Source: a virus. From it: 40,840 nt of DNA. The DNA lies in the IMG/VR virus record IMGVR_UViG_3300023106_000018, positions 1-40,840 of that record; one strand, given 5' to 3'. The notes beneath the pieces were generated by a model that was given only the letters and a program-made list of their open reading frames with translations, was not told where the DNA came from and did not search any database. Made by a program: the position numbers and the translations under genes. Numbering within the stretch: position 1 is the first letter of the stretch; each line of letters starts with the position of its first letter. Positions 1 through 40,840 of the stretch are shown here, piece after piece.

Positions 1-64
1 GTCCTTGCTAGGCGCGGAACGCCAGACTTCCGCTCCGCCCCTGGGGTCTGTAAAAATTTTCAGG
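1..64. other. Non-coding left end, possible packaging region
   Basis: No gene is seen here. The first reading frame on the minus strand stops at 65. If the ends are joined, this stretch plus 40796-40840 forms the short gap just upstream of the small terminase gene, where cos or pac sites usually lie in HK97-like phages. The block around 30-46 is GC-rich and is followed by an AT tract, TGTAAAAATTT at 49-59. No cleavage site can be fixed from sequence alone. Confidence 0.3.
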
Positions 65-253
65 TCATTCCGGTTTGATCGCCTTGGACACCGCGTCGCC
101 GGCAGCGCCCAGTACCTTGGCCGTTCGGTCAAACGGCCCTTTGTTGTAGCTCGACGCGCTATCAGGCAGCGTGACGATATCGACCACGAGAGCCACGGGG
201 GCCACCGCCACTGCCACTGCGGCCTTTGTCAGATTGGTCAGCATGGAAAACAT
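65..253 (-). CDS. Small hydrophobic phage protein, unknown function
   Basis: This encodes 62 residues. A hydrophobic, Ala/Val-rich stretch covers about residues 8-27 and could be a membrane or signal segment. It is followed by a polar part with TLPDSASS and a short C-terminal helix. The start ATG shares its A with the TAA stop of the upstream gene (TAATG), so translation is probably coupled. Compact proteins with this layout are common next to terminase genes in phages, but I cannot name a function. If the ends are joined it is the last gene before the small terminase. It could be a minor virion or membrane-associated protein. Confidence 0.7.
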   Translation of the reverse strand: MFSMLTNLTKAAVAVAVAPVALVVDIVTLPDSASSYNKGPFDRTAKVLGAAGDAVSKAIKPE

Positions 254-756
254 TATTGCCCCTCGCGACGAACGATACCATTTTCTTCGAGCACGCAGCC
301 GGCCGCGTAGTCCCGTGCCGTCTCAAAGAGGTAAGCGGACACTTGCTTCGACACATGAGGAATCGCCCGCTGCTCGTCGGTCAGCTGATCGATCGCCACC
401 GCGTACTGCCCGTTGGTGTCGTCGCGGCCGAGCGGCGCCAGGGCCTGCAGGTCGGTGAGCATGTTGCGGTACAGCCACACATGCGGGGGAATGCCGGCGG
501 GTTCTTCGTCGGGGGTGTCGATGTGTTGGACTTCGCGGGCGTGTGGATCGCGCTGGGCCGTCTCTACAGCCCTGTAGTCGAACGCCGGCGGCGCGGGCAC
601 GTCCAGCATAGCCTTGAGGTCTGCGGCCGTCTCACGGGCCACCTGGGCGCGTGAGAGCGCGTGTGCCGCGTTGCGGGTGTGCGCCAGGGCTTGGCCTGTC
701 AGGTCGTCGGCCTGTGCCAGTAGCGCGGCGATGTGCTGGTTGATGTGGTCGCTCAT
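253..756 (-). CDS. Hypothetical phage protein, helical N-terminus
   Basis: The product is 167 residues from the ATG at 756. An in-frame ATG at 765 is less likely: AAGGA lies about nine bases before the 756 start, while at 765 the AAGG abuts the ATG directly. The first 55 residues are Ala-rich and helical, possibly coiled coil. Then come a proline-rich linker and a mixed C-terminal half containing HVWLYRNML and a repeated-looking acidic part. No catalytic motif or membrane segment is visible. It sits between the collagen-like gene and the small gene before the terminases, so it may be a minor virion or packaging-related protein. I do not recognise the family. Confidence 0.75.
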   Translation of the reverse strand: MSDHINQHIAALLAQADDLTGQALAHTRNAAHALSRAQVARETAADLKAMLDVPAPPAFDYRAVETAQRDPHAREVQHIDTPDEEPAGIPPHVWLYRNMLTDLQALAPLGRDDTNGQYAVAIDQLTDEQRAIPHVSKQVSAYLFETARDYAAGCVLEENGIVRREGQ

Positions 757-919
757 GGTGTTCATCCTTGGGAGGGTCTGGCACCGGGATGGTGGCTGCG
801 TCTCACGACGTTGGCATGTGGCCCTTGGTCAGGGGCCGGGTTCAGGCCCCCGCTTCCCAGGCCCTACGCGAAAAGGACCGACATCCCGAAGGCGCCGACC
901 TGTGCCAAGCATACCACCA

Positions 920-1561
920 TCACGCAGCGACCACAACCACCCGTGCGGGCGCGCCGGCCACGTTCGTGGTGCCCGCCAGCAGCACCTCCAGGCCCAGCAC
1001 GGTGGCCGCTGCGCGCTGCACCAGGCGCAACGAACAGCCCGTGGTGGTGCTGGTCACCCTCACCCACACCTGGTTGCTAGCGGTGGGCGGCTCGGGCTGG
1101 ACGCTGGGGATCGCCGCAAAGGCCGACGAGTAGGTGATCGTCATCAGCCCGTTGGCGTCGGTGGTGCCCGTGTAGGTGTCAATGCGCTTGGCATCCGCGC
1201 CTGCGGGGCCAGTTGCACCTTGGGCGCCGGCCGTACCTGTCGCACCCGTGGGGCCAGCAACGCCCTGCGGGCCTTGAACGCCAGTCAGCCCGATAGGCCC
1301 TTGCGGACCGGTTGCCCCTGTGTCGCCCTTCACGCCTTGCGCACCTGCAGCACCCGTCAAGCCAATCGGGCCTTGCGCACCAACAGCGCCGGTCGATCCC
1401 TGCGGCCCGGATGGCCCCGCCACGCCGCGATCGCCTTGTGGTCCTTGGCTACCTACCGGCCCGGTGGCTCCGGTCGCTCCTGCGGCCCCATTCCCGGCCG
1501 GCAGCTCCTTGCGGATGCGCATCAGGATCTTTTTGTAAAACAGGTTCTCGTCGAGGTTCAT
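920..1561 (-). CDS. Collagen-like fibre protein with Gly-X-Y repeats
   Basis: The product is 213 residues from the ATG at 1561, which overlaps the upstream TGA (ATGA). An N-terminal segment of about 25 residues ([20 protein letters not shown]) leads into 33 uninterrupted Gly-X-Y triplets such as GPQ, GPI, GAT and GLT. A globular C-terminal part of about 80 residues follows and ends in VVVVAA. Phage collagen-like proteins normally form trimeric stalks in tail or head fibres, with the globular end as trimerisation or binding domain. The gene is unusual in lying upstream of the terminases, away from the tail genes. It may be a side fibre or head decoration that helps attachment; its place in the virion is inferred. 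Confidence 0.8.
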
Positions 1562-1887
1562 GGCGCGTCCAATCCGGCCACCAGGGACCACGCCGAGTCG
1601 CCCATCCACACGTTGTTCGCGGCCCACGTCGAGGTCTGCCGGACAAAGCGGCCCTTCTGGTCCGGGCCGTAGGTGATCGCGATCTGGTTGCCGTCGGTGT
1701 CGTACTTCGGTTTGCAGGGCAGCGAGCCAAGGTCGAACATCACCTGGCCGGTGGACTCGGTGATGAGGCCAGCGCCAGCGGCCGGGGCCGTGCGGTCGGC
1801 GTAGGTGCCGTCAGCCAAGAGGACCAGACTCCGGGTGCGACCGGCGCCAATGCCAAAAGTGATTTTATCGGGGAGTTCGTCTGCCAT
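1558..1887 (-). CDS. Hypothetical phage protein before collagen-like gene
   Basis: The product is 109 residues. The start ATG at 1887 is preceded by GAGG at a good distance, and the stop overlaps the collagen-like gene start (ATGA). The sequence looks like a beta-rich protein: alternating hydrophobic residues ([39 protein letters not shown]) and conserved-looking Gly/Asp turns. No catalytic motif, signal peptide or membrane segment is seen. Its tight coupling to the fibre gene suggests that it works with that fibre, for example as a base or adaptor, but this rests on context only. Confidence 0.7.
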
Positions 1888-1970
1888 GGTGCGCCTCGCT
1901 GGTGGTGGAGGGTTAGCGGGAGGGGCAGACGAATTTTACCTTGGGAAACGCGGATGAATCTAGCGAATTG

Positions 1971-2291
1971 TCACTCCACCGGCCACCCGTCCAGGCCAAT
2001 CTGCACCTTGGGCCGGTAGGTGCGGCCATTCTCTGTTGCAGTTTTTATAAGATGATGCGTGTGGCAAATTGTCTGGAGATTCTTGGGGTCGTCGATCTGG
2101 TCATCGCGCCACCCCATCTGTCCGGCCTTCGCTTTGCTGACGATGTGGTCCACCTCGCGGCCCGCTGTCACCCGGCCCTCGGCCTTGCACACCTGGCACA
2201 TGCCCATGTCTCGGGCCAGCACCTCGGCCCGGACCTTCTCCCATGCCGAGCCGTAACCGCGCGACTGCCGACTTTCCTTTGACCAGGCCAT
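1971..2291 (-). CDS. HNH endonuclease near the terminase end
   Basis: The product is 106 residues from the ATG at 2291, chosen because AAGGA stands nine bases upstream; the frame opens 16 codons earlier without a ribosome site. The HNH core is clear: CQVC zinc ligands, EVDHIV with the catalytic DH, then NLQTICHTHH with the Asn and closing Cys/His residues. HNH proteins encoded near terminases in HK97-like phages are known partners of the packaging motor that help cut cos DNA. With ends joined this gene is four genes before the small terminase on the same strand, which fits that role. A free-standing homing nuclease is the alternative. Confidence 0.88.
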   Translation of the reverse strand: MAWSKESRQSRGYGSAWEKVRAEVLARDMGMCQVCKAEGRVTAGREVDHIVSKAKAGQMGWRDDQIDDPKNLQTICHTHHLIKTATENGRTYRPKVQIGLDGWPVE

Positions 2292-2346
2292 GTTCTGTTG
2301 TCCTTGTAAAAATTTACGTCTTTGGTTTGAGCCATCCACTTTGCCG

Positions 2347-2445
2347 GTACATAGTACATAGCTATCTATAGATAGCTATGTACCAAATGTACTTTACCGC
2401 TGTACATCTATGTACCTTAAATGTACCTGCTATGTACAAATGTAC
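2347..2445. repeat. GTAC-rich repeat array, candidate origin or operator
   Basis: The tetramer GTAC occurs nine times in 99 bases, starting at 2347, 2354, 2380, 2389, 2402, 2412, 2423, 2434 and 2442. Most copies have the wider form ATGTAC or its complement GTACAT. The starts from 2402 to 2434 are 10-11 bases apart, about one helical turn. The array is AT-rich compared with its surroundings and fills the gap between the primase-helicase stop and the HNH gene. Repeats of this kind are typical of iteron origins or of arrays for a sequence-specific regulator. Either an origin or a switch for late genes fits. Confidence 0.7.
2354..2383. repeat. 30-bp perfect palindrome inside the GTAC array
   Basis: Each half is 15 bases (GTACATAGCTATCTA and its exact reverse complement), with no spacer and no mismatch. 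The palindrome begins and ends in GTAC, so it includes two of the array's repeats. A spacer-less palindrome of this length could extrude as a cruciform or bind a dimeric protein. There is no T tract beside it, so it is not a typical terminator. Confidence 0.85.
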
Positions 2446-4503
2446 CTACACATCTGCAATAATTTGCACGTTGTTTTTGGGCAGACGGACAAATTCATCG
2501 GTAAATTCGATCAGTTTTTTGGTATCCAGCGAGCGCAAAGCCTGCTTGACCAGCTCTTTGCGTCGGTCCTTTTTGCCCTTGGTATGGTCGTAATCCATGG
2601 TCGCGGCGACCTCGGAAAGCAGCACATCGGTCTTGACGCTTTCGGCGCCGAGGTCGACATTGGCGATCAGATAGTCGAAAGCGGCCTTCTCCACCTTGCC
2701 CGATACGATGCCCCTGCGCTCATGTATCGGCACTGGCGCGATGTGCTCGACCACGCAGGAGGTCAGTTCTTCGCCGTCCTCGTCCTCGCCGATCGCCACG
2801 TTGGCCAGCTTGAAATGGTACTCGCCGCCGTCGTCCGCGTCCTTCATCTTGCTGACGGTCAGCGCCCGGTAATCCTTCAGGCGCACCACCTCCAGCTCCA
2901 CGTCGGCCGCCGCCTTCAGTGCGCCACTGCCGCGCGCGCCCTTGGCCGCGTCCTTGCCGCTGTGGTGGATCAGCACCACCAAGGCGCCGGTCAGCTCATG
3001 GATCAGCGCGCAGTTCGCCACGATGGTGTTGGTGTCCTTCGCCTCGTTCTCATTGCCGCCGCCCATCACGCGCGCGTAGGTGTCCACGAACACCACCGAC
3101 AGCGGCCCGCACATGATCAGCGCCGCCGCCAGGCCGGCCGCCACCTTGTGCAGCATGAGGTTCGGCGCACCGCCCAGCATCTTGAGTGGGATCTCGGCCG
3201 GCGCGATGTCGTTCGCCGTGCAATAGGCTTGCACGCGGGACGTGAAGCCCCCCGCGCCCTCGGCAACGATATAGCCCACCGCGCCTTGCTTAGTGCGCGC
3301 GCCCCGCCAATTCTCACCGCGCGCCACGCTTATGGCCATGTCCAGCGCGAGGAAGCTCTTGCCTGAGCCGCTGGCGCCGTAGAGCACGCCCAGCGCCGCC
3401 CTCGGCAGGAAGCCCTTGATAATCCATTGCGGCGCCGGCCGCTTCATGAAATCGTCCAGGCTTTGGAACTGGAACATCGGCTTTTCGCTGGCGATCGGCG
3501 CCAAGTCACGGCCGACGACGCCCTCGCCCGAAGCATCATCGGCCACCGGCGCCGCATCCACGACAGGCGCAGCGGCCGCCTCGGCTATGGCAAGTTGCTT
3601 TTCCACCTCGTCCTGGAACTCGTCCAACGTAGCCGGCTTGTTGCGCACTTTGGCGCGCAGCGTGTCCAGTGTGTGGAGCCCACCTTCCTTGTGGTTGTCG
3701 AAGGTGATCCAGTGCTTTTCCAGGTCTTCCAGCCCTTTATACTCTGTGCCGGCGGCGGACCATTCGTCCCACAGTTCCAAGCCTTCATACCCACCCTCGA
3801 ACTCGTGGTGCAAAGCCATGCCGACGTGTATCCATGGGTGGTAGCTCATGTCCGGGTCGAAGTCCGCCAAGACAGCCAGCGCGGCCTCTCGATCGCCTTC
3901 CCCCGATACGCTTGTAGAATCCACGCGGCGCGGCGCCAGCGAGCGCCACAGCGCCAACACGGCGGCCGGTAGCTCGGGCGGATTGCTCCAATGGCCAAGC
4001 ATGTCGTCGAAAATCCACTCGTACGGCCGGCCGGTCTCGGGGTGTATGGAAGGAGGCAGTAGATCCTGATCGGTCTTTCCGGTCGCGGTCGCGCACCGCA
4101 GTTCAATGCCCGTTTCGTTGTCGTGATAGGACACCAGCGGTGCCACGCCGGCCGGCAGGCGGTACAACAGCTTGCCGCGATTCGGCCTCCCGCTGCTGAT
4201 CTTCACCGCGTCCAGGGAGTCCCACAGATCGGCCATGGCGATGCCGTGCTTGGCGAGCCACCCAACGGACTTTTCAAAATCATCAAAGTCCAGCACGCAA
4301 GTACGGCTGTACGCATGTGCCAGCCCGACATTGGCGCGGATGCGGCGGCAATCGGCCTCAGTGGTCACGCAGTTGGCTTTGACGTTCCAGGCCTTCGATG
4401 TCGGCTCTTTGGTGCCGCCTGAGATAGGTACCAGCGCCCACCCGTTTTTGACGTATTTGCGCGCGAGCAATGACAGATCGACGGTTTCCAGAACGGCGCT
4501 CAT
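2446..4503 (-). CDS. Primase-polymerase fused to RepA-like helicase
   Basis: The product is 685 residues. The start at 4503 overlaps the upstream TGA (ATGA); the frame is open further up but lacks a ribosome site. Domain 1 (about 10-170) is a bifunctional primase/polymerase of the archaeo-eukaryotic type, with LDFDD (D72, D74, D75) as the metal-binding acidic motif and LPPSIHPETGRPYEW downstream. A primase C-terminal module follows (HPWIHVGMALHHEF). Domain 2 is a RecA-fold helicase with Walker A GASGSGKSF (about 373-381), Walker B VVFVDTY, and IHHSGKDAAKGARGSGA. It would prime and unwind phage DNA at the fork. It lies in an operon with a nuclease, on the opposite strand from the polymerase. 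Confidence 0.92.
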   Translation of the reverse strand: MSAVLETVDLSLLARKYVKNGWALVPISGGTKEPTSKAWNVKANCVTTEADCRRIRANVGLAHAYSRTCVLDFDDFEKSVGWLAKHGIAMADLWDSLDAVKISSGRPNRGKLLYRLPAGVAPLVSYHDNETGIELRCATATGKTDQDLLPPSIHPETGRPYEWIFDDMLGHWSNPPELPAAVLALWRSLAPRRVDSTSVSGEGDREAALAVLADFDPDMSYHPWIHVGMALHHEFEGGYEGLELWDEWSAAGTEYKGLEDLEKHWITFDNHKEGGLHTLDTLRAKVRNKPATLDEFQDEVEKQLAIAEAAAAPVVDAAPVADDASGEGVVGRDLAPIASEKPMFQFQSLDDFMKRPAPQWIIKGFLPRAALGVLYGASGSGKSFLALDMAISVARGENWRGARTKQGAVGYIVAEGAGGFTSRVQAYCTANDIAPAEIPLKMLGGAPNLMLHKVAAGLAAALIMCGPLSVVFVDTYARVMGGGNENEAKDTNTIVANCALIHELTGALVVLIHHSGKDAAKGARGSGALKAAADVELEVVRLKDYRALTVSKMKDADDGGEYHFKLANVAIGEDEDGEELTSCVVEHIAPVPIHERRGIVSGKVEKAAFDYLIANVDLGAESVKTDVLLSEVAATMDYDHTKGKKDRRKELVKQALRSLDTKKLIEFTDEFVRLPKNNVQIIADV

Positions 4504-5099
4504 GCGGCACCGCCTTTCTCGCCGAACTCGAAGCGGGCGCCACGAGCCGCGTTTAATGCCGCCCCCGCGACCCCGGAGAGAGGCGCGCGCTGCGGCTTCA
4601 AAGCGCCTATTACAATGTGCGCCGCGCCATTGCCGAACTGGTCGACGATGGCTATCGGGGCCGTGCAGTGTTCTTTCAGCGCGAGGGCGTCCTGCACAAG
4701 GACTGTTGGACTGAAAGAGCGGTGCCAACCGACCACGCATTTATAAGCATGGCGATGCAGCCAATCCCCGCGATAAGTGCAAAAGACGGTTCCGAAGGCA
4801 TCCGGCATACCGTTGGACATATACAACGGGTACCCGCTGCTCTCGACAAGCCGCCAAGCTTTTTCTTTTGCGGCGTCGTCCGGCGCACCGGGTTTGATCT
4901 CGACCCACAGCCCCATATCGGGCAGCCAGAAATCGGGCAAATACCGCATGCCATTGCCCAGCTCGAAGCCCTCAGGCTCATACTCCCAGCGGATTTTAAG
5001 GTGGTCAAAGAATACAGCCCAACGGGCCTCGAGACGGCTACGGAAGTTGTAGCCCTTATACCGCGTCGTGATGGCGCGGACGGAATTTCGCTCAGTCAT
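4500..5099 (-). CDS. PD-(D/E)XK nuclease-like phage protein
   Basis: The product is 199 residues from the ATG at 5099. The N-terminal half matches a small phage nuclease family: NFRSRLEARWAVFFD gives the conserved Glu, YLPDFWLPD the catalytic Asp, and LWVEIK the E-X-K. This is the order of a PD-(D/E)XK fold such as the TnsA/Vsr-like group. The C-terminal half is less conserved and the function there is unclear. The stop overlaps the primase-helicase start by four bases, so the two proteins are probably made together. A role in replication or recombination is inferred. The substrate, branched DNA or a specific site, cannot be told from sequence. Confidence 0.78.
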   Translation of the reverse strand: MTERNSVRAITTRYKGYNFRSRLEARWAVFFDHLKIRWEYEPEGFELGNGMRYLPDFWLPDMGLWVEIKPGAPDDAAKEKAWRLVESSGYPLYMSNGMPDAFGTVFCTYRGDWLHRHAYKCVVGWHRSFSPTVLVQDALALKEHCTAPIAIVDQFGNGAAHIVIGALKPQRAPLSGVAGAALNAARGARFEFGEKGGAA

Positions 5100-5138
5100 G
5101 GTAAATCTTTCAGTGGGGATACTACAAAGGTAAAACCA

Positions 5139-5154
5139 TTCGGAAAATTCCGAA
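5139..5154. promoter_or_regulatory. Inverted repeat, likely operator of primase operon
   Basis: TTCGGAA and TTCCGAA flank a two-base centre. The site lies between the terminator at 5195-5225 and the nuclease start at 5099. On the minus strand a possible promoter overlaps it: TTTTCC, 17 bases, TAGTAT. The intrinsic terminator upstream means that the nuclease-primase pair needs its own promoter here, which supports reading this as an operator-promoter. No direct binding evidence exists. Confidence 0.45.
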
Positions 5155-5194
5155 CTGCCGTCAGCATATCCCACCGCCCAAGACGAGCGCAAGC

Positions 5195-5225
5195 ACAAAA
5201 AGAAAAAGCCCGCACGCGGCGGGCT
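5195..5225 (-). terminator. Intrinsic terminator after 5244-5825 gene
   Basis: On the minus strand a seven-pair stem, AGCCCGC with GCGGGCT and a five-base loop, is followed directly by TTTTTCTTTTTG. It lies just past the stop of the 5244-5825 gene. It is one of the strongest terminators in the window and splits the small-gene/regulator cluster from the nuclease-primase operon. Confidence 0.85.
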
Positions 5226-5243
5226 CGGCCTTGCCTCTCCGGA

Positions 5244-5825
5244 CTACGCCTCCATCTTGCCCGCCAGCGCCAGCAGCTTGTTGGCCAGCACGGTCAGCTC
5301 CTTGGCCGGGGTGCCCGGTGGCACCGCGACGTCGATGTGGCGCGTCTTGACGTGCACCACCTCGGGCGCGTCGACCGCGCGCCGCTTCAACTCGGCCGGC
5401 GCCGCCGGGGCGGGTGGCGGGGCCTTGCGGCCCTGGCCGGCGTGCGCCGCCACGTCGTCCATGGTCTCGATCTCCAGCGGGGCGATCAGCTCCTGCAGGG
5501 CGGCGATGGCTGCGGCGCCGGTGGCCTCGCCAATGGCCTTCTTGATGCGGCGCAAGCCGAAGGTGTCGAACAGGGCCGCGCAGCGCCCAATGCGGCGCAT
5601 GACGGTCTGGTAGGCGGGCGACTCGTGGGTGAGGCAATCGCGCCGGCCGGCGTCGGCGTAGACCTGGCGCAGCGCTTTCTTGGCGTCGAGACTGGCGCCG
5701 CCCATCTCGTGGAACACGAGCAGCGAGACGGCCACCTCGGTTTGCAAGGCGCGGGCGGACAGGACGAAGGCGCCGGAGAGTGCTTTGACGCAGTGGCGCA
5801 GGTCGGGGAGGGCTTGGGTTTCCAT
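5244..5825 (-). CDS. Conserved hypothetical phage protein
   Basis: The product is 193 residues from the ATG at 5825, chosen because AAAGGAG stands eight bases upstream; a start at 5846 lacks this. The N-terminal 110 residues are helical (LRHCVKALSGAFVLSARALQ). A proline/alanine-rich linker (KAPPPAPAAPAEL) comes next, then a short basic/beta segment and a final helix. There is no recognisable catalytic motif or membrane segment. The gene stands alone between a gap of about 85 bases and a strong terminator, so it may be its own transcription unit. I do not recognise a family of known function; DNA or RNA binding is possible from the basic linker but unproven. Confidence 0.75.
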   Translation of the reverse strand: METQALPDLRHCVKALSGAFVLSARALQTEVAVSLLVFHEMGGASLDAKKALRQVYADAGRRDCLTHESPAYQTVMRRIGRCAALFDTFGLRRIKKAIGEATGAAAIAALQELIAPLEIETMDDVAAHAGQGRKAPPPAPAAPAELKRRAVDAPEVVHVKTRHIDVAVPPGTPAKELTVLANKLLALAGKMEA

Positions 5826-5910
5826 CTTTGAGACTCCTTTTCTCACATGTGATAAATCGGAGTTCCATGATGCGCCGGCACGCGGCCGGCGTCTTGAGGT
5901 AGATCAGGGT

Positions 5911-6084
5911 TTAGCGACGGCGGTGGTCTTCCATGTGCCAGCCTGGGCGGGCGCCGAGCCACAGCACGGACTCAAGCCGACCGGGTTCGTCCGCCGTAAC
6001 GCGGGTCCAGCCGTAGCATGAATATAGCCACACACCACCGCGCAGCACCGCTAGGCAGTCGCCCCGGAGGATCTCGTAGCTCAT
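5911..6084 (-). CDS. Small hypothetical protein
   Basis: The product is 57 residues. The start ATG at 6084 overlaps the TGA of the upstream gene (ATGA). The sequence alternates hydrophobic and charged residues, with two Cys and many aromatics (GGVWLYSCYGW, VLWLGARPGWHMED), and looks like a small beta-strand domain. There is no signal peptide or known motif. It is the last member of a tight string of overlapping small genes running from 7510 to 5911, which suggests early accessory proteins acting on the host. The function is unknown. Confidence 0.6.
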   Translation of the reverse strand: MSYEILRGDCLAVLRGGVWLYSCYGWTRVTADEPGRLESVLWLGARPGWHMEDHRRR

Positions 6085-6386
6085 TTCGCCACCGCCGCGC
6101 AAGGCCCATCACGCCCAGCGGCGCGCGTGCAGCGCCAACCGGGTGGCGGGAGGGCGCACGTCGGTTCTGCGCATTCTTCGCACTCGTAGCGGAACGGCGT
6201 GCCATGGCGGCAGACTTCCTTCGGTTTGTTCTCGGCCAACTTCTTGAGTCGGTTAGCGACCAGTGGGTCCGCTGCGGCGGCCACGCCCCGATCCGCCGCC
6301 TCCAACAGTTCCAGGCACTTGCGCGGGCGCACCAGCGCCAGCAGGGCGAAGGCGATGAACAGGCCGAATAGTTTAATTCGCATCAT
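6081..6386 (-). CDS. Small membrane-anchored Cys-rich protein
   Basis: The product is 101 residues. GGAG lies seven bases before the first of two adjacent ATG codons at 6386, and this start overlaps the upstream TGA. Residues about 3-19 form a hydrophobic helix (IKLFGLFIAFALLALV) that should insert in the inner membrane. The rest is soluble with at least six Cys, including CRHG, CEECAEPTC and WRC, a pattern that could bind zinc or make disulfides. Its neighbour is a two-helix membrane protein in the same operon. A role in modifying the host envelope or excluding other phages is possible but not shown. Confidence 0.65.
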   Translation of the reverse strand: MMRIKLFGLFIAFALLALVRPRKCLELLEAADRGVAAAADPLVANRLKKLAENKPKEVCRHGTPFRYECEECAEPTCALPPPGWRCTRAAGRDGPCAAVAK

Positions 6387-6631
6387 GGTTTTTCTCCTTC
6401 AGCGCCAGGGCCACGACCGTGCCAAGCTTCGTTGAAATTATCCAGCAGCCGCACTGGTGCGGCGACGGCCTGCAACAGGATAAGCACTGGCAGAACCATC
6501 AAGGCTTTGGCCCCAGCCCAAAGAATAAGCAGCCAGTTGCCGAGCAGCATGGGAAAGTAAGCCGCGAGCATAAGCCCCCTGCGCAGCCAGGCGTTTTTGA
6601 TGCGGCTAAACGGAATTCGCCAAGTCTTCAT
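6383..6631 (-). CDS. Small two-helix membrane protein
   Basis: The product is 82 residues from the ATG at 6631, chosen because GGAG stands six bases upstream; an in-frame ATG at 6643 has no ribosome site. Two hydrophobic segments are visible, about residues 19-37 (GLMLAAYFPMLLGNWLLIL) and 39-58, preceded by a basic N-terminus (KTWRIPFSRIKNAWLRR). The C-terminus is polar. The stop overlaps the next start (ATGA). It lies among regulators and small proteins, far from the lysis genes, so a holin role is unlikely. The function is unknown. Confidence 0.65.
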   Translation of the reverse strand: MKTWRIPFSRIKNAWLRRGLMLAAYFPMLLGNWLLILWAGAKALMVLPVLILLQAVAAPVRLLDNFNEAWHGRGPGAEGEKP

Positions 6632-6633
6632 AA

Positions 6634-6873
6634 TTATCTCCAAAGTAATTTCAAACGCGACGCCTTGACGTCAGAGTGGATGCGGCCAGCGCAGATATCG
6701 TAGACGACTTGCTTGCCGAGCAGGGTGCTGTAACGCTCCGCGCACTGGGCGACGGAGAGCAGGCCGACTTCATAGTCCCAGCGCACAGCGGCCACCAGGC
6801 GCGCCGGCGTGGGGTTGCCTGCCGTGCGCAACGGGATCAGGCGGGGGATGACGAGTGGGGGCTGGGTTTTCAT
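6634..6873 (-). CDS. Small hypothetical protein, possible DNA-binding
   Basis: The product is 79 residues. The start at 6873 has GGAGG seven bases upstream and overlaps the previous stop (ATGA). After a proline-rich N-terminus (KTQPPLVIPRLIPLR), the sequence TPARLVAAVRWDYEVGLLSV and QCAERYSTLLGKQVVYDICA could fold as three short helices, with a basic C-terminal helix (HSDVKASRLKLLWR). This resembles small helix-turn-helix proteins, but no family match is certain. It is followed closely by the membrane-protein genes. Confidence 0.6.
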   Translation of the reverse strand: MKTQPPLVIPRLIPLRTAGNPTPARLVAAVRWDYEVGLLSVAQCAERYSTLLGKQVVYDICAGRIHSDVKASRLKLLWR

Positions 6874-7163
6874 TTTGCATCCTCCAGGGCTTTTTCGTAG
6901 CCCTCGAATGCGTAGCGGACCAGCTTTGAACATGAGAACTGCCCTTCATCCTCGTCGCGAAGGCATTCCACCAGATATTGCAACGCCGCCTCAGTGCCCG
7001 ATGCCGGAGCAGCAGCAGCCGGCGCGGCGGCGAGCATTGCCGCCCACACCCCGTCGATGCTCGTGTTGCGGGACATGCGCAGTTTTACCCCGGCCAGTCG
7101 CATCTCTTTTGTCAGTGCGGCGGGGACGACCACCAGTTCCAGGCGCTTGATGATCGGGGTCAC
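6870..7163 (-). CDS. Hypothetical early phage protein
   Basis: The product is 97 residues from a GTG start at 7163 that overlaps the regulator's TGA (GTGA). The first 30 residues look beta-rich (IIKRLELVVVPAAL). An Ala-rich stretch (MLAAAPAAAAPA) links to a helical, acidic C-terminal part (ALQYLVECLRDEDEGQ, YAFEGYEKALEDAK). No catalytic motif or membrane helix is seen. Coupling to the tandem helix-turn-helix protein suggests early expression, perhaps as a partner of that regulator. The function is unknown. Confidence 0.6.
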   Translation of the reverse strand: MTPIIKRLELVVVPAALTKEMRLAGVKLRMSRNTSIDGVWAAMLAAAPAAAAPASGTEAALQYLVECLRDEDEGQFSCSKLVRYAFEGYEKALEDAK

Positions 7164-7510
7164 AGCTCACCCCCGACGCCCATCGAGCTGCGCACCTTCG
7201 GCGACACCAGGTCGTTACGCGGGATGCCAAATTGCATTTCGATCTCCTTGGCGCGGGCCAGCGGCACGTAGCCCTGGCGCAGCCACTGGCCCACGGCCTG
7301 GCGGGTGACGCCCAGCGCCACGGCCAGCTTGTTCCAGCTGCCGGCCTTCTCGACGGCCTTGTCCACCGCGCTGGTGGCGCGGGGCACTGGTTCGTCGGCG
7401 GCGAGCCATGCTTGAACGGTGCGCGGGCTGGCACCGAGGGCGCGGCCGAAATCCTGCTGGCGGCCGATGTGGGCGATGGCCATCTGCAGGCCGGTTTGTT
7501 TCTTGGTCAT
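7160..7510 (-). CDS. Tandem helix-turn-helix regulator (YdaS/Cro-like)
   Basis: The product is 116 residues, with AAGGAG seven bases before the ATG at 7510. Two helix-turn-helix units lie one after another: FGRALGASPRTVQAWL (about 23-38) and LAVALGVTRQAVGQWLRQG (about 62-80). The second continues into ARAKEIEMQFGIPRNDL, typical of the YdaS/Cro family. The first half aligns with the second, so the protein looks like an internal duplication. Cro/YdaS proteins repress phage promoters; here it may control the divergent promoters near 8600 or the repeated early promoters. It stands just downstream of the methyltransferase pair on the same strand. Its lack of a protease domain argues against a CI-type repressor. 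Confidence 0.82.
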   Translation of the reverse strand: MTKKQTGLQMAIAHIGRQQDFGRALGASPRTVQAWLAADEPVPRATSAVDKAVEKAGSWNKLAVALGVTRQAVGQWLRQGYVPLARAKEIEMQFGIPRNDLVSPKVRSSMGVGGEL

Positions 7511-7523
7511 GGTGTTGCTCCTT

Positions 7524-8552
7524 TTAAAGTAAATCGCTGAGGTCTTCTACAACAGGTCGGACAGTTCCGAAGGCGCATTCGATAAAGATGCGCGCCGCTT
7601 CGATGTTGATCGCGTTGCCGTATCCGGCGAGGCGGCCGGCGCGGTGGCCTTGGCCTTCTTTACCGGCGGGGGCATGCCAATCGGCGCGGCCTCGTCCCAC
7701 TCGGCCGGCAGACCCATCAACCAGCGGGAATGTGCCGGGTTCAACTGGCCGCCACTTTCCATCCCGGCATCCGAGCCAGTCAGCATCTCGCCAGAAACCG
7801 TCAACCAGCCCGCCAGGTGGTGCGCCACGTCGGCCAGGCTGATCTGCGGGTCGGTCGGCTTGCGGTTGCCCAACACTGGCGGCTTTGCCTTGGCCTGCAT
7901 CATGGTCGTGTCCGGCGTCGGCCAGCCGGCCAGCGTCGCCACGCCGTTGAGCGTAACCTGCGACTTGGTGCCGTCCTCGCGCCGGCCCGTCGCCGAGCAG
8001 TGCGCCATCGTCTGACCCCCAGCCCCATTCGCCGCCGCTGGCGTCGGCCACCCAGTACGTGCGGTCTCGGATGTGCGGAGCACCGACGCCCGCAGACGGA
8101 AACGCGACCGCCCCGAAGGCATAGCCCAGTCTTTCCAGACTAGCTTGTACAACGTCGAGCCAAGGTTCTGCGTCCTTGCTTGCAACCTGCTCACCAACAA
8201 TCCTTCGAGGGCGACACTGGCTGATGAGCCAATACCCGTGGGGGTAAAGATGTCGCTCGTCAGCAAACCCTTTTCCAGCGCCTGCTGCGCTGAAAGGCTG
8301 GCATGGGAAACTTGCGGACCAGACGTCTTCGTCGTCTCGCACCCCAGCAGATCGCAGAGCGAGACTCCAGCCCCCAAGCCCAGCGAACAGGTGCACTTGC
8401 CGGTATCCTCGCAGATCATCGGGTGAGACATCGGTGATACTCCTTTCGTCTACATCGCCGGGTGCTATGTGCCCAGCCTTGATTAAATTTCTCAACCACT
8501 GAGCCATATAAGGGTTGAATTCGTTGTAATACGCGCCCTGCTTGATCGCCAT
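7524..8552 (-). CDS. DNA cytosine C5-methyltransferase
   Basis: The product is 342 residues from the ATG at 8552, with AAGGA six bases upstream. It transfers a methyl group from SAM to cytosine in DNA. Motif I is HLFAGLGG (54-61, SAM binding). Motif IV is FPCQPFS with the catalytic Cys84. Motif VIII is IRDRTYWVA (161-169). The C-terminal motif X is GYGNAI. Motif VI, normally ENV, reads GEQV (120-123), as in some phage relatives. The Gly/Ala/Asp-rich stretch after residue 170 is the variable target-recognition region. The last residues are DLSDLL. It probably protects phage DNA from host restriction or marks it. About 295 codons overlap another gene in a different frame. Confidence 0.88.
7547..8431 (-). 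CDS. Overlapping out-of-frame gene, GWPTP/WLMG family
   Basis: The product is 294 residues, read in a different frame of the methyltransferase gene on the same strand. AAAGGAG lies eight bases before the ATG at 8431, one of the better ribosome sites in the region. The translation is not random: it holds [18 protein letters not shown] and [12 protein letters not shown], two GWPTP motifs, then [21 protein letters not shown] recognise these motifs as a phage protein family often found with C5-methyltransferases; the role is unknown. The protein ends in ELSDLL. It could modulate the methyltransferase or be an independent anti-restriction protein. That both frames are translated is inferred from the ribosome site and the motifs. 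Confidence 0.72.
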
Positions 8553-8599
8553 CGAGGTTCCTTTCACTGACAAGCGCCAGCATAAACCAGACAGCTACT

Positions 8600-8658
8600 T
8601 TACGCAAGCAAAATATATTCGCAATAAATTGCTTGCGTAACGCAAAAGCATGTGTAAT
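8600..8658. promoter_or_regulatory. Divergent promoter and operator region
   Basis: This is the switch point between the two transcription arms. A perfect 12-base inverted repeat, TTACGCAAGCAA (8600-8611) and TTGCTTGCGTAA (8629-8640), has a 17-base AT-rich centre. A second palindrome, TTGCGT-A-ACGCAA, lies at 8633-8645. For the minus strand, TTACGC (8640-8635), 17 bases, TATATT (8617-8612) fits a sigma70 promoter. For the plus strand, TTGCTT (8629), 18 bases, TGTAAT (8653-8658) fits. The promoters overlap the repeats, so a dimeric repressor binding here would control both arms. Confidence 0.65.
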
Positions 8659-8709
8659 CATTCTCCCTGTCGATTCGGACAAAACCTACAACCCACAAGG
8701 AATAATCCT

Positions 8710-9255
8710 ATGAGCATTGAGAACGCAATCCTGGAACTGGCCGCCGCGATCCGCTACGCCGCCGACAAGACCGCAGGCGCCAGCACCGCCGAACAGCGGA
8801 AATATGACATGGAGCAAGAAGCCGTCGCCTTTGAAAAGAAACTGGCCTCGGAAGCCAAAGCTGCCGAACTGGAAAAGGCCGTCACCAAGGTGGAAACCGA
8901 CGCCAAGGCCGAGCAGAAGAAGGTCATGGCCGCTGTCGAAGCCGACCGCAAGCCGACCACCGCGAAGGCCGCTATCCAGCAGGCCCTGGACGAAGCGAAG
9001 AAAACCAAGGAAGCGGCCGCCGCGCCGGTCGTCGAGGAAGACGACCCGCTGGCCGACTCCACCCCGCTGGACTACGAAAAGGACGTCAAACCTAAGCTGG
9101 TGTCGGTGGGCAAGAACAAGCAGGAAATGGTCGACCTACTGGCCTCGTTCGGCGTCGGCAAGGAACTGACCTACGCCAAGGCCGACCAGCTGCCGGCGGA
9201 CAAGTTCGGCGCCGTCGTCGCCGCCTGCGACAAGATCCTGGCCGCGCGGGGCTGA
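8710..9255 (+). CDS. Coiled-coil early phage protein
   Basis: The product is 181 residues from the ATG at 8710; AAGGA stands eight bases upstream. The frame is open 20 codons earlier but has no ribosome site there. Residues about 25-105 are a long charged, Ala/Glu/Lys-rich coiled coil. An acidic linker ([11 protein letters not shown]) follows, then a compact C-terminal domain ([15 protein letters not shown] to KILAARG) that could bind protein or nucleic acid. Proteins like this often stand right before DUF2800/DUF2815 genes in phages and are sometimes labelled rrp5-like without functional proof. As first gene of the early arm it is likely made at once after infection. A scaffold role in replication is a guess. 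Confidence 0.78.
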
Positions 9256-9257
9256 TC

Positions 9258-10856
9258 GTGACGGCCAAACTTCATCCGCTGATCGGACCGGACGAGCGCG
9301 AGAAGCTGGCCGCGCTCGCCTCGGGGCAGATCAGCCTGGAAGAACCGCGCCGCGCCGCACACGCCAAACTCTCCCCGAGCGGCGCGAAAAGATGGCTGTC
9401 GTGCGCCGGCTCGCTGGCCATGGAAGCCGGCATCCCCGACAAGGGCAGCGAGTTTGCCGACGAGGGCACCGCCGCGCACTTCCTGGCATCCGAGTGCCTG
9501 GAGGGCGAGCACGATGCGAAGTTCTTCTTGGGTCGAATGATCGACGTCGGCCCGGATAAGACCTGCTGGATGGGCGATATCATCCAGGGTGAGCGATGCT
9601 TTAAAGCCGACGCCGACATGTGCCGCGAGGTGCAGAAGTACATCGACGCGGTGCGCGAAGCGGCGCAGGGCGGCGAGCTGCACGTCGAGCAGCGTCTGCC
9701 GATTTTCGGCGGCGTGATCCCGGACCAGTTCGGCACCTCGGACGTGGTGATCGTCTTCCCGAAGAAGTTTAAGATCCGGGATCTCAAATACGGCCGGGGC
9801 GTGCAGGTGTTCGCGGAGGAAAACGAGCAGGGCATGCTGTACGCCTTAGGTGCTCTCGACGAGTTCGATCTGCTGGGCGATATCGAGGGAGTCGAGATCA
9901 CCATCGACCAGCCGCGCATCAACCACGTCGACAGCTGGACGTGCAGCGTCGAGCACCTGCGGGCATTCGAGCAGCGGGCGATCGCCGCCGGCAAGCTGGC
10001 GCTGGAACTGGCCGAACACCCGAAACTAGTTTTGCCTGAGTTCCTGAATCCAGGCCCTGACCAGTGCCGGTTCTGCAAAGCCAAGGCGACTTGCCCTGCG
10101 CTGCGCGACCAGGTGCTGACGACGGTGGCGGGGGACTTCGAGGTGTTGACCGAGGAGCTACCCGGCTTCGGTGATGACATTGTCGATGTTCCGATCCCTG
10201 TGGTCGAGAACCTCATCGCACTGGGCAAAGGCGAGATCGCGGTGTCCATCATCGACGCCGAGAAGATCATCGCGGCGGCGCACGGTGTGGCGCCGGGCAA
10301 GGTGGACTTCGACCCCGAGCCGACGAATAAGATCGGTGATATCCAAGAGCCAATCTTCATCGTCAAAAAGCCCACCCTGCGCCCGGCCTTGGAGAATCCC
10401 GAGGCGCGCCTGGCCAGCGCCAGCGACGAACAGCTGGGCCTCTTGGGCGAGGCCATCGACCTGGTCGAAGGCTGGGCCAAGGCGGTGCGCGCTGAGCTGG
10501 AGCGGCGCATGCTGGCCGGCGGCGCGGTGCCCGGCTTCAAGCTGGTCAAGGGCCGCGAGGGTATTCGCAAGTTCTCGGATGCCGCCGAGGCCGAAAAGAT
10601 GATGAAGTCGATGCGCCTGAAGCAAGACGTGATGTACGACTGGACCCTGATCAGCCCTACCACGGCCGAGAAGCTGTACGCCGACGGCATCATCGGTAAG
10701 AAGCAATGGCCGAAGCTGCAGGCGCTCATCACCCGCAGCGAGGGCGGCCTGTCCGTGGCGCCAGCGGCCGACAAACGACCAGCGGTGGCGATCACCCCGG
10801 TGGCCGACGATTTTGAAGCATTGCCCGACACGGACGACCTGTCCGATTTACTCTAA
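9258..10856 (+). CDS. DUF2800 Cas4/RecB-like Fe-S nuclease
   Basis: The product is 532 residues from a GTG start at 9258, three bases after the previous stop. It is a PD-(D/E)XK nuclease: [15 protein letters not shown] at the N-terminus, GTSD (D162), then IRDLKYG with D175 and K177 as metal-binding and catalytic residues, followed by [10 protein letters not shown]. Four Cys (C49, C270, C273, C279; [10 protein letters not shown]) match the iron-sulfur arrangement of Cas4 and AddB nucleases. It would process DNA ends in replication or recombination. It is encoded directly before the putative ssDNA-binding protein, the usual phage pairing. The C-terminus ends in DDLSDLL, the same tail as the methyltransferase, which may be a docking peptide. 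Confidence 0.88.
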
Positions 10857-10876
10857 ACTTAATAGAAAGAAATACC

Positions 10877-11422
10877 ATGAAAATCAAACTGCAAAACGTC
10901 CGCCTGTCCTTCCCTGGTCTGTTCAAAGCCGAGCCGTTCCAGGCCGGCGACGAGCCGAAGTTCAAAGCCACCTTTCTGATCGAGAAGGGCAGCGACAACG
11001 ACAAGGCCGTCCAGAAGGCGATCTCGGAAACGGCGGCGCTGAAATGGGGCGCGACCAAGGCGCCGAAGATCCTCGACGGTATCCGGGGCAACACCAACCG
11101 CTTCGGCTACGCCGATGGCGACACCAAGACCTATGACGGCTACGAGGGCATGATGGCGCTGACGGCCAAGAACACCACCCGCCCACTGGTCATCGACCGT
11201 GACCGCTCGGCGGTGGCCGAAGCCGACGGCGTGGTGTACGCCGGTTGCTACGTCAACGCATCGGTCGAGGTGTTCTGCTACGACAAGCCGGGCCAGGGTG
11301 TCAGCTTCTCGCTGGGCGGCGTCCAGTTCGTCAAGAAAGGCGACGCGTTCGGCGGCGGCTCGCCGGCCAAGGAAACCGACTTCGACATCATCGAAGGCGC
11401 CGACGCCGACGATCTGGTCTAA
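10877..11422 (+). CDS. DUF2815 ssDNA-binding/annealing protein
   Basis: The product is 181 residues. It starts with KIKLQNVRLSFPGLFKAE, the typical beginning of the DUF2815 family, and contains KFKATFLIEKGS, GYEGMMALTAKN, and GVVYAGCYVNASVEVFCYD with GVSFSLGGVQFVKKGDAFGG near the end. The family has an OB-like fold and is thought to bind single-stranded DNA like T7 gp2.5. It always travels with DUF2800 and family A polymerase in phages. The end, EGADADDLV, is acidic with a hydrophobic last residue, much like the tail of bacterial SSB that recruits partners. The ribosome site is weak (AGAAAG). It likely coats phage DNA at the fork. Confidence 0.87.
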   Translation: MKIKLQNVRLSFPGLFKAEPFQAGDEPKFKATFLIEKGSDNDKAVQKAISETAALKWGATKAPKILDGIRGNTNRFGYADGDTKTYDGYEGMMALTAKNTTRPLVIDRDRSAVAEADGVVYAGCYVNASVEVFCYDKPGQGVSFSLGGVQFVKKGDAFGGGSPAKETDFDIIEGADADDLV

Positions 11423-11429
11423 ACCCACC

Positions 11430-11451
11430 GCCCGGCTCGCGCCGGGCATTT
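11430..11451 (+). terminator. Hairpin after DUF2815 gene, possible attenuator
   Basis: A perfect seven-pair stem, GCCCGGC with GCCGGGC and loop TCGC (11430-11447), is followed by ATTTTC. The T run is short. It may end only part of the transcripts, so that the SSB-like protein is made at a higher level than the genes that follow. Confidence 0.5.
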
Positions 11452-11464
11452 TCTGGAGAACGAT

Positions 11465-11713
11465 ATGGAAGAACGCGTAACCCTGCTCGGCAGCGCGCCG
11501 GACGGCAGCACCAAGGTGCTCGGCACCGTAAACACCCCGCCAGCCATGAAGATGCGCGACATCGTGCGCAACTACATCGGCGAGCCGCACGACGATGACG
11601 AACACGCGGACGACGAGGCCACCGTCGCAATGTGGATCCTCAAGGATTACCACGCGTGGCTGGTAGCGCAAGGCTGGAAGGCCCCGGATCCAGGTTTCAT
11701 TCCGGCCCTATGA
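11465..11713 (+). CDS. Small acidic hypothetical protein
   Basis: The product is 82 residues. GGAG stands six bases before the ATG at 11465. The N-terminal part is beta-like (ERVTLLGSAPDGSTKVLGTV). The middle is acidic (GEPHDDDEHADDEATV) and the end is helical with a Trp-rich patch (MWILKDYHAWLVAQGW). Its stop overlaps the next start (ATGA). There is no known motif. It lies between the ssDNA-binding protein and zinc-ribbon genes, so an accessory role in replication is possible, but nothing in the sequence proves it. Confidence 0.65.
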   Translation: MEERVTLLGSAPDGSTKVLGTVNTPPAMKMRDIVRNYIGEPHDDDEHADDEATVAMWILKDYHAWLVAQGWKAPDPGFIPAL

Positions 11714-12024
11714 CCACCTACTCGATCCGCTGCCGCAATGGCCAATGCCGCCACCGCCGCGTGTCGCGCACCCACCCCGACGACTACAAGGTCGTCCCGG
11801 TGTGCGCGGCGTGCGGCTCGCGCAAGGGCTGGCGGATCGAGCAGCGGGCCTACAACAAGCGCGGGCTGTGTCACTGTGGCGGCCCGCTGGGACGGGACAA
11901 CGAACCGTTCCCGCACCGCATCACCCACCCGTCGTGCGACCAACACCCGCACGGCATTTACAACCAGGCGCGCGCCCGTGGCGTTGCGCATGAGGACGTG
12001 CCCCATGAATATCGACCTAAGTGA
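11710..12024 (+). CDS. Zinc-ribbon phage protein
   Basis: The product is 104 residues from the ATG at 11710, overlapping the previous stop (ATGA). Several Cys/His clusters are visible: CRNGQCRHRR, PVCAACGS, GLCHCGGPLG and HPSCDQHPHG. These could bind one or two zinc ions in a ribbon fold. The protein is rich in Arg and Tyr and likely binds nucleic acid. It is one of three small Cys-containing proteins encoded in a row before the polymerase. A role as a replisome accessory or transcription cofactor is inferred. Its end overlaps the next gene by 20 bases. Confidence 0.68.
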   Translation: MTTYSIRCRNGQCRHRRVSRTHPDDYKVVPVCAACGSRKGWRIEQRAYNKRGLCHCGGPLGRDNEPFPHRITHPSCDQHPHGIYNQARARGVAHEDVPHEYRPK

Positions 12025-12448
12025 ATTCTTGACCGATCTAAAGCCGGTGCCGGCCGTCGTGCCGCCAATCGAAGACATGCACGTCTACGGCGGCGACTTC
12101 GGCATCTGCGGCCCGGTCTTGTTCCTGTACCGCGCCACCGCTCGGGCGTACAACGAATACGAGGGAAGCGGCAATCTGCGCGTGCAGTTCTCTTTCACCC
12201 GCTACCGCGCCGTGCGCTTCACGCGTTGTGGCGCCTGGGTGACTCAAGACCCGTATTGGTACGATAAGCCGACGCTGCGCTGGGTTAGCCTGGACGGCGG
12301 CAAAGGCAAGCGCCTAGGGCACCTGTCGAAGGCCGACGCCATGGAGTCGCTGCGCCACCGCAACCGGAGGCATGTCGAGATTCTGGAATGGCACCTGCAA
12401 TGCGCCGAAGCTGTGCGCGCCGTGCTCAACCCGAAGACCATGCCATGA
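12005..12448 (+). CDS. Hypothetical early phage protein
   Basis: The product is 147 residues from the ATG at 12005, with GAGG nine bases upstream. This start lies inside the end of the preceding gene. The sequence has an acidic, proline-containing N-terminus (EFLTDLKPVPAVVPP), a beta-rich middle with many aromatics (VLFLYRATARAYNEYEG, VQFSFTRYRAVRFTR) and a helical C-terminus (HVEILEWHLQCAEAVRAVL). No known motif is recognised. It sits among zinc-ribbon genes and is coupled to the DUF3268-like gene by ATGA. The function is unknown. Confidence 0.65.
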   Translation: MNIDLSEFLTDLKPVPAVVPPIEDMHVYGGDFGICGPVLFLYRATARAYNEYEGSGNLRVQFSFTRYRAVRFTRCGAWVTQDPYWYDKPTLRWVSLDGGKGKRLGHLSKADAMESLRHRNRRHVEILEWHLQCAEAVRAVLNPKTMP

Positions 12449-12873
12449 CCTACTTCGACGACCACGAGGACAAGCACATCGGCACCAGCCGGCGCCGGTT
12501 CTTCGGCAACCGCAGCCCGAAGAAGCAAGCCGAGGTGCGACAGGCTGACCGGCGTGCTATGCACGTACCGCCCGAAGCCTACCTCGACCGCAAGGCGTTG
12601 AAGGCCGAGCGCGGCAGCGCACTGGCCCGCGCCCGAATCGATGCCCATGGCGCATTCGACCCGCTGTGGAAGTCCGGCACCATGTCGCGGCGCTCGGCCT
12701 ATGACTGGCTGGCGATCCAGTTGCACCTGCCGGTGTCCGCCTGCCACATGGTGCTGTTCGACGTGGCCATGTGCCAGCGCGTGGTGGCCGTCTGCGCCGC
12801 CAGCGACGTGTGCCGCGCTGCCGTTGCGAAGTGCGGCCCGATTAACGATTTTGAGGATTTAGATCATGGGTGA
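12445..12873 (+). CDS. DUF3268-like protein lacking its zinc finger
   Basis: The product is 142 residues; the start overlaps the previous TGA (ATGA). Residues about 60-125 (AHGAFDPLWKSGTMSRRSAY, WLAIQLHLP, ACHMVLFDVAMCQRVVAV) match the C-terminal half of the phage DUF3268 family. In other members a CPYC-type zinc finger comes first. Here the N-terminal half is a basic stretch (GTSRRRFFGNRSPKKQAEV) without that finger. The end, CGPINDFEDLDHG, is nearly the same as the end of the next gene. The stop codon lies inside the next start region. The protein probably acts with its zinc-ribbon neighbours, but the family's function is unknown. Confidence 0.68.
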   Translation: MTYFDDHEDKHIGTSRRRFFGNRSPKKQAEVRQADRRAMHVPPEAYLDRKALKAERGSALARARIDAHGAFDPLWKSGTMSRRSAYDWLAIQLHLPVSACHMVLFDVAMCQRVVAVCAASDVCRAAVAKCGPINDFEDLDHG

Positions 12874-13099
12874 CATGGCCGACTACTACAACGAACTGCA
12901 AGAGGAAGGCGGTAGGTATTTTCCGTGCGGCGATCCGTACCGCGTCCGAGCGGCGCAGAAGCCGCCGAGCACCGGGCTTTGCGACAAGTGCGGCGCCCGC
13001 TTCGTGTGGTTCGTTGTCAGCGGAAAGTGGCAACCCACCGGCGGCGACGGTCAGCGCCACGAGTGCAGCCCTATCAACGATTTTGAGGATCTAACGTGA
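12866..13099 (+). CDS. Small zinc-ribbon protein with FEDL tail
   Basis: The product is 77 residues. GAGG at 12853-12856 stands nine bases before the ATG at 12866, so this start is preferred over the ATG at 12875. CDKCG and HEC give a likely three- or four-ligand zinc site around a Trp/Phe core (ARFVWFVVSGKW). The C-terminus, CSPINDFEDLT, copies that of the upstream protein, and the DNA under it carries the ribosome site for the polymerase. The stop overlaps the polymerase GTG (GTGA). It may contact the replisome, which is inference from position. Confidence 0.68.
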   Translation: MGDMADYYNELQEEGGRYFPCGDPYRVRAAQKPPSTGLCDKCGARFVWFVVSGKWQPTGGDGQRHECSPINDFEDLT

Positions 13100-15417
13100 A
13101 AACCCTTTGGCTCGACTTCGAGACCTTCTCCCCGACGCCGATCACCCACGGCACCCACCGCTACGCCGAGCAGGCCGAGATCCTGCTGTGGGCATGGGCC
13201 ATCGACGACGAACCGGCGCAGGTGTGGGACTGCGCCAACGACCCGGCGGCGCCGGCGCGCCTGATCGCCGCCGTCAACGATCCGGACGTGGAGATCGTCG
13301 CGCACAATAGCGGGTTCGACCGCACCGTGATGCGCCACGCGCTGGGCGACTTCTGCCCGTCGGTGCTGCGCTGGCGCGACACCATGGTGCAAGCCCTGGC
13401 CCACGGCCTGCCCGGCGCGCTGGGGACGCTGTGCGAGGTGCTGGGTGTGCCGGCCGACAAGGCGAAGGACAAGGCCGGCAAGCAGCTGATTCACCTCTTC
13501 TGCAAGCCGACGCCGTTCCGATTCCCGCACGCGCGCAAGGACTTTGCCAGCAAGGCCGAATACGACGCGGCGAAGCTGGCCGCGAGCGAGGGCTGGGTGG
13601 GCCGCGCCACGCGCGCCACGCACCCGGTGCAGTGGGAGCAGTTCAAGTCCTACGCCGGCGGCGACATCGAGGCCATGCGCGAGGTGCGACGCCGCCTGCC
13701 GAAGTGGAACTATCAGGGCGACGAGCTGGCGCTATGGCACCTGGACCAGAAGATCAACGACCGGGGCGTCTACATCGACCTGGACCTGGCCCACGGCGCT
13801 CTGGCCGCCGTCGACGAGGAACAGGAGATACTGCGCGGCCGCACGCTCGACTTGACCGGGGGCCAGGTGGAGACTGCCACGCGCGTGGACAAGCTGCTGC
13901 TGCATATCCTCGAAGCGTACGGCGTTGATCTGCCCGACATGCAGAAGGCCACATTGGAGCGGCGCATCGCCGATCCCGAACTGCCCGAGGGCTTGAAGGA
14001 ACTGCTGCGCGTGCGCTTGTCCACCGCGACCACCAGCACCAGCAAGTACAAGACGCTGATCAACGGCACCAGCAGCGACAGCCGGCTGCGCGGCCTGCTG
14101 CAGTTCTGCGGCGCCTCGCGCACCGGGCGCTGGGCTGGCCGCCTGTTCCAGCCCCAAAATTTGCCCAGTCGCAACTTAATGCCCGAGGACCAGATCGAGA
14201 TGGGCATCGAGGCGCTGAAGGACGGCACGGCCGGCGTGCTCTTTAGCGACGTCATGTGGTTGACCACCAGCGCAATTCGCGGTTGCATCGCGGCGCCGCC
14301 CGGGCGCAAGCTGGTCGTCGCCGACTTGTCGAACATCGAGGGCCGGGTGCAGGCGTGGTTGGCCGGCGAGGCGTGGAAGTTGAAAGCGTTCGCCGACTTC
14401 GACACCGTGCAGGCCGCCGACGGCAAGTGGCTCACCGGCCCGGAGTACTTCGCGCTGTGCCGCGCCAACCGCGCGCCGGAACTGGCGCTCGACGGCAAGG
14501 GCGAGCCGATCCGCGCCGGCCACGACCTGTACAAAATGTCCTATGGCAAGTCGTTCAACATCAAGCCCGAGGACGTCACCAAGGACCAGCGCCAGGTGGG
14601 CAAGGTGCAGGAACTGGCGCTGGGCTACGAGGGCGGCGTGGGGGCGTTCGTGACGTTCGCGGCCGGCTACGGCATCGACCTCGACGAACTGGCCGACAAG
14701 GCGGCGCGCTTCATCCCCGGCGAGGTGTGGGGACAGGCGTCGATCATGCTGGAGTGGCACCGCAGCAAGGGCCGCGACCCCGCCGCGCAGCTGGGCATGG
14801 CCGACAAGACGTGGCTGGTGTGCGAATCGTTCAAGCTGGGCTGGCGCACCGGCCACGCAAACATCAAGGCGTATTGGAAAGAGATAGACGCCTGCGTGCG
14901 CGAGGCGATCGCCAACCCTGGCACCACCATCCCATGCGGCAAGGTGCGCGTGCGGCGCGACGGCGCGTGGCTGCGCATAGTGCTGCCGTCTGGACGCGCG
15001 CTGTGCTACCCCGGCCCGAAACTGGAAGCGGAGAAGCGCAAGCGGAAGGACGAGGTGGAGACGGCCGATACCTTCAGCGTCGAGGAAGAAGTCGAGACCG
15101 GCCGCACCAAGATCACCTACATGGGCGTCAACCAGTACAGCCGCAAATGGGGCCGGATCGACACCTACGGGGGCAAGCTGTTCGAGAACATTTGCCAGGC
15201 GGTGGCGCGCGACGTGATGGCGGTCAACATGCCGCACATCGAGGCGGCCGGCTATGAGATCGTGCTGAGCGTTCACGACGAGCTGCCGTGCGAGACGCCC
15301 GACGACCCCCGCTACAACCCCGAGCACCTGGCCGCGCTGCTGTGCGCACCGCCACCATGGGCGCCGGACATGCCGCTGGCCGCCGCCGGCTTCGAATCGT
15401 ACCGCTACAAGAAATAA
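13096..15417 (+). CDS. Family A DNA polymerase with 3'-5' exonuclease
   Basis: The product is 773 residues from a GTG at 13096, with GAGG seven bases upstream. It copies phage DNA. The exonuclease domain has LWLDFET (D7, E9), AHNSGFD, and YAGGDIEAMREV. Polymerase motif A is VVADLSNIEGR with D410. Motif B is RQVGKVQELALGYEGG (R499, K503, Y511). Motif C is SVHDELP (H727, D728). TGRWAGRLFQPQNLP precedes the palm. There is no 5'-3' exonuclease domain, as in T7-type and related phage enzymes. With the SSB-like protein, the VRR-NUC protein and the SNF2 helicase it forms the early replication module. The matching primase is encoded on the other strand. Confidence 0.95.
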   Translation: MKTLWLDFETFSPTPITHGTHRYAEQAEILLWAWAIDDEPAQVWDCANDPAAPARLIAAVNDPDVEIVAHNSGFDRTVMRHALGDFCPSVLRWRDTMVQALAHGLPGALGTLCEVLGVPADKAKDKAGKQLIHLFCKPTPFRFPHARKDFASKAEYDAAKLAASEGWVGRATRATHPVQWEQFKSYAGGDIEAMREVRRRLPKWNYQGDELALWHLDQKINDRGVYIDLDLAHGALAAVDEEQEILRGRTLDLTGGQVETATRVDKLLLHILEAYGVDLPDMQKATLERRIADPELPEGLKELLRVRLSTATTSTSKYKTLINGTSSDSRLRGLLQFCGASRTGRWAGRLFQPQNLPSRNLMPEDQIEMGIEALKDGTAGVLFSDVMWLTTSAIRGCIAAPPGRKLVVADLSNIEGRVQAWLAGEAWKLKAFADFDTVQAADGKWLTGPEYFALCRANRAPELALDGKGEPIRAGHDLYKMSYGKSFNIKPEDVTKDQRQVGKVQELALGYEGGVGAFVTFAAGYGIDLDELADKAARFIPGEVWGQASIMLEWHRSKGRDPAAQLGMADKTWLVCESFKLGWRTGHANIKAYWKEIDACVREAIANPGTTIPCGKVRVRRDGAWLRIVLPSGRALCYPGPKLEAEKRKRKDEVETADTFSVEEEVETGRTKITYMGVNQYSRKWGRIDTYGGKLFENICQAVARDVMAVNMPHIEAAGYEIVLSVHDELPCETPDDPRYNPEHLAALLCAPPPWAPDMPLAAAGFESYRYKK

Positions 15418-15457
15418 CTTGCACAAGTAAATACTTGCGTGTATAGTTCTTACATCG
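15417..15457 (+). promoter_or_regulatory. Repeated early promoter, copy 1
   Basis: TTGCAC (15419-15424), 17 bases, TATAGT (15442-15447) matches a sigma70 promoter. The -35 box lies within the palindrome ACTTG-CA-CAAGT, and the spacer holds ATACTTGCGTGTAT. The block is almost identical to those at 17079 and 20001. It starts at the last base of the polymerase stop codon and drives the genes from 15502. Confidence 0.8.
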
Positions 15458-15501
15458 GCGCCGCATTGGGCGGCGCCAGAACTCTCCCAAAGGACAAGGC
15501 C

Positions 15502-15792
15502 ATGAAAAAGATTTTCGTATTCAGTAACGTTCAAGGTGGCGGTGATGGCATCTGCTACGCCATGGCGGAAGACGGCACCGTGCTGGGTTCGCACTGGTGC
15601 AGCAACGAATATTTCGCCTCCGGCGACCTCGGCGTCACCCCCGGCTCGCGGCCAGATCTCCACGTAGATTACGCGAAACACTACCCGGACGGCTACGAAA
15701 TGGAATTCATCCCCGCCGACGAAGTGAAAGCGCATGCCGGGCTGACCGCCGCTTTCGCGCTCAACAAGCAACAAGCCGACGCTGCCGAATAA
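15502..15792 (+). CDS. Conserved small phage protein
   Basis: The product is 96 residues from the ATG at 15502, with AAAGGA seven bases upstream. The sequence (KKIFVFSNVQGGGDGICYAM, VLGSHWCSNEYFASGDLG, HYPDGYEMEFIPADEV) matches a small protein seen in many phages of Gram-negative hosts, always near replication genes. It has no membrane segment and no catalytic motif I can name. It is the first gene after promoter copy 1, so it should be highly expressed early. It might bind a host protein or be a regulatory factor. That is context only. Confidence 0.72.
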   Translation: MKKIFVFSNVQGGGDGICYAMAEDGTVLGSHWCSNEYFASGDLGVTPGSRPDLHVDYAKHYPDGYEMEFIPADEVKAHAGLTAAFALNKQQADAAE

Positions 15793-15814
15793 ACCACCTC
15801 CCAAGGAACCTATC

Positions 15815-16135
15815 ATGAAAAACGAAAATACGCTGCTCGACCTGGCCGCCGATATGATCAAAGCCAAGAACGACGCCCAGCTGGCGCGCGGCCTGGAAGT
15901 AGCGGCGCCGGTCATCAGCAAGGTACGCCACGCCCGTCTGCCGGTGGGCGCCGCGCTGGTGATCAAGCTGCACCTGGCCACCGGCATGGCCGTGCGCGAG
16001 ATCAAGACCTTCATCACCCACGGCCCGCAGCAGGTGGTGAAACCACAGACCCGTCTTACTGTGCACCCAGGGCGCCCGACCAGCAACACAGTGGAAGCAT
16101 TCGAGGAGCTGTTCAACCCGAAAGGTCCAAAATGA
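15815..16135 (+). CDS. Helix-turn-helix regulator, Cro-like
   Basis: The product is 106 residues. AAGGA stands seven bases before the ATG at 15815. QLARGLEVAAPVISKVRHAR (about 27-46) fits a helix-turn-helix with ISK at the recognition helix, followed by hydrophobic helices (ALVIKLHLATGMAVREIKTF). A basic, Pro/Thr-rich tail follows. This is the size and layout of Cro-type proteins. It is made from promoter copy 1 and could bind the palindrome inside the three promoter repeats, giving feedback on the early arm. The tandem regulator at 7160-7510 is the other candidate. Confidence 0.7.
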   Translation: MKNENTLLDLAADMIKAKNDAQLARGLEVAAPVISKVRHARLPVGAALVIKLHLATGMAVREIKTFITHGPQQVVKPQTRLTVHPGRPTSNTVEAFEELFNPKGPK

Positions 16136-16425
16136 AAACCGTCCTCCTACTCGGCGGCCCGGCCGCCGGCCAGCGCGTCGAAGTCCACGGCAATATGGCC
16201 AGCGTCTACTCCGGCGACCTCGACGGCCGCATGTCCAACACCCTGTACAAGCTGGTCCCGATGTGCTCGCACGGCGAGGTGCACTGGTTCGGCGTGCTCG
16301 ACGGCGCCGACCCGCTGGCGCTGCTGATCGCGGGGTACCTGCCCGTGCTTCCGGCACCGATTCAGGTGGAGCGCTACGTCGGCGCCCACCCGGTATTTGA
16401 GGCGCCGTACGATCTGAAGCCATGA
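16132..16425 (+). CDS. Small conserved phage protein, unknown role
   Basis: The product is 97 residues. The start overlaps the regulator stop (ATGA). It begins KTVLLLGGPAAGQRVEV, a pattern common in small phage proteins of about 80-100 residues, and continues with beta-strand-like segments (TLYKLVPMCSHGEVHWFGVL) and a proline-rich turn (LPVLPAPIQVERYV). No membrane helix is strong enough to call, and there is no known catalytic motif. It lies in a string of overlapping early genes between the regulator and the VRR-NUC nuclease. The function is unknown. Confidence 0.62.
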   Translation: MKTVLLLGGPAAGQRVEVHGNMASVYSGDLDGRMSNTLYKLVPMCSHGEVHWFGVLDGADPLALLIAGYLPVLPAPIQVERYVGAHPVFEAPYDLKP

Positions 16426-16595
16426 TCCGCGCCCTCATCGTCTTCGTGGCGCTGGTCGTGCTGTTCTGCTACGCCATGGAATGGCGCGGCCTGAACGCCC
16501 CGCCACCCGCCAAAACGGAAACCCTGAGCTGTGTCCGGGTCAAGCAGGTGACCCCGGCCGGCGCCATCAACTACCTTTGCGAGGTTCGGAAATGA
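16422..16595 (+). CDS. Small single-helix membrane protein
   Basis: The product is 57 residues, with ATGA overlaps at both ends. Residues about 2-18 are a hydrophobic helix (IRALIVFVALVVLFCYA). A short proline-rich linker (NAPPPAKTE) leads to a small C-terminal part with two Cys (LSCVRVKQV and YLCEVRK) that could form a disulfide in the periplasm. It is encoded together with another small membrane protein just before the VRR-NUC nuclease. Early membrane proteins of this kind often act on the host envelope or block superinfection, but no evidence is available here. Confidence 0.62.
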   Translation: MIRALIVFVALVVLFCYAMEWRGLNAPPPAKTETLSCVRVKQVTPAGAINYLCEVRK

Positions 16596-16744
16596 ATACT
16601 TTTGGCAAATGTTCGGCCGCACTCGGCCTCGGTGTTGCGCTCAACATGGCCGCCTACGCGGCGCAACTGTACTTCCCGGGTGCGGGAGTCGGCGCCGGCT
16701 GGCTTGCCGCAACGATTTACCTTTGGGTTGTGGAGAAATTATGA
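16592..16744 (+). CDS. Small hydrophobic protein
   Basis: The product is 50 residues with ATGA overlaps at start and stop. Most of the sequence is hydrophobic, with two possible short membrane segments (ALGLGVALNMAAYAAQLYF and AGWLAATIYLWVV) and few charges. It is translated between a single-helix membrane protein and the nuclease. The short length and tight coupling suggest that it is real, but the function is unknown. Confidence 0.58.
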   Translation: MNTFGKCSAALGLGVALNMAAYAAQLYFPGAGVGAGWLAATIYLWVVEKL

Positions 16745-17076
16745 AACGCCCACTGCGCGAGAGCGATATCGAAAAGTACTTGGTCAAGCGCGTCAAGGAA
16801 CTGAGCGGCGAGTGCCGCAAGATCCAGTTTATCGGCCGGCCGGGCGCGCCGGATCGGCTGGTGATGCTGCCGGCGCCGCCGTTCAATCCGATAGCCGCGA
16901 TGACCGCCGCGAGCCGTGGCAAACCGACCGGGGGGCGCACCATCTGGATCGAACTCAAAGCCCCCGGCAAAAAGGCCGAGCCGCACCAGCTGCGCGAGCA
17001 CGCCCGCATGCGCAGGATGGGCCAGCGCGTGGTGGTAATTGACAGTTTGGCCGGGGTGGACGAAATCCTCGCATAA
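16741..17076 (+). CDS. VRR-NUC domain nuclease
   Basis: The product is 111 residues; the start overlaps the previous stop (ATGA). It is a minimal VRR-NUC fold: ESDIEKYLVKRVKE, then GAPDR (D38) and IWIELKAPGKK with E71 and K73, and HQLREH with Gln83. These are the catalytic residues of the PD-(D/E)XK superfamily. Stand-alone VRR-NUC proteins of phages are thought to cut branched DNA, a role like endonuclease VII or RusA in clearing replication intermediates. It lies with the polymerase and SNF2 helicase, the usual phage trio. Promoter copy 2 follows directly. Confidence 0.87.
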   Translation: MKRPLRESDIEKYLVKRVKELSGECRKIQFIGRPGAPDRLVMLPAPPFNPIAAMTAASRGKPTGGRTIWIELKAPGKKAEPHQLREHARMRRMGQRVVVIDSLAGVDEILA

Positions 17077-17078
17077 AG

Positions 17079-17118
17079 CTTGCACAAGTAAATACTTGCG
17101 TGTATAGTTCTTACATCG
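17079..17118 (+). promoter_or_regulatory. Repeated early promoter, copy 2
   Basis: TTGCAC (17080-17085), 17 bases, TATAGT (17103-17108) repeats copy 1 exactly over 40 bases, with one change just before (GCTTG for ACTTG). It starts three bases after the VRR-NUC stop and drives genes from 17140 through the helicase. Confidence 0.8.
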
Positions 17119-17139
17119 CAACCCCAATCGGAGAACACC

Positions 17140-17337
17140 ATGCCCCGCAACATCGAACCAATCCACACCCGCCGCGCCGCGCAGCTCAAAGCGCTGGCCC
17201 AGGTGCGTAACACCCTGCCGGCGCCGGACCGCGCCATGGTCGCCGAGCTGTACGACCAGGACACGACGCTGGCCGACAAGCAGCACGAAACGATCGCCGT
17301 TCTGGCTGACCGCTACTTGAGCGAGGTGGTGTCGTGA
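17140..17337 (+). CDS. Small helical hypothetical protein
   Basis: The product is 65 residues. GGAG stands six bases before the ATG at 17140, and promoter copy 2 is directly upstream. The sequence is helical and charged (IHTRRAAQLKALAQVRNTL, KQHETIAVLADRYLSEVV). There is no membrane segment or motif. The stop overlaps the next GTG start. It is likely an early protein of unknown function. Confidence 0.6.
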   Translation: MPRNIEPIHTRRAAQLKALAQVRNTLPAPDRAMVAELYDQDTTLADKQHETIAVLADRYLSEVVS

Positions 17338-17582
17338 GCGCCCCGACCTACATCGAGGTGCGCAACCACGTGCGCGAACACTTCGGCTTGACCATGGCGG
17401 AGACGTTGGAAGTTCTGCGCACCCCGCTGAATCCGGCCGGCATGCGCGACGAGTTCGCCATGGCGGCCATCACCGGAACCTTGCCGGGCGCGGCGGTTGG
17501 TGACGCCCGAGTGAAGGAATACGCCGAGTGGGCGTACGAGATGGCCGACGCCATGCTGGAGGCCCGCAATGCGAACCGCTAA
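17334..17582 (+). CDS. Small hypothetical early protein
   Basis: The product is 82 residues from a GTG at 17334 (GTGA overlap). The sequence is mostly helical (YIEVRNHVREHFGL, TLEVLRTPLNPAGM, VKEYAEWAYEMADAMLEARN). It has no Cys, membrane helix or known motif. Its end overlaps the NinX gene by 14 bases. I do not recognise the family. Confidence 0.6.
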   Translation: MSAPTYIEVRNHVREHFGLTMAETLEVLRTPLNPAGMRDEFAMAAITGTLPGAAVGDARVKEYAEWAYEMADAMLEARNANR

Positions 17583-17952
17583 TCTCACCGGCGCCCAGCT
17601 CGACTACTGGACCGCCCGCGCCGAGGGCGTGCCGGCCGACCAGCTGGAGATCCGCGACATGCCGCGCCCGGACGACCCGCGCGCACCGAAGCAGATTTGC
17701 GTGCGCCTCGGTTACCCGATCAACACCCGCGACATGCGCATCGACTACAGCACCAGCTGGTCGAATGGCGGGCCGCTGGTGGAGAAGCACCGGCTCGCTG
17801 TGTTGGCGGATAACAAGGACTGGACCGCAGGCCGGTCTTTCTGCGGTGAATTCTGCGCAGGCGACGGGGAGACCGGCGACACCCCGCTGATCGCCGTCTG
17901 CCGCGCCGTCGTGCGCGCCGCGTTCGGCGACGAGGTGGAGGATTTGCCATGA
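17569..17952 (+). CDS. ninX: NinX-like phage protein (DUF2591)
   Basis: The product is 127 residues. GGAGG stands six bases before the ATG at 17569, which lies inside the end of the previous gene. It begins with RTANLTGAQLDYWTARAEG, the hallmark of the NinX family of P22 and lambdoid phages (DUF2591), and contains YSTSWSNGGPLVEKH and CRAVVRAAFGDEV near the end. NinX proteins are encoded in nin regions of early operons and their role is not firmly known. Here it lies between VRR-NUC and the helicase, again in an early operon. Confidence 0.82.
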   Translation: MRTANLTGAQLDYWTARAEGVPADQLEIRDMPRPDDPRAPKQICVRLGYPINTRDMRIDYSTSWSNGGPLVEKHRLAVLADNKDWTAGRSFCGEFCAGDGETGDTPLIAVCRAVVRAAFGDEVEDLP

Positions 17953-18101
17953 ACGACTTTCTCTGGTGGCGCCGCCTGCGCGGCGGCGTTTGGGTTCGCG
18001 CATGGCAGCAGTGGAGCAAGGTGCTACCAGAAAACTACAACCGGGCGTTTGGCCTCACGCTGTTCAAGGTGGAAGACCACCGTTACCCATGGGAGAAGTG
18101 A
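17949..18101 (+). CDS. Small Trp-rich protein
   Basis: The product is 50 residues. The start overlaps the NinX stop (ATGA) and the stop shares a base with the next start (TGATG). The sequence is rich in Trp and Arg (FLWWRRLRGGVWVRAWQQW). It has no clear membrane helix, although the N-terminus could lie on a membrane. No family is recognised. Its place in an unbroken chain of overlapping genes is the main support. Confidence 0.52.
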   Translation: MNDFLWWRRLRGGVWVRAWQQWSKVLPENYNRAFGLTLFKVEDHRYPWEK

Positions 18102-18283
18102 TGCGCGAAAAACTCTACATCATCGAGATCGTCCCTCGCCGCCGCTGGTGGGTGACGCCCTATATCCACCTGCTGGCCGGCCTGTGCGCGCTGATGGGCG
18201 CCGGGCCGAACTGCGACAAGACCGGCAAGTTCATCGCTCGTTGGGGATTCAAGTACGAATCGAAATTGAAAGAGGTGAAGTGA
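18101..18283 (+). CDS. Small possible membrane protein
   Basis: The product is 60 residues from the ATG at 18101 (TGATG with the previous stop). The middle is hydrophobic (YIHLLAGLCALMGAGPNC) and flanked by basic residues (IVPRRRWW, ARWGFKYESKLK). That could be one short membrane segment. The next gene starts at the last base of its stop. The function is unknown. Confidence 0.55.
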   Translation: MREKLYIIEIVPRRRWWVTPYIHLLAGLCALMGAGPNCDKTGKFIARWGFKYESKLKEVK

Positions 18284-18600
18284 TGGCCAAAGACAAACCA
18301 GAGACTCGTCCCATGTGGGTGCTGGATATCCTGCGCCCGCAGCGCGGCGTCCGCTTAACCGACTGCGAGATCCACATCGGGCCGAAGGCGATCTACGGCG
18401 TGGCGCTGCGCCGCGCCGGATTCCGCTACCAGAAAGTGCGCCACTTCTACGGGTCAAGCATGTTCGGCACCCGCGAGGCCGCCGAGCGCGCGGTGTACGC
18501 CTACGCGGCGGGGATCGTAAATTCGTTCTGGCACCAGCGCTTCGCCCGTAGTGATTGGCTGGAGTGCAAAGCGCTGCTCGCGGCGAGGCGTTCCGCATGA
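18283..18600 (+). CDS. Hypothetical basic protein before helicase
   Basis: The product is 105 residues from the ATG at 18283 (TGATG). It is basic, with a possible alpha/beta fold (MWVLDILRPQRGVRLTDCEI, FRYQKVRHFYGSSMFGTRE, AAERAVYAYAAGIVNSFW). The charge suggests nucleic-acid binding, but no domain is recognised. It overlaps the helicase start by four bases, so it may work with the helicase. Confidence 0.62.
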   Translation: MAKDKPETRPMWVLDILRPQRGVRLTDCEIHIGPKAIYGVALRRAGFRYQKVRHFYGSSMFGTREAAERAVYAYAAGIVNSFWHQRFARSDWLECKALLAARRSA

Positions 18601-19997
18601 TCATCGCCCCCCGTGACTTCACCCCGCGCGGCTACCAGAAACAGATCACCGACTTCATCCTCGATAACGAACGGTGCGGGGTGTGGGCCTCAATGGGCGT
18701 TGGCAAAAGTGTAAGTACTCTTAACGCTTTGGACATACTGCAAGCGCTCGACGACCGCCCGATCCTGGTCGTCGCGCCGCTGCGGGTGGCCACGACCACC
18801 TGGCCGGACGAGGTGCGCAAGTGGAACCACCTGCGCCACCTCACCGTCTTGCCGATCACCGGCAGTGAAAAAGAGCGCATGCGCGCGCTGAAGTACGACG
18901 CCAATATTTACAGTACTAATTTTGAGCAGCTGCCGTGGCTAGTAGAATTTTACGGCGAGCGCTGGCCGTTCGCCACAGTGGTGATCGACGAGAGTACCAA
19001 GCTCAAGGGCTTTCGGCTGCGCCAGGGCACCCAGCGCGCCAAGGCCCTCGGCCGAGTGGCACACACGAAGATCAAGCGCATTGTCGAGCTGACCGGCACG
19101 CCGGCGCCAAACGGCCTTGAGGACCTGTGGGGCCAGGCGTGGTTCTTGGACAAGGGCGCGCGCCTCGGCCGCACCTACGACGACTTCAAGAAACGCTGGT
19201 TCCGCAAGAAGTACAGCGGCTTCGGCACCGAGCCGATGGAGCACGCGCAGGAGCAGATCCAGCGCGCGCTGCGCGACATCTGCGTGACCATCGACGCCAA
19301 GGACTGGTTCGACCTGAAAGATCCGATCGTCAACAATATCTATGTCGACCTGCCGCCCAAGGCGCGTGCGCTATACCAGGACATGGAGAAGCGCGCCTTC
19401 ATGGAGATCGCGGCCATGGGCACCATGCACGGCATCGAGGCGCTGGGCGCGGCGCAGAAGATCGGCAAGCTGCTCCAGCTGTCGAACGGCGCCGCCTATC
19501 TGTCGCCGGGCAGCAGCGAATGGGCCGAGGTGCACGACGCGAAGATCGCCGCGCTGGAGGACATCGTCGAGGAAGCGGCCGGCATGCCGGTGCTGGTGTC
19601 GATTCAGTTCAAGAGCGACCTGGCGCGCCTGCTCAAGGCCTTTGGCAAGGACGCCATCGCCTTGAACAGCCAGGAGGGTGTGCGGCGCGCGCAGCGCGGC
19701 GAAGGCAAGGTGTGGCTGGGCCACCCGGCCAGCATGGGCCACGGCGTCGACGGCTTGCAGGAACACACCAACATCATGGCCTTCTTCGGCCACGACTGGA
19801 ACCTGGAGCAGCGGCTGCAGATCATCGAGCGCATCGGGCCGACGCGCCAGATGCAGGCCGGCAAGGATCGGCCGATGTTCATTCATAACATCATCGCCCG
19901 CGACACGGCGGACAGCATGGTGATCGAGCGGGTGGAGACGAAACGATCCGTCCAGGATATTCTGTTAGCGGCGATGAAGGCGAAGGGCTACGCATAA
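18597..19997 (+). CDS. SNF2-family DEAD-like helicase
   Basis: The product is 466 residues; the start overlaps the previous stop (ATGA). It is a superfamily 2 helicase of the phage SNF2 type. Motif I is SMGVGKS (K37). Motif II is VIDEST (D131, E132). Motif III is LTGTPAPNG. Later motifs are HGVDGLQEHTNIMAFFG and QIIERIGPTRQ with the Arg of motif VI. It would use ATP to move along or remodel DNA, and is normally encoded with VRR-NUC and family A polymerase in phages, as here. It may help fork restart or act as the replicative helper of the primase-helicase at 2446-4503. Promoter copy 3 follows its stop. Confidence 0.92.
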   Translation: MIIAPRDFTPRGYQKQITDFILDNERCGVWASMGVGKSVSTLNALDILQALDDRPILVVAPLRVATTTWPDEVRKWNHLRHLTVLPITGSEKERMRALKYDANIYSTNFEQLPWLVEFYGERWPFATVVIDESTKLKGFRLRQGTQRAKALGRVAHTKIKRIVELTGTPAPNGLEDLWGQAWFLDKGARLGRTYDDFKKRWFRKKYSGFGTEPMEHAQEQIQRALRDICVTIDAKDWFDLKDPIVNNIYVDLPPKARALYQDMEKRAFMEIAAMGTMHGIEALGAAQKIGKLLQLSNGAAYLSPGSSEWAEVHDAKIAALEDIVEEAAGMPVLVSIQFKSDLARLLKAFGKDAIALNSQEGVRRAQRGEGKVWLGHPASMGHGVDGLQEHTNIMAFFGHDWNLEQRLQIIERIGPTRQMQAGKDRPMFIHNIIARDTADSMVIERVETKRSVQDILLAAMKAKGYA

Positions 19998-20000
19998 ATA

Positions 20001-20041
20001 ACTTGCACAAGTAAATACTTGCGTGTATAGTTCTCACATCG
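20001..20041 (+). promoter_or_regulatory. Repeated early promoter, copy 3
   Basis: TTGCAC (20003-20008), 17 bases, TATAGT (20026-20031), with the same ACTTG-CA-CAAGT palindrome as copy 1. It differs from copy 1 by one base (TTCTC for TTCTT). It begins four bases after the helicase stop and drives the membrane/lipoprotein cluster at 20062-20975. Confidence 0.8.
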
Positions 20042-20061
20042 ACAACGAACCGGAGAACGAA

Positions 20062-20160
20062 ATGGACCTCATCACAATCATCGGCCTGCTGTACCTGATC
20101 GGCTTCGGCTGGATCATCGACGCCTGCCGCCGCGCACCTTTCCTGCCGGGGCACCCATGA
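20062..20160 (+). CDS. 32-residue membrane peptide
   Basis: The product is 32 residues. GGAG stands six bases before the ATG at 20062, directly downstream of promoter copy 3. Residues 2-19 are hydrophobic (DLITIIGLLYLIGFGWII), followed by DACRRAPFLPGHP, so a single membrane helix with a basic end is likely. The stop overlaps the next start (ATGA). It may act with the lipoprotein that follows. Its short length keeps confidence moderate. Confidence 0.6.
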   Translation: MDLITIIGLLYLIGFGWIIDACRRAPFLPGHP

Positions 20161-20381
20161 ACCGCTGGGCCACCTTCATCTTCGTGGCGTTCATCGCCGC
20201 CGTGCTGCTGGCGCTGACTGGGTGCGCGCCGCGCGATGACACAGACCCGCCGGACGGCCGCAGCGGCATGTGGCCCTACACCGATGCCCGCACCGGGTGC
20301 GATTACCTGGCGCTCTATGGCTGGGGCGGTGTCTCGATCACCCCGCGCATGGACCGCGACGGAAAGCAGGTGTGCAAGTGA
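20157..20381 (+). CDS. Small lipoprotein
   Basis: The product is 74 residues with an ATGA overlap. Residues 5-20 form a signal peptide (ATFIFVAFIAAVLLAL) and the lipobox LTGC places the lipidated Cys at 23. The mature part is short, with a second and third Cys (RTGCDYLALYGWGG and QVCK) that may pair. It would sit in the outer or inner membrane of the host. Early phage lipoproteins often block superinfecting phage, for example by masking receptors; that role is possible but unproven. The sequence is not from the Rz1 pair, which lies on the other strand. Confidence 0.7.
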   Translation: MNRWATFIFVAFIAAVLLALTGCAPRDDTDPPDGRSGMWPYTDARTGCDYLALYGWGGVSITPRMDRDGKQVCK

Positions 20382-20497
20382 TGGACTGGAAACGCGTTAA
20401 ACGGGCGCAGGAGCGCGCCGATAGCGAATACGCTGTGCTGGCCTATCTGATATGTTTTATCGCGCTGGGCGCCGCGCTCGCAAGCCTGGCGGTATGA
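20381..20497 (+). CDS. 38-residue membrane peptide
   Basis: The product is 38 residues; the start shares a base with the previous stop (TGATG). A charged N-terminus (DWKRVKRAQERADSE) leads to a hydrophobic helix (YAVLAYLICFIALGAALASL). It is probably a small inner-membrane protein made together with the lipoprotein upstream. The function is unknown. Confidence 0.55.
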   Translation: MDWKRVKRAQERADSEYAVLAYLICFIALGAALASLAV

Positions 20498-20552
20498 TTT
20501 AGAACCGAAGTCGTCCCGGTCTTTGGGCGACACCCCTTAAAGGAGATTCACC

Positions 20553-20975
20553 ATGTTCAAACGCATCTTTGCAGTAGCAGTAATCGGCGCGGCCCTGGCC
20601 GCTTGTGGCGGCGCGCAGGCCGGTACGCCGACCTCCGTTGTCAACGCCACCGGCACCGCGACCTACCCGACCGAATCGGCGCTGGGCGTCGAGAAGGACA
20701 CCTCCACCGGCAACCGCGTCAAGGTCCGCTACTCGTCGGGCTTCCAGTACGTCGCAGACGACGCCAGCTGGTCGCGCTATGCCCTGCTGGCCGGCGGCCT
20801 GACGAAGCCGGTCGCCGTGCCGACCAGCACCACCGGCCTGGTGATCGACATCGCCAAGGCCTTCACCGGCTGCAACGGCGGCCAGTCCTACGCTGCGTGG
20901 GCCAATGTGGGGCAGCCGGAATACATCGGCGACAACTGCGCATTCGCCAATGCGGCAAAGGCCGCTAGCCAGTAA
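20553..20975 (+). CDS. Exported phage lipoprotein
   Basis: The product is 140 residues, with AAAGGAG seven bases before the ATG at 20553. Residues 1-17 are a signal peptide and LAAC puts the lipidated Cys at 18. The mature part is rich in Thr, Ser and Gly (GTPTSVVNATGTATYPTES), with an RVKVRYSSGFQYVADDAS segment and two Cys (FTGCNGG, GDNCAF) that may form a disulfide. It is the last gene of the early arm and ends before a strong terminator. A role at the cell surface, such as superinfection exclusion, is a reasonable guess from type and timing. No homologue of known function is recognised. Confidence 0.75.
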   Translation: MFKRIFAVAVIGAALAACGGAQAGTPTSVVNATGTATYPTESALGVEKDTSTGNRVKVRYSSGFQYVADDASWSRYALLAGGLTKPVAVPTSTTGLVIDIAKAFTGCNGGQSYAAWANVGQPEYIGDNCAFANAAKAASQ

Positions 20976-20992
20976 TCATTCAGCCGCGCCAA

Positions 20993-21020
20993 AGGAAAAG
21001 CCCCTCGCGGGGCTTTTCCT
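20993..21020. terminator. Bidirectional terminator at arm convergence
   Basis: A perfect 12-pair stem, AGGAAAAGCCCC with GGGGCTTTTCCT and loop TCGC, lies between the plus-strand lipoprotein and the minus-strand Rz gene. A/T tracts inside the stem let it work both ways. It is the only convergent point in the window, and the Rz stop codon overlaps its last bases. Confidence 0.88.
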
Positions 21021-21495
21021 ATTTCAACGAGTCGTAGGCTTTGTAGCAGGCGCCAAGGGCAGCACGCTGGACGTCTGCGCGGGTAGCTTCCCCGATAAGA
21101 AATTCTGCATCTGGTCGTGAAAGCTCGGCCCCAGTGGTTCCTTGACAAGTGGGGGCGGCTTGGCCGCTTGCACCGCTGGGCGCGGGTCGACGTTCGGCGC
21201 GCTGGCGCATGCGCTCAGAAATAAGGGCAGCAGCGCCAGCAGCGCGGGCTTGTGCTTGAGCATCGGTTTTCTCCTGTTCTGCTTGGCCGACACGCTCGGC
21301 CCACGTCTGTTCTTTGTTGCGCTCGGCCCGCTCGTCGGCCGCGCGGATCTCGGCGCGCTGCCGGTCCACCTCTGCACTGACGGCTTTCATTTTATCGATG
21401 CGCGCGGACATCACCGTGTGGTCCGCGAAAACCCCAGCAGCGAAGGCGAGCACGCCGCCCGCAACGAGAATCGGCCAGGTAGGGATCAGGCTCAT
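21019..21495 (-). CDS. Rz: Rz-like inner-membrane spanin
   Basis: The product is 158 residues; the start overlaps the previous stop (ATGA). Residues about 7-24 are an N-terminal membrane anchor (WPILVAGGVLAFAAGVFA). The periplasmic part is a long charged coiled coil (KMKAVSAEVDRQRAEIRAAD, KEQTWAERVGQAEQEKTDAQ), then a tail with two Cys (TCQGTTG, LGACYKAYD). With Rz1 it spans the periplasm and fuses the two membranes in the last step of lysis. The Rz1 gene is embedded in another frame, as in lambda and P2 relatives. It lies at the end of the lysis cassette, just before the convergence terminator. Confidence 0.88.
   Translation of the reverse strand: MSLIPTWPILVAGGVLAFAAGVFADHTVMSARIDKMKAVSAEVDRQRAEIRAADERAERNKEQTWAERVGQAEQEKTDAQAQARAAGAAALISERMRQRAERRPAPSGASGQAAPTCQGTTGAELSRPDAEFLIGEATRADVQRAALGACYKAYDSLK
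21024..21263 (-). CDS. Rz1: Rz1-like outer-membrane spanin lipoprotein
   Basis: The product is 79 residues, encoded within Rz in a different frame. AGGAG stands seven bases before the ATG at 21263. The signal peptide KHKPALLALLPLFLSAC ends in lipobox LSAC with Cys19. The mature protein is proline-rich (APNVDPRPAVQAAKPPPL), as expected for o-spanins, and would join Rz across the periplasm. The frame is open upstream of this ATG, but only this start has a ribosome site and signal peptide. Confidence 0.88.
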   Translation of the reverse strand: MLKHKPALLALLPLFLSACASAPNVDPRPAVQAAKPPPLVKEPLGPSFHDQMQNFLSGKLPAQTSSVLPLAPATKPTTR

Positions 21496-21848
21496 GGTTT
21501 CGTTACCTCGGTTGTTTGCTGCACGGTCATGGTGCTGGTGACGCTGCCCGGCATATCGTTCTTATTGAAGACCAGCTTGGCCACCAGCGGCGCGACCCAT
21601 GCCGCCAGGTAGAGACCGAACATGCCCTCGGTGAGCTTATCGCGCCAGGCCATCAGCACAATAACCCAGGTGGAAACCATCAGCACCAGCATGTAGGAGA
21701 AAGCGATTTTGCTTACCCGCCCGTTCTCCATGATCAGGTCGAAAGCATTGAACTGCGAGAGCGCATCGCGATGCGCGCGCCAGAACGATACCACTACCAG
21801 CAGCGCGGCGACACCGAGCACCGCCAGCATGATATCGCGCGGGTTCAT
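21492..21848 (-). CDS. Three-helix membrane protein of lysis cassette
   Basis: The product is 118 residues with ATGA overlaps at both ends. Three hydrophobic segments are visible: about 6-23 (IMLAVLGVAALLVVVSFW), 49-67 (IAFSYMLVLMVSTWVIVLM) and 78-95 (GLYLAAWVAPLVAKLVF). The motif FDLIMENGRVS between them is conserved in similar phage proteins. It lies between endolysin and Rz/Rz1, so a holin or antiholin role is possible. The 91-residue protein upstream is a second holin candidate, and sequence alone cannot say which one forms the hole. Confidence 0.75.
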   Translation of the reverse strand: MNPRDIMLAVLGVAALLVVVSFWRAHRDALSQFNAFDLIMENGRVSKIAFSYMLVLMVSTWVIVLMAWRDKLTEGMFGLYLAAWVAPLVAKLVFNKNDMPGSVTSTMTVQQTTEVTKP

Positions 21849-22282
21849 GCGATGCCGCGCGTGTAGGTGGTCGATCCGCCGCCGAAATGGGCGGTCAGTA
21901 CTTCGCGGCGCGGCTGGCCAGAGTTCAGCCCAATGTGCACCCAGGTTCCCTCGTGGATCAACTGATCGAACGGCAGGCCACTATCCCGAATCGCCACCGC
22001 CAGATCGCGGGCGCGCATGCCTACCGCGTTGATGTCGGCGGCCAGGCCGGTTAGGTGGGCACTGTTGCGCGCGCCGCCAATGGCGCCGTTCAGCGCCGGG
22101 GATCGGTATCCGGAGGACACCACCAGCGGTTTGCCGACCAGCGCGCGCACCTGCTCCAGCAGCTCAGCCACGCGGCGCAGGTTGTTGACCACATCGGGCG
22201 GTGCTGAGTTGTCGATACCGCGCCGGATCGCGGTCTGCGAGTCGGTGAATTCATTCAGCGAAAAATGGTCAGTAAGTTTCAT
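21845..22282 (-). CDS. M15 family endolysin (peptidase)
   Basis: The product is 145 residues. It starts at the last base of the previous stop (TGATG). It is a zinc D-Ala-D-Ala type peptidase (M15_3): SSGYRSPALNGAIGG, then SAHLTGLAADI with H76 and D83, and EGTWVHIGL with E111 and H116. These are the three zinc ligands and the catalytic acid. It cuts cross-links in peptidoglycan at the end of infection. There is no signal peptide, so it needs a holin, and two membrane proteins lie next to it. It sits in a lysis cassette with Rz/Rz1. Confidence 0.92.
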   Translation of the reverse strand: MKLTDHFSLNEFTDSQTAIRRGIDNSAPPDVVNNLRRVAELLEQVRALVGKPLVVSSGYRSPALNGAIGGARNSAHLTGLAADINAVGMRARDLAVAIRDSGLPFDQLIHEGTWVHIGLNSGQPRREVLTAHFGGGSTTYTRGIA

Positions 22283-22557
22283 CAGTCCGCCTCCGGCTTG
22301 ATGCCCTTGTCGAGCATTTCCTGCACCAACAGCTGGTTGCGCAGGCGCAGGTTCCGTTCGTTGGCGCGGTGGTAGCGGGCCAGGGCCAAGGTGGCGATCA
22401 GGCCGGCGGCGATAGCGCCAAGGGACAGCGTGGTGTGGATCAGGTCCATGAGACCGGCCGCACCGAGGGCCGCAGTGGTGCCGCCGACTGCGGCCGTGGT
22501 CTTAGGGCTGATCAGTATGTCGGCGATTATGCTCCGCAATTCGTCGCTCAAGATCAT
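22282..22557 (-). CDS. Holin-like membrane protein
   Basis: The product is 91 residues; the start overlaps the upstream TGA (ATGA). Two hydrophobic segments, about 20-40 (TAAVGGTTAALGAAGLMDLI) and 44-62 (TLSLGAIAAGLIATLALAR), are followed by a charged tail (YHRANERNLRLRNQL, DKGIKPEAD). This fits a class II holin, placed directly before the endolysin, the common order in phages. It would form lesions in the inner membrane to let the endolysin out. Function is inferred from topology and position. Confidence 0.75.
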   Translation of the reverse strand: MILSDELRSIIADILISPKTTAAVGGTTAALGAAGLMDLIHTTLSLGAIAAGLIATLALARYHRANERNLRLRNQLLVQEMLDKGIKPEAD

Positions 22558-22991
22558 CGTTTTTCCGTTTCCAGATGAATGCCCTTGCCTTGAAAATTAG
22601 CGAAACGAAAAAGGCCGAAACGCCGAGTATGATGAATAAGGCTGCCATTGCCGGGCCATAGAATTCGTGCAAGTTGCGCATAGGATATCACCGTTATTGA
22701 TGTGTTGAACACATAAACTAACGGCGAAGATTTGGCCGCAAAAGCTGCGAAGTTCAGGAAGTTGACAACAATTGCGCAGAACGCTAGGCGCTGTAAGTCG
22801 AAGGAGGCATGGCCGCGCACGAATGCGGCGGCGGCTAGCAAGGCGCAAGTGTTGGTTAAAGCGGACAGAACAGACTGAATGCCCGCACCGAGCAGGCTAT
22901 TCTGCGGGGAGTAGAGCGCGGTCTGCGCCCATGCCGCCCCGAAGGTGACGGCCAGACACAAGGCCCGGCCTATCCAGTCGTGCCGGCTCAT
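22554..22991 (-). CDS. Four-helix membrane protein near lysis genes
   Basis: The product is 145 residues. Four hydrophobic segments can be seen: ALCLAVTFGAAWAQTALY, SVLSALTNTCALLAAAAFV, LAFCAIVVNFLNFAAFAA, and YVFNTSITVISYAQLARIL. The C-terminus is basic and soluble (HHTRRFGLFRFANFQGKGIH). The stop overlaps the holin-like start. Codon use and base composition are slightly more AT-rich than the neighbours in the first 200 bases of the coordinates. It could be an antiholin or a membrane protein of unrelated function. No family is recognised. Confidence 0.65.
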   Translation of the reverse strand: MSRHDWIGRALCLAVTFGAAWAQTALYSPQNSLLGAGIQSVLSALTNTCALLAAAAFVRGHASFDLQRLAFCAIVVNFLNFAAFAAKSSPLVYVFNTSITVISYAQLARILWPGNGSLIHHTRRFGLFRFANFQGKGIHLETEKR

Positions 22992-22993
22992 GA

Positions 22994-23125
22994 CTAGGTC
23001 TTCTTGGCCTTGGGGTCGAATTTCTTCGGCGCAGGCTTGACTGGCTTGGTGGGTTTCACCGGGGCCGCACTGCGATTGCCGGGCGGCTTAGGTTTGTTCG
23101 GATCGGGGAGGGTGCCGGTAGCCAT
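22994..23125 (-). CDS. 43-residue Lys/Pro-rich protein
   Basis: The product is 43 residues. AAAGGA stands about seven bases before the ATG at 23125. The sequence is almost only Pro, Lys, Ala and Thr (PNKPKPPGNRSAAPVKPTKP, KKFDPKAKK), basic and probably unfolded. It lies in the unfilled gap between the tail genes and the lysis cassette, and its stop (TAG) is two bases from the next start. It may bind DNA or peptidoglycan, or be a linker-type virion protein. It is too short for a family match. Confidence 0.6.
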   Translation of the reverse strand: MATGTLPDPNKPKPPGNRSAAPVKPTKPVKPAPKKFDPKAKKT

Positions 23126-23161
23126 GGTCTTTCCTTTCAGATTGAATATACGCGAATTCTA

Positions 23162-23350
23162 TCACGGTTCCGCCGGGATAAGTTCTATCCCGTCACGCGC
23201 GACGTTGGCGCGGTAATCGAACATGACCATGTAGAATTCCGGCGGGTACCCGACCAGCTGGATATAGTTGTCCGCGTGCGCGGGCTGCAGATCCTGGATA
23301 TAGTAGCCGGTCAAGTTACCGGCCTCATCGTAGGTGACATAGGTAATCAT
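23162..23350 (-). CDS. Small tail-associated hypothetical protein
   Basis: The product is 62 residues. AAGG stands nine bases before the ATG at 23350, just downstream of the fibre gene stop. The sequence is acidic and aromatic (TYVTYDEAGNLTGYYIQDLQ, YPPEFYMVMFDYRANV), likely a small beta domain. Short genes right after tail-fibre genes often encode fibre assembly chaperones. This is a candidate for that role on context only. Confidence 0.65.
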   Translation of the reverse strand: MITYVTYDEAGNLTGYYIQDLQPAHADNYIQLVGYPPEFYMVMFDYRANVARDGIELIPAEP

Positions 23351-23351
23351 C

Positions 23352-24233
23352 TTAGGCGACCTTTACAATTTTCAGTTGGGCGTACACTTCACCCGCGCCC
23401 GACGAAACGGCGATACCGAGGCCCGTGTTCGCCGCCCCATTATTCACCCAGTGATCCAGGGTGAAATTTTTCGGGGCCGCAATGGTGAATTCTCCTTCCA
23501 GCGGCGCGTCGGTTTGGTGTGTGCTATTGGTGTTTATGGTGCTGTTACCTCCTACCACAGCGTTAGTCGAGTCGGTCGTGTTGCGCAAGCGCAGTTGGTG
23601 CCCCGATGAATTGTTACCTGGAGCGCGCCCCCGCACCTTATACCGGCCCGCAGGTAGCGTGATAACGTTACTCGCGATCGACGCGCCGCCGATGGTGTTG
23701 ATGTCCGTGACGTTGAACGAGCGGGTATTCCACGTCGCGCTGACCGACGTGCCCCCATTCGTCCCGCTGGCCAGCCGGTGCGCCACTACCAGTTCCGGGT
23801 ACAGGCCCATGGATACCAGCACGTAGTTGACGCCGCCGTCGAGCGCCGGGTCCGTCGTGCCGCTGCCCGTGGCGGTCTTGCGGCGGTAGGTGCGGGCGTC
23901 GAGGGGGCTGATCACGTTGGCATACTGCGCGATGGTGGCGCCGCTGACCCACACCGATGTGTTGGCGGTCGTCGCCGCTGCCGCCGCGCTGGCCGCAGCG
24001 TCGTTGGCCCGTGCCAAGGATGTCGCCGCGCTGGCCGCGCTGGCCGTCGCCCAGTTGAACGCCTCGGTGGCGTTGTTGAAGGCGTTGGCGATCATGGCGG
24101 CAAGCTGCGTCAAGATGACCGTGGAGAACCACACCACCCAGGCGTCTACGCGATTGGAGAACGTGGCGCGGTCGCCGCGCTGTGGCAGATCGGCTGGTGG
24201 TGGCGTGTAGCCTGGTGGGGTGATGATGGCCAT
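23352..24233 (-). CDS. Tail fibre or tip protein
   Basis: The product is 293 residues, coupled by TAATG to the upstream gene. The N-terminus is proline-rich (ITPPGYTPPPADLPQRG). An Ala-rich helical part (about 40-95) may form a coiled coil. A C-terminal beta-rich domain from about 165 on (RSFNVTDINTIGGASIASNV, GRYKVRGRAPGNNSSGHQLR, FTLDHWVNN) has the look of a C1q/TNF-like jelly roll, as found in trimeric receptor-binding proteins. It would be at the tail end and bind the host surface. It is the only obvious fibre in the tail module; the collagen-like and FN3-SGNH proteins lie elsewhere. Confidence 0.8.
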   Translation of the reverse strand: MAIITPPGYTPPPADLPQRGDRATFSNRVDAWVVWFSTVILTQLAAMIANAFNNATEAFNWATASAASAATSLARANDAAASAAAAATTANTSVWVSGATIAQYANVISPLDARTYRRKTATGSGTTDPALDGGVNYVLVSMGLYPELVVAHRLASGTNGGTSVSATWNTRSFNVTDINTIGGASIASNVITLPAGRYKVRGRAPGNNSSGHQLRLRNTTDSTNAVVGGNSTINTNSTHQTDAPLEGEFTIAAPKNFTLDHWVNNGAANTGLGIAVSSGAGEVYAQLKIVKVA

Positions 24234-25183
24234 TAGATCATTCCTCGTACAGTTATTTGCATATCGACATACCCATATTCATTGTACGTCGGGCGAACGG
24301 ATATCAGGCCGAATGCGCTCAGCGCTTCGTACTTTTCTGCGGCGCTGCCGATCACCACGACGGGCACCCCCTGCAGCGATTGTATCCCGCGAATCACGTC
24401 GTTGGCTTCCTCGATTTCGCACTGTGCGGTGATCGACAACCCGGTGGCGTTGACGCGTTTGCGGATAGTGGTGTTCCCGTACGGGTCGGTGACGATCGAA
24501 CTGTAGTCGACGATCTCCACCGTGGCGCCGCTGCGGGGGGCCCCCATCGGCATCATATCGCCTACGGCCAGCATGCCGAGGCGCACCGTGCCGACGGTCT
24601 TCGCCAGCGTCAACGTCAGCTCGGCGCCATTGTAGGGTTCGATCCCCATCAGGTTGAGCTGCGTCTGCACTTTGAAATTGCTGTAGAAGTACTCGTAGTA
24701 ATCGCTCGGGGCGGAGTCTTCCAGCGCGCCCGTGTAGCTGTAAATCACGGTGCCGCCGGGCACGTCCTTAACGGTGATGGTCACCGTGTCCGCGTCGATC
24801 CCGAACAGCGCCAGGCTGTTGAAGTGGCCGGGCGTGAGCACCACGGTAAGCGGCGTGGCCACCTCGCTGCGGGTCGAGACCACGCCGTCGAACATGGCAT
24901 ACTTGTTCGTCGGGCCGACGACAGCCCACCAGGTGCCGACGCCGCTGATGTTCGTCTGGTTCGCCCCCACCGTGGGGTCTTTGTTGGTGTTGGCGTCCTT
25001 CAGGCTTTCATAGACCAGGTGCGTGCTCGCACTGTAGACGCGGTCTCCTGCGGCGTAGGTCGTGCCGCTGGCCCACGCCGGGTTCGGATCTTCCGGGGTG
25101 ATGGTGCTGCTCACGAGCATGGCGCCCGTGATGCGGATCGGGACCAGGACGCTGCAGACATCGGGGGTGTCGTTAAAACTCAT
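24233..25183 (-). CDS. Tail protein with carbohydrate-binding insert
   Basis: The product is 316 residues; the start overlaps the tape-measure stop (ATGA). Residues about 35-90 (PAWASGTTYAAGDRVYSAST to TWWAVVGP) look like a CBM5/12-type carbohydrate-binding domain. The rest is beta-rich (SRSEVATPLTVVLTPGHF-like strands). It follows the tape measure directly, where distal tail or hub proteins are normally encoded. It may form the tail end and touch the cell-surface sugar. I cannot distinguish between a distal tail protein and a minor tail protein. Confidence 0.72.
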   Translation of the reverse strand: MSFNDTPDVCSVLVPIRITGAMLVSSTITPEDPNPAWASGTTYAAGDRVYSASTHLVYESLKDANTNKDPTVGANQTNISGVGTWWAVVGPTNKYAMFDGVVSTRSEVATPLTVVLTPGHFNSLALFGIDADTVTITVKDVPGGTVIYSYTGALEDSAPSDYYEYFYSNFKVQTQLNLMGIEPYNGAELTLTLAKTVGTVRLGMLAVGDMMPMGAPRSGATVEIVDYSSIVTDPYGNTTIRKRVNATGLSITAQCEIEEANDVIRGIQSLQGVPVVVIGSAAEKYEALSAFGLISVRPTYNEYGYVDMQITVRGMI

Positions 25184-28100
25184 ACTGTGGTCACCTTAGT
25201 TACGCCGCTCGTTTCGGTCAGCAGGGCGTTGCCGCCGGCCGACACATTGTCGAATTGGTCCGCCAGCTTGGTGGTGCTCGATGCCGTGATCTGCTGCGCA
25301 CTGGCCGAATTGGCGGTGCTGGCGGCGATGGCCTTGAGTTCCCGCACCACGGCGTCGCTGTCGAACATCGCATTGCGCGACGGCGTGTACATGCTGCCCG
25401 CCCGCGCCGAAGAATCCCAGGTGCTGGTCGTGGGCGATCCGCCGCCGGCTGAAGCCACCGAGCGAATGGCGGAGGCAAATCCAGCCACGGCCTGCGACAG
25501 CGAGAGCACCGAATTGCTGACGCCGTTTATCGCGTTGATCTGCGCTTGTGCCGAGGTCAACAGACTGTCGAGGCGCGCCTGCTCCGCCAAGCTGGCCGCC
25601 TGGATCGCGTTGTGCTGCATCTGCAGCGAGGCCAGCATGGCCTGCGCATTGGTGTAGCCGGCGGCCGCATTGGCGGCTATGGTCTCCAACGAGTTGGTTG
25701 TCAGCAGCTGGGCGCGGCGCGCGTCGAGGGCGGTCGTGTAGTCGCCTGCGTTGAACTGCGATGCGGCCGAGGCCAGCGACTGCAGGTCTCCGCTCTGCGG
25801 GGTCCGCCGGGTGCGCGCCAGCTCCGCCAGTTTCTGGCGGGCGTCCTCTGCAGTCGTGCCGAGCATGGAACTTACCGCGCTGTTCACCACGTTGACGACA
25901 TTGCGCATGTTCGTGATGGCCGCCGTCACCTGGTCGATAGTGGTCGAGACGCCGGAAAGCATATTGTCGAACGACGCCTTGGCCGCGCTCTTGCGCTCAG
26001 ATATTGCGCTCGACAGCGCGTCGAATGCGGCGTTGGCGACACTGCGCGCTGCGGCCTTGGCCGCCTCCATCTGCTGGGCCGCCAGGTCTTCAGCCGCTTT
26101 CTTTGCGGCCTCGGTGGCATCGGTCACCGTCTTGAAGGCTGGAGCCAAGGCCAGCATTTTAACGTACAGCTCGGCGCCGGCCTGGGTGCTCAGGTCGATG
26201 CCCAGCGTGGCGGCGGCGAACTGCTCGTTGGTCTTGATAGCGGACATGCCCATCGCGGCCAGCGCGTCGGCCACCTGCTTTTGCGCCGGCGCCAGTTGCT
26301 GCGCGGCCGTCAGGAAATTCTGCTGGAAATACGTCACGCCGCTGGTCAGGGCTTCGAGACCGCCCGCCGCCTTGATCAGGTTCTCGCGCGCCTCGATGCC
26401 CGCCACGCCGAACAGCTTGATCGACTGCCCGGTGGCGGTGAGGATCGCGTCGACGCTCTGGTAGTTCACCGCCAGGCGCTGCAGCGTGGCGGACATGGTC
26501 TCGCCTTCCTTGGCGAACGCAGCCAGCCCCGGCACCAGGCGCAGCGACAGTTCGTTGCCGACGTCGCCGAACAGCTTGGCCACGGCCGCGTTGTCTTCCT
26601 CCGCTTTGCCCGTCAGCTTCAGGTCGAACACTTTACTGTAGCTGTCGATCGCCGCAGTCTCGATGCCCATGACCTTGCCGAACGTTTTCACGGCGGTGGA
26701 CATCGCCATCAGAGTGTCGTCGAAAAGCTTGTCGGTTTCTGCGCTGGCGGCATTCTTTAACGGAGTGCGCTTGTCGCTACGGAACCATCCACCCTTCTCC
26801 AAGATGTTGACGTAGTTTTCTCCGCCCGATAGACCGGTGGCCGAGAGCGTGCCGCGCAAGCCCTGCGATTCGATCTCCGGGTTCTTGCGGCCGAAGAGTT
26901 TGGAGATGGTGGCTTGGCCAGAGAAGATGTTCGCCGCGCTATCGCTCATGCCGAATTTCTTCAGCACGCTATTCAAGGCCAGGATGCCGCTGCCCAGCAC
27001 CTTGCCGGTTTCCGACAGCGTGCCGTTGGTCGCATCCCATCCTTGTTTGTACAGCCCATTGGCCGTCATCATGGCGGTGATGATCCACCCGATCACGGGG
27101 ATCGCGCCCGCCGCGCCTGCGCCGGCCGATGCCGCTGCGGTGCCCGCGTAGCCGCTCGCCGCGCTGGCGGTGGTGGCGCCCAGTGCGCCGCCGCTGATGC
27201 CCGCGCCGAACGCGGCCACGGCCTCGGAGCCGATCATGGTGCCCAGGCTGGTGATGGACGAGCCGATCGTCGCGGTCAGGCCGGTGGTGAAACCGGCGTA
27301 GATGGTCTTGCCGATGCTCAGCAGGTTCGAGGCGCTGCCCAGGATGCCGCCGGCGCCGTTACCACTGGACGCCGCGCTGCCGCCACTGAGCAGCGAACCG
27401 ATGCCATCCACCACCCCGCCCGCGCTGCTGGTCGAGGTGCCGACGTTGATGATCCACTTCTTGATCGTCTGCTGGTAGAGCCAGTCGAAGAAAATATTCT
27501 TGAAGGTGTCCTTCAAGCGCTGCGCGGTGTCCTTGCTGCCGTTGGCGATGGATACGAACGTGTCGTGTGCGGTGTCGTCGATGCTTTTCCAGAACGTCAC
27601 CTGCGACGCGGCCGCCGCGTCCGTGGCTTTCTTCTGCTTCTCCAGCACCTCCAGGCTGCCCATCGCGGCGATGTTGCGACGGCGCGCTTCGATCTCGCGC
27701 TCCAGCTGCTCCACGGTGTCCTCGCTCAGCTCGAGCGCGCCGCGCTGCGCGAGACGTTCTTCTTCGCGGGCCAACGTCATGCGCGCGATCTCGATGCGCG
27801 TCTTGCCGTAGGTCTTGACCAGTTCCTCGTTGGCGGTGGCCTCGGCCACCAGTGAAGCATAGTTGTTGTCTCGCTCGTCGGCCAATGCGGAGATGGCGGC
27901 GCGCACCTGTTTGGCGGCGGCGGCATTCTTGGCCAGTGCGTCGGCGTTGTCCAGCAGCGCCTGGATCTCCTTGAGGTGCTCGGCGGTGAGGGCGATCTTG
28001 CCAGCGGCCAGTTCTTGGTCGAGCTTGATCCGCATCTGCTGCGCGGCGGACAGCGGCGCGCTGCTGTCGATCTCGGCCTGGCTGGCGGCCATCTTCTCCT

Positions 28101-29253
28101 TGATGGAGGCGATCAGGCCGGCATAGGCCGCCTTCTCTTTGGCCGCTGCCGCTTCAGTCTTCGCTGCTGCCTTGTCGCGTGCGCCTGCGATCTCGCCGGA
28201 ATTGAGGAAGCCGGCCACCTTGGCGGCAGTCGCGGCGGCCGTGGTGCTGGCGGCTTCGCCAGAGGCTTTTACCTCGGTGCTAGTAGCGGACCACGCGGCA
28301 GAGATTTTCTTGGCGCCATCCACCCAGCCGTCGGCGACGTCGGTTGCCAGTTCCTTGTAAATGGTGACGGCGCCCTTGAAGTCGCCCGAGAGCGCGGCCA
28401 TGGTGATGGCTGCGGCGGCGCCGGCGGCCTTGCCTAACGTGGTGAACATCTCGACGATGACCACGCCCACGGCGTACAACCCCTTGAACGCGCCGGAGAG
28501 CACGGTGACCGCACTGGCCGCCTTGTCCGCGCCCTTGCCGGTCGCGGTGAAGTCGTCGACCAGAACGTTGAGCATCGGCAGCAGGCCGGCCGCGATGCGC
28601 GTGCCGACGCCCTGCGCGGTGAAGCCCAGGGTGTCGAGGCCATCGTTGAACTTGCCTGCATCGGCGGCTACCTGCTCGGTGACACCGGACAGTTCTTTGC
28701 CGCGATTCATCAAGGCTTCAATGCCGGCCGCGCCGCCGTCGAGCAGCACGGCGGCCTCTTGCCATGACTTGCCCAGCGCCTCGGCGCCGAACGCGGCGCG
28801 CTGCTGCGGGTCCTTGATGTCCTTGAAGACGTCGGCCAACTGCTTGAACGCTTCGAGCGGCTCGGTTGCGGTGATTCCCAACTCGCGGAACTTGGCCCCG
28901 TCCTTGCCGATGTTCTGGCCCAGCTTGGATATGGACGACGCCACCCCGTCCAGGCTGGTGTCACCGAGCTTGGCCGCGTAGGCCAGTCCGGCAAGGTCTT
29001 CGATAGCCACCTTGGTGCGCGCGCTCATATCGTTGAGCGCGTCGGCGGCGTCGATGCTGTTCTTGATGAAGGAAGTAAAGGCGCCGACCGAGAGGCCGGC
29101 GGCGATGCCACCCAGGACACCCTTAAGTGCCTGGGCGCTGGCGCTCATACCGTTCAGGGCAGTGTCCACCGAGCGGCGCGCGGCGGTCATGTCCTGCTGA
29201 AGACGTGCTATGTCAGCGCGGAGGCGGATTTCAACATCGCTGACAACAGACAT
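25180..29253 (-). CDS. Tape measure protein
   Basis: The product is 1357 residues from the ATG at 29253 (TAATG overlap; GGAG eight bases upstream). The in-frame start at 29346 lacks a ribosome site and lies within the preceding gene. It has long Ala-rich coiled coil (VEIRLRADIARLQQDMTAAR at the start), hydrophobic stretches near residues 60-75, 270-310 and 630-735 (with IPVIGWIITAMMTAN), and more helix in the C-terminal third. It sets tail length and may open the inner membrane. At about 0.15 nm per residue, the known ratio, the tail would be near 200 nm. The chaperone genes G/GT just upstream fit this role. Confidence 0.93.
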   Translation of the reverse strand: MSVVSDVEIRLRADIARLQQDMTAARRSVDTALNGMSASAQALKGVLGGIAAGLSVGAFTSFIKNSIDAADALNDMSARTKVAIEDLAGLAYAAKLGDTSLDGVASSISKLGQNIGKDGAKFRELGITATEPLEAFKQLADVFKDIKDPQQRAAFGAEALGKSWQEAAVLLDGGAAGIEALMNRGKELSGVTEQVAADAGKFNDGLDTLGFTAQGVGTRIAAGLLPMLNVLVDDFTATGKGADKAASAVTVLSGAFKGLYAVGVVIVEMFTTLGKAAGAAAAITMAALSGDFKGAVTIYKELATDVADGWVDGAKKISAAWSATSTEVKASGEAASTTAAATAAKVAGFLNSGEIAGARDKAAAKTEAAAAKEKAAYAGLIASIKEKMAASQAEIDSSAPLSAAQQMRIKLDQELAAGKIALTAEHLKEIQALLDNADALAKNAAAAKQVRAAISALADERDNNYASLVAEATANEELVKTYGKTRIEIARMTLAREEERLAQRGALELSEDTVEQLEREIEARRRNIAAMGSLEVLEKQKKATDAAAASQVTFWKSIDDTAHDTFVSIANGSKDTAQRLKDTFKNIFFDWLYQQTIKKWIINVGTSTSSAGGVVDGIGSLLSGGSAASSGNGAGGILGSASNLLSIGKTIYAGFTTGLTATIGSSITSLGTMIGSEAVAAFGAGISGGALGATTASAASGYAGTAAASAGAGAAGAIPVIGWIITAMMTANGLYKQGWDATNGTLSETGKVLGSGILALNSVLKKFGMSDSAANIFSGQATISKLFGRKNPEIESQGLRGTLSATGLSGGENYVNILEKGGWFRSDKRTPLKNAASAETDKLFDDTLMAMSTAVKTFGKVMGIETAAIDSYSKVFDLKLTGKAEEDNAAVAKLFGDVGNELSLRLVPGLAAFAKEGETMSATLQRLAVNYQSVDAILTATGQSIKLFGVAGIEARENLIKAAGGLEALTSGVTYFQQNFLTAAQQLAPAQKQVADALAAMGMSAIKTNEQFAAATLGIDLSTQAGAELYVKMLALAPAFKTVTDATEAAKKAAEDLAAQQMEAAKAAARSVANAAFDALSSAISERKSAAKASFDNMLSGVSTTIDQVTAAITNMRNVVNVVNSAVSSMLGTTAEDARQKLAELARTRRTPQSGDLQSLASAASQFNAGDYTTALDARRAQLLTTNSLETIAANAAAGYTNAQAMLASLQMQHNAIQAASLAEQARLDSLLTSAQAQINAINGVSNSVLSLSQAVAGFASAIRSVASAGGGSPTTSTWDSSARAGSMYTPSRNAMFDSDAVVRELKAIAASTANSASAQQITASSTTKLADQFDNVSAGGNALLTETSGVTKVTTV

Positions 29254-29732
29254 TAGTTTTTCTCCAGTTTCTTTGCCTTGCGCCCAAGGCGTCGTTCCTC
29301 GCGGTCGAGGGACTTCTCCGCTTTTTGGTTCCGCGCCCACCGCCACTTCGCCTCGTACTCAGGCCAAGGGCATTTCGCCTCGCGCTTCGCCGCCGCGTGG
29401 GACTCGCCTACGTAGGCCCGCGATAGCTTGATCAGCAGCCGCGACTGGTACGGCTGCCACTCGATGCCCAGCAAGTGCTCCCAGTGTACCAGATCGCACG
29501 CCTCAATCGGCCCGTCTTTTTTGGTTGGGCCGATCTCCCACAGGTAATCTAACAGGTCGCTGCCCCACGCCACCGGGGGCATTTCCGACGGCAAGCCGCT
29601 GGCCTCGATCGTGTCACGCCGGGACTTCTCCGGCGGCCCTTTTACATCCGAGGTGCTGGCCTCGGGGATTGCGTTTAGCCAGGCTGCGAAGCGGACGAAT
29701 CGGTCGAGGTCGTCGCTGGCACTGGCAAGTAG
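29253..29732 (-). CDS. Tail assembly chaperone GT extension (-1 frame)
   Basis: This is the second half of the G-GT fusion, made when ribosomes slip -1 at GGGAAAC (29738-29732). After the slip the frame reads LLASASDDLDRFVRFAAWLN and continues without stop for 159 residues, to give a fusion of about 291. The region from 29594 on also has an ATG but no ribosome site, so independent start is unlikely. The T part (WEHLLGIEWQPYQSRLL, then a basic tail with KWRWARNQKAEKSLDRE) would bind the tape measure during tail assembly, as known for lambda gpGT. It ends in TAATG at the tape measure start. Confidence 0.82.
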   Translation of the reverse strand, partial: LLASASDDLDRFVRFAAWLNAIPEASTSDVKGPPEKSRRDTIEASGLPSEMPPVAWGSDLLDYLWEIGPTKKDGPIEACDLVHWEHLLGIEWQPYQSRLLIKLSRAYVGESHAAAKREAKCPWPEYEAKWRWARNQKAEKSLDREERRLGRKAKKLEKN

Positions 29733-30127
29733 TTTCCCCGCTTCCCCATGTACTGGTTCAGGCCTTCGGCGATATGGCCGATAGCCACGTCCTCGTACGC
29801 TGCGCGGTACATCGCGTTGCCCCGCATGCCTTCATAGTCGAAGCCGTCGAAGGAAATGGTGACCGCAGCCAGAAATACGGCCAGGTCGCGGGCGTCAGCT
29901 TCTGGATCGCTTTTATCTTCCTTGCCCTGTTTCAGCGCAGCGAACAGGCCGCCGTTCTTCTTGCCGGTAAATTCGTGCAATGCGGCTTGGAAAATCTTGG
30001 TGCCCGGGCTGTGGTGAGTGATGGTCAGCGGGGTGACGCCATCTTCTTGGTATTGCGTCGCGCCGGCGGCGTCGACTACGGTCCATTTACCAGTTGGCAA
30101 AATGGCGAGAGCTTTCAGGTTTTTCAT
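29675..30127 (-). CDS. Tail assembly chaperone G
   Basis: The product is 150 residues from the ATG at 30127; a weak GAAAG precedes it. It begins KNLKALAILPTGKWTVVDAA and includes DLAVFLAAVTISFDGFDYEG. The last 18 residues follow the slippery site at codons 131-132 (GGA AAC). It is the only gene between the tube protein and the tape measure other than its own -1 extension, the typical place of the chaperones. G is made in excess over GT and coats the tape measure while the tail grows. The function is inferred from order and the frameshift. Confidence 0.8.
   Translation of the reverse strand: MKNLKALAILPTGKWTVVDAAGATQYQEDGVTPLTITHHSPGTKIFQAALHEFTGKKNGGLFAALKQGKEDKSDPEADARDLAVFLAAVTISFDGFDYEGMRGNAMYRAAYEDVAIGHIAEGLNQYMGKRGNYLPVPATTSTDSSASQPG
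29732..29738 (-). other. Programmed -1 frameshift site GGGAAAC
   Basis: In frame 0 the codons are CGG GGA AAC, so the heptamer is G GGA AAC, a canonical X XXY YYZ slip site close to the GGGAAAG of lambda. The G frame stops 18 codons later, while the -1 frame is open for 160 codons including the stop. Confidence 0.88.
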
Positions 30128-30232
30128 GTCGATTCTTTCTTGGGAGGATTGATATTGCACCTTCGGCCGCCCGCGCCCTCCCAAGGGCGACAGGCGACCG
30201 TCGATGCTGGTTGTGGCCTAGTGGCCGGGTTC

Positions 30233-30733
30233 TTACACTTCAGGGGTCGGGATGACCGGCGTCGTCGCCTTCAGGGCTTCCGACTGCAGCAGCAACGTCA
30301 TGGCGTAGACCAGGTTATCGTTCGAACCGCCGCCCGATTCCGACAGGTTCGACACCTGGGCGGTGCAGTACAGCACCGAGCCAGATTGGCGGACCACGGC
30401 GAACGAGGCGACCAGGCGGCCGCGCAGGGTTTCGTCGGCCAGATCGAACGCTTCGGTGGTGCCGTCTTCGCCTTCTTCCAGTACGGACCATTCGGAATCG
30501 ATCAGCTGGTAGTTGCCGACGCGGCGGCGCACCAGGCCTTGACTCACGACGTCCAGCTCGGAGGTGTTGGACTGGCGGCCTTCCATGGCGCCGACCTGGG
30601 TGATCGAGAACTCGAAGACGCCGGCGGCGGCGAAGAACGTTTCGAACGCGGCTTCGGTGTCGTCGGTCGGACGGCCCGCTTTGATGAACAGGCGCGTGCC
30701 TGCGTAAGTTTCAAAATCTGCTGGAAACGGCAT
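30233..30733 (-). CDS. Major tail (tube) protein
   Basis: The product is 166 residues, with AGGAG eight bases before the ATG at 30733. It begins PFPADFETYAGTRLFIKAGR and contains FEFSITQVGAMEGRQSNTSE and YQLIDSEWSVLEEGEDGTTE. This is a beta-rich tube protein, placed between the tail completion protein and chaperone G as in other siphophages. Many copies would stack into the tail tube. The 67-base gap before it and the 105-base gap after it may hold a promoter and a partial terminator, which would fit its high amount. No clear terminator is seen. Confidence 0.85.
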   Translation of the reverse strand: MPFPADFETYAGTRLFIKAGRPTDDTEAAFETFFAAAGVFEFSITQVGAMEGRQSNTSELDVVSQGLVRRRVGNYQLIDSEWSVLEEGEDGTTEAFDLADETLRGRLVASFAVVRQSGSVLYCTAQVSNLSESGGGSNDNLVYAMTLLLQSEALKATTPVIPTPEV

Positions 30734-30800
30734 AATGTTTTCTCCTGTTGAATGCCCGCGCGCACCATTGCGAGACGGGCGGGCAAACCGATACCGTATT

Positions 30801-31217
30801 CTAATTCGGTTCGGAAAAAGTTACCATGAAATCCCGCGATTTTTCATGTATTTTATCGTCGCCTACCGGCAGATCGGGGCCTTCGCCCTGCTGAAGGATG
30901 GACTTGACGTGGTATGACAACACCGTGCCGGTGTGTACACCCCGCCCAAGGTCGACGGCCTTGAGGATTTTCTCGCCGGCCGGGTAGCCATCGGGATCTT
31001 TTGTCAGCACCGTGACCTGCACGTGCACCCGCATCGTCTTGCCGGCCTGGCGGCGCGCGATCGTGCTGATCTCGTCGCCGTAGACGCGGGTGACACTGAT
31101 CACTGGTAGCACCGAGAACTGGGTCGCGGGGCCGGCGTAGATGCGAGCAGGGGGCACTAGCGCGGTGACGTTGGCATCAGCGGCCAGGAGCGCGCGGACG
31201 ATGGCAACGGCGCTCAT
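30801..31217 (-). CDS. Tail completion/terminator protein (DUF3168-like)
   Basis: The product is 138 residues; the start overlaps the previous stop (ATGA). It has the DUF3168 pattern: AIVRALLAADANVTALVPPA at the start, then LPVISVTRVYGDEIST and RVHVQVTVLTKDPDGY. The family is the tail terminator that caps the tube and joins the head-tail connector. It lies just before the tube gene, the standard order. Confidence comes from both position and sequence pattern. Confidence 0.8.
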   Translation of the reverse strand: MSAVAIVRALLAADANVTALVPPARIYAGPATQFSVLPVISVTRVYGDEISTIARRQAGKTMRVHVQVTVLTKDPDGYPAGEKILKAVDLGRGVHTGTVLSYHVKSILQQGEGPDLPVGDDKIHEKSRDFMVTFSEPN

Positions 31218-31714
31218 TCTTGGGCCTCACCTGGTAGTGCAGGGTCGGCAACGTTCAGGCCCTGGGCGCGCAGCCGGTCGCGGATTTTCTTCTGCACGGC
31301 GGCAACGGCGTCGGTGAATTTCTCGTCAGCGGCCGGCCGCATGAACGGGTGCGGCCGCGCGCCGGGGTGCTGCACCGCGCCGGCGACGAACTGGCCGCCG
31401 ATCTGGAGCGAGCCGGCACGCGGCGCGATCAAGTGCGCGCGCGTCCCGAACTCCACCATGTGCGCGTAGTACGCCTGGCTGTTGCCCACCTTGACGCTGG
31501 CCGACACCTGGCCGTCGCGCCCTTTGCGCGTGGTGATGCGCGCGCTGCGGCGCAGGTCGCCGTGCTCCACCGGAATGTTCTGTTTCACCTGGGAGAGGTA
31601 GACCGCAGCACCCGCACGAAGGGCCGAGCGCATGATATTCGTCTCGACTTTTTGAGGTAGTGTGGCAAGTAAGGCGTCGAGCGCGGCGCCGCCGGTGATG
31701 TTCTCTTGGCTCAC
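31214..31714 (-). CDS. HK97 gp10-like head-tail/tail completion protein
   Basis: The product is 166 residues from a GTG at 31714 that overlaps the previous stop (GTGA). The frame is open further up but runs through the preceding gene. IMRSALRAGAAVYLSQVKQN, EHGDLRRSARI, YAHMVEFGTRAH and HPGARPHPFMRPAADE are all typical of the HK97 gp10 family. These proteins sit at the neck or help the tail tube attach. Overlaps on both sides show a tight neck operon. Confidence 0.88.
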   Translation of the reverse strand: MSQENITGGAALDALLATLPQKVETNIMRSALRAGAAVYLSQVKQNIPVEHGDLRRSARITTRKGRDGQVSASVKVGNSQAYYAHMVEFGTRAHLIAPRAGSLQIGGQFVAGAVQHPGARPHPFMRPAADEKFTDAVAAVQKKIRDRLRAQGLNVADPALPGEAQE

Positions 31715-32055
31715 GAGCTGAATTCCTTCACGGTGAATTCCAGCCACTCGCGCCGGCCGATCTCGGCCGGGCCTGCGCTGATCTGGTGGATCGTGTCGAC
31801 CTCGTTGTGGATGACCACCCGCATGTCGGAGGTGATGCCGCGCATGTAGCGGATACGCACGCGCGCCGGCTTCTCCGACAGGTTGATGGCCTGGCCGTTT
31901 CGCTCGGCGTTGCCGGGCAGCGTGTCCCACACCTGGGCGGGCACGCGCGCGAAGACGGGTTCCCACGGGCCGGGCTGCGGACCGTACTCCGGATCTTCCA
32001 CGACGGTCGGGCGCTCGATGGTGATGCGCCGGTCAAGCTGGCCGCCGGTGATCAT
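31711..32055 (-). CDS. Head-tail joining (head closure) protein
   Basis: The product is 114 residues; the start overlaps the connector stop (ATGA). It begins ITGGQLDRRITIERPTVVED and contains PGPWEPVFARVPAQVWDTLP and YMRGITSDMRVV, with HQISAGPAEIGRREWLEFTV near the end. This is the pattern of the phage head-tail joining family (SPP1 gp16/HK97 gp7-like). It closes the portal channel after packaging and gives the docking place for the tail. It is well supported by order and sequence. Confidence 0.88.
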   Translation of the reverse strand: MITGGQLDRRITIERPTVVEDPEYGPQPGPWEPVFARVPAQVWDTLPGNAERNGQAINLSEKPARVRIRYMRGITSDMRVVIHNEVDTIHQISAGPAEIGRREWLEFTVKEFSS

Positions 32056-32612
32056 TGATACACCATGTACGGCTGCAGCAGCCATTTGTAGAAGTCCTCG
32101 GGCAGCGCGTAGGTCTGCCCTTCGTTGACCATGCTGCGGTGCTCGTAGAAGGCGCCGATGGCCAACAGCATCCACTGGCGGATCGGCTCGGGCACGCTGG
32201 CCGCATCGGCATAGCCGGCTTGGTACTGCACGACCACGGCGCCGGCTTGCGTCCTGGCTGTGGGCCAGGGCGTGCCGTAGGCCGAGGTGATCATTGGCGG
32301 GTCCACGAACTGGTCGACCAAGTAGCCGGCCGGCACGGTCTGCTCGGCGCCGTCGGCGTCGATATACTTGATGCTGTCGATCTCGACCAGCGGCGGGCGT
32401 GGCACCTTGAGGAACATGCAGAAGCCGTCCGCACCAAAGGCCAGGGTCTGCGGCATCAGCGCGCGGTTAAGCCGTTCCTCGGCCATCTGGCGCGCGGCGC
32501 GGATCATGCGCTCCAGGTCGTCGTCCTCGTCGCTGAAGACGATGCGCAGGTTCGCCTTGACCTCTTCCAAGGTCAAGGGTTCAGCGGTTGGCGCGGTGAT
32601 GACTTTGATCAT
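32052..32612 (-). CDS. Head-tail connector (HK97 gp6-like)
   Basis: The product is 186 residues. KVITAPTAEPLTLEEVKANL at the start and EDDDLERMIRAARQMAEERL are signatures of the gp6/gp15 connector family, and WMLLAIGAFYEHRSMVNEGQ lies at the end. The protein forms a ring under the portal. Its stop overlaps the joining protein (ATGA). The preceding gene is not a capsid gene but the FN3-SGNH protein, which splits the usual capsid-to-connector order. Confidence 0.9.
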   Translation of the reverse strand: MIKVITAPTAEPLTLEEVKANLRIVFSDEDDDLERMIRAARQMAEERLNRALMPQTLAFGADGFCMFLKVPRPPLVEIDSIKYIDADGAEQTVPAGYLVDQFVDPPMITSAYGTPWPTARTQAGAVVVQYQAGYADAASVPEPIRQWMLLAIGAFYEHRSMVNEGQTYALPEDFYKWLLQPYMVYQ

Positions 32613-32618
32613 GTCGCT

Positions 32619-34688
32619 TTAGCCTTGCTTCAGCACCAGCGGGATCTGTGGCAAGATGCCCAGGACCGCCTCGTCGTGCACTGCCTGCAGCATGTGGATG
32701 CCGTCACCCACAGTGGCCGGCGTAGCGTGCAGCCAAAGGCCGGTAGTGCGGCTACCCACCTGGTCGAACAATTCCAGGTAGCCGTACTTGCTGTTGGCGC
32801 GGGTCTCGGCGTTGTAGGCTTGGATCACCGCCCACTTAGGCGCATCCACCACTGCGGTCTCGTCGGCCGTCGTTTTCGGCGGCGTGGTGCAGAAGATCGG
32901 GATGATCCCCAGCGACTCGCAGCGCGCCTGGATGGTGGCGCGGTACCCCATGATCGTGGCGTACGACTTGCCGGCGGTGATGTCGCCGCCGGTCATCGTG
33001 ATCAGCGCGTGGGTCACACCCGCCGCCACCATGCCGTCGTAGCGCAGCGCCGTGCTGGCCGTCACCGCCGCCAAGGACTCCATCGTCCAGCCGTCGATGC
33101 CCATATCCATCCAACGGATACCGGCTTGGGCCAGTGCGAGTCGCGCCCACAAGCGGTTCGAGTCGCCCAGCAGCGCCACTACAGGGCGATAGTTGGTCAG
33201 GCCGGTGATCGCCTTCGGCACCACCACGGCGCCCGCCGTGATGCGGCTGGTCGGCATGGTGCCCATGGTCAGATCGGCCAGATCCACCCCGCGCGCGCTG
33301 ACGTCGTAAGTGGCGTAAGGGCCGGAGGCTGACATCAGGCCGCCGTTTGCCTGGCAAGGAATGTTCGTCGGGACCGTTGGCCATGCGATGTGCTGGTTGA
33401 ACGATACGACCTGGCCGTCGGTCAACGAGAAGCCCGCATCGGCGACTGCCCATGCCTCTTCACCACTGGCGAACGACTTCGATACGCCACCGCCCACTTC
33501 CCACAGATTGCGGTATTTGGTGGCGTTGCCGAACGAGCTTTCGATCGTTGGCAGGAGACCGGTGCCGACGATCTCTGCGCCGCCGGTCTGCTTGCCGTTG
33601 TTCGAGAACAACACCTTGATGGCAGTAGCCGGGCCGCCAGCCTTGATGCCGACGCCCTGGTTGATGGAATTCTGCGTGCCGTTACCCGCCAGTGTGGTGT
33701 TGCACAGGCCGTTGCCGTCGCGGGTGTTGATGTGCTGGCGCACCTGCGCGACCGGGTAGGGTTCCCAGTTCAGGCCGTTGTTGACCATGGCCTTATTCGG
33801 GGTGCCCGGATAGTCGGATACCGTGACGATCGTATTGACCAGCGTAGTGGAGGCGCGCGGCAGCGCCGCGTAGGTGTAACTGGTTGGCGCAGCCACTGGG
33901 GTAACGCTGTTCGACACAGCGGACACCGGCCCTGCGCCCTCGCCGTTGTTGGCGCGCGCGGTGGCGGTCACCGCGATATCGTTCGGGGTGATGACGTCAA
34001 CTGTGGTCGCGCCCGCGGCTGCCGTCGCCGAAGCGCCGTTGCTCAAGGTGACAACGGTGTTGCGCAGGGCCGAGCCATTCGACGCGGCGGCCGTCCAGGT
34101 GGCCGTCACCTTGCCGTTGCCGGCCGTCAGAGTCAAGCTGGTTGGCGCGCCCGGCACGGCCGGCACGGTGTAAGCGGTCGGGGTGGCGCTGGCCGAGGCG
34201 GTGCTCGCTGCACTCAGGCCGGCGCCATTGATCTGTTTGACCGTGGCGGTCACCGCCACGCCTGCCGGGCTGAGCACCGGGATAGGCGAGCTGGCGCCGC
34301 GCTGCACGCGGCCGTTCGACAGGGTGACCTCGTAGCCGACGCCCACGGTGCCGCCCAGCGTCGCGGACGGGGTGAACGCGGCCATTACGCCGCCGGCAAT
34401 CGGGGTCAGCGTTACGCCGGTTGGCGCGCCCGGCACGGTGATGCCGGAGAAGTTCATCAGCAGCTTGCCGGTGCGGTCCGCGATGCCCAGCGGAACAGCG
34501 TCCGAGCCGTACAGCACATCGCCGATCTGGCTATTGGCGGGCGCCACGTACAGCGGCGGCGGCACGCCACCGGACAAGTCGGTCGTCGCATTGCCTGCCG
34601 CCACCAGTGCGGTCTCGGTGCCACCCGCCAGTGTGACGATGGTGTTCGGGGGATTGCCCTGGTAGAGGGCGAGCAGGCGAATGGTCAT
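32619..34688 (-). CDS. FN3-SGNH hydrolase-like head-region protein
   Basis: The product is 689 residues, coupled by TAATG to the small gene upstream. Two fibronectin type III-like domains (about 83-175 and 175-265, each opening with VPGAPTG or VPGAPTSLTL) are followed by a beta-rich part. A C-terminal SGNH/GDSL-like domain has ALLGDSN with Ser at about 509 and DGIH with D about 662 and H about 665. The block III GxND is degenerate (TGGD), so activity is uncertain. Such domains remove acetyl or acyl groups from sugars. In the head module it may decorate the capsid and bind or modify host polysaccharide. A displaced tail spike is the alternative. Confidence 0.75.
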   Translation of the reverse strand: MTIRLLALYQGNPPNTIVTLAGGTETALVAAGNATTDLSGGVPPPLYVAPANSQIGDVLYGSDAVPLGIADRTGKLLMNFSGITVPGAPTGVTLTPIAGGVMAAFTPSATLGGTVGVGYEVTLSNGRVQRGASSPIPVLSPAGVAVTATVKQINGAGLSAASTASASATPTAYTVPAVPGAPTSLTLTAGNGKVTATWTAAASNGSALRNTVVTLSNGASATAAAGATTVDVITPNDIAVTATARANNGEGAGPVSAVSNSVTPVAAPTSYTYAALPRASTTLVNTIVTVSDYPGTPNKAMVNNGLNWEPYPVAQVRQHINTRDGNGLCNTTLAGNGTQNSINQGVGIKAGGPATAIKVLFSNNGKQTGGAEIVGTGLLPTIESSFGNATKYRNLWEVGGGVSKSFASGEEAWAVADAGFSLTDGQVVSFNQHIAWPTVPTNIPCQANGGLMSASGPYATYDVSARGVDLADLTMGTMPTSRITAGAVVVPKAITGLTNYRPVVALLGDSNRLWARLALAQAGIRWMDMGIDGWTMESLAAVTASTALRYDGMVAAGVTHALITMTGGDITAGKSYATIMGYRATIQARCESLGIIPIFCTTPPKTTADETAVVDAPKWAVIQAYNAETRANSKYGYLELFDQVGSRTTGLWLHATPATVGDGIHMLQAVHDEAVLGILPQIPLVLKQG

Positions 34689-34942
34689 TATTTTTTACCC
34701 TTGTTGGCTGGCGCTGCGGCCATCTTGTTCTTCGGCGCGTCTTCCATCTTCTCGCCACCCAGCAGATCGTCGTCGCCTTGCTTGCTGTCGGTTGCGGTCT
34801 TCGGGGCGGCGTCCTCAAACGTCACGAGGCCCGCTTTGCGGAGGTCCTCGGCGGTGCTCTTGGTGACTTCGACCGGGTCGCCGGCGACGTATTGCGTGGC
34901 GCCGTGCGCGAAACTGTCGAGTGCGGTGGCTGTGGTGTTCAT
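34688..34942 (-). CDS. Small head-operon hypothetical protein
   Basis: The product is 84 residues from the ATG at 34942, with GGAGG seven bases upstream; the HNH gene stop overlaps it (ATGA). The first half (NTTATALDSFAHGATQYVAG, DPVEVTKSTAEDLRKAGLVT) resembles small domains found in short proteins after capsid genes. The second half is charged and probably disordered (DSKQGDDDLLGGEKMED, KNKMAAAPANKGKK). It might be a minor head or decoration protein. No function is certain. Confidence 0.65.
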   Translation of the reverse strand: MNTTATALDSFAHGATQYVAGDPVEVTKSTAEDLRKAGLVTFEDAAPKTATDSKQGDDDLLGGEKMEDAPKNKMAAAPANKGKK

Positions 34943-35538
34943 GGGTGGTCCTCCGGAAAGCTGTTGCCCTTGGATAGGTTTTCTACCGCCGGGATGATGC
35001 GCAAATTGAATTCGTTGTGTAGCCCACATACTACATCGCTTTTCAGCGGAAAGTAATGGTCCACGTGATGCTTGATTCCTGTTTCTTTTGAAATACGAGA
35101 GCACTCTACGTACAGCGCTTCTATCGCTTCCAAATTCGCCCAGCTCGACAGCGCTCGGCGTTTGCGGCTTTGGCGCATTTTAAAATGCGCTCGATAGTAT
35201 CCGGGGTTCTTTTCACGTTCCCGCTTCTGTGTTGCCGCACGTGCCTCTTTATTGCGGACCACATAATCCTTCGTTATACCGCGCCGCTTTTCTTTATTGG
35301 CAGCGGCCCATCTAGACGCGCGTTCTTTATACTCGTCTTTCTTGTTCTCGTACGCCTCTTGGGCACGAACCTTGCGGCTGTCAATGTGTTTTATATACGA
35401 TGCTGCTTGTTTCTTTTTCGCACAGGCTTTGCAGTACGCATTCCGACCGTCCGGTCTATTCTTATTCTTTGTGCTATTTTCTGGCGTCTTCTCTACACCA
35501 CATTCTAAACAGCACGTGCTAATATTCGTCTCAGTCAT
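34939..35538 (-). CDS. HNH endonuclease, probable homing element
   Basis: The product is 199 residues. An N-terminal zinc module (CCLECGVEK, YCKACAKKK) is followed by a long basic helix (RKVRAQEAYENKKDEYKERA) and the nuclease core: HHVDHYFPLKSD with the catalytic DH, then NEFNLRIIPAVENLSKGN with the Asn residues. The DNA is clearly more AT-rich than the flanking head genes. The gene lies directly after the capsid gene terminator and is itself followed by ATGA. This fits a free-standing homing endonuclease inserted in the head operon. A helper role in packaging is less likely, since another HNH gene stands near the terminases. Confidence 0.85.
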   Translation of the reverse strand: MTETNISTCCLECGVEKTPENSTKNKNRPDGRNAYCKACAKKKQAASYIKHIDSRKVRAQEAYENKKDEYKERASRWAAANKEKRRGITKDYVVRNKEARAATQKREREKNPGYYRAHFKMRQSRKRRALSSWANLEAIEALYVECSRISKETGIKHHVDHYFPLKSDVVCGLHNEFNLRIIPAVENLSKGNSFPEDHP

Positions 35539-35567
35539 TGCCGAACCTCAGATTCAGTGGTGATTAG

Positions 35568-35602
35568 AAAACCCCAGCTAGTTTCCGCTAGCTGGGGTTT
35601 TT
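35568..35602. terminator. Bidirectional terminator after major capsid gene
   Basis: A 14-pair stem, AAAACCCCAGCTAG with CTAGCTGGGGTTTT and a six-base loop, lies just past the capsid stop and is followed by T runs on either strand. It should end part of the minus-strand transcripts after the capsid gene, which would favour high capsid output over the genes that follow. Confidence 0.88.
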
Positions 35603-35608
35603 GCTTTC

Positions 35609-36799
35609 TTACAGGAAGGCACCCTTGATGCGCGCCTCTGGCCGGTAATCGGCCAGGGCCAGGCGTTCTTCTGCCAAAATAGTGATCTTATTTTCAACAA
35701 AATCTGCTTCATTTTCCGTCGAGACCACGATGTCGGCCGTCTCGCGGTCGAAGATCTGCGCCGACTGGCGGAAGTTACCGGCCAGGAAGTTACCGGCGGT
35801 CATGGCCAGTGTGGTGACGATACGACGACCCCACAGCGTTGGCGCCAGATTGCCCTGCGGATTGCCGATGATGTAGCGGCCCTGGGTGTCCTTGATCAGC
35901 TCGATCTTGGCCCAGTCGGTAGGGTTCAGGACGGCGGCATCCGCCGGCAGCAGCGCCAGTTCACCCTGCAGGAAGGCCAGGCGCAGACGGTCGATGTTGG
36001 TCTCGCCAGCGACGACGAACGGTGCGACGTACGCGGTGGCGGTGGTGTAGATACCGGCCAGGTTGTTGCCCACGCCCGAACCCATCAGCAGCTGGACGTC
36101 CTCGACGAAGCGCAGGCCATACAGCAGGCGCTCTTCGATCATCGATTGCATCGCCGGCACGTCGTCCAGGATCTCGGTGGTGGCCTTGATGAAGTGGGCC
36201 AGCTTGATGACGATCGCCTGCTTCGCTTCGAAGGTCAGATTCGATTCTGGCTTGCGGGTGCCTTCAGCCGTTGGCGCGGCGCTGTTGGTGAAGACCAGTT
36301 CGCGGAAATACTGGACCAGGTTGCTGTTGGTGCGGCCGGGTGCCAACAGGTCGCGCACAGTGGCGGGACGCTGCGGGATGGCGATCACGCCTTGCTGGCG
36401 GTCAGGCGAGACCAGCAGACCACCCGAGGCGGTCAAGCTGGTGATCGCTTTCACCTGGCCGCGAATCGATTGGCCGCGCTGCAGGCGCTCGCCCTTCTCG
36501 ATGAAGGACTTGAACGCTGCGCCGTCGGTGAATTGCGCGCCGGGGGTCAGGATCATGGATTTTTCGTCGTTACCGCGACGCACCAGCTTCTGCTCGAAGT
36601 CGTCCAGTCGGGCCAGGGCCTCGCCTTGCTTGAGCATCAGTTCGTCGGTGACCGACTTCTGTTTGTCGCTCAGGGCCTTGCCTTCTTTGGCCAGGGCGAT
36701 GGCTTCCTCGGCCTTCTCGCGCACCTTGTCGGACGACGTGTGCACGTCCTCCTTGATGCGTTTCATTTCGGTGATCAGTTCGCTCATATCGTTGGGCAT
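35609..36799 (-). CDS. Major capsid protein, HK97 fold
   Basis: The product is 396 residues, with AAGGA six bases before the ATG at 36799. Residues 1-110 form a charged coiled coil (delta domain) that acts as internal scaffold and is probably cut off by the protease next to it. The capsid domain begins near ITSLTASGGLLVSPDRQQ and includes VFTNSAAPTAEGTRKPESNL, AHFIKATTEILDDVPAMQSM and NPTDWAKIELIKDTQGRY. The set matches the HK97 capsid family (PF05065). Order protease, capsid and terminator is standard. No cross-linking residues can be judged from this view. Confidence 0.95.
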   Translation of the reverse strand: MPNDMSELITEMKRIKEDVHTSSDKVREKAEEAIALAKEGKALSDKQKSVTDELMLKQGEALARLDDFEQKLVRRGNDEKSMILTPGAQFTDGAAFKSFIEKGERLQRGQSIRGQVKAITSLTASGGLLVSPDRQQGVIAIPQRPATVRDLLAPGRTNSNLVQYFRELVFTNSAAPTAEGTRKPESNLTFEAKQAIVIKLAHFIKATTEILDDVPAMQSMIEERLLYGLRFVEDVQLLMGSGVGNNLAGIYTTATAYVAPFVVAGETNIDRLRLAFLQGELALLPADAAVLNPTDWAKIELIKDTQGRYIIGNPQGNLAPTLWGRRIVTTLAMTAGNFLAGNFRQSAQIFDRETADIVVSTENEADFVENKITILAEERLALADYRPEARIKGAFL

Positions 36800-36808
36800 G
36801 ATAATTCC

Positions 36809-37483
36809 TTAGTTCGGGGTGAGTTTAAATTCGCGCAGGAAGGCCAGCGCGGTTTGTGCATCATCGCTCTTGGTGTCGCCGGGCTCACCCCGGAGCAACT
36901 TCGACAGGCCGCATGTAGCGATGGCTGCGGCCTGTGATTTGGAGAACCCGCCTGCATCCCGCAGGAAGTCCTCAAATTCGCGCAAGGTCGGCAACGTGCC
37001 CGCCTCGATCATGCTCTTGACGTCGGTCATGCGCGCGGCGTCGTTCATCGGGTTGGTGACCACGCTGATCTCCACCAGGTCCAGCTCGTGGAGGGTGGTA
37101 ACACCGGTCTTCTTGTCGTAGCTGTCGCGCTTGATGCGGTAGCCGATCGACAGCCCGGTGATGGTCTTGGTCTTCATGCCCTTATGGGCGATGCGCGCAT
37201 ACGGCGCGTCGTCGATCCACAGATCGGAGTCGCCCAGTAGGCCGTGCTTATCCTCGGTCAGGTTCGACCAGGCACCGATCGGTTCGTCGGTCTTGTGCTG
37301 CCACAGCGTCGGCACCGCGCGCCCCGACTTGCCCCACAGTTCCAGGCTTTTGCCGAAGGCGCCGAACTCGACGACGTCGCCGCCCTTGTCCACATTGCCG
37401 AAAACCGAGCCATAGCCGGAGAAGCGGCCGGTGTCGGTCAAGCTTTTCAGGTCCAGGTCAATCGATTTGGTCAAGTAGTTCAT
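36809..37483 (-). CDS. Prohead protease, HK97 type
   Basis: The product is 224 residues; the start overlaps the portal stop (ATGA). RFSGYGSVFGNVDKGGDVVE, LWQHKTDEPIG with His63, ITGLSIGYRI with Ser112 and LVEISVVTNPMNDAA are the signatures of the U35 family serine protease. It cleaves the capsid delta domain and itself during prohead maturation. The last 60 residues (FEDFLRDAGGFSKSQAAAIA) form a helical tail. The position between portal and capsid is as expected. Confidence 0.94.
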   Translation of the reverse strand: MNYLTKSIDLDLKSLTDTGRFSGYGSVFGNVDKGGDVVEFGAFGKSLELWGKSGRAVPTLWQHKTDEPIGAWSNLTEDKHGLLGDSDLWIDDAPYARIAHKGMKTKTITGLSIGYRIKRDSYDKKTGVTTLHELDLVEISVVTNPMNDAARMTDVKSMIEAGTLPTLREFEDFLRDAGGFSKSQAAAIATCGLSKLLRGEPGDTKSDDAQTALAFLREFKLTPN

Positions 37484-38781
37484 GCGGGTTTATCCTCGGT
37501 ATCTTGCGCGATTGTATCATTACTTTGCGCAGTGCTTGTGATTTTTCCGACCATACCCAGCGGGATCATGTTGCTTTGCATGAACAGGTTGTCGCCGCCG
37601 GGCAGCGGTTCCAGGTTTTCCAGCGACCGGCAGAAGTTCGGGGTGTACACGGCGGCCTTGATCATCTTGTCGTAGTACGCCGACCGACCACTGCTGTCCA
37701 TGCGGAAGAAGCCCTCGCGGCTGAATTCGGCGAAGTAGCGCAGGCGCTCGGCCGGCGTGAGCAGGTTCTTGGCGATGCTCTGCTCGATGCCCACCAGGTC
37801 CGGGTCGATGACGTACTGGAGGAAGCCGAGATTCTGCTGCTCGCGGCCGGTGCCCCAGTTCGACACCGCCGTGCCGTGGCCGATCATCGCCGGCGGCACG
37901 CCGTACCAGCGGCACAGATCCTCGACGCTGGCGTTGACCTGCTCGATCAGCTGGGCGTCGACCGGGTTGATGGTCAGCTGCTTGTACTGGGCGCCGCCTT
38001 CCATCAGGTACTGGCGTCCGAGCGTGGCGTCGCCGAAAACTCCGTCGATCATGGCGGTTTGGATCTGCGCGCGCTGGTCCTTGGTCAGAATTTCGTTGAC
38101 GGTGACCACGCCAGAGGGGCGCATGTTGCCGTTGAACAGGGTGGACGACGCCGCCTCGGCGCTCTGTGCGCGCGCCATGGAGCGGGCGCCGACGCCAATC
38201 GGCGACAGGCCAGTCAAGCCGTCCTCGGTGAAGCCCTTGATGTGCCAGATGTCGCGCTCGGTGTACTCTTTCCGGCCGCTCGGATCGGCGTAGATGAACT
38301 GCACCGTGCCGTTCGTGCGGCGCACCGTCATCAGGCCGGGGTCTAGCGGGTCGAGCGAGATGATGCGCGCGCCGCTGAAGGTCTTGAGGACGTAGGCATT
38401 GCCCCAGGTGTCGAGCCGCACCTGGATAGAATTCCAGAAGTCGCGCGCCGTCATGTCAGCGTTGGGCGAGTCGTGCAGGAGGCGATACAGGGGGTGCTCA
38501 CGCGCCACGCGGCGGGACTCGCGCCCGTTGACTTCGGTGCGCTCGTAGATGAACAGGGGCAGGGTGGAGATGGCGTTCGATTTGAGCTTGACGCAGGCCC
38601 AAACGGTGGACAACTGCAGTGCGCGGTCGATGCGCGGGGTGTTGTCGCCGATGTTGTAGCTGCCGTTGACCACATCGCGGTTGCCGGGGTCACGGTCGAT
38701 CTGTCGATAGGCGAGCGCGTCGCGGATCGAGAAGTAAATCGCCTTGAGCGAGAAGCCCTTCGGCTTGCCTTTGTCGCTCAT
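37480..38781 (-). CDS. Portal protein, HK97 family
   Basis: The product is 433 residues; the start overlaps the terminase stop (ATGA). It matches the HK97 portal family: NGSYNIGDNTPRIDRALQLS, WACVKLKSNAISTLPLFIYE, LDTWGNAYVLKTF, GLTGLSPIGVGARSMARAQS and EDLCRWYGVPPAMIGHG. Twelve copies form the ring at one capsid vertex through which DNA enters and leaves. The short C-terminal tail is polar. It belongs to the compact terminase-portal-protease-capsid operon. Confidence 0.95.
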   Translation of the reverse strand: MSDKGKPKGFSLKAIYFSIRDALAYRQIDRDPGNRDVVNGSYNIGDNTPRIDRALQLSTVWACVKLKSNAISTLPLFIYERTEVNGRESRRVAREHPLYRLLHDSPNADMTARDFWNSIQVRLDTWGNAYVLKTFSGARIISLDPLDPGLMTVRRTNGTVQFIYADPSGRKEYTERDIWHIKGFTEDGLTGLSPIGVGARSMARAQSAEAASSTLFNGNMRPSGVVTVNEILTKDQRAQIQTAMIDGVFGDATLGRQYLMEGGAQYKQLTINPVDAQLIEQVNASVEDLCRWYGVPPAMIGHGTAVSNWGTGREQQNLGFLQYVIDPDLVGIEQSIAKNLLTPAERLRYFAEFSREGFFRMDSSGRSAYYDKMIKAAVYTPNFCRSLENLEPLPGGDNLFMQSNMIPLGMVGKITSTAQSNDTIAQDTEDKPA

Positions 38782-40319
38782 GTCACCGCCATGTCCGCAA
38801 GATAATCATCCCAGGTGCGTTTTCCATCTTCCACTTTCTGCGGCATCACGCCGATTGCCATGGCCAAGGCCACCATACCATCGATGCGGCCGCGCGCGGT
38901 GCGCTTGTCGAACTTGCGGGCGCCACTGTCACCTGTAATTTTGGCGTTCGCCGCGCAAGAGGCCAAGACGGGGTGGTTACCGTGGCGCAGCTGCCCTTCG
39001 AGCAGCCGCACTTCCAATTCGCGCAGGGCCGGTGTCATCGAAGCAGTTCCCTGTCCCATCTCGACAAACGCATCTTGCTGCGCCATCGGCATGTCGGCTT
39101 GGTCGAGCCACGGCTTCAATTGTTGCATGTGATACCGGTCGAATGCGATCAATTGTACGTCAAAATCGATGAAAATCTTGCGCAAAACGAGGGCAACGTG
39201 GCGGTATTGTACCGCTTTTCCGGGGGTTGTCAGCAAAAATCCTTGCTTTTCCCACAGGTCATAGGGCACTTTATCCTTCTCGGACTTCTCTTTTAGCCCA
39301 TGTTCTGGTAGCCAAAACCATGGATAAACGCTCCCATCGTCCGCGTCGACCAGCACCAGGGCGGTCAAATCGTGCACGCTGGCCAGGTCCAGGCCCCCGA
39401 AAACACGAGGCCGAGGCCGGCGAGTAGGCTCGGCGCCGTTTGCCTCCCATATCGAGCGGCTCACGAACGGGGCGTTGGCCTCGGTCCTGGTGTTCAGGTT
39501 GAGGTTGCGGAACTCTGGCTCGAAGCTGGGCGTGGCCTTGGCCTTGGCGCACAGCTTGCGCATGTCGGTGAGCGATCGGAACACCCCAAGGGCGGGATTG
39601 GCCGCTCGCCACCCGTCCTCGTCGTCCAGGGCGGCGTCCGCCGGCGCCTCGTAGACGTGGCAGACGATATGCGGATCCGGGTTCTCCCGCTGCGCGTCGA
39701 TCATCTGCGAGAGCATGTCCACATCGGTCGGGGCCTGTGTGCTGATGATCAGTTGCATGGCGTTTTCGTACGCGCCCTGCGCCGTCTGGAGGGTGGACAC
39801 AAACGGATCGGACGGACCGCGCACCTGTCCGAGTTCGTCGAGCACAATCACCAAGGGGCTGAGGCCGTGCTTCGTTTTTGCCTCAGCCGACAGCGCCTTA
39901 TAGCGGACGTTCTTCCGGATGCCCAAGAGCTTTTTGCCTGATGGAAAAATCTTTATCCGCTCACCCAGTTCCGGCGACAGGTTTATCATTTGGCAAGCAA
40001 GATCGAAGACGAGCGCGGCCTGCTCCAGCGACATCGCACCGCTGACAATCTGGCTGTTCTGCACCGCCTCGGGGCCGGCGATGAAGGCCAGTAGCACCCC
40101 GGCGATCAAGGCGGTCTTCCCGTTCTTGCGGCCGATGCACAACACCCCGGTGTGGGTGCCGTGCGGATTGTCGAATACGGCGAGCAGCCAGGCGCGCTGG
40201 AACGGCATCAGTTTGAGCGGTTGGCCCATCAGATCCCCCTCCGGCACAACCAGATATTTTTCCATAAACGCGCACACCTTCTCGCCGCGCGTCAGTGGTT
40301 TTTTGACAGGGGCGCTCAT
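38778..40319 (-). CDS. terL: Terminase large subunit
   Basis: The product is 513 residues; the start overlaps the small terminase stop (ATGA). The ATPase has a Walker A variant GRKNGKTA (about 63-70), Walker B VIVLDELG with D161 and E162, and a coupling motif near LIISTQAP. The nuclease half has GGLDLASVHD (D311), FDRYHMQQL and the last Asp in RGRIDGMVALAMAI. It belongs to the HK97-like Terminase_1 group, which usually cuts at cos with 3' overhangs. It powers DNA packaging and cuts genome ends. An HNH helper as at 1971-2291 goes with this group. Confidence 0.95.
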   Translation of the reverse strand: MSAPVKKPLTRGEKVCAFMEKYLVVPEGDLMGQPLKLMPFQRAWLLAVFDNPHGTHTGVLCIGRKNGKTALIAGVLLAFIAGPEAVQNSQIVSGAMSLEQAALVFDLACQMINLSPELGERIKIFPSGKKLLGIRKNVRYKALSAEAKTKHGLSPLVIVLDELGQVRGPSDPFVSTLQTAQGAYENAMQLIISTQAPTDVDMLSQMIDAQRENPDPHIVCHVYEAPADAALDDEDGWRAANPALGVFRSLTDMRKLCAKAKATPSFEPEFRNLNLNTRTEANAPFVSRSIWEANGAEPTRRPRPRVFGGLDLASVHDLTALVLVDADDGSVYPWFWLPEHGLKEKSEKDKVPYDLWEKQGFLLTTPGKAVQYRHVALVLRKIFIDFDVQLIAFDRYHMQQLKPWLDQADMPMAQQDAFVEMGQGTASMTPALRELEVRLLEGQLRHGNHPVLASCAANAKITGDSGARKFDKRTARGRIDGMVALAMAIGVMPQKVEDGKRTWDDYLADMAVT

Positions 40320-40795
40320 GCCAGCAGGTCGTCTTCCTCTGCCGACGCCTCCGCGTGCACCTGGCGCGCTTTGTTCTCCAGCTCGCGCTGCTTGGTGTTG
40401 GCGCGCGGGTCGCCAAGCGCCACCCGGCCGACCATCTGCAGCGAGCGCGCGAGGGACTGCTGGCGGGACGCCATGCGTTCGAGGATCGCCACCAGCGGGT
40501 GGGGCTTCGGCCCGTGCACCCCGTCGATCGTCAGGCCGTCGAGCAGCAAGATGGCCTCAATCTCGACCTGCTTCGCCATACACTCGGCCAACTGCGCGGC
40601 GACGGTCAGCTGGAAGTCGTTCCACTCGGCCCGCGCCCGAGCGCGCAGAATATCCCGGTAGTACGGCATGGCGTCCGCAGAAATTCGCACATGGGGTGGC
40701 GGCATAAGGTCCGGTAGCGTGGCGTTTTTTGCGGCTTCCAACATGGCGGCCGCGCTGTCGGTGCGTTTTTTGCGTGGAGTTTTTGTAGTTGCCAT
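40316..40795 (-). CDS. terS: Terminase small subunit
   Basis: The product is 159 residues from the ATG at 40795. No clear ribosome site precedes it, so a leader upstream of the window edge could matter. A basic N-terminus (TTKTPRKKRTDSAAAM) leads to helices with YYRDILRARARAEWNDFQLT and KQVEIEAILLLDGLTIDGVH. The C-terminus is charged (ANTKQRELENKARQV) and ends in EEDDLLA. Small terminases recognise the packaging site and load the large subunit. Its place directly before the large terminase makes the call firm, and sequence features are consistent with P27-type small terminases. Confidence 0.87.
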   Translation of the reverse strand: MATTKTPRKKRTDSAAAMLEAAKNATLPDLMPPPHVRISADAMPYYRDILRARARAEWNDFQLTVAAQLAECMAKQVEIEAILLLDGLTIDGVHGPKPHPLVAILERMASRQQSLARSLQMVGRVALGDPRANTKQRELENKARQVHAEASAEEDDLLA

Positions 40796-40840
40796 GGTGT
40801 AATTTTTATATCGGATTGTGGGATAGAGTTAGAAAAGAGG
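40796..40840. promoter_or_regulatory. Region upstream of terS, possible promoter
   Basis: On the minus strand this reads TTCTAA, 18 bases, TATAAA, a weak sigma70-like promoter ahead of the small terminase. It is AT-rich and joins the left end if the genome is circular. No gene is seen in it. The reading as promoter is tentative. Confidence 0.3.

Follow-up and report, generated by a model that had tools for sequence, protein, structure and literature searches.

C5-cytosine methyltransferases consist of a large domain, which carries motifs I-VIII and X, and a small domain, in which the variable region and motif IX lie and through which every specific DNA contact is made (PMC3404938). Split C5-methyltransferases function in trans (PMC3404938), and the passage of that paper citing Lee, Kam and Shaw 1995 describes M.EcoHK31I (YGGCCR) as a large polypeptide with motifs I-VIII and X and a small polypeptide with motif IX. 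Among split enzymes, M.AquI (CYCGRG) and the gp78 and gp77 proteins of phage Kampy also carry the catalytic part on one polypeptide and the recognition part on another; assembly of the two chains has been shown for M.AquI, whereas Kampy is known by sequence only. The coding sequence of the small chain of M.EcoHK31I reportedly lies inside that of the large chain in a different frame. Multispecific C5-methyltransferases are found in the Bacillus phages SPR, phi3T and rho11. Such enzymes carry several TRDs in a row and are used against many restriction systems (PMC12707154).

The locus described here lies in virus record IMGVR_UViG_3300023106_000018, whose 40,840 bases were analysed as a whole (the window) and include head, portal, terminase, tail, DNA polymerase and exonuclease genes. 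Two frames, M and W, are open on the same (minus) strand where the preliminary description had placed them; they overlap by 885 bases, such that W (8431-7547) is entirely enclosed by the M frame (8573/8552-7524) in a gene region of ~65% GC. We propose, with a probability of about 0.83, that the locus encodes one two-polypeptide C5-methyltransferase, of which M would be the large domain and W the DNA-recognition small domain. The relevant features are:

7524-8552, minus strand: M, C5-cytosine methyltransferase catalytic chain, 342 aa from the ATG at 8552 (PF00145; phrog_363)
8565-8559, minus strand: SD of M, GAAAGGA
8370-8387, minus strand: motif I of M (FAGLGG), from the translation; columns invariant in alignment A2
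8289-8312, minus strand: motif IV of M with the catalytic PCQ (SFPCQPFS), from the translation; invariant columns
8184-8195, minus strand: motif VI position of M, where GEQV replaces the usual ENV and Glu is retained; G127, E128 and Q129 invariant in A2
8061-8081, minus strand: motif VIII of M (APHIRDR), from the translation; invariant columns
7794-8036, minus strand: apparent TRD region of M, low-complexity and unconserved in the M frame by identity and site-class rates
7581-7625, minus strand: motif X of M, 15 residues (GYGNAIN motif); Y318, G319, N320 and A321 invariant
7547-8431, minus strand: W, second frame, 294 aa, proposed TRD-array and motif IX subunit (phrog_1008, same-phase overlap, selection test)
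8431-8446, minus strand: W start, with AAAGGAG (8446-8440), an 8-nt spacer and the A of ATG, inside the DERSI-DV codons of M
8084-8164, minus strand: conserved 27-residue segment of W, a predicted beta-hairpin (W99 and K100 invariant; AF2 strands 95-103 and 109-117, pLDDT ~76-85)
7925-8050, minus strand: W module 1, ending VATLAG, which clusters with modules from other loci
7808-7924, minus strand: W module 2, 39 residues, of a module family found in 13 loci
7694-7750, minus strand: motif IX-like C-terminal segment of W, 19 residues (hhalign against in-frame methyltransferases)

M matches PF00145 over residues 81-176 (1.4e-14), and motifs I, IV (PCQ), VI, VIII and X are recognised, with invariant columns; the earlier assignment of motifs I, IV, VIII and X is borne out. 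No motif IX is recognisable in M's own frame, and M lacks the combination of TRD and motif IX in one chain that defines a single-chain C5-methyltransferase. Together, M and W show the division of the EcoHK31I type, with motifs I-VIII and X in the large chain and motif IX in the small one. Judged by motif content, the proposed division would follow exactly the line between the large and small domains of C5-methyltransferases. The methyltransferase is closely followed on its strand by a gene for a YdaS/Cro-like helix-turn-helix protein (window 7160-7510, minus strand).

Because M codon position 1 coincides with W position 3, M2 with W1, and M3 with W2, selection on the two frames was read from the rates at these three site classes (M1/W3, M2/W1 and M3/W2, in that order below) in 74 independent pairs of 72-95% DNA identity. 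Before W, the rates are 0.075, 0.065 and 0.377, the pattern of plain M coding; after W, they are 0.052, 0.038 and 0.254. Over the catalytic motifs (0.117, 0.073 and 0.232) and over the end of W (0.117, 0.066 and 0.136), constraint acts on both frames. The TRD region behaves as W coding only (0.362, 0.090 and 0.044), with a ratio of M1/W3 to M3/W2 of 8.2 (6.5-10.2) as against 0.20 before W. Amino-acid identity was compared with that of the never-used third frame as a control: in the TRD region (41 pairs) it is 0.905 for W, 0.598 for M and 0.631 for the third frame, while upstream of W the corresponding values are 0.592, 0.904 and 0.604. Site-class rates and identities taken together thus indicate that W is conserved and that M's TRD-like stretch is not preserved as M sequence; selection switches wholly from M to W in the TRD region. 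M nonetheless stays open there, since it has to reach motif X. The preliminary description had the overlap covering both the catalytic motifs and the variable target region of M. The first part stands, but the variable region is not M's in any selected sense, since it is W that is constrained there. That description had also named an absence of purifying selection on the second frame as evidence against its proposal; across the 74 pairs, W is strongly constrained. These patterns argue that W is a real, ancient and conserved protein.

Searches of both translations against phage proteins assigned M to phrog_363 (3e-76) and W to phrog_1008 (2e-27), and both frames are present in loci of the subfamily, in agreement with the earlier recognition of W as a member of a phage family that accompanies such enzymes. 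W has no match in Pfam, NCBIfam or PADLOC, and its assignment to a known defence or counter-defence family was rejected on that basis. A profile search of W against PDB sequences gave no match, and the low-confidence AlphaFold model of W alone (pLDDT 61, pTM 0.29) matched no PDB structure.

The GWPTP motifs of W would be the starts of TRD cassettes. Modules of W arrays begin with [W/L]PTP and have a median length of 39 aa; we collected 525 of them, in 113 clusters, from 185 loci with 1-6 modules each. They change position and number between loci, one cluster being found at different positions, and W module 2 of the window has 33 of 41 residues in common with locus L005 in the W frame. Homologous parts occur in mycobacteriophages. 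In ShiLan gp70 and 19 relatives, LLPTP modules and LAPAFSEWMMGWPAGW lie in the methyltransferase's own frame, between motifs VIII and X. In Kampy, the parts are on separate chains, with motifs I-VIII in gp78 and the modules, the same motif IX-like segment and motif X in the adjacent gp77. Recognition-part ORFs such as Kampy gp77 (L270:1504-2088) are annotated as a second DNA methylase, yet they lack catalytic motifs. The W profile aligned with in-frame methyltransferases at E 1.5e-7 (hhalign score 61.6, compared with a maximum of 24.0 in 100 shuffles), and 43 of 54 in-frame or split modules matched W modules at E<0.01, compared with 3 after shuffling. For an in-frame TRD module of one mycobacteriophage (actinophage L194), the best W-module match reached E 3e-7, and the matching string is present in module 1 of the window. 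The in-frame motif IX-like segment is collinear with motif IX of M.HhaI (KLHPRECARVMGYPDSY) in an alignment that alone is not significant, and a model of the in-frame enzyme matches M.HhaI. Since homologous modules and the same C-terminal motif occur in frame at the position of the TRD and motif IX, the most likely role of W in the enzyme is DNA recognition. Of the other W motifs singled out in the preliminary description, one of 12 letters falls in the conserved beta-hairpin region and the other, of 16 letters, corresponds to motif IX. Sequence comparison thereby places the in-frame and split forms as links between the two-frame subfamily and ordinary enzymes.

An unknown regulatory or anti-restriction partner, as W had initially been proposed to be, would be a separate protein overprinted on an otherwise complete methyltransferase. 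It is true that W starts independently and forms a polypeptide of its own, and that its N-terminal third, which lies over the catalytic motifs, has no known methyltransferase counterpart and is not accounted for by a TRD role. However, the M frame has neither a conserved TRD nor a motif IX, and the modules and C-terminal motif of W are homologous to the TRD and motif IX of in-frame methyltransferases. We therefore regard a regulatory or anti-restriction role as improbable.

It could also be argued that M and W form a single chain and not two separately initiated ones, with a programmed frameshift taking ribosomes out of M into W and a return shift reaching motif X. The parts do lie along the DNA in the order of one enzyme, the relative phase of M and W never varies, and the second ORF of Kampy-type split genes bears the TRD, motif IX and motif X. 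The start of W speaks against such a product. Its AAAGGAG, noted in the preliminary description, is present 8 nt before the ATG at 8431, and 219 of 239 loci have a W start with SD pairing. The GGAG is spelled by the DERSI codons of M in 90 of 147 loci, compared with ~14% expected from codon use, and the ATG is supplied by the DV codons in 126 of 133; a 7-nt SD match precedes 67 of 239 W starts as opposed to 0 of 239 in the third frame. At the minority of loci without an exact start site, W may initiate elsewhere. In addition, W is constrained over the catalytic motifs (M3/W2 0.232, compared with 0.377 before W), where a frameshift product would have no use for the W frame, and a second shift would be required to regain M for motif X. 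Frameshifting is, if anything, slightly less probable than a regulatory role, and two separately initiated chains of one methyltransferase remain the preferred reading.

None of 200 synonymous shuffles of M kept the W frame open (3.9 stops expected), and none of 200 shuffles of W kept the M frame open (5.8 stops expected); over 158 loci, the mean chance of an open frame is 0.023 for W under M shuffling and 0.0005 for the reverse. Although long spurious ORFs do occur at ~65% GC, a chance or artefactual ORF is ruled out by these shuffles together with the conservation of W, which is kept across proteobacterial, Firmicutes, Bacteroidota, cyanobacterial and actinobacterial phages.

The two-frame arrangement was found in this phage and at least 250 relatives examined. 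By tblastn, W occurs in 207 phage records, and in nearly all of these, as at N15 gp58 and in epsilon15, the annotation gives the locus as one cytosine methyltransferase gene. Both frames are annotated in K1H, PhiXhv-28 and Paenibacillus phage Diva, and W alone in PMG1; annotators' hints of W include “g49 internal gene” (Diva) and “Mte8-like protein” (K1H). Viral loci were sampled via W, via M or from named phages, and because they were picked by similarity to W or M, the counts that follow describe this subfamily rather than all C5-methyltransferases. The same-phase overlap is present in 80 of 80 bacterial genome loci, in all viral loci found through W, including two that are truncated or rearranged (L008 and L006), and in 89 of 90 further viral loci; of ~180 viral loci in all, essentially all have both frames. 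The phase is identical in phages of Paenibacillus, Lacticaseibacillus, Bacteroides and Porphyromonas, and in a cyanophage, a Krischvirus and a Vequintavirus. Homologues keeping only one frame open, which the preliminary description had named as evidence against its proposal, did not appear among intact relatives in the subfamily.

Individual loci show further variations. L182, the single apparent exception and a candidate methyltransferase without W, was rejected as such on finding a divergent nested frame: a very divergent methyltransferase (1462-2226) contains a divergent frame (1577-2188) in the same phase, with ETWPSWGTMLNGE, LPTIGANEYRG and LNPCFGDWVMGWVTGW, which suggests that the arrangement reaches beyond this subfamily. 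No free-standing W without any methyltransferase was found, and the plasmid matches checked, from Citrobacter and Klebsiella (L188:1399-2298 and L189:1142-2248), have interrupted frames, with both proteins apparently broken. At five loci (L049, L050, L061, L089 and L090), the M frame runs several hundred bases past the end of W, which may be truncated or restart downstream. In Klebsiella phage SBP, a gene annotated as an HNH restriction endonuclease directly follows the nested methyltransferase gene (L178:1979-2455), and the two could possibly form a restriction-modification pair.

In the two-chain enzyme that we propose, the M frame would supply cofactor binding and catalysis (motifs I-VIII) as well as motif X, reading through the TRD region as an unconserved spacer. 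W, translated from its own ribosome site inside M, would supply the small domain, in which motif IX comes after a series of exchangeable target-recognition modules of ~39 residues each. M and W would assemble, W would pick the sites to be methylated and, with several modules, one enzyme would probably have more than one target site, as in the multispecific Bacillus phage enzymes; its role would be to shield phage DNA from host restriction. It is likely, if a little less so than for the locus itself, that the same holds across the subfamily: two domains of one enzyme would be encoded in two frames, only W would code for the specificity domain, an array of interchangeable TRDs with multiple targets, and the annotated TRD would be an unselected by-product.

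M.EcoHK31I, compared here by description rather than by sequence, resembles M/W in that two polypeptides form the enzyme with the same motif split. For this split, M.EcoHK31I serves as a biochemical precedent. The two differ in that the TRD of M.EcoHK31I is assigned to the large chain, whereas selection puts the TRD modules of M/W in the second frame, and in that M/W is a phage gene with cassette arrays. In M.AquI and Kampy, the genes follow one another and motif X is in the second chain, while here W is nested and motif X is in M. The Bacillus phage enzymes have tandem TRDs, to which the 1-6 exchangeable modules of W may correspond, but in frame in one polypeptide, and the homologous LLPTP modules and motif IX-like segment of ShiLan gp70 are likewise all in one frame. 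No earlier report of this dual coding in phages was found in the open-access literature, and the genome paper on P. larvae phages makes no mention of it. What appears new is the placing of TRDs in a second frame, their exchangeable arrays, the spread of the arrangement in phages and prophages, and the in-frame and split forms as links.

In conclusion, two proteins are probably expressed from each of hundreds of phage and prophage genes catalogued as a single cytosine methyltransferase, with N15 gp58 and that of epsilon15 as examples. If only the annotated chain were cloned, the enzyme would lack its DNA-recognition part, and predictions of specificity based on that chain would be wrong; if the proposal is true, the variable region mapped in many database entries does not set specificity. 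The loci would form a large natural set of exchangeable modules for target recognition in C5 methylation. They would also be a clean case of long overlap, where selection can be followed region by region in either frame. An old oddity, M.EcoHK31I, would thereby become a widespread phage strategy.
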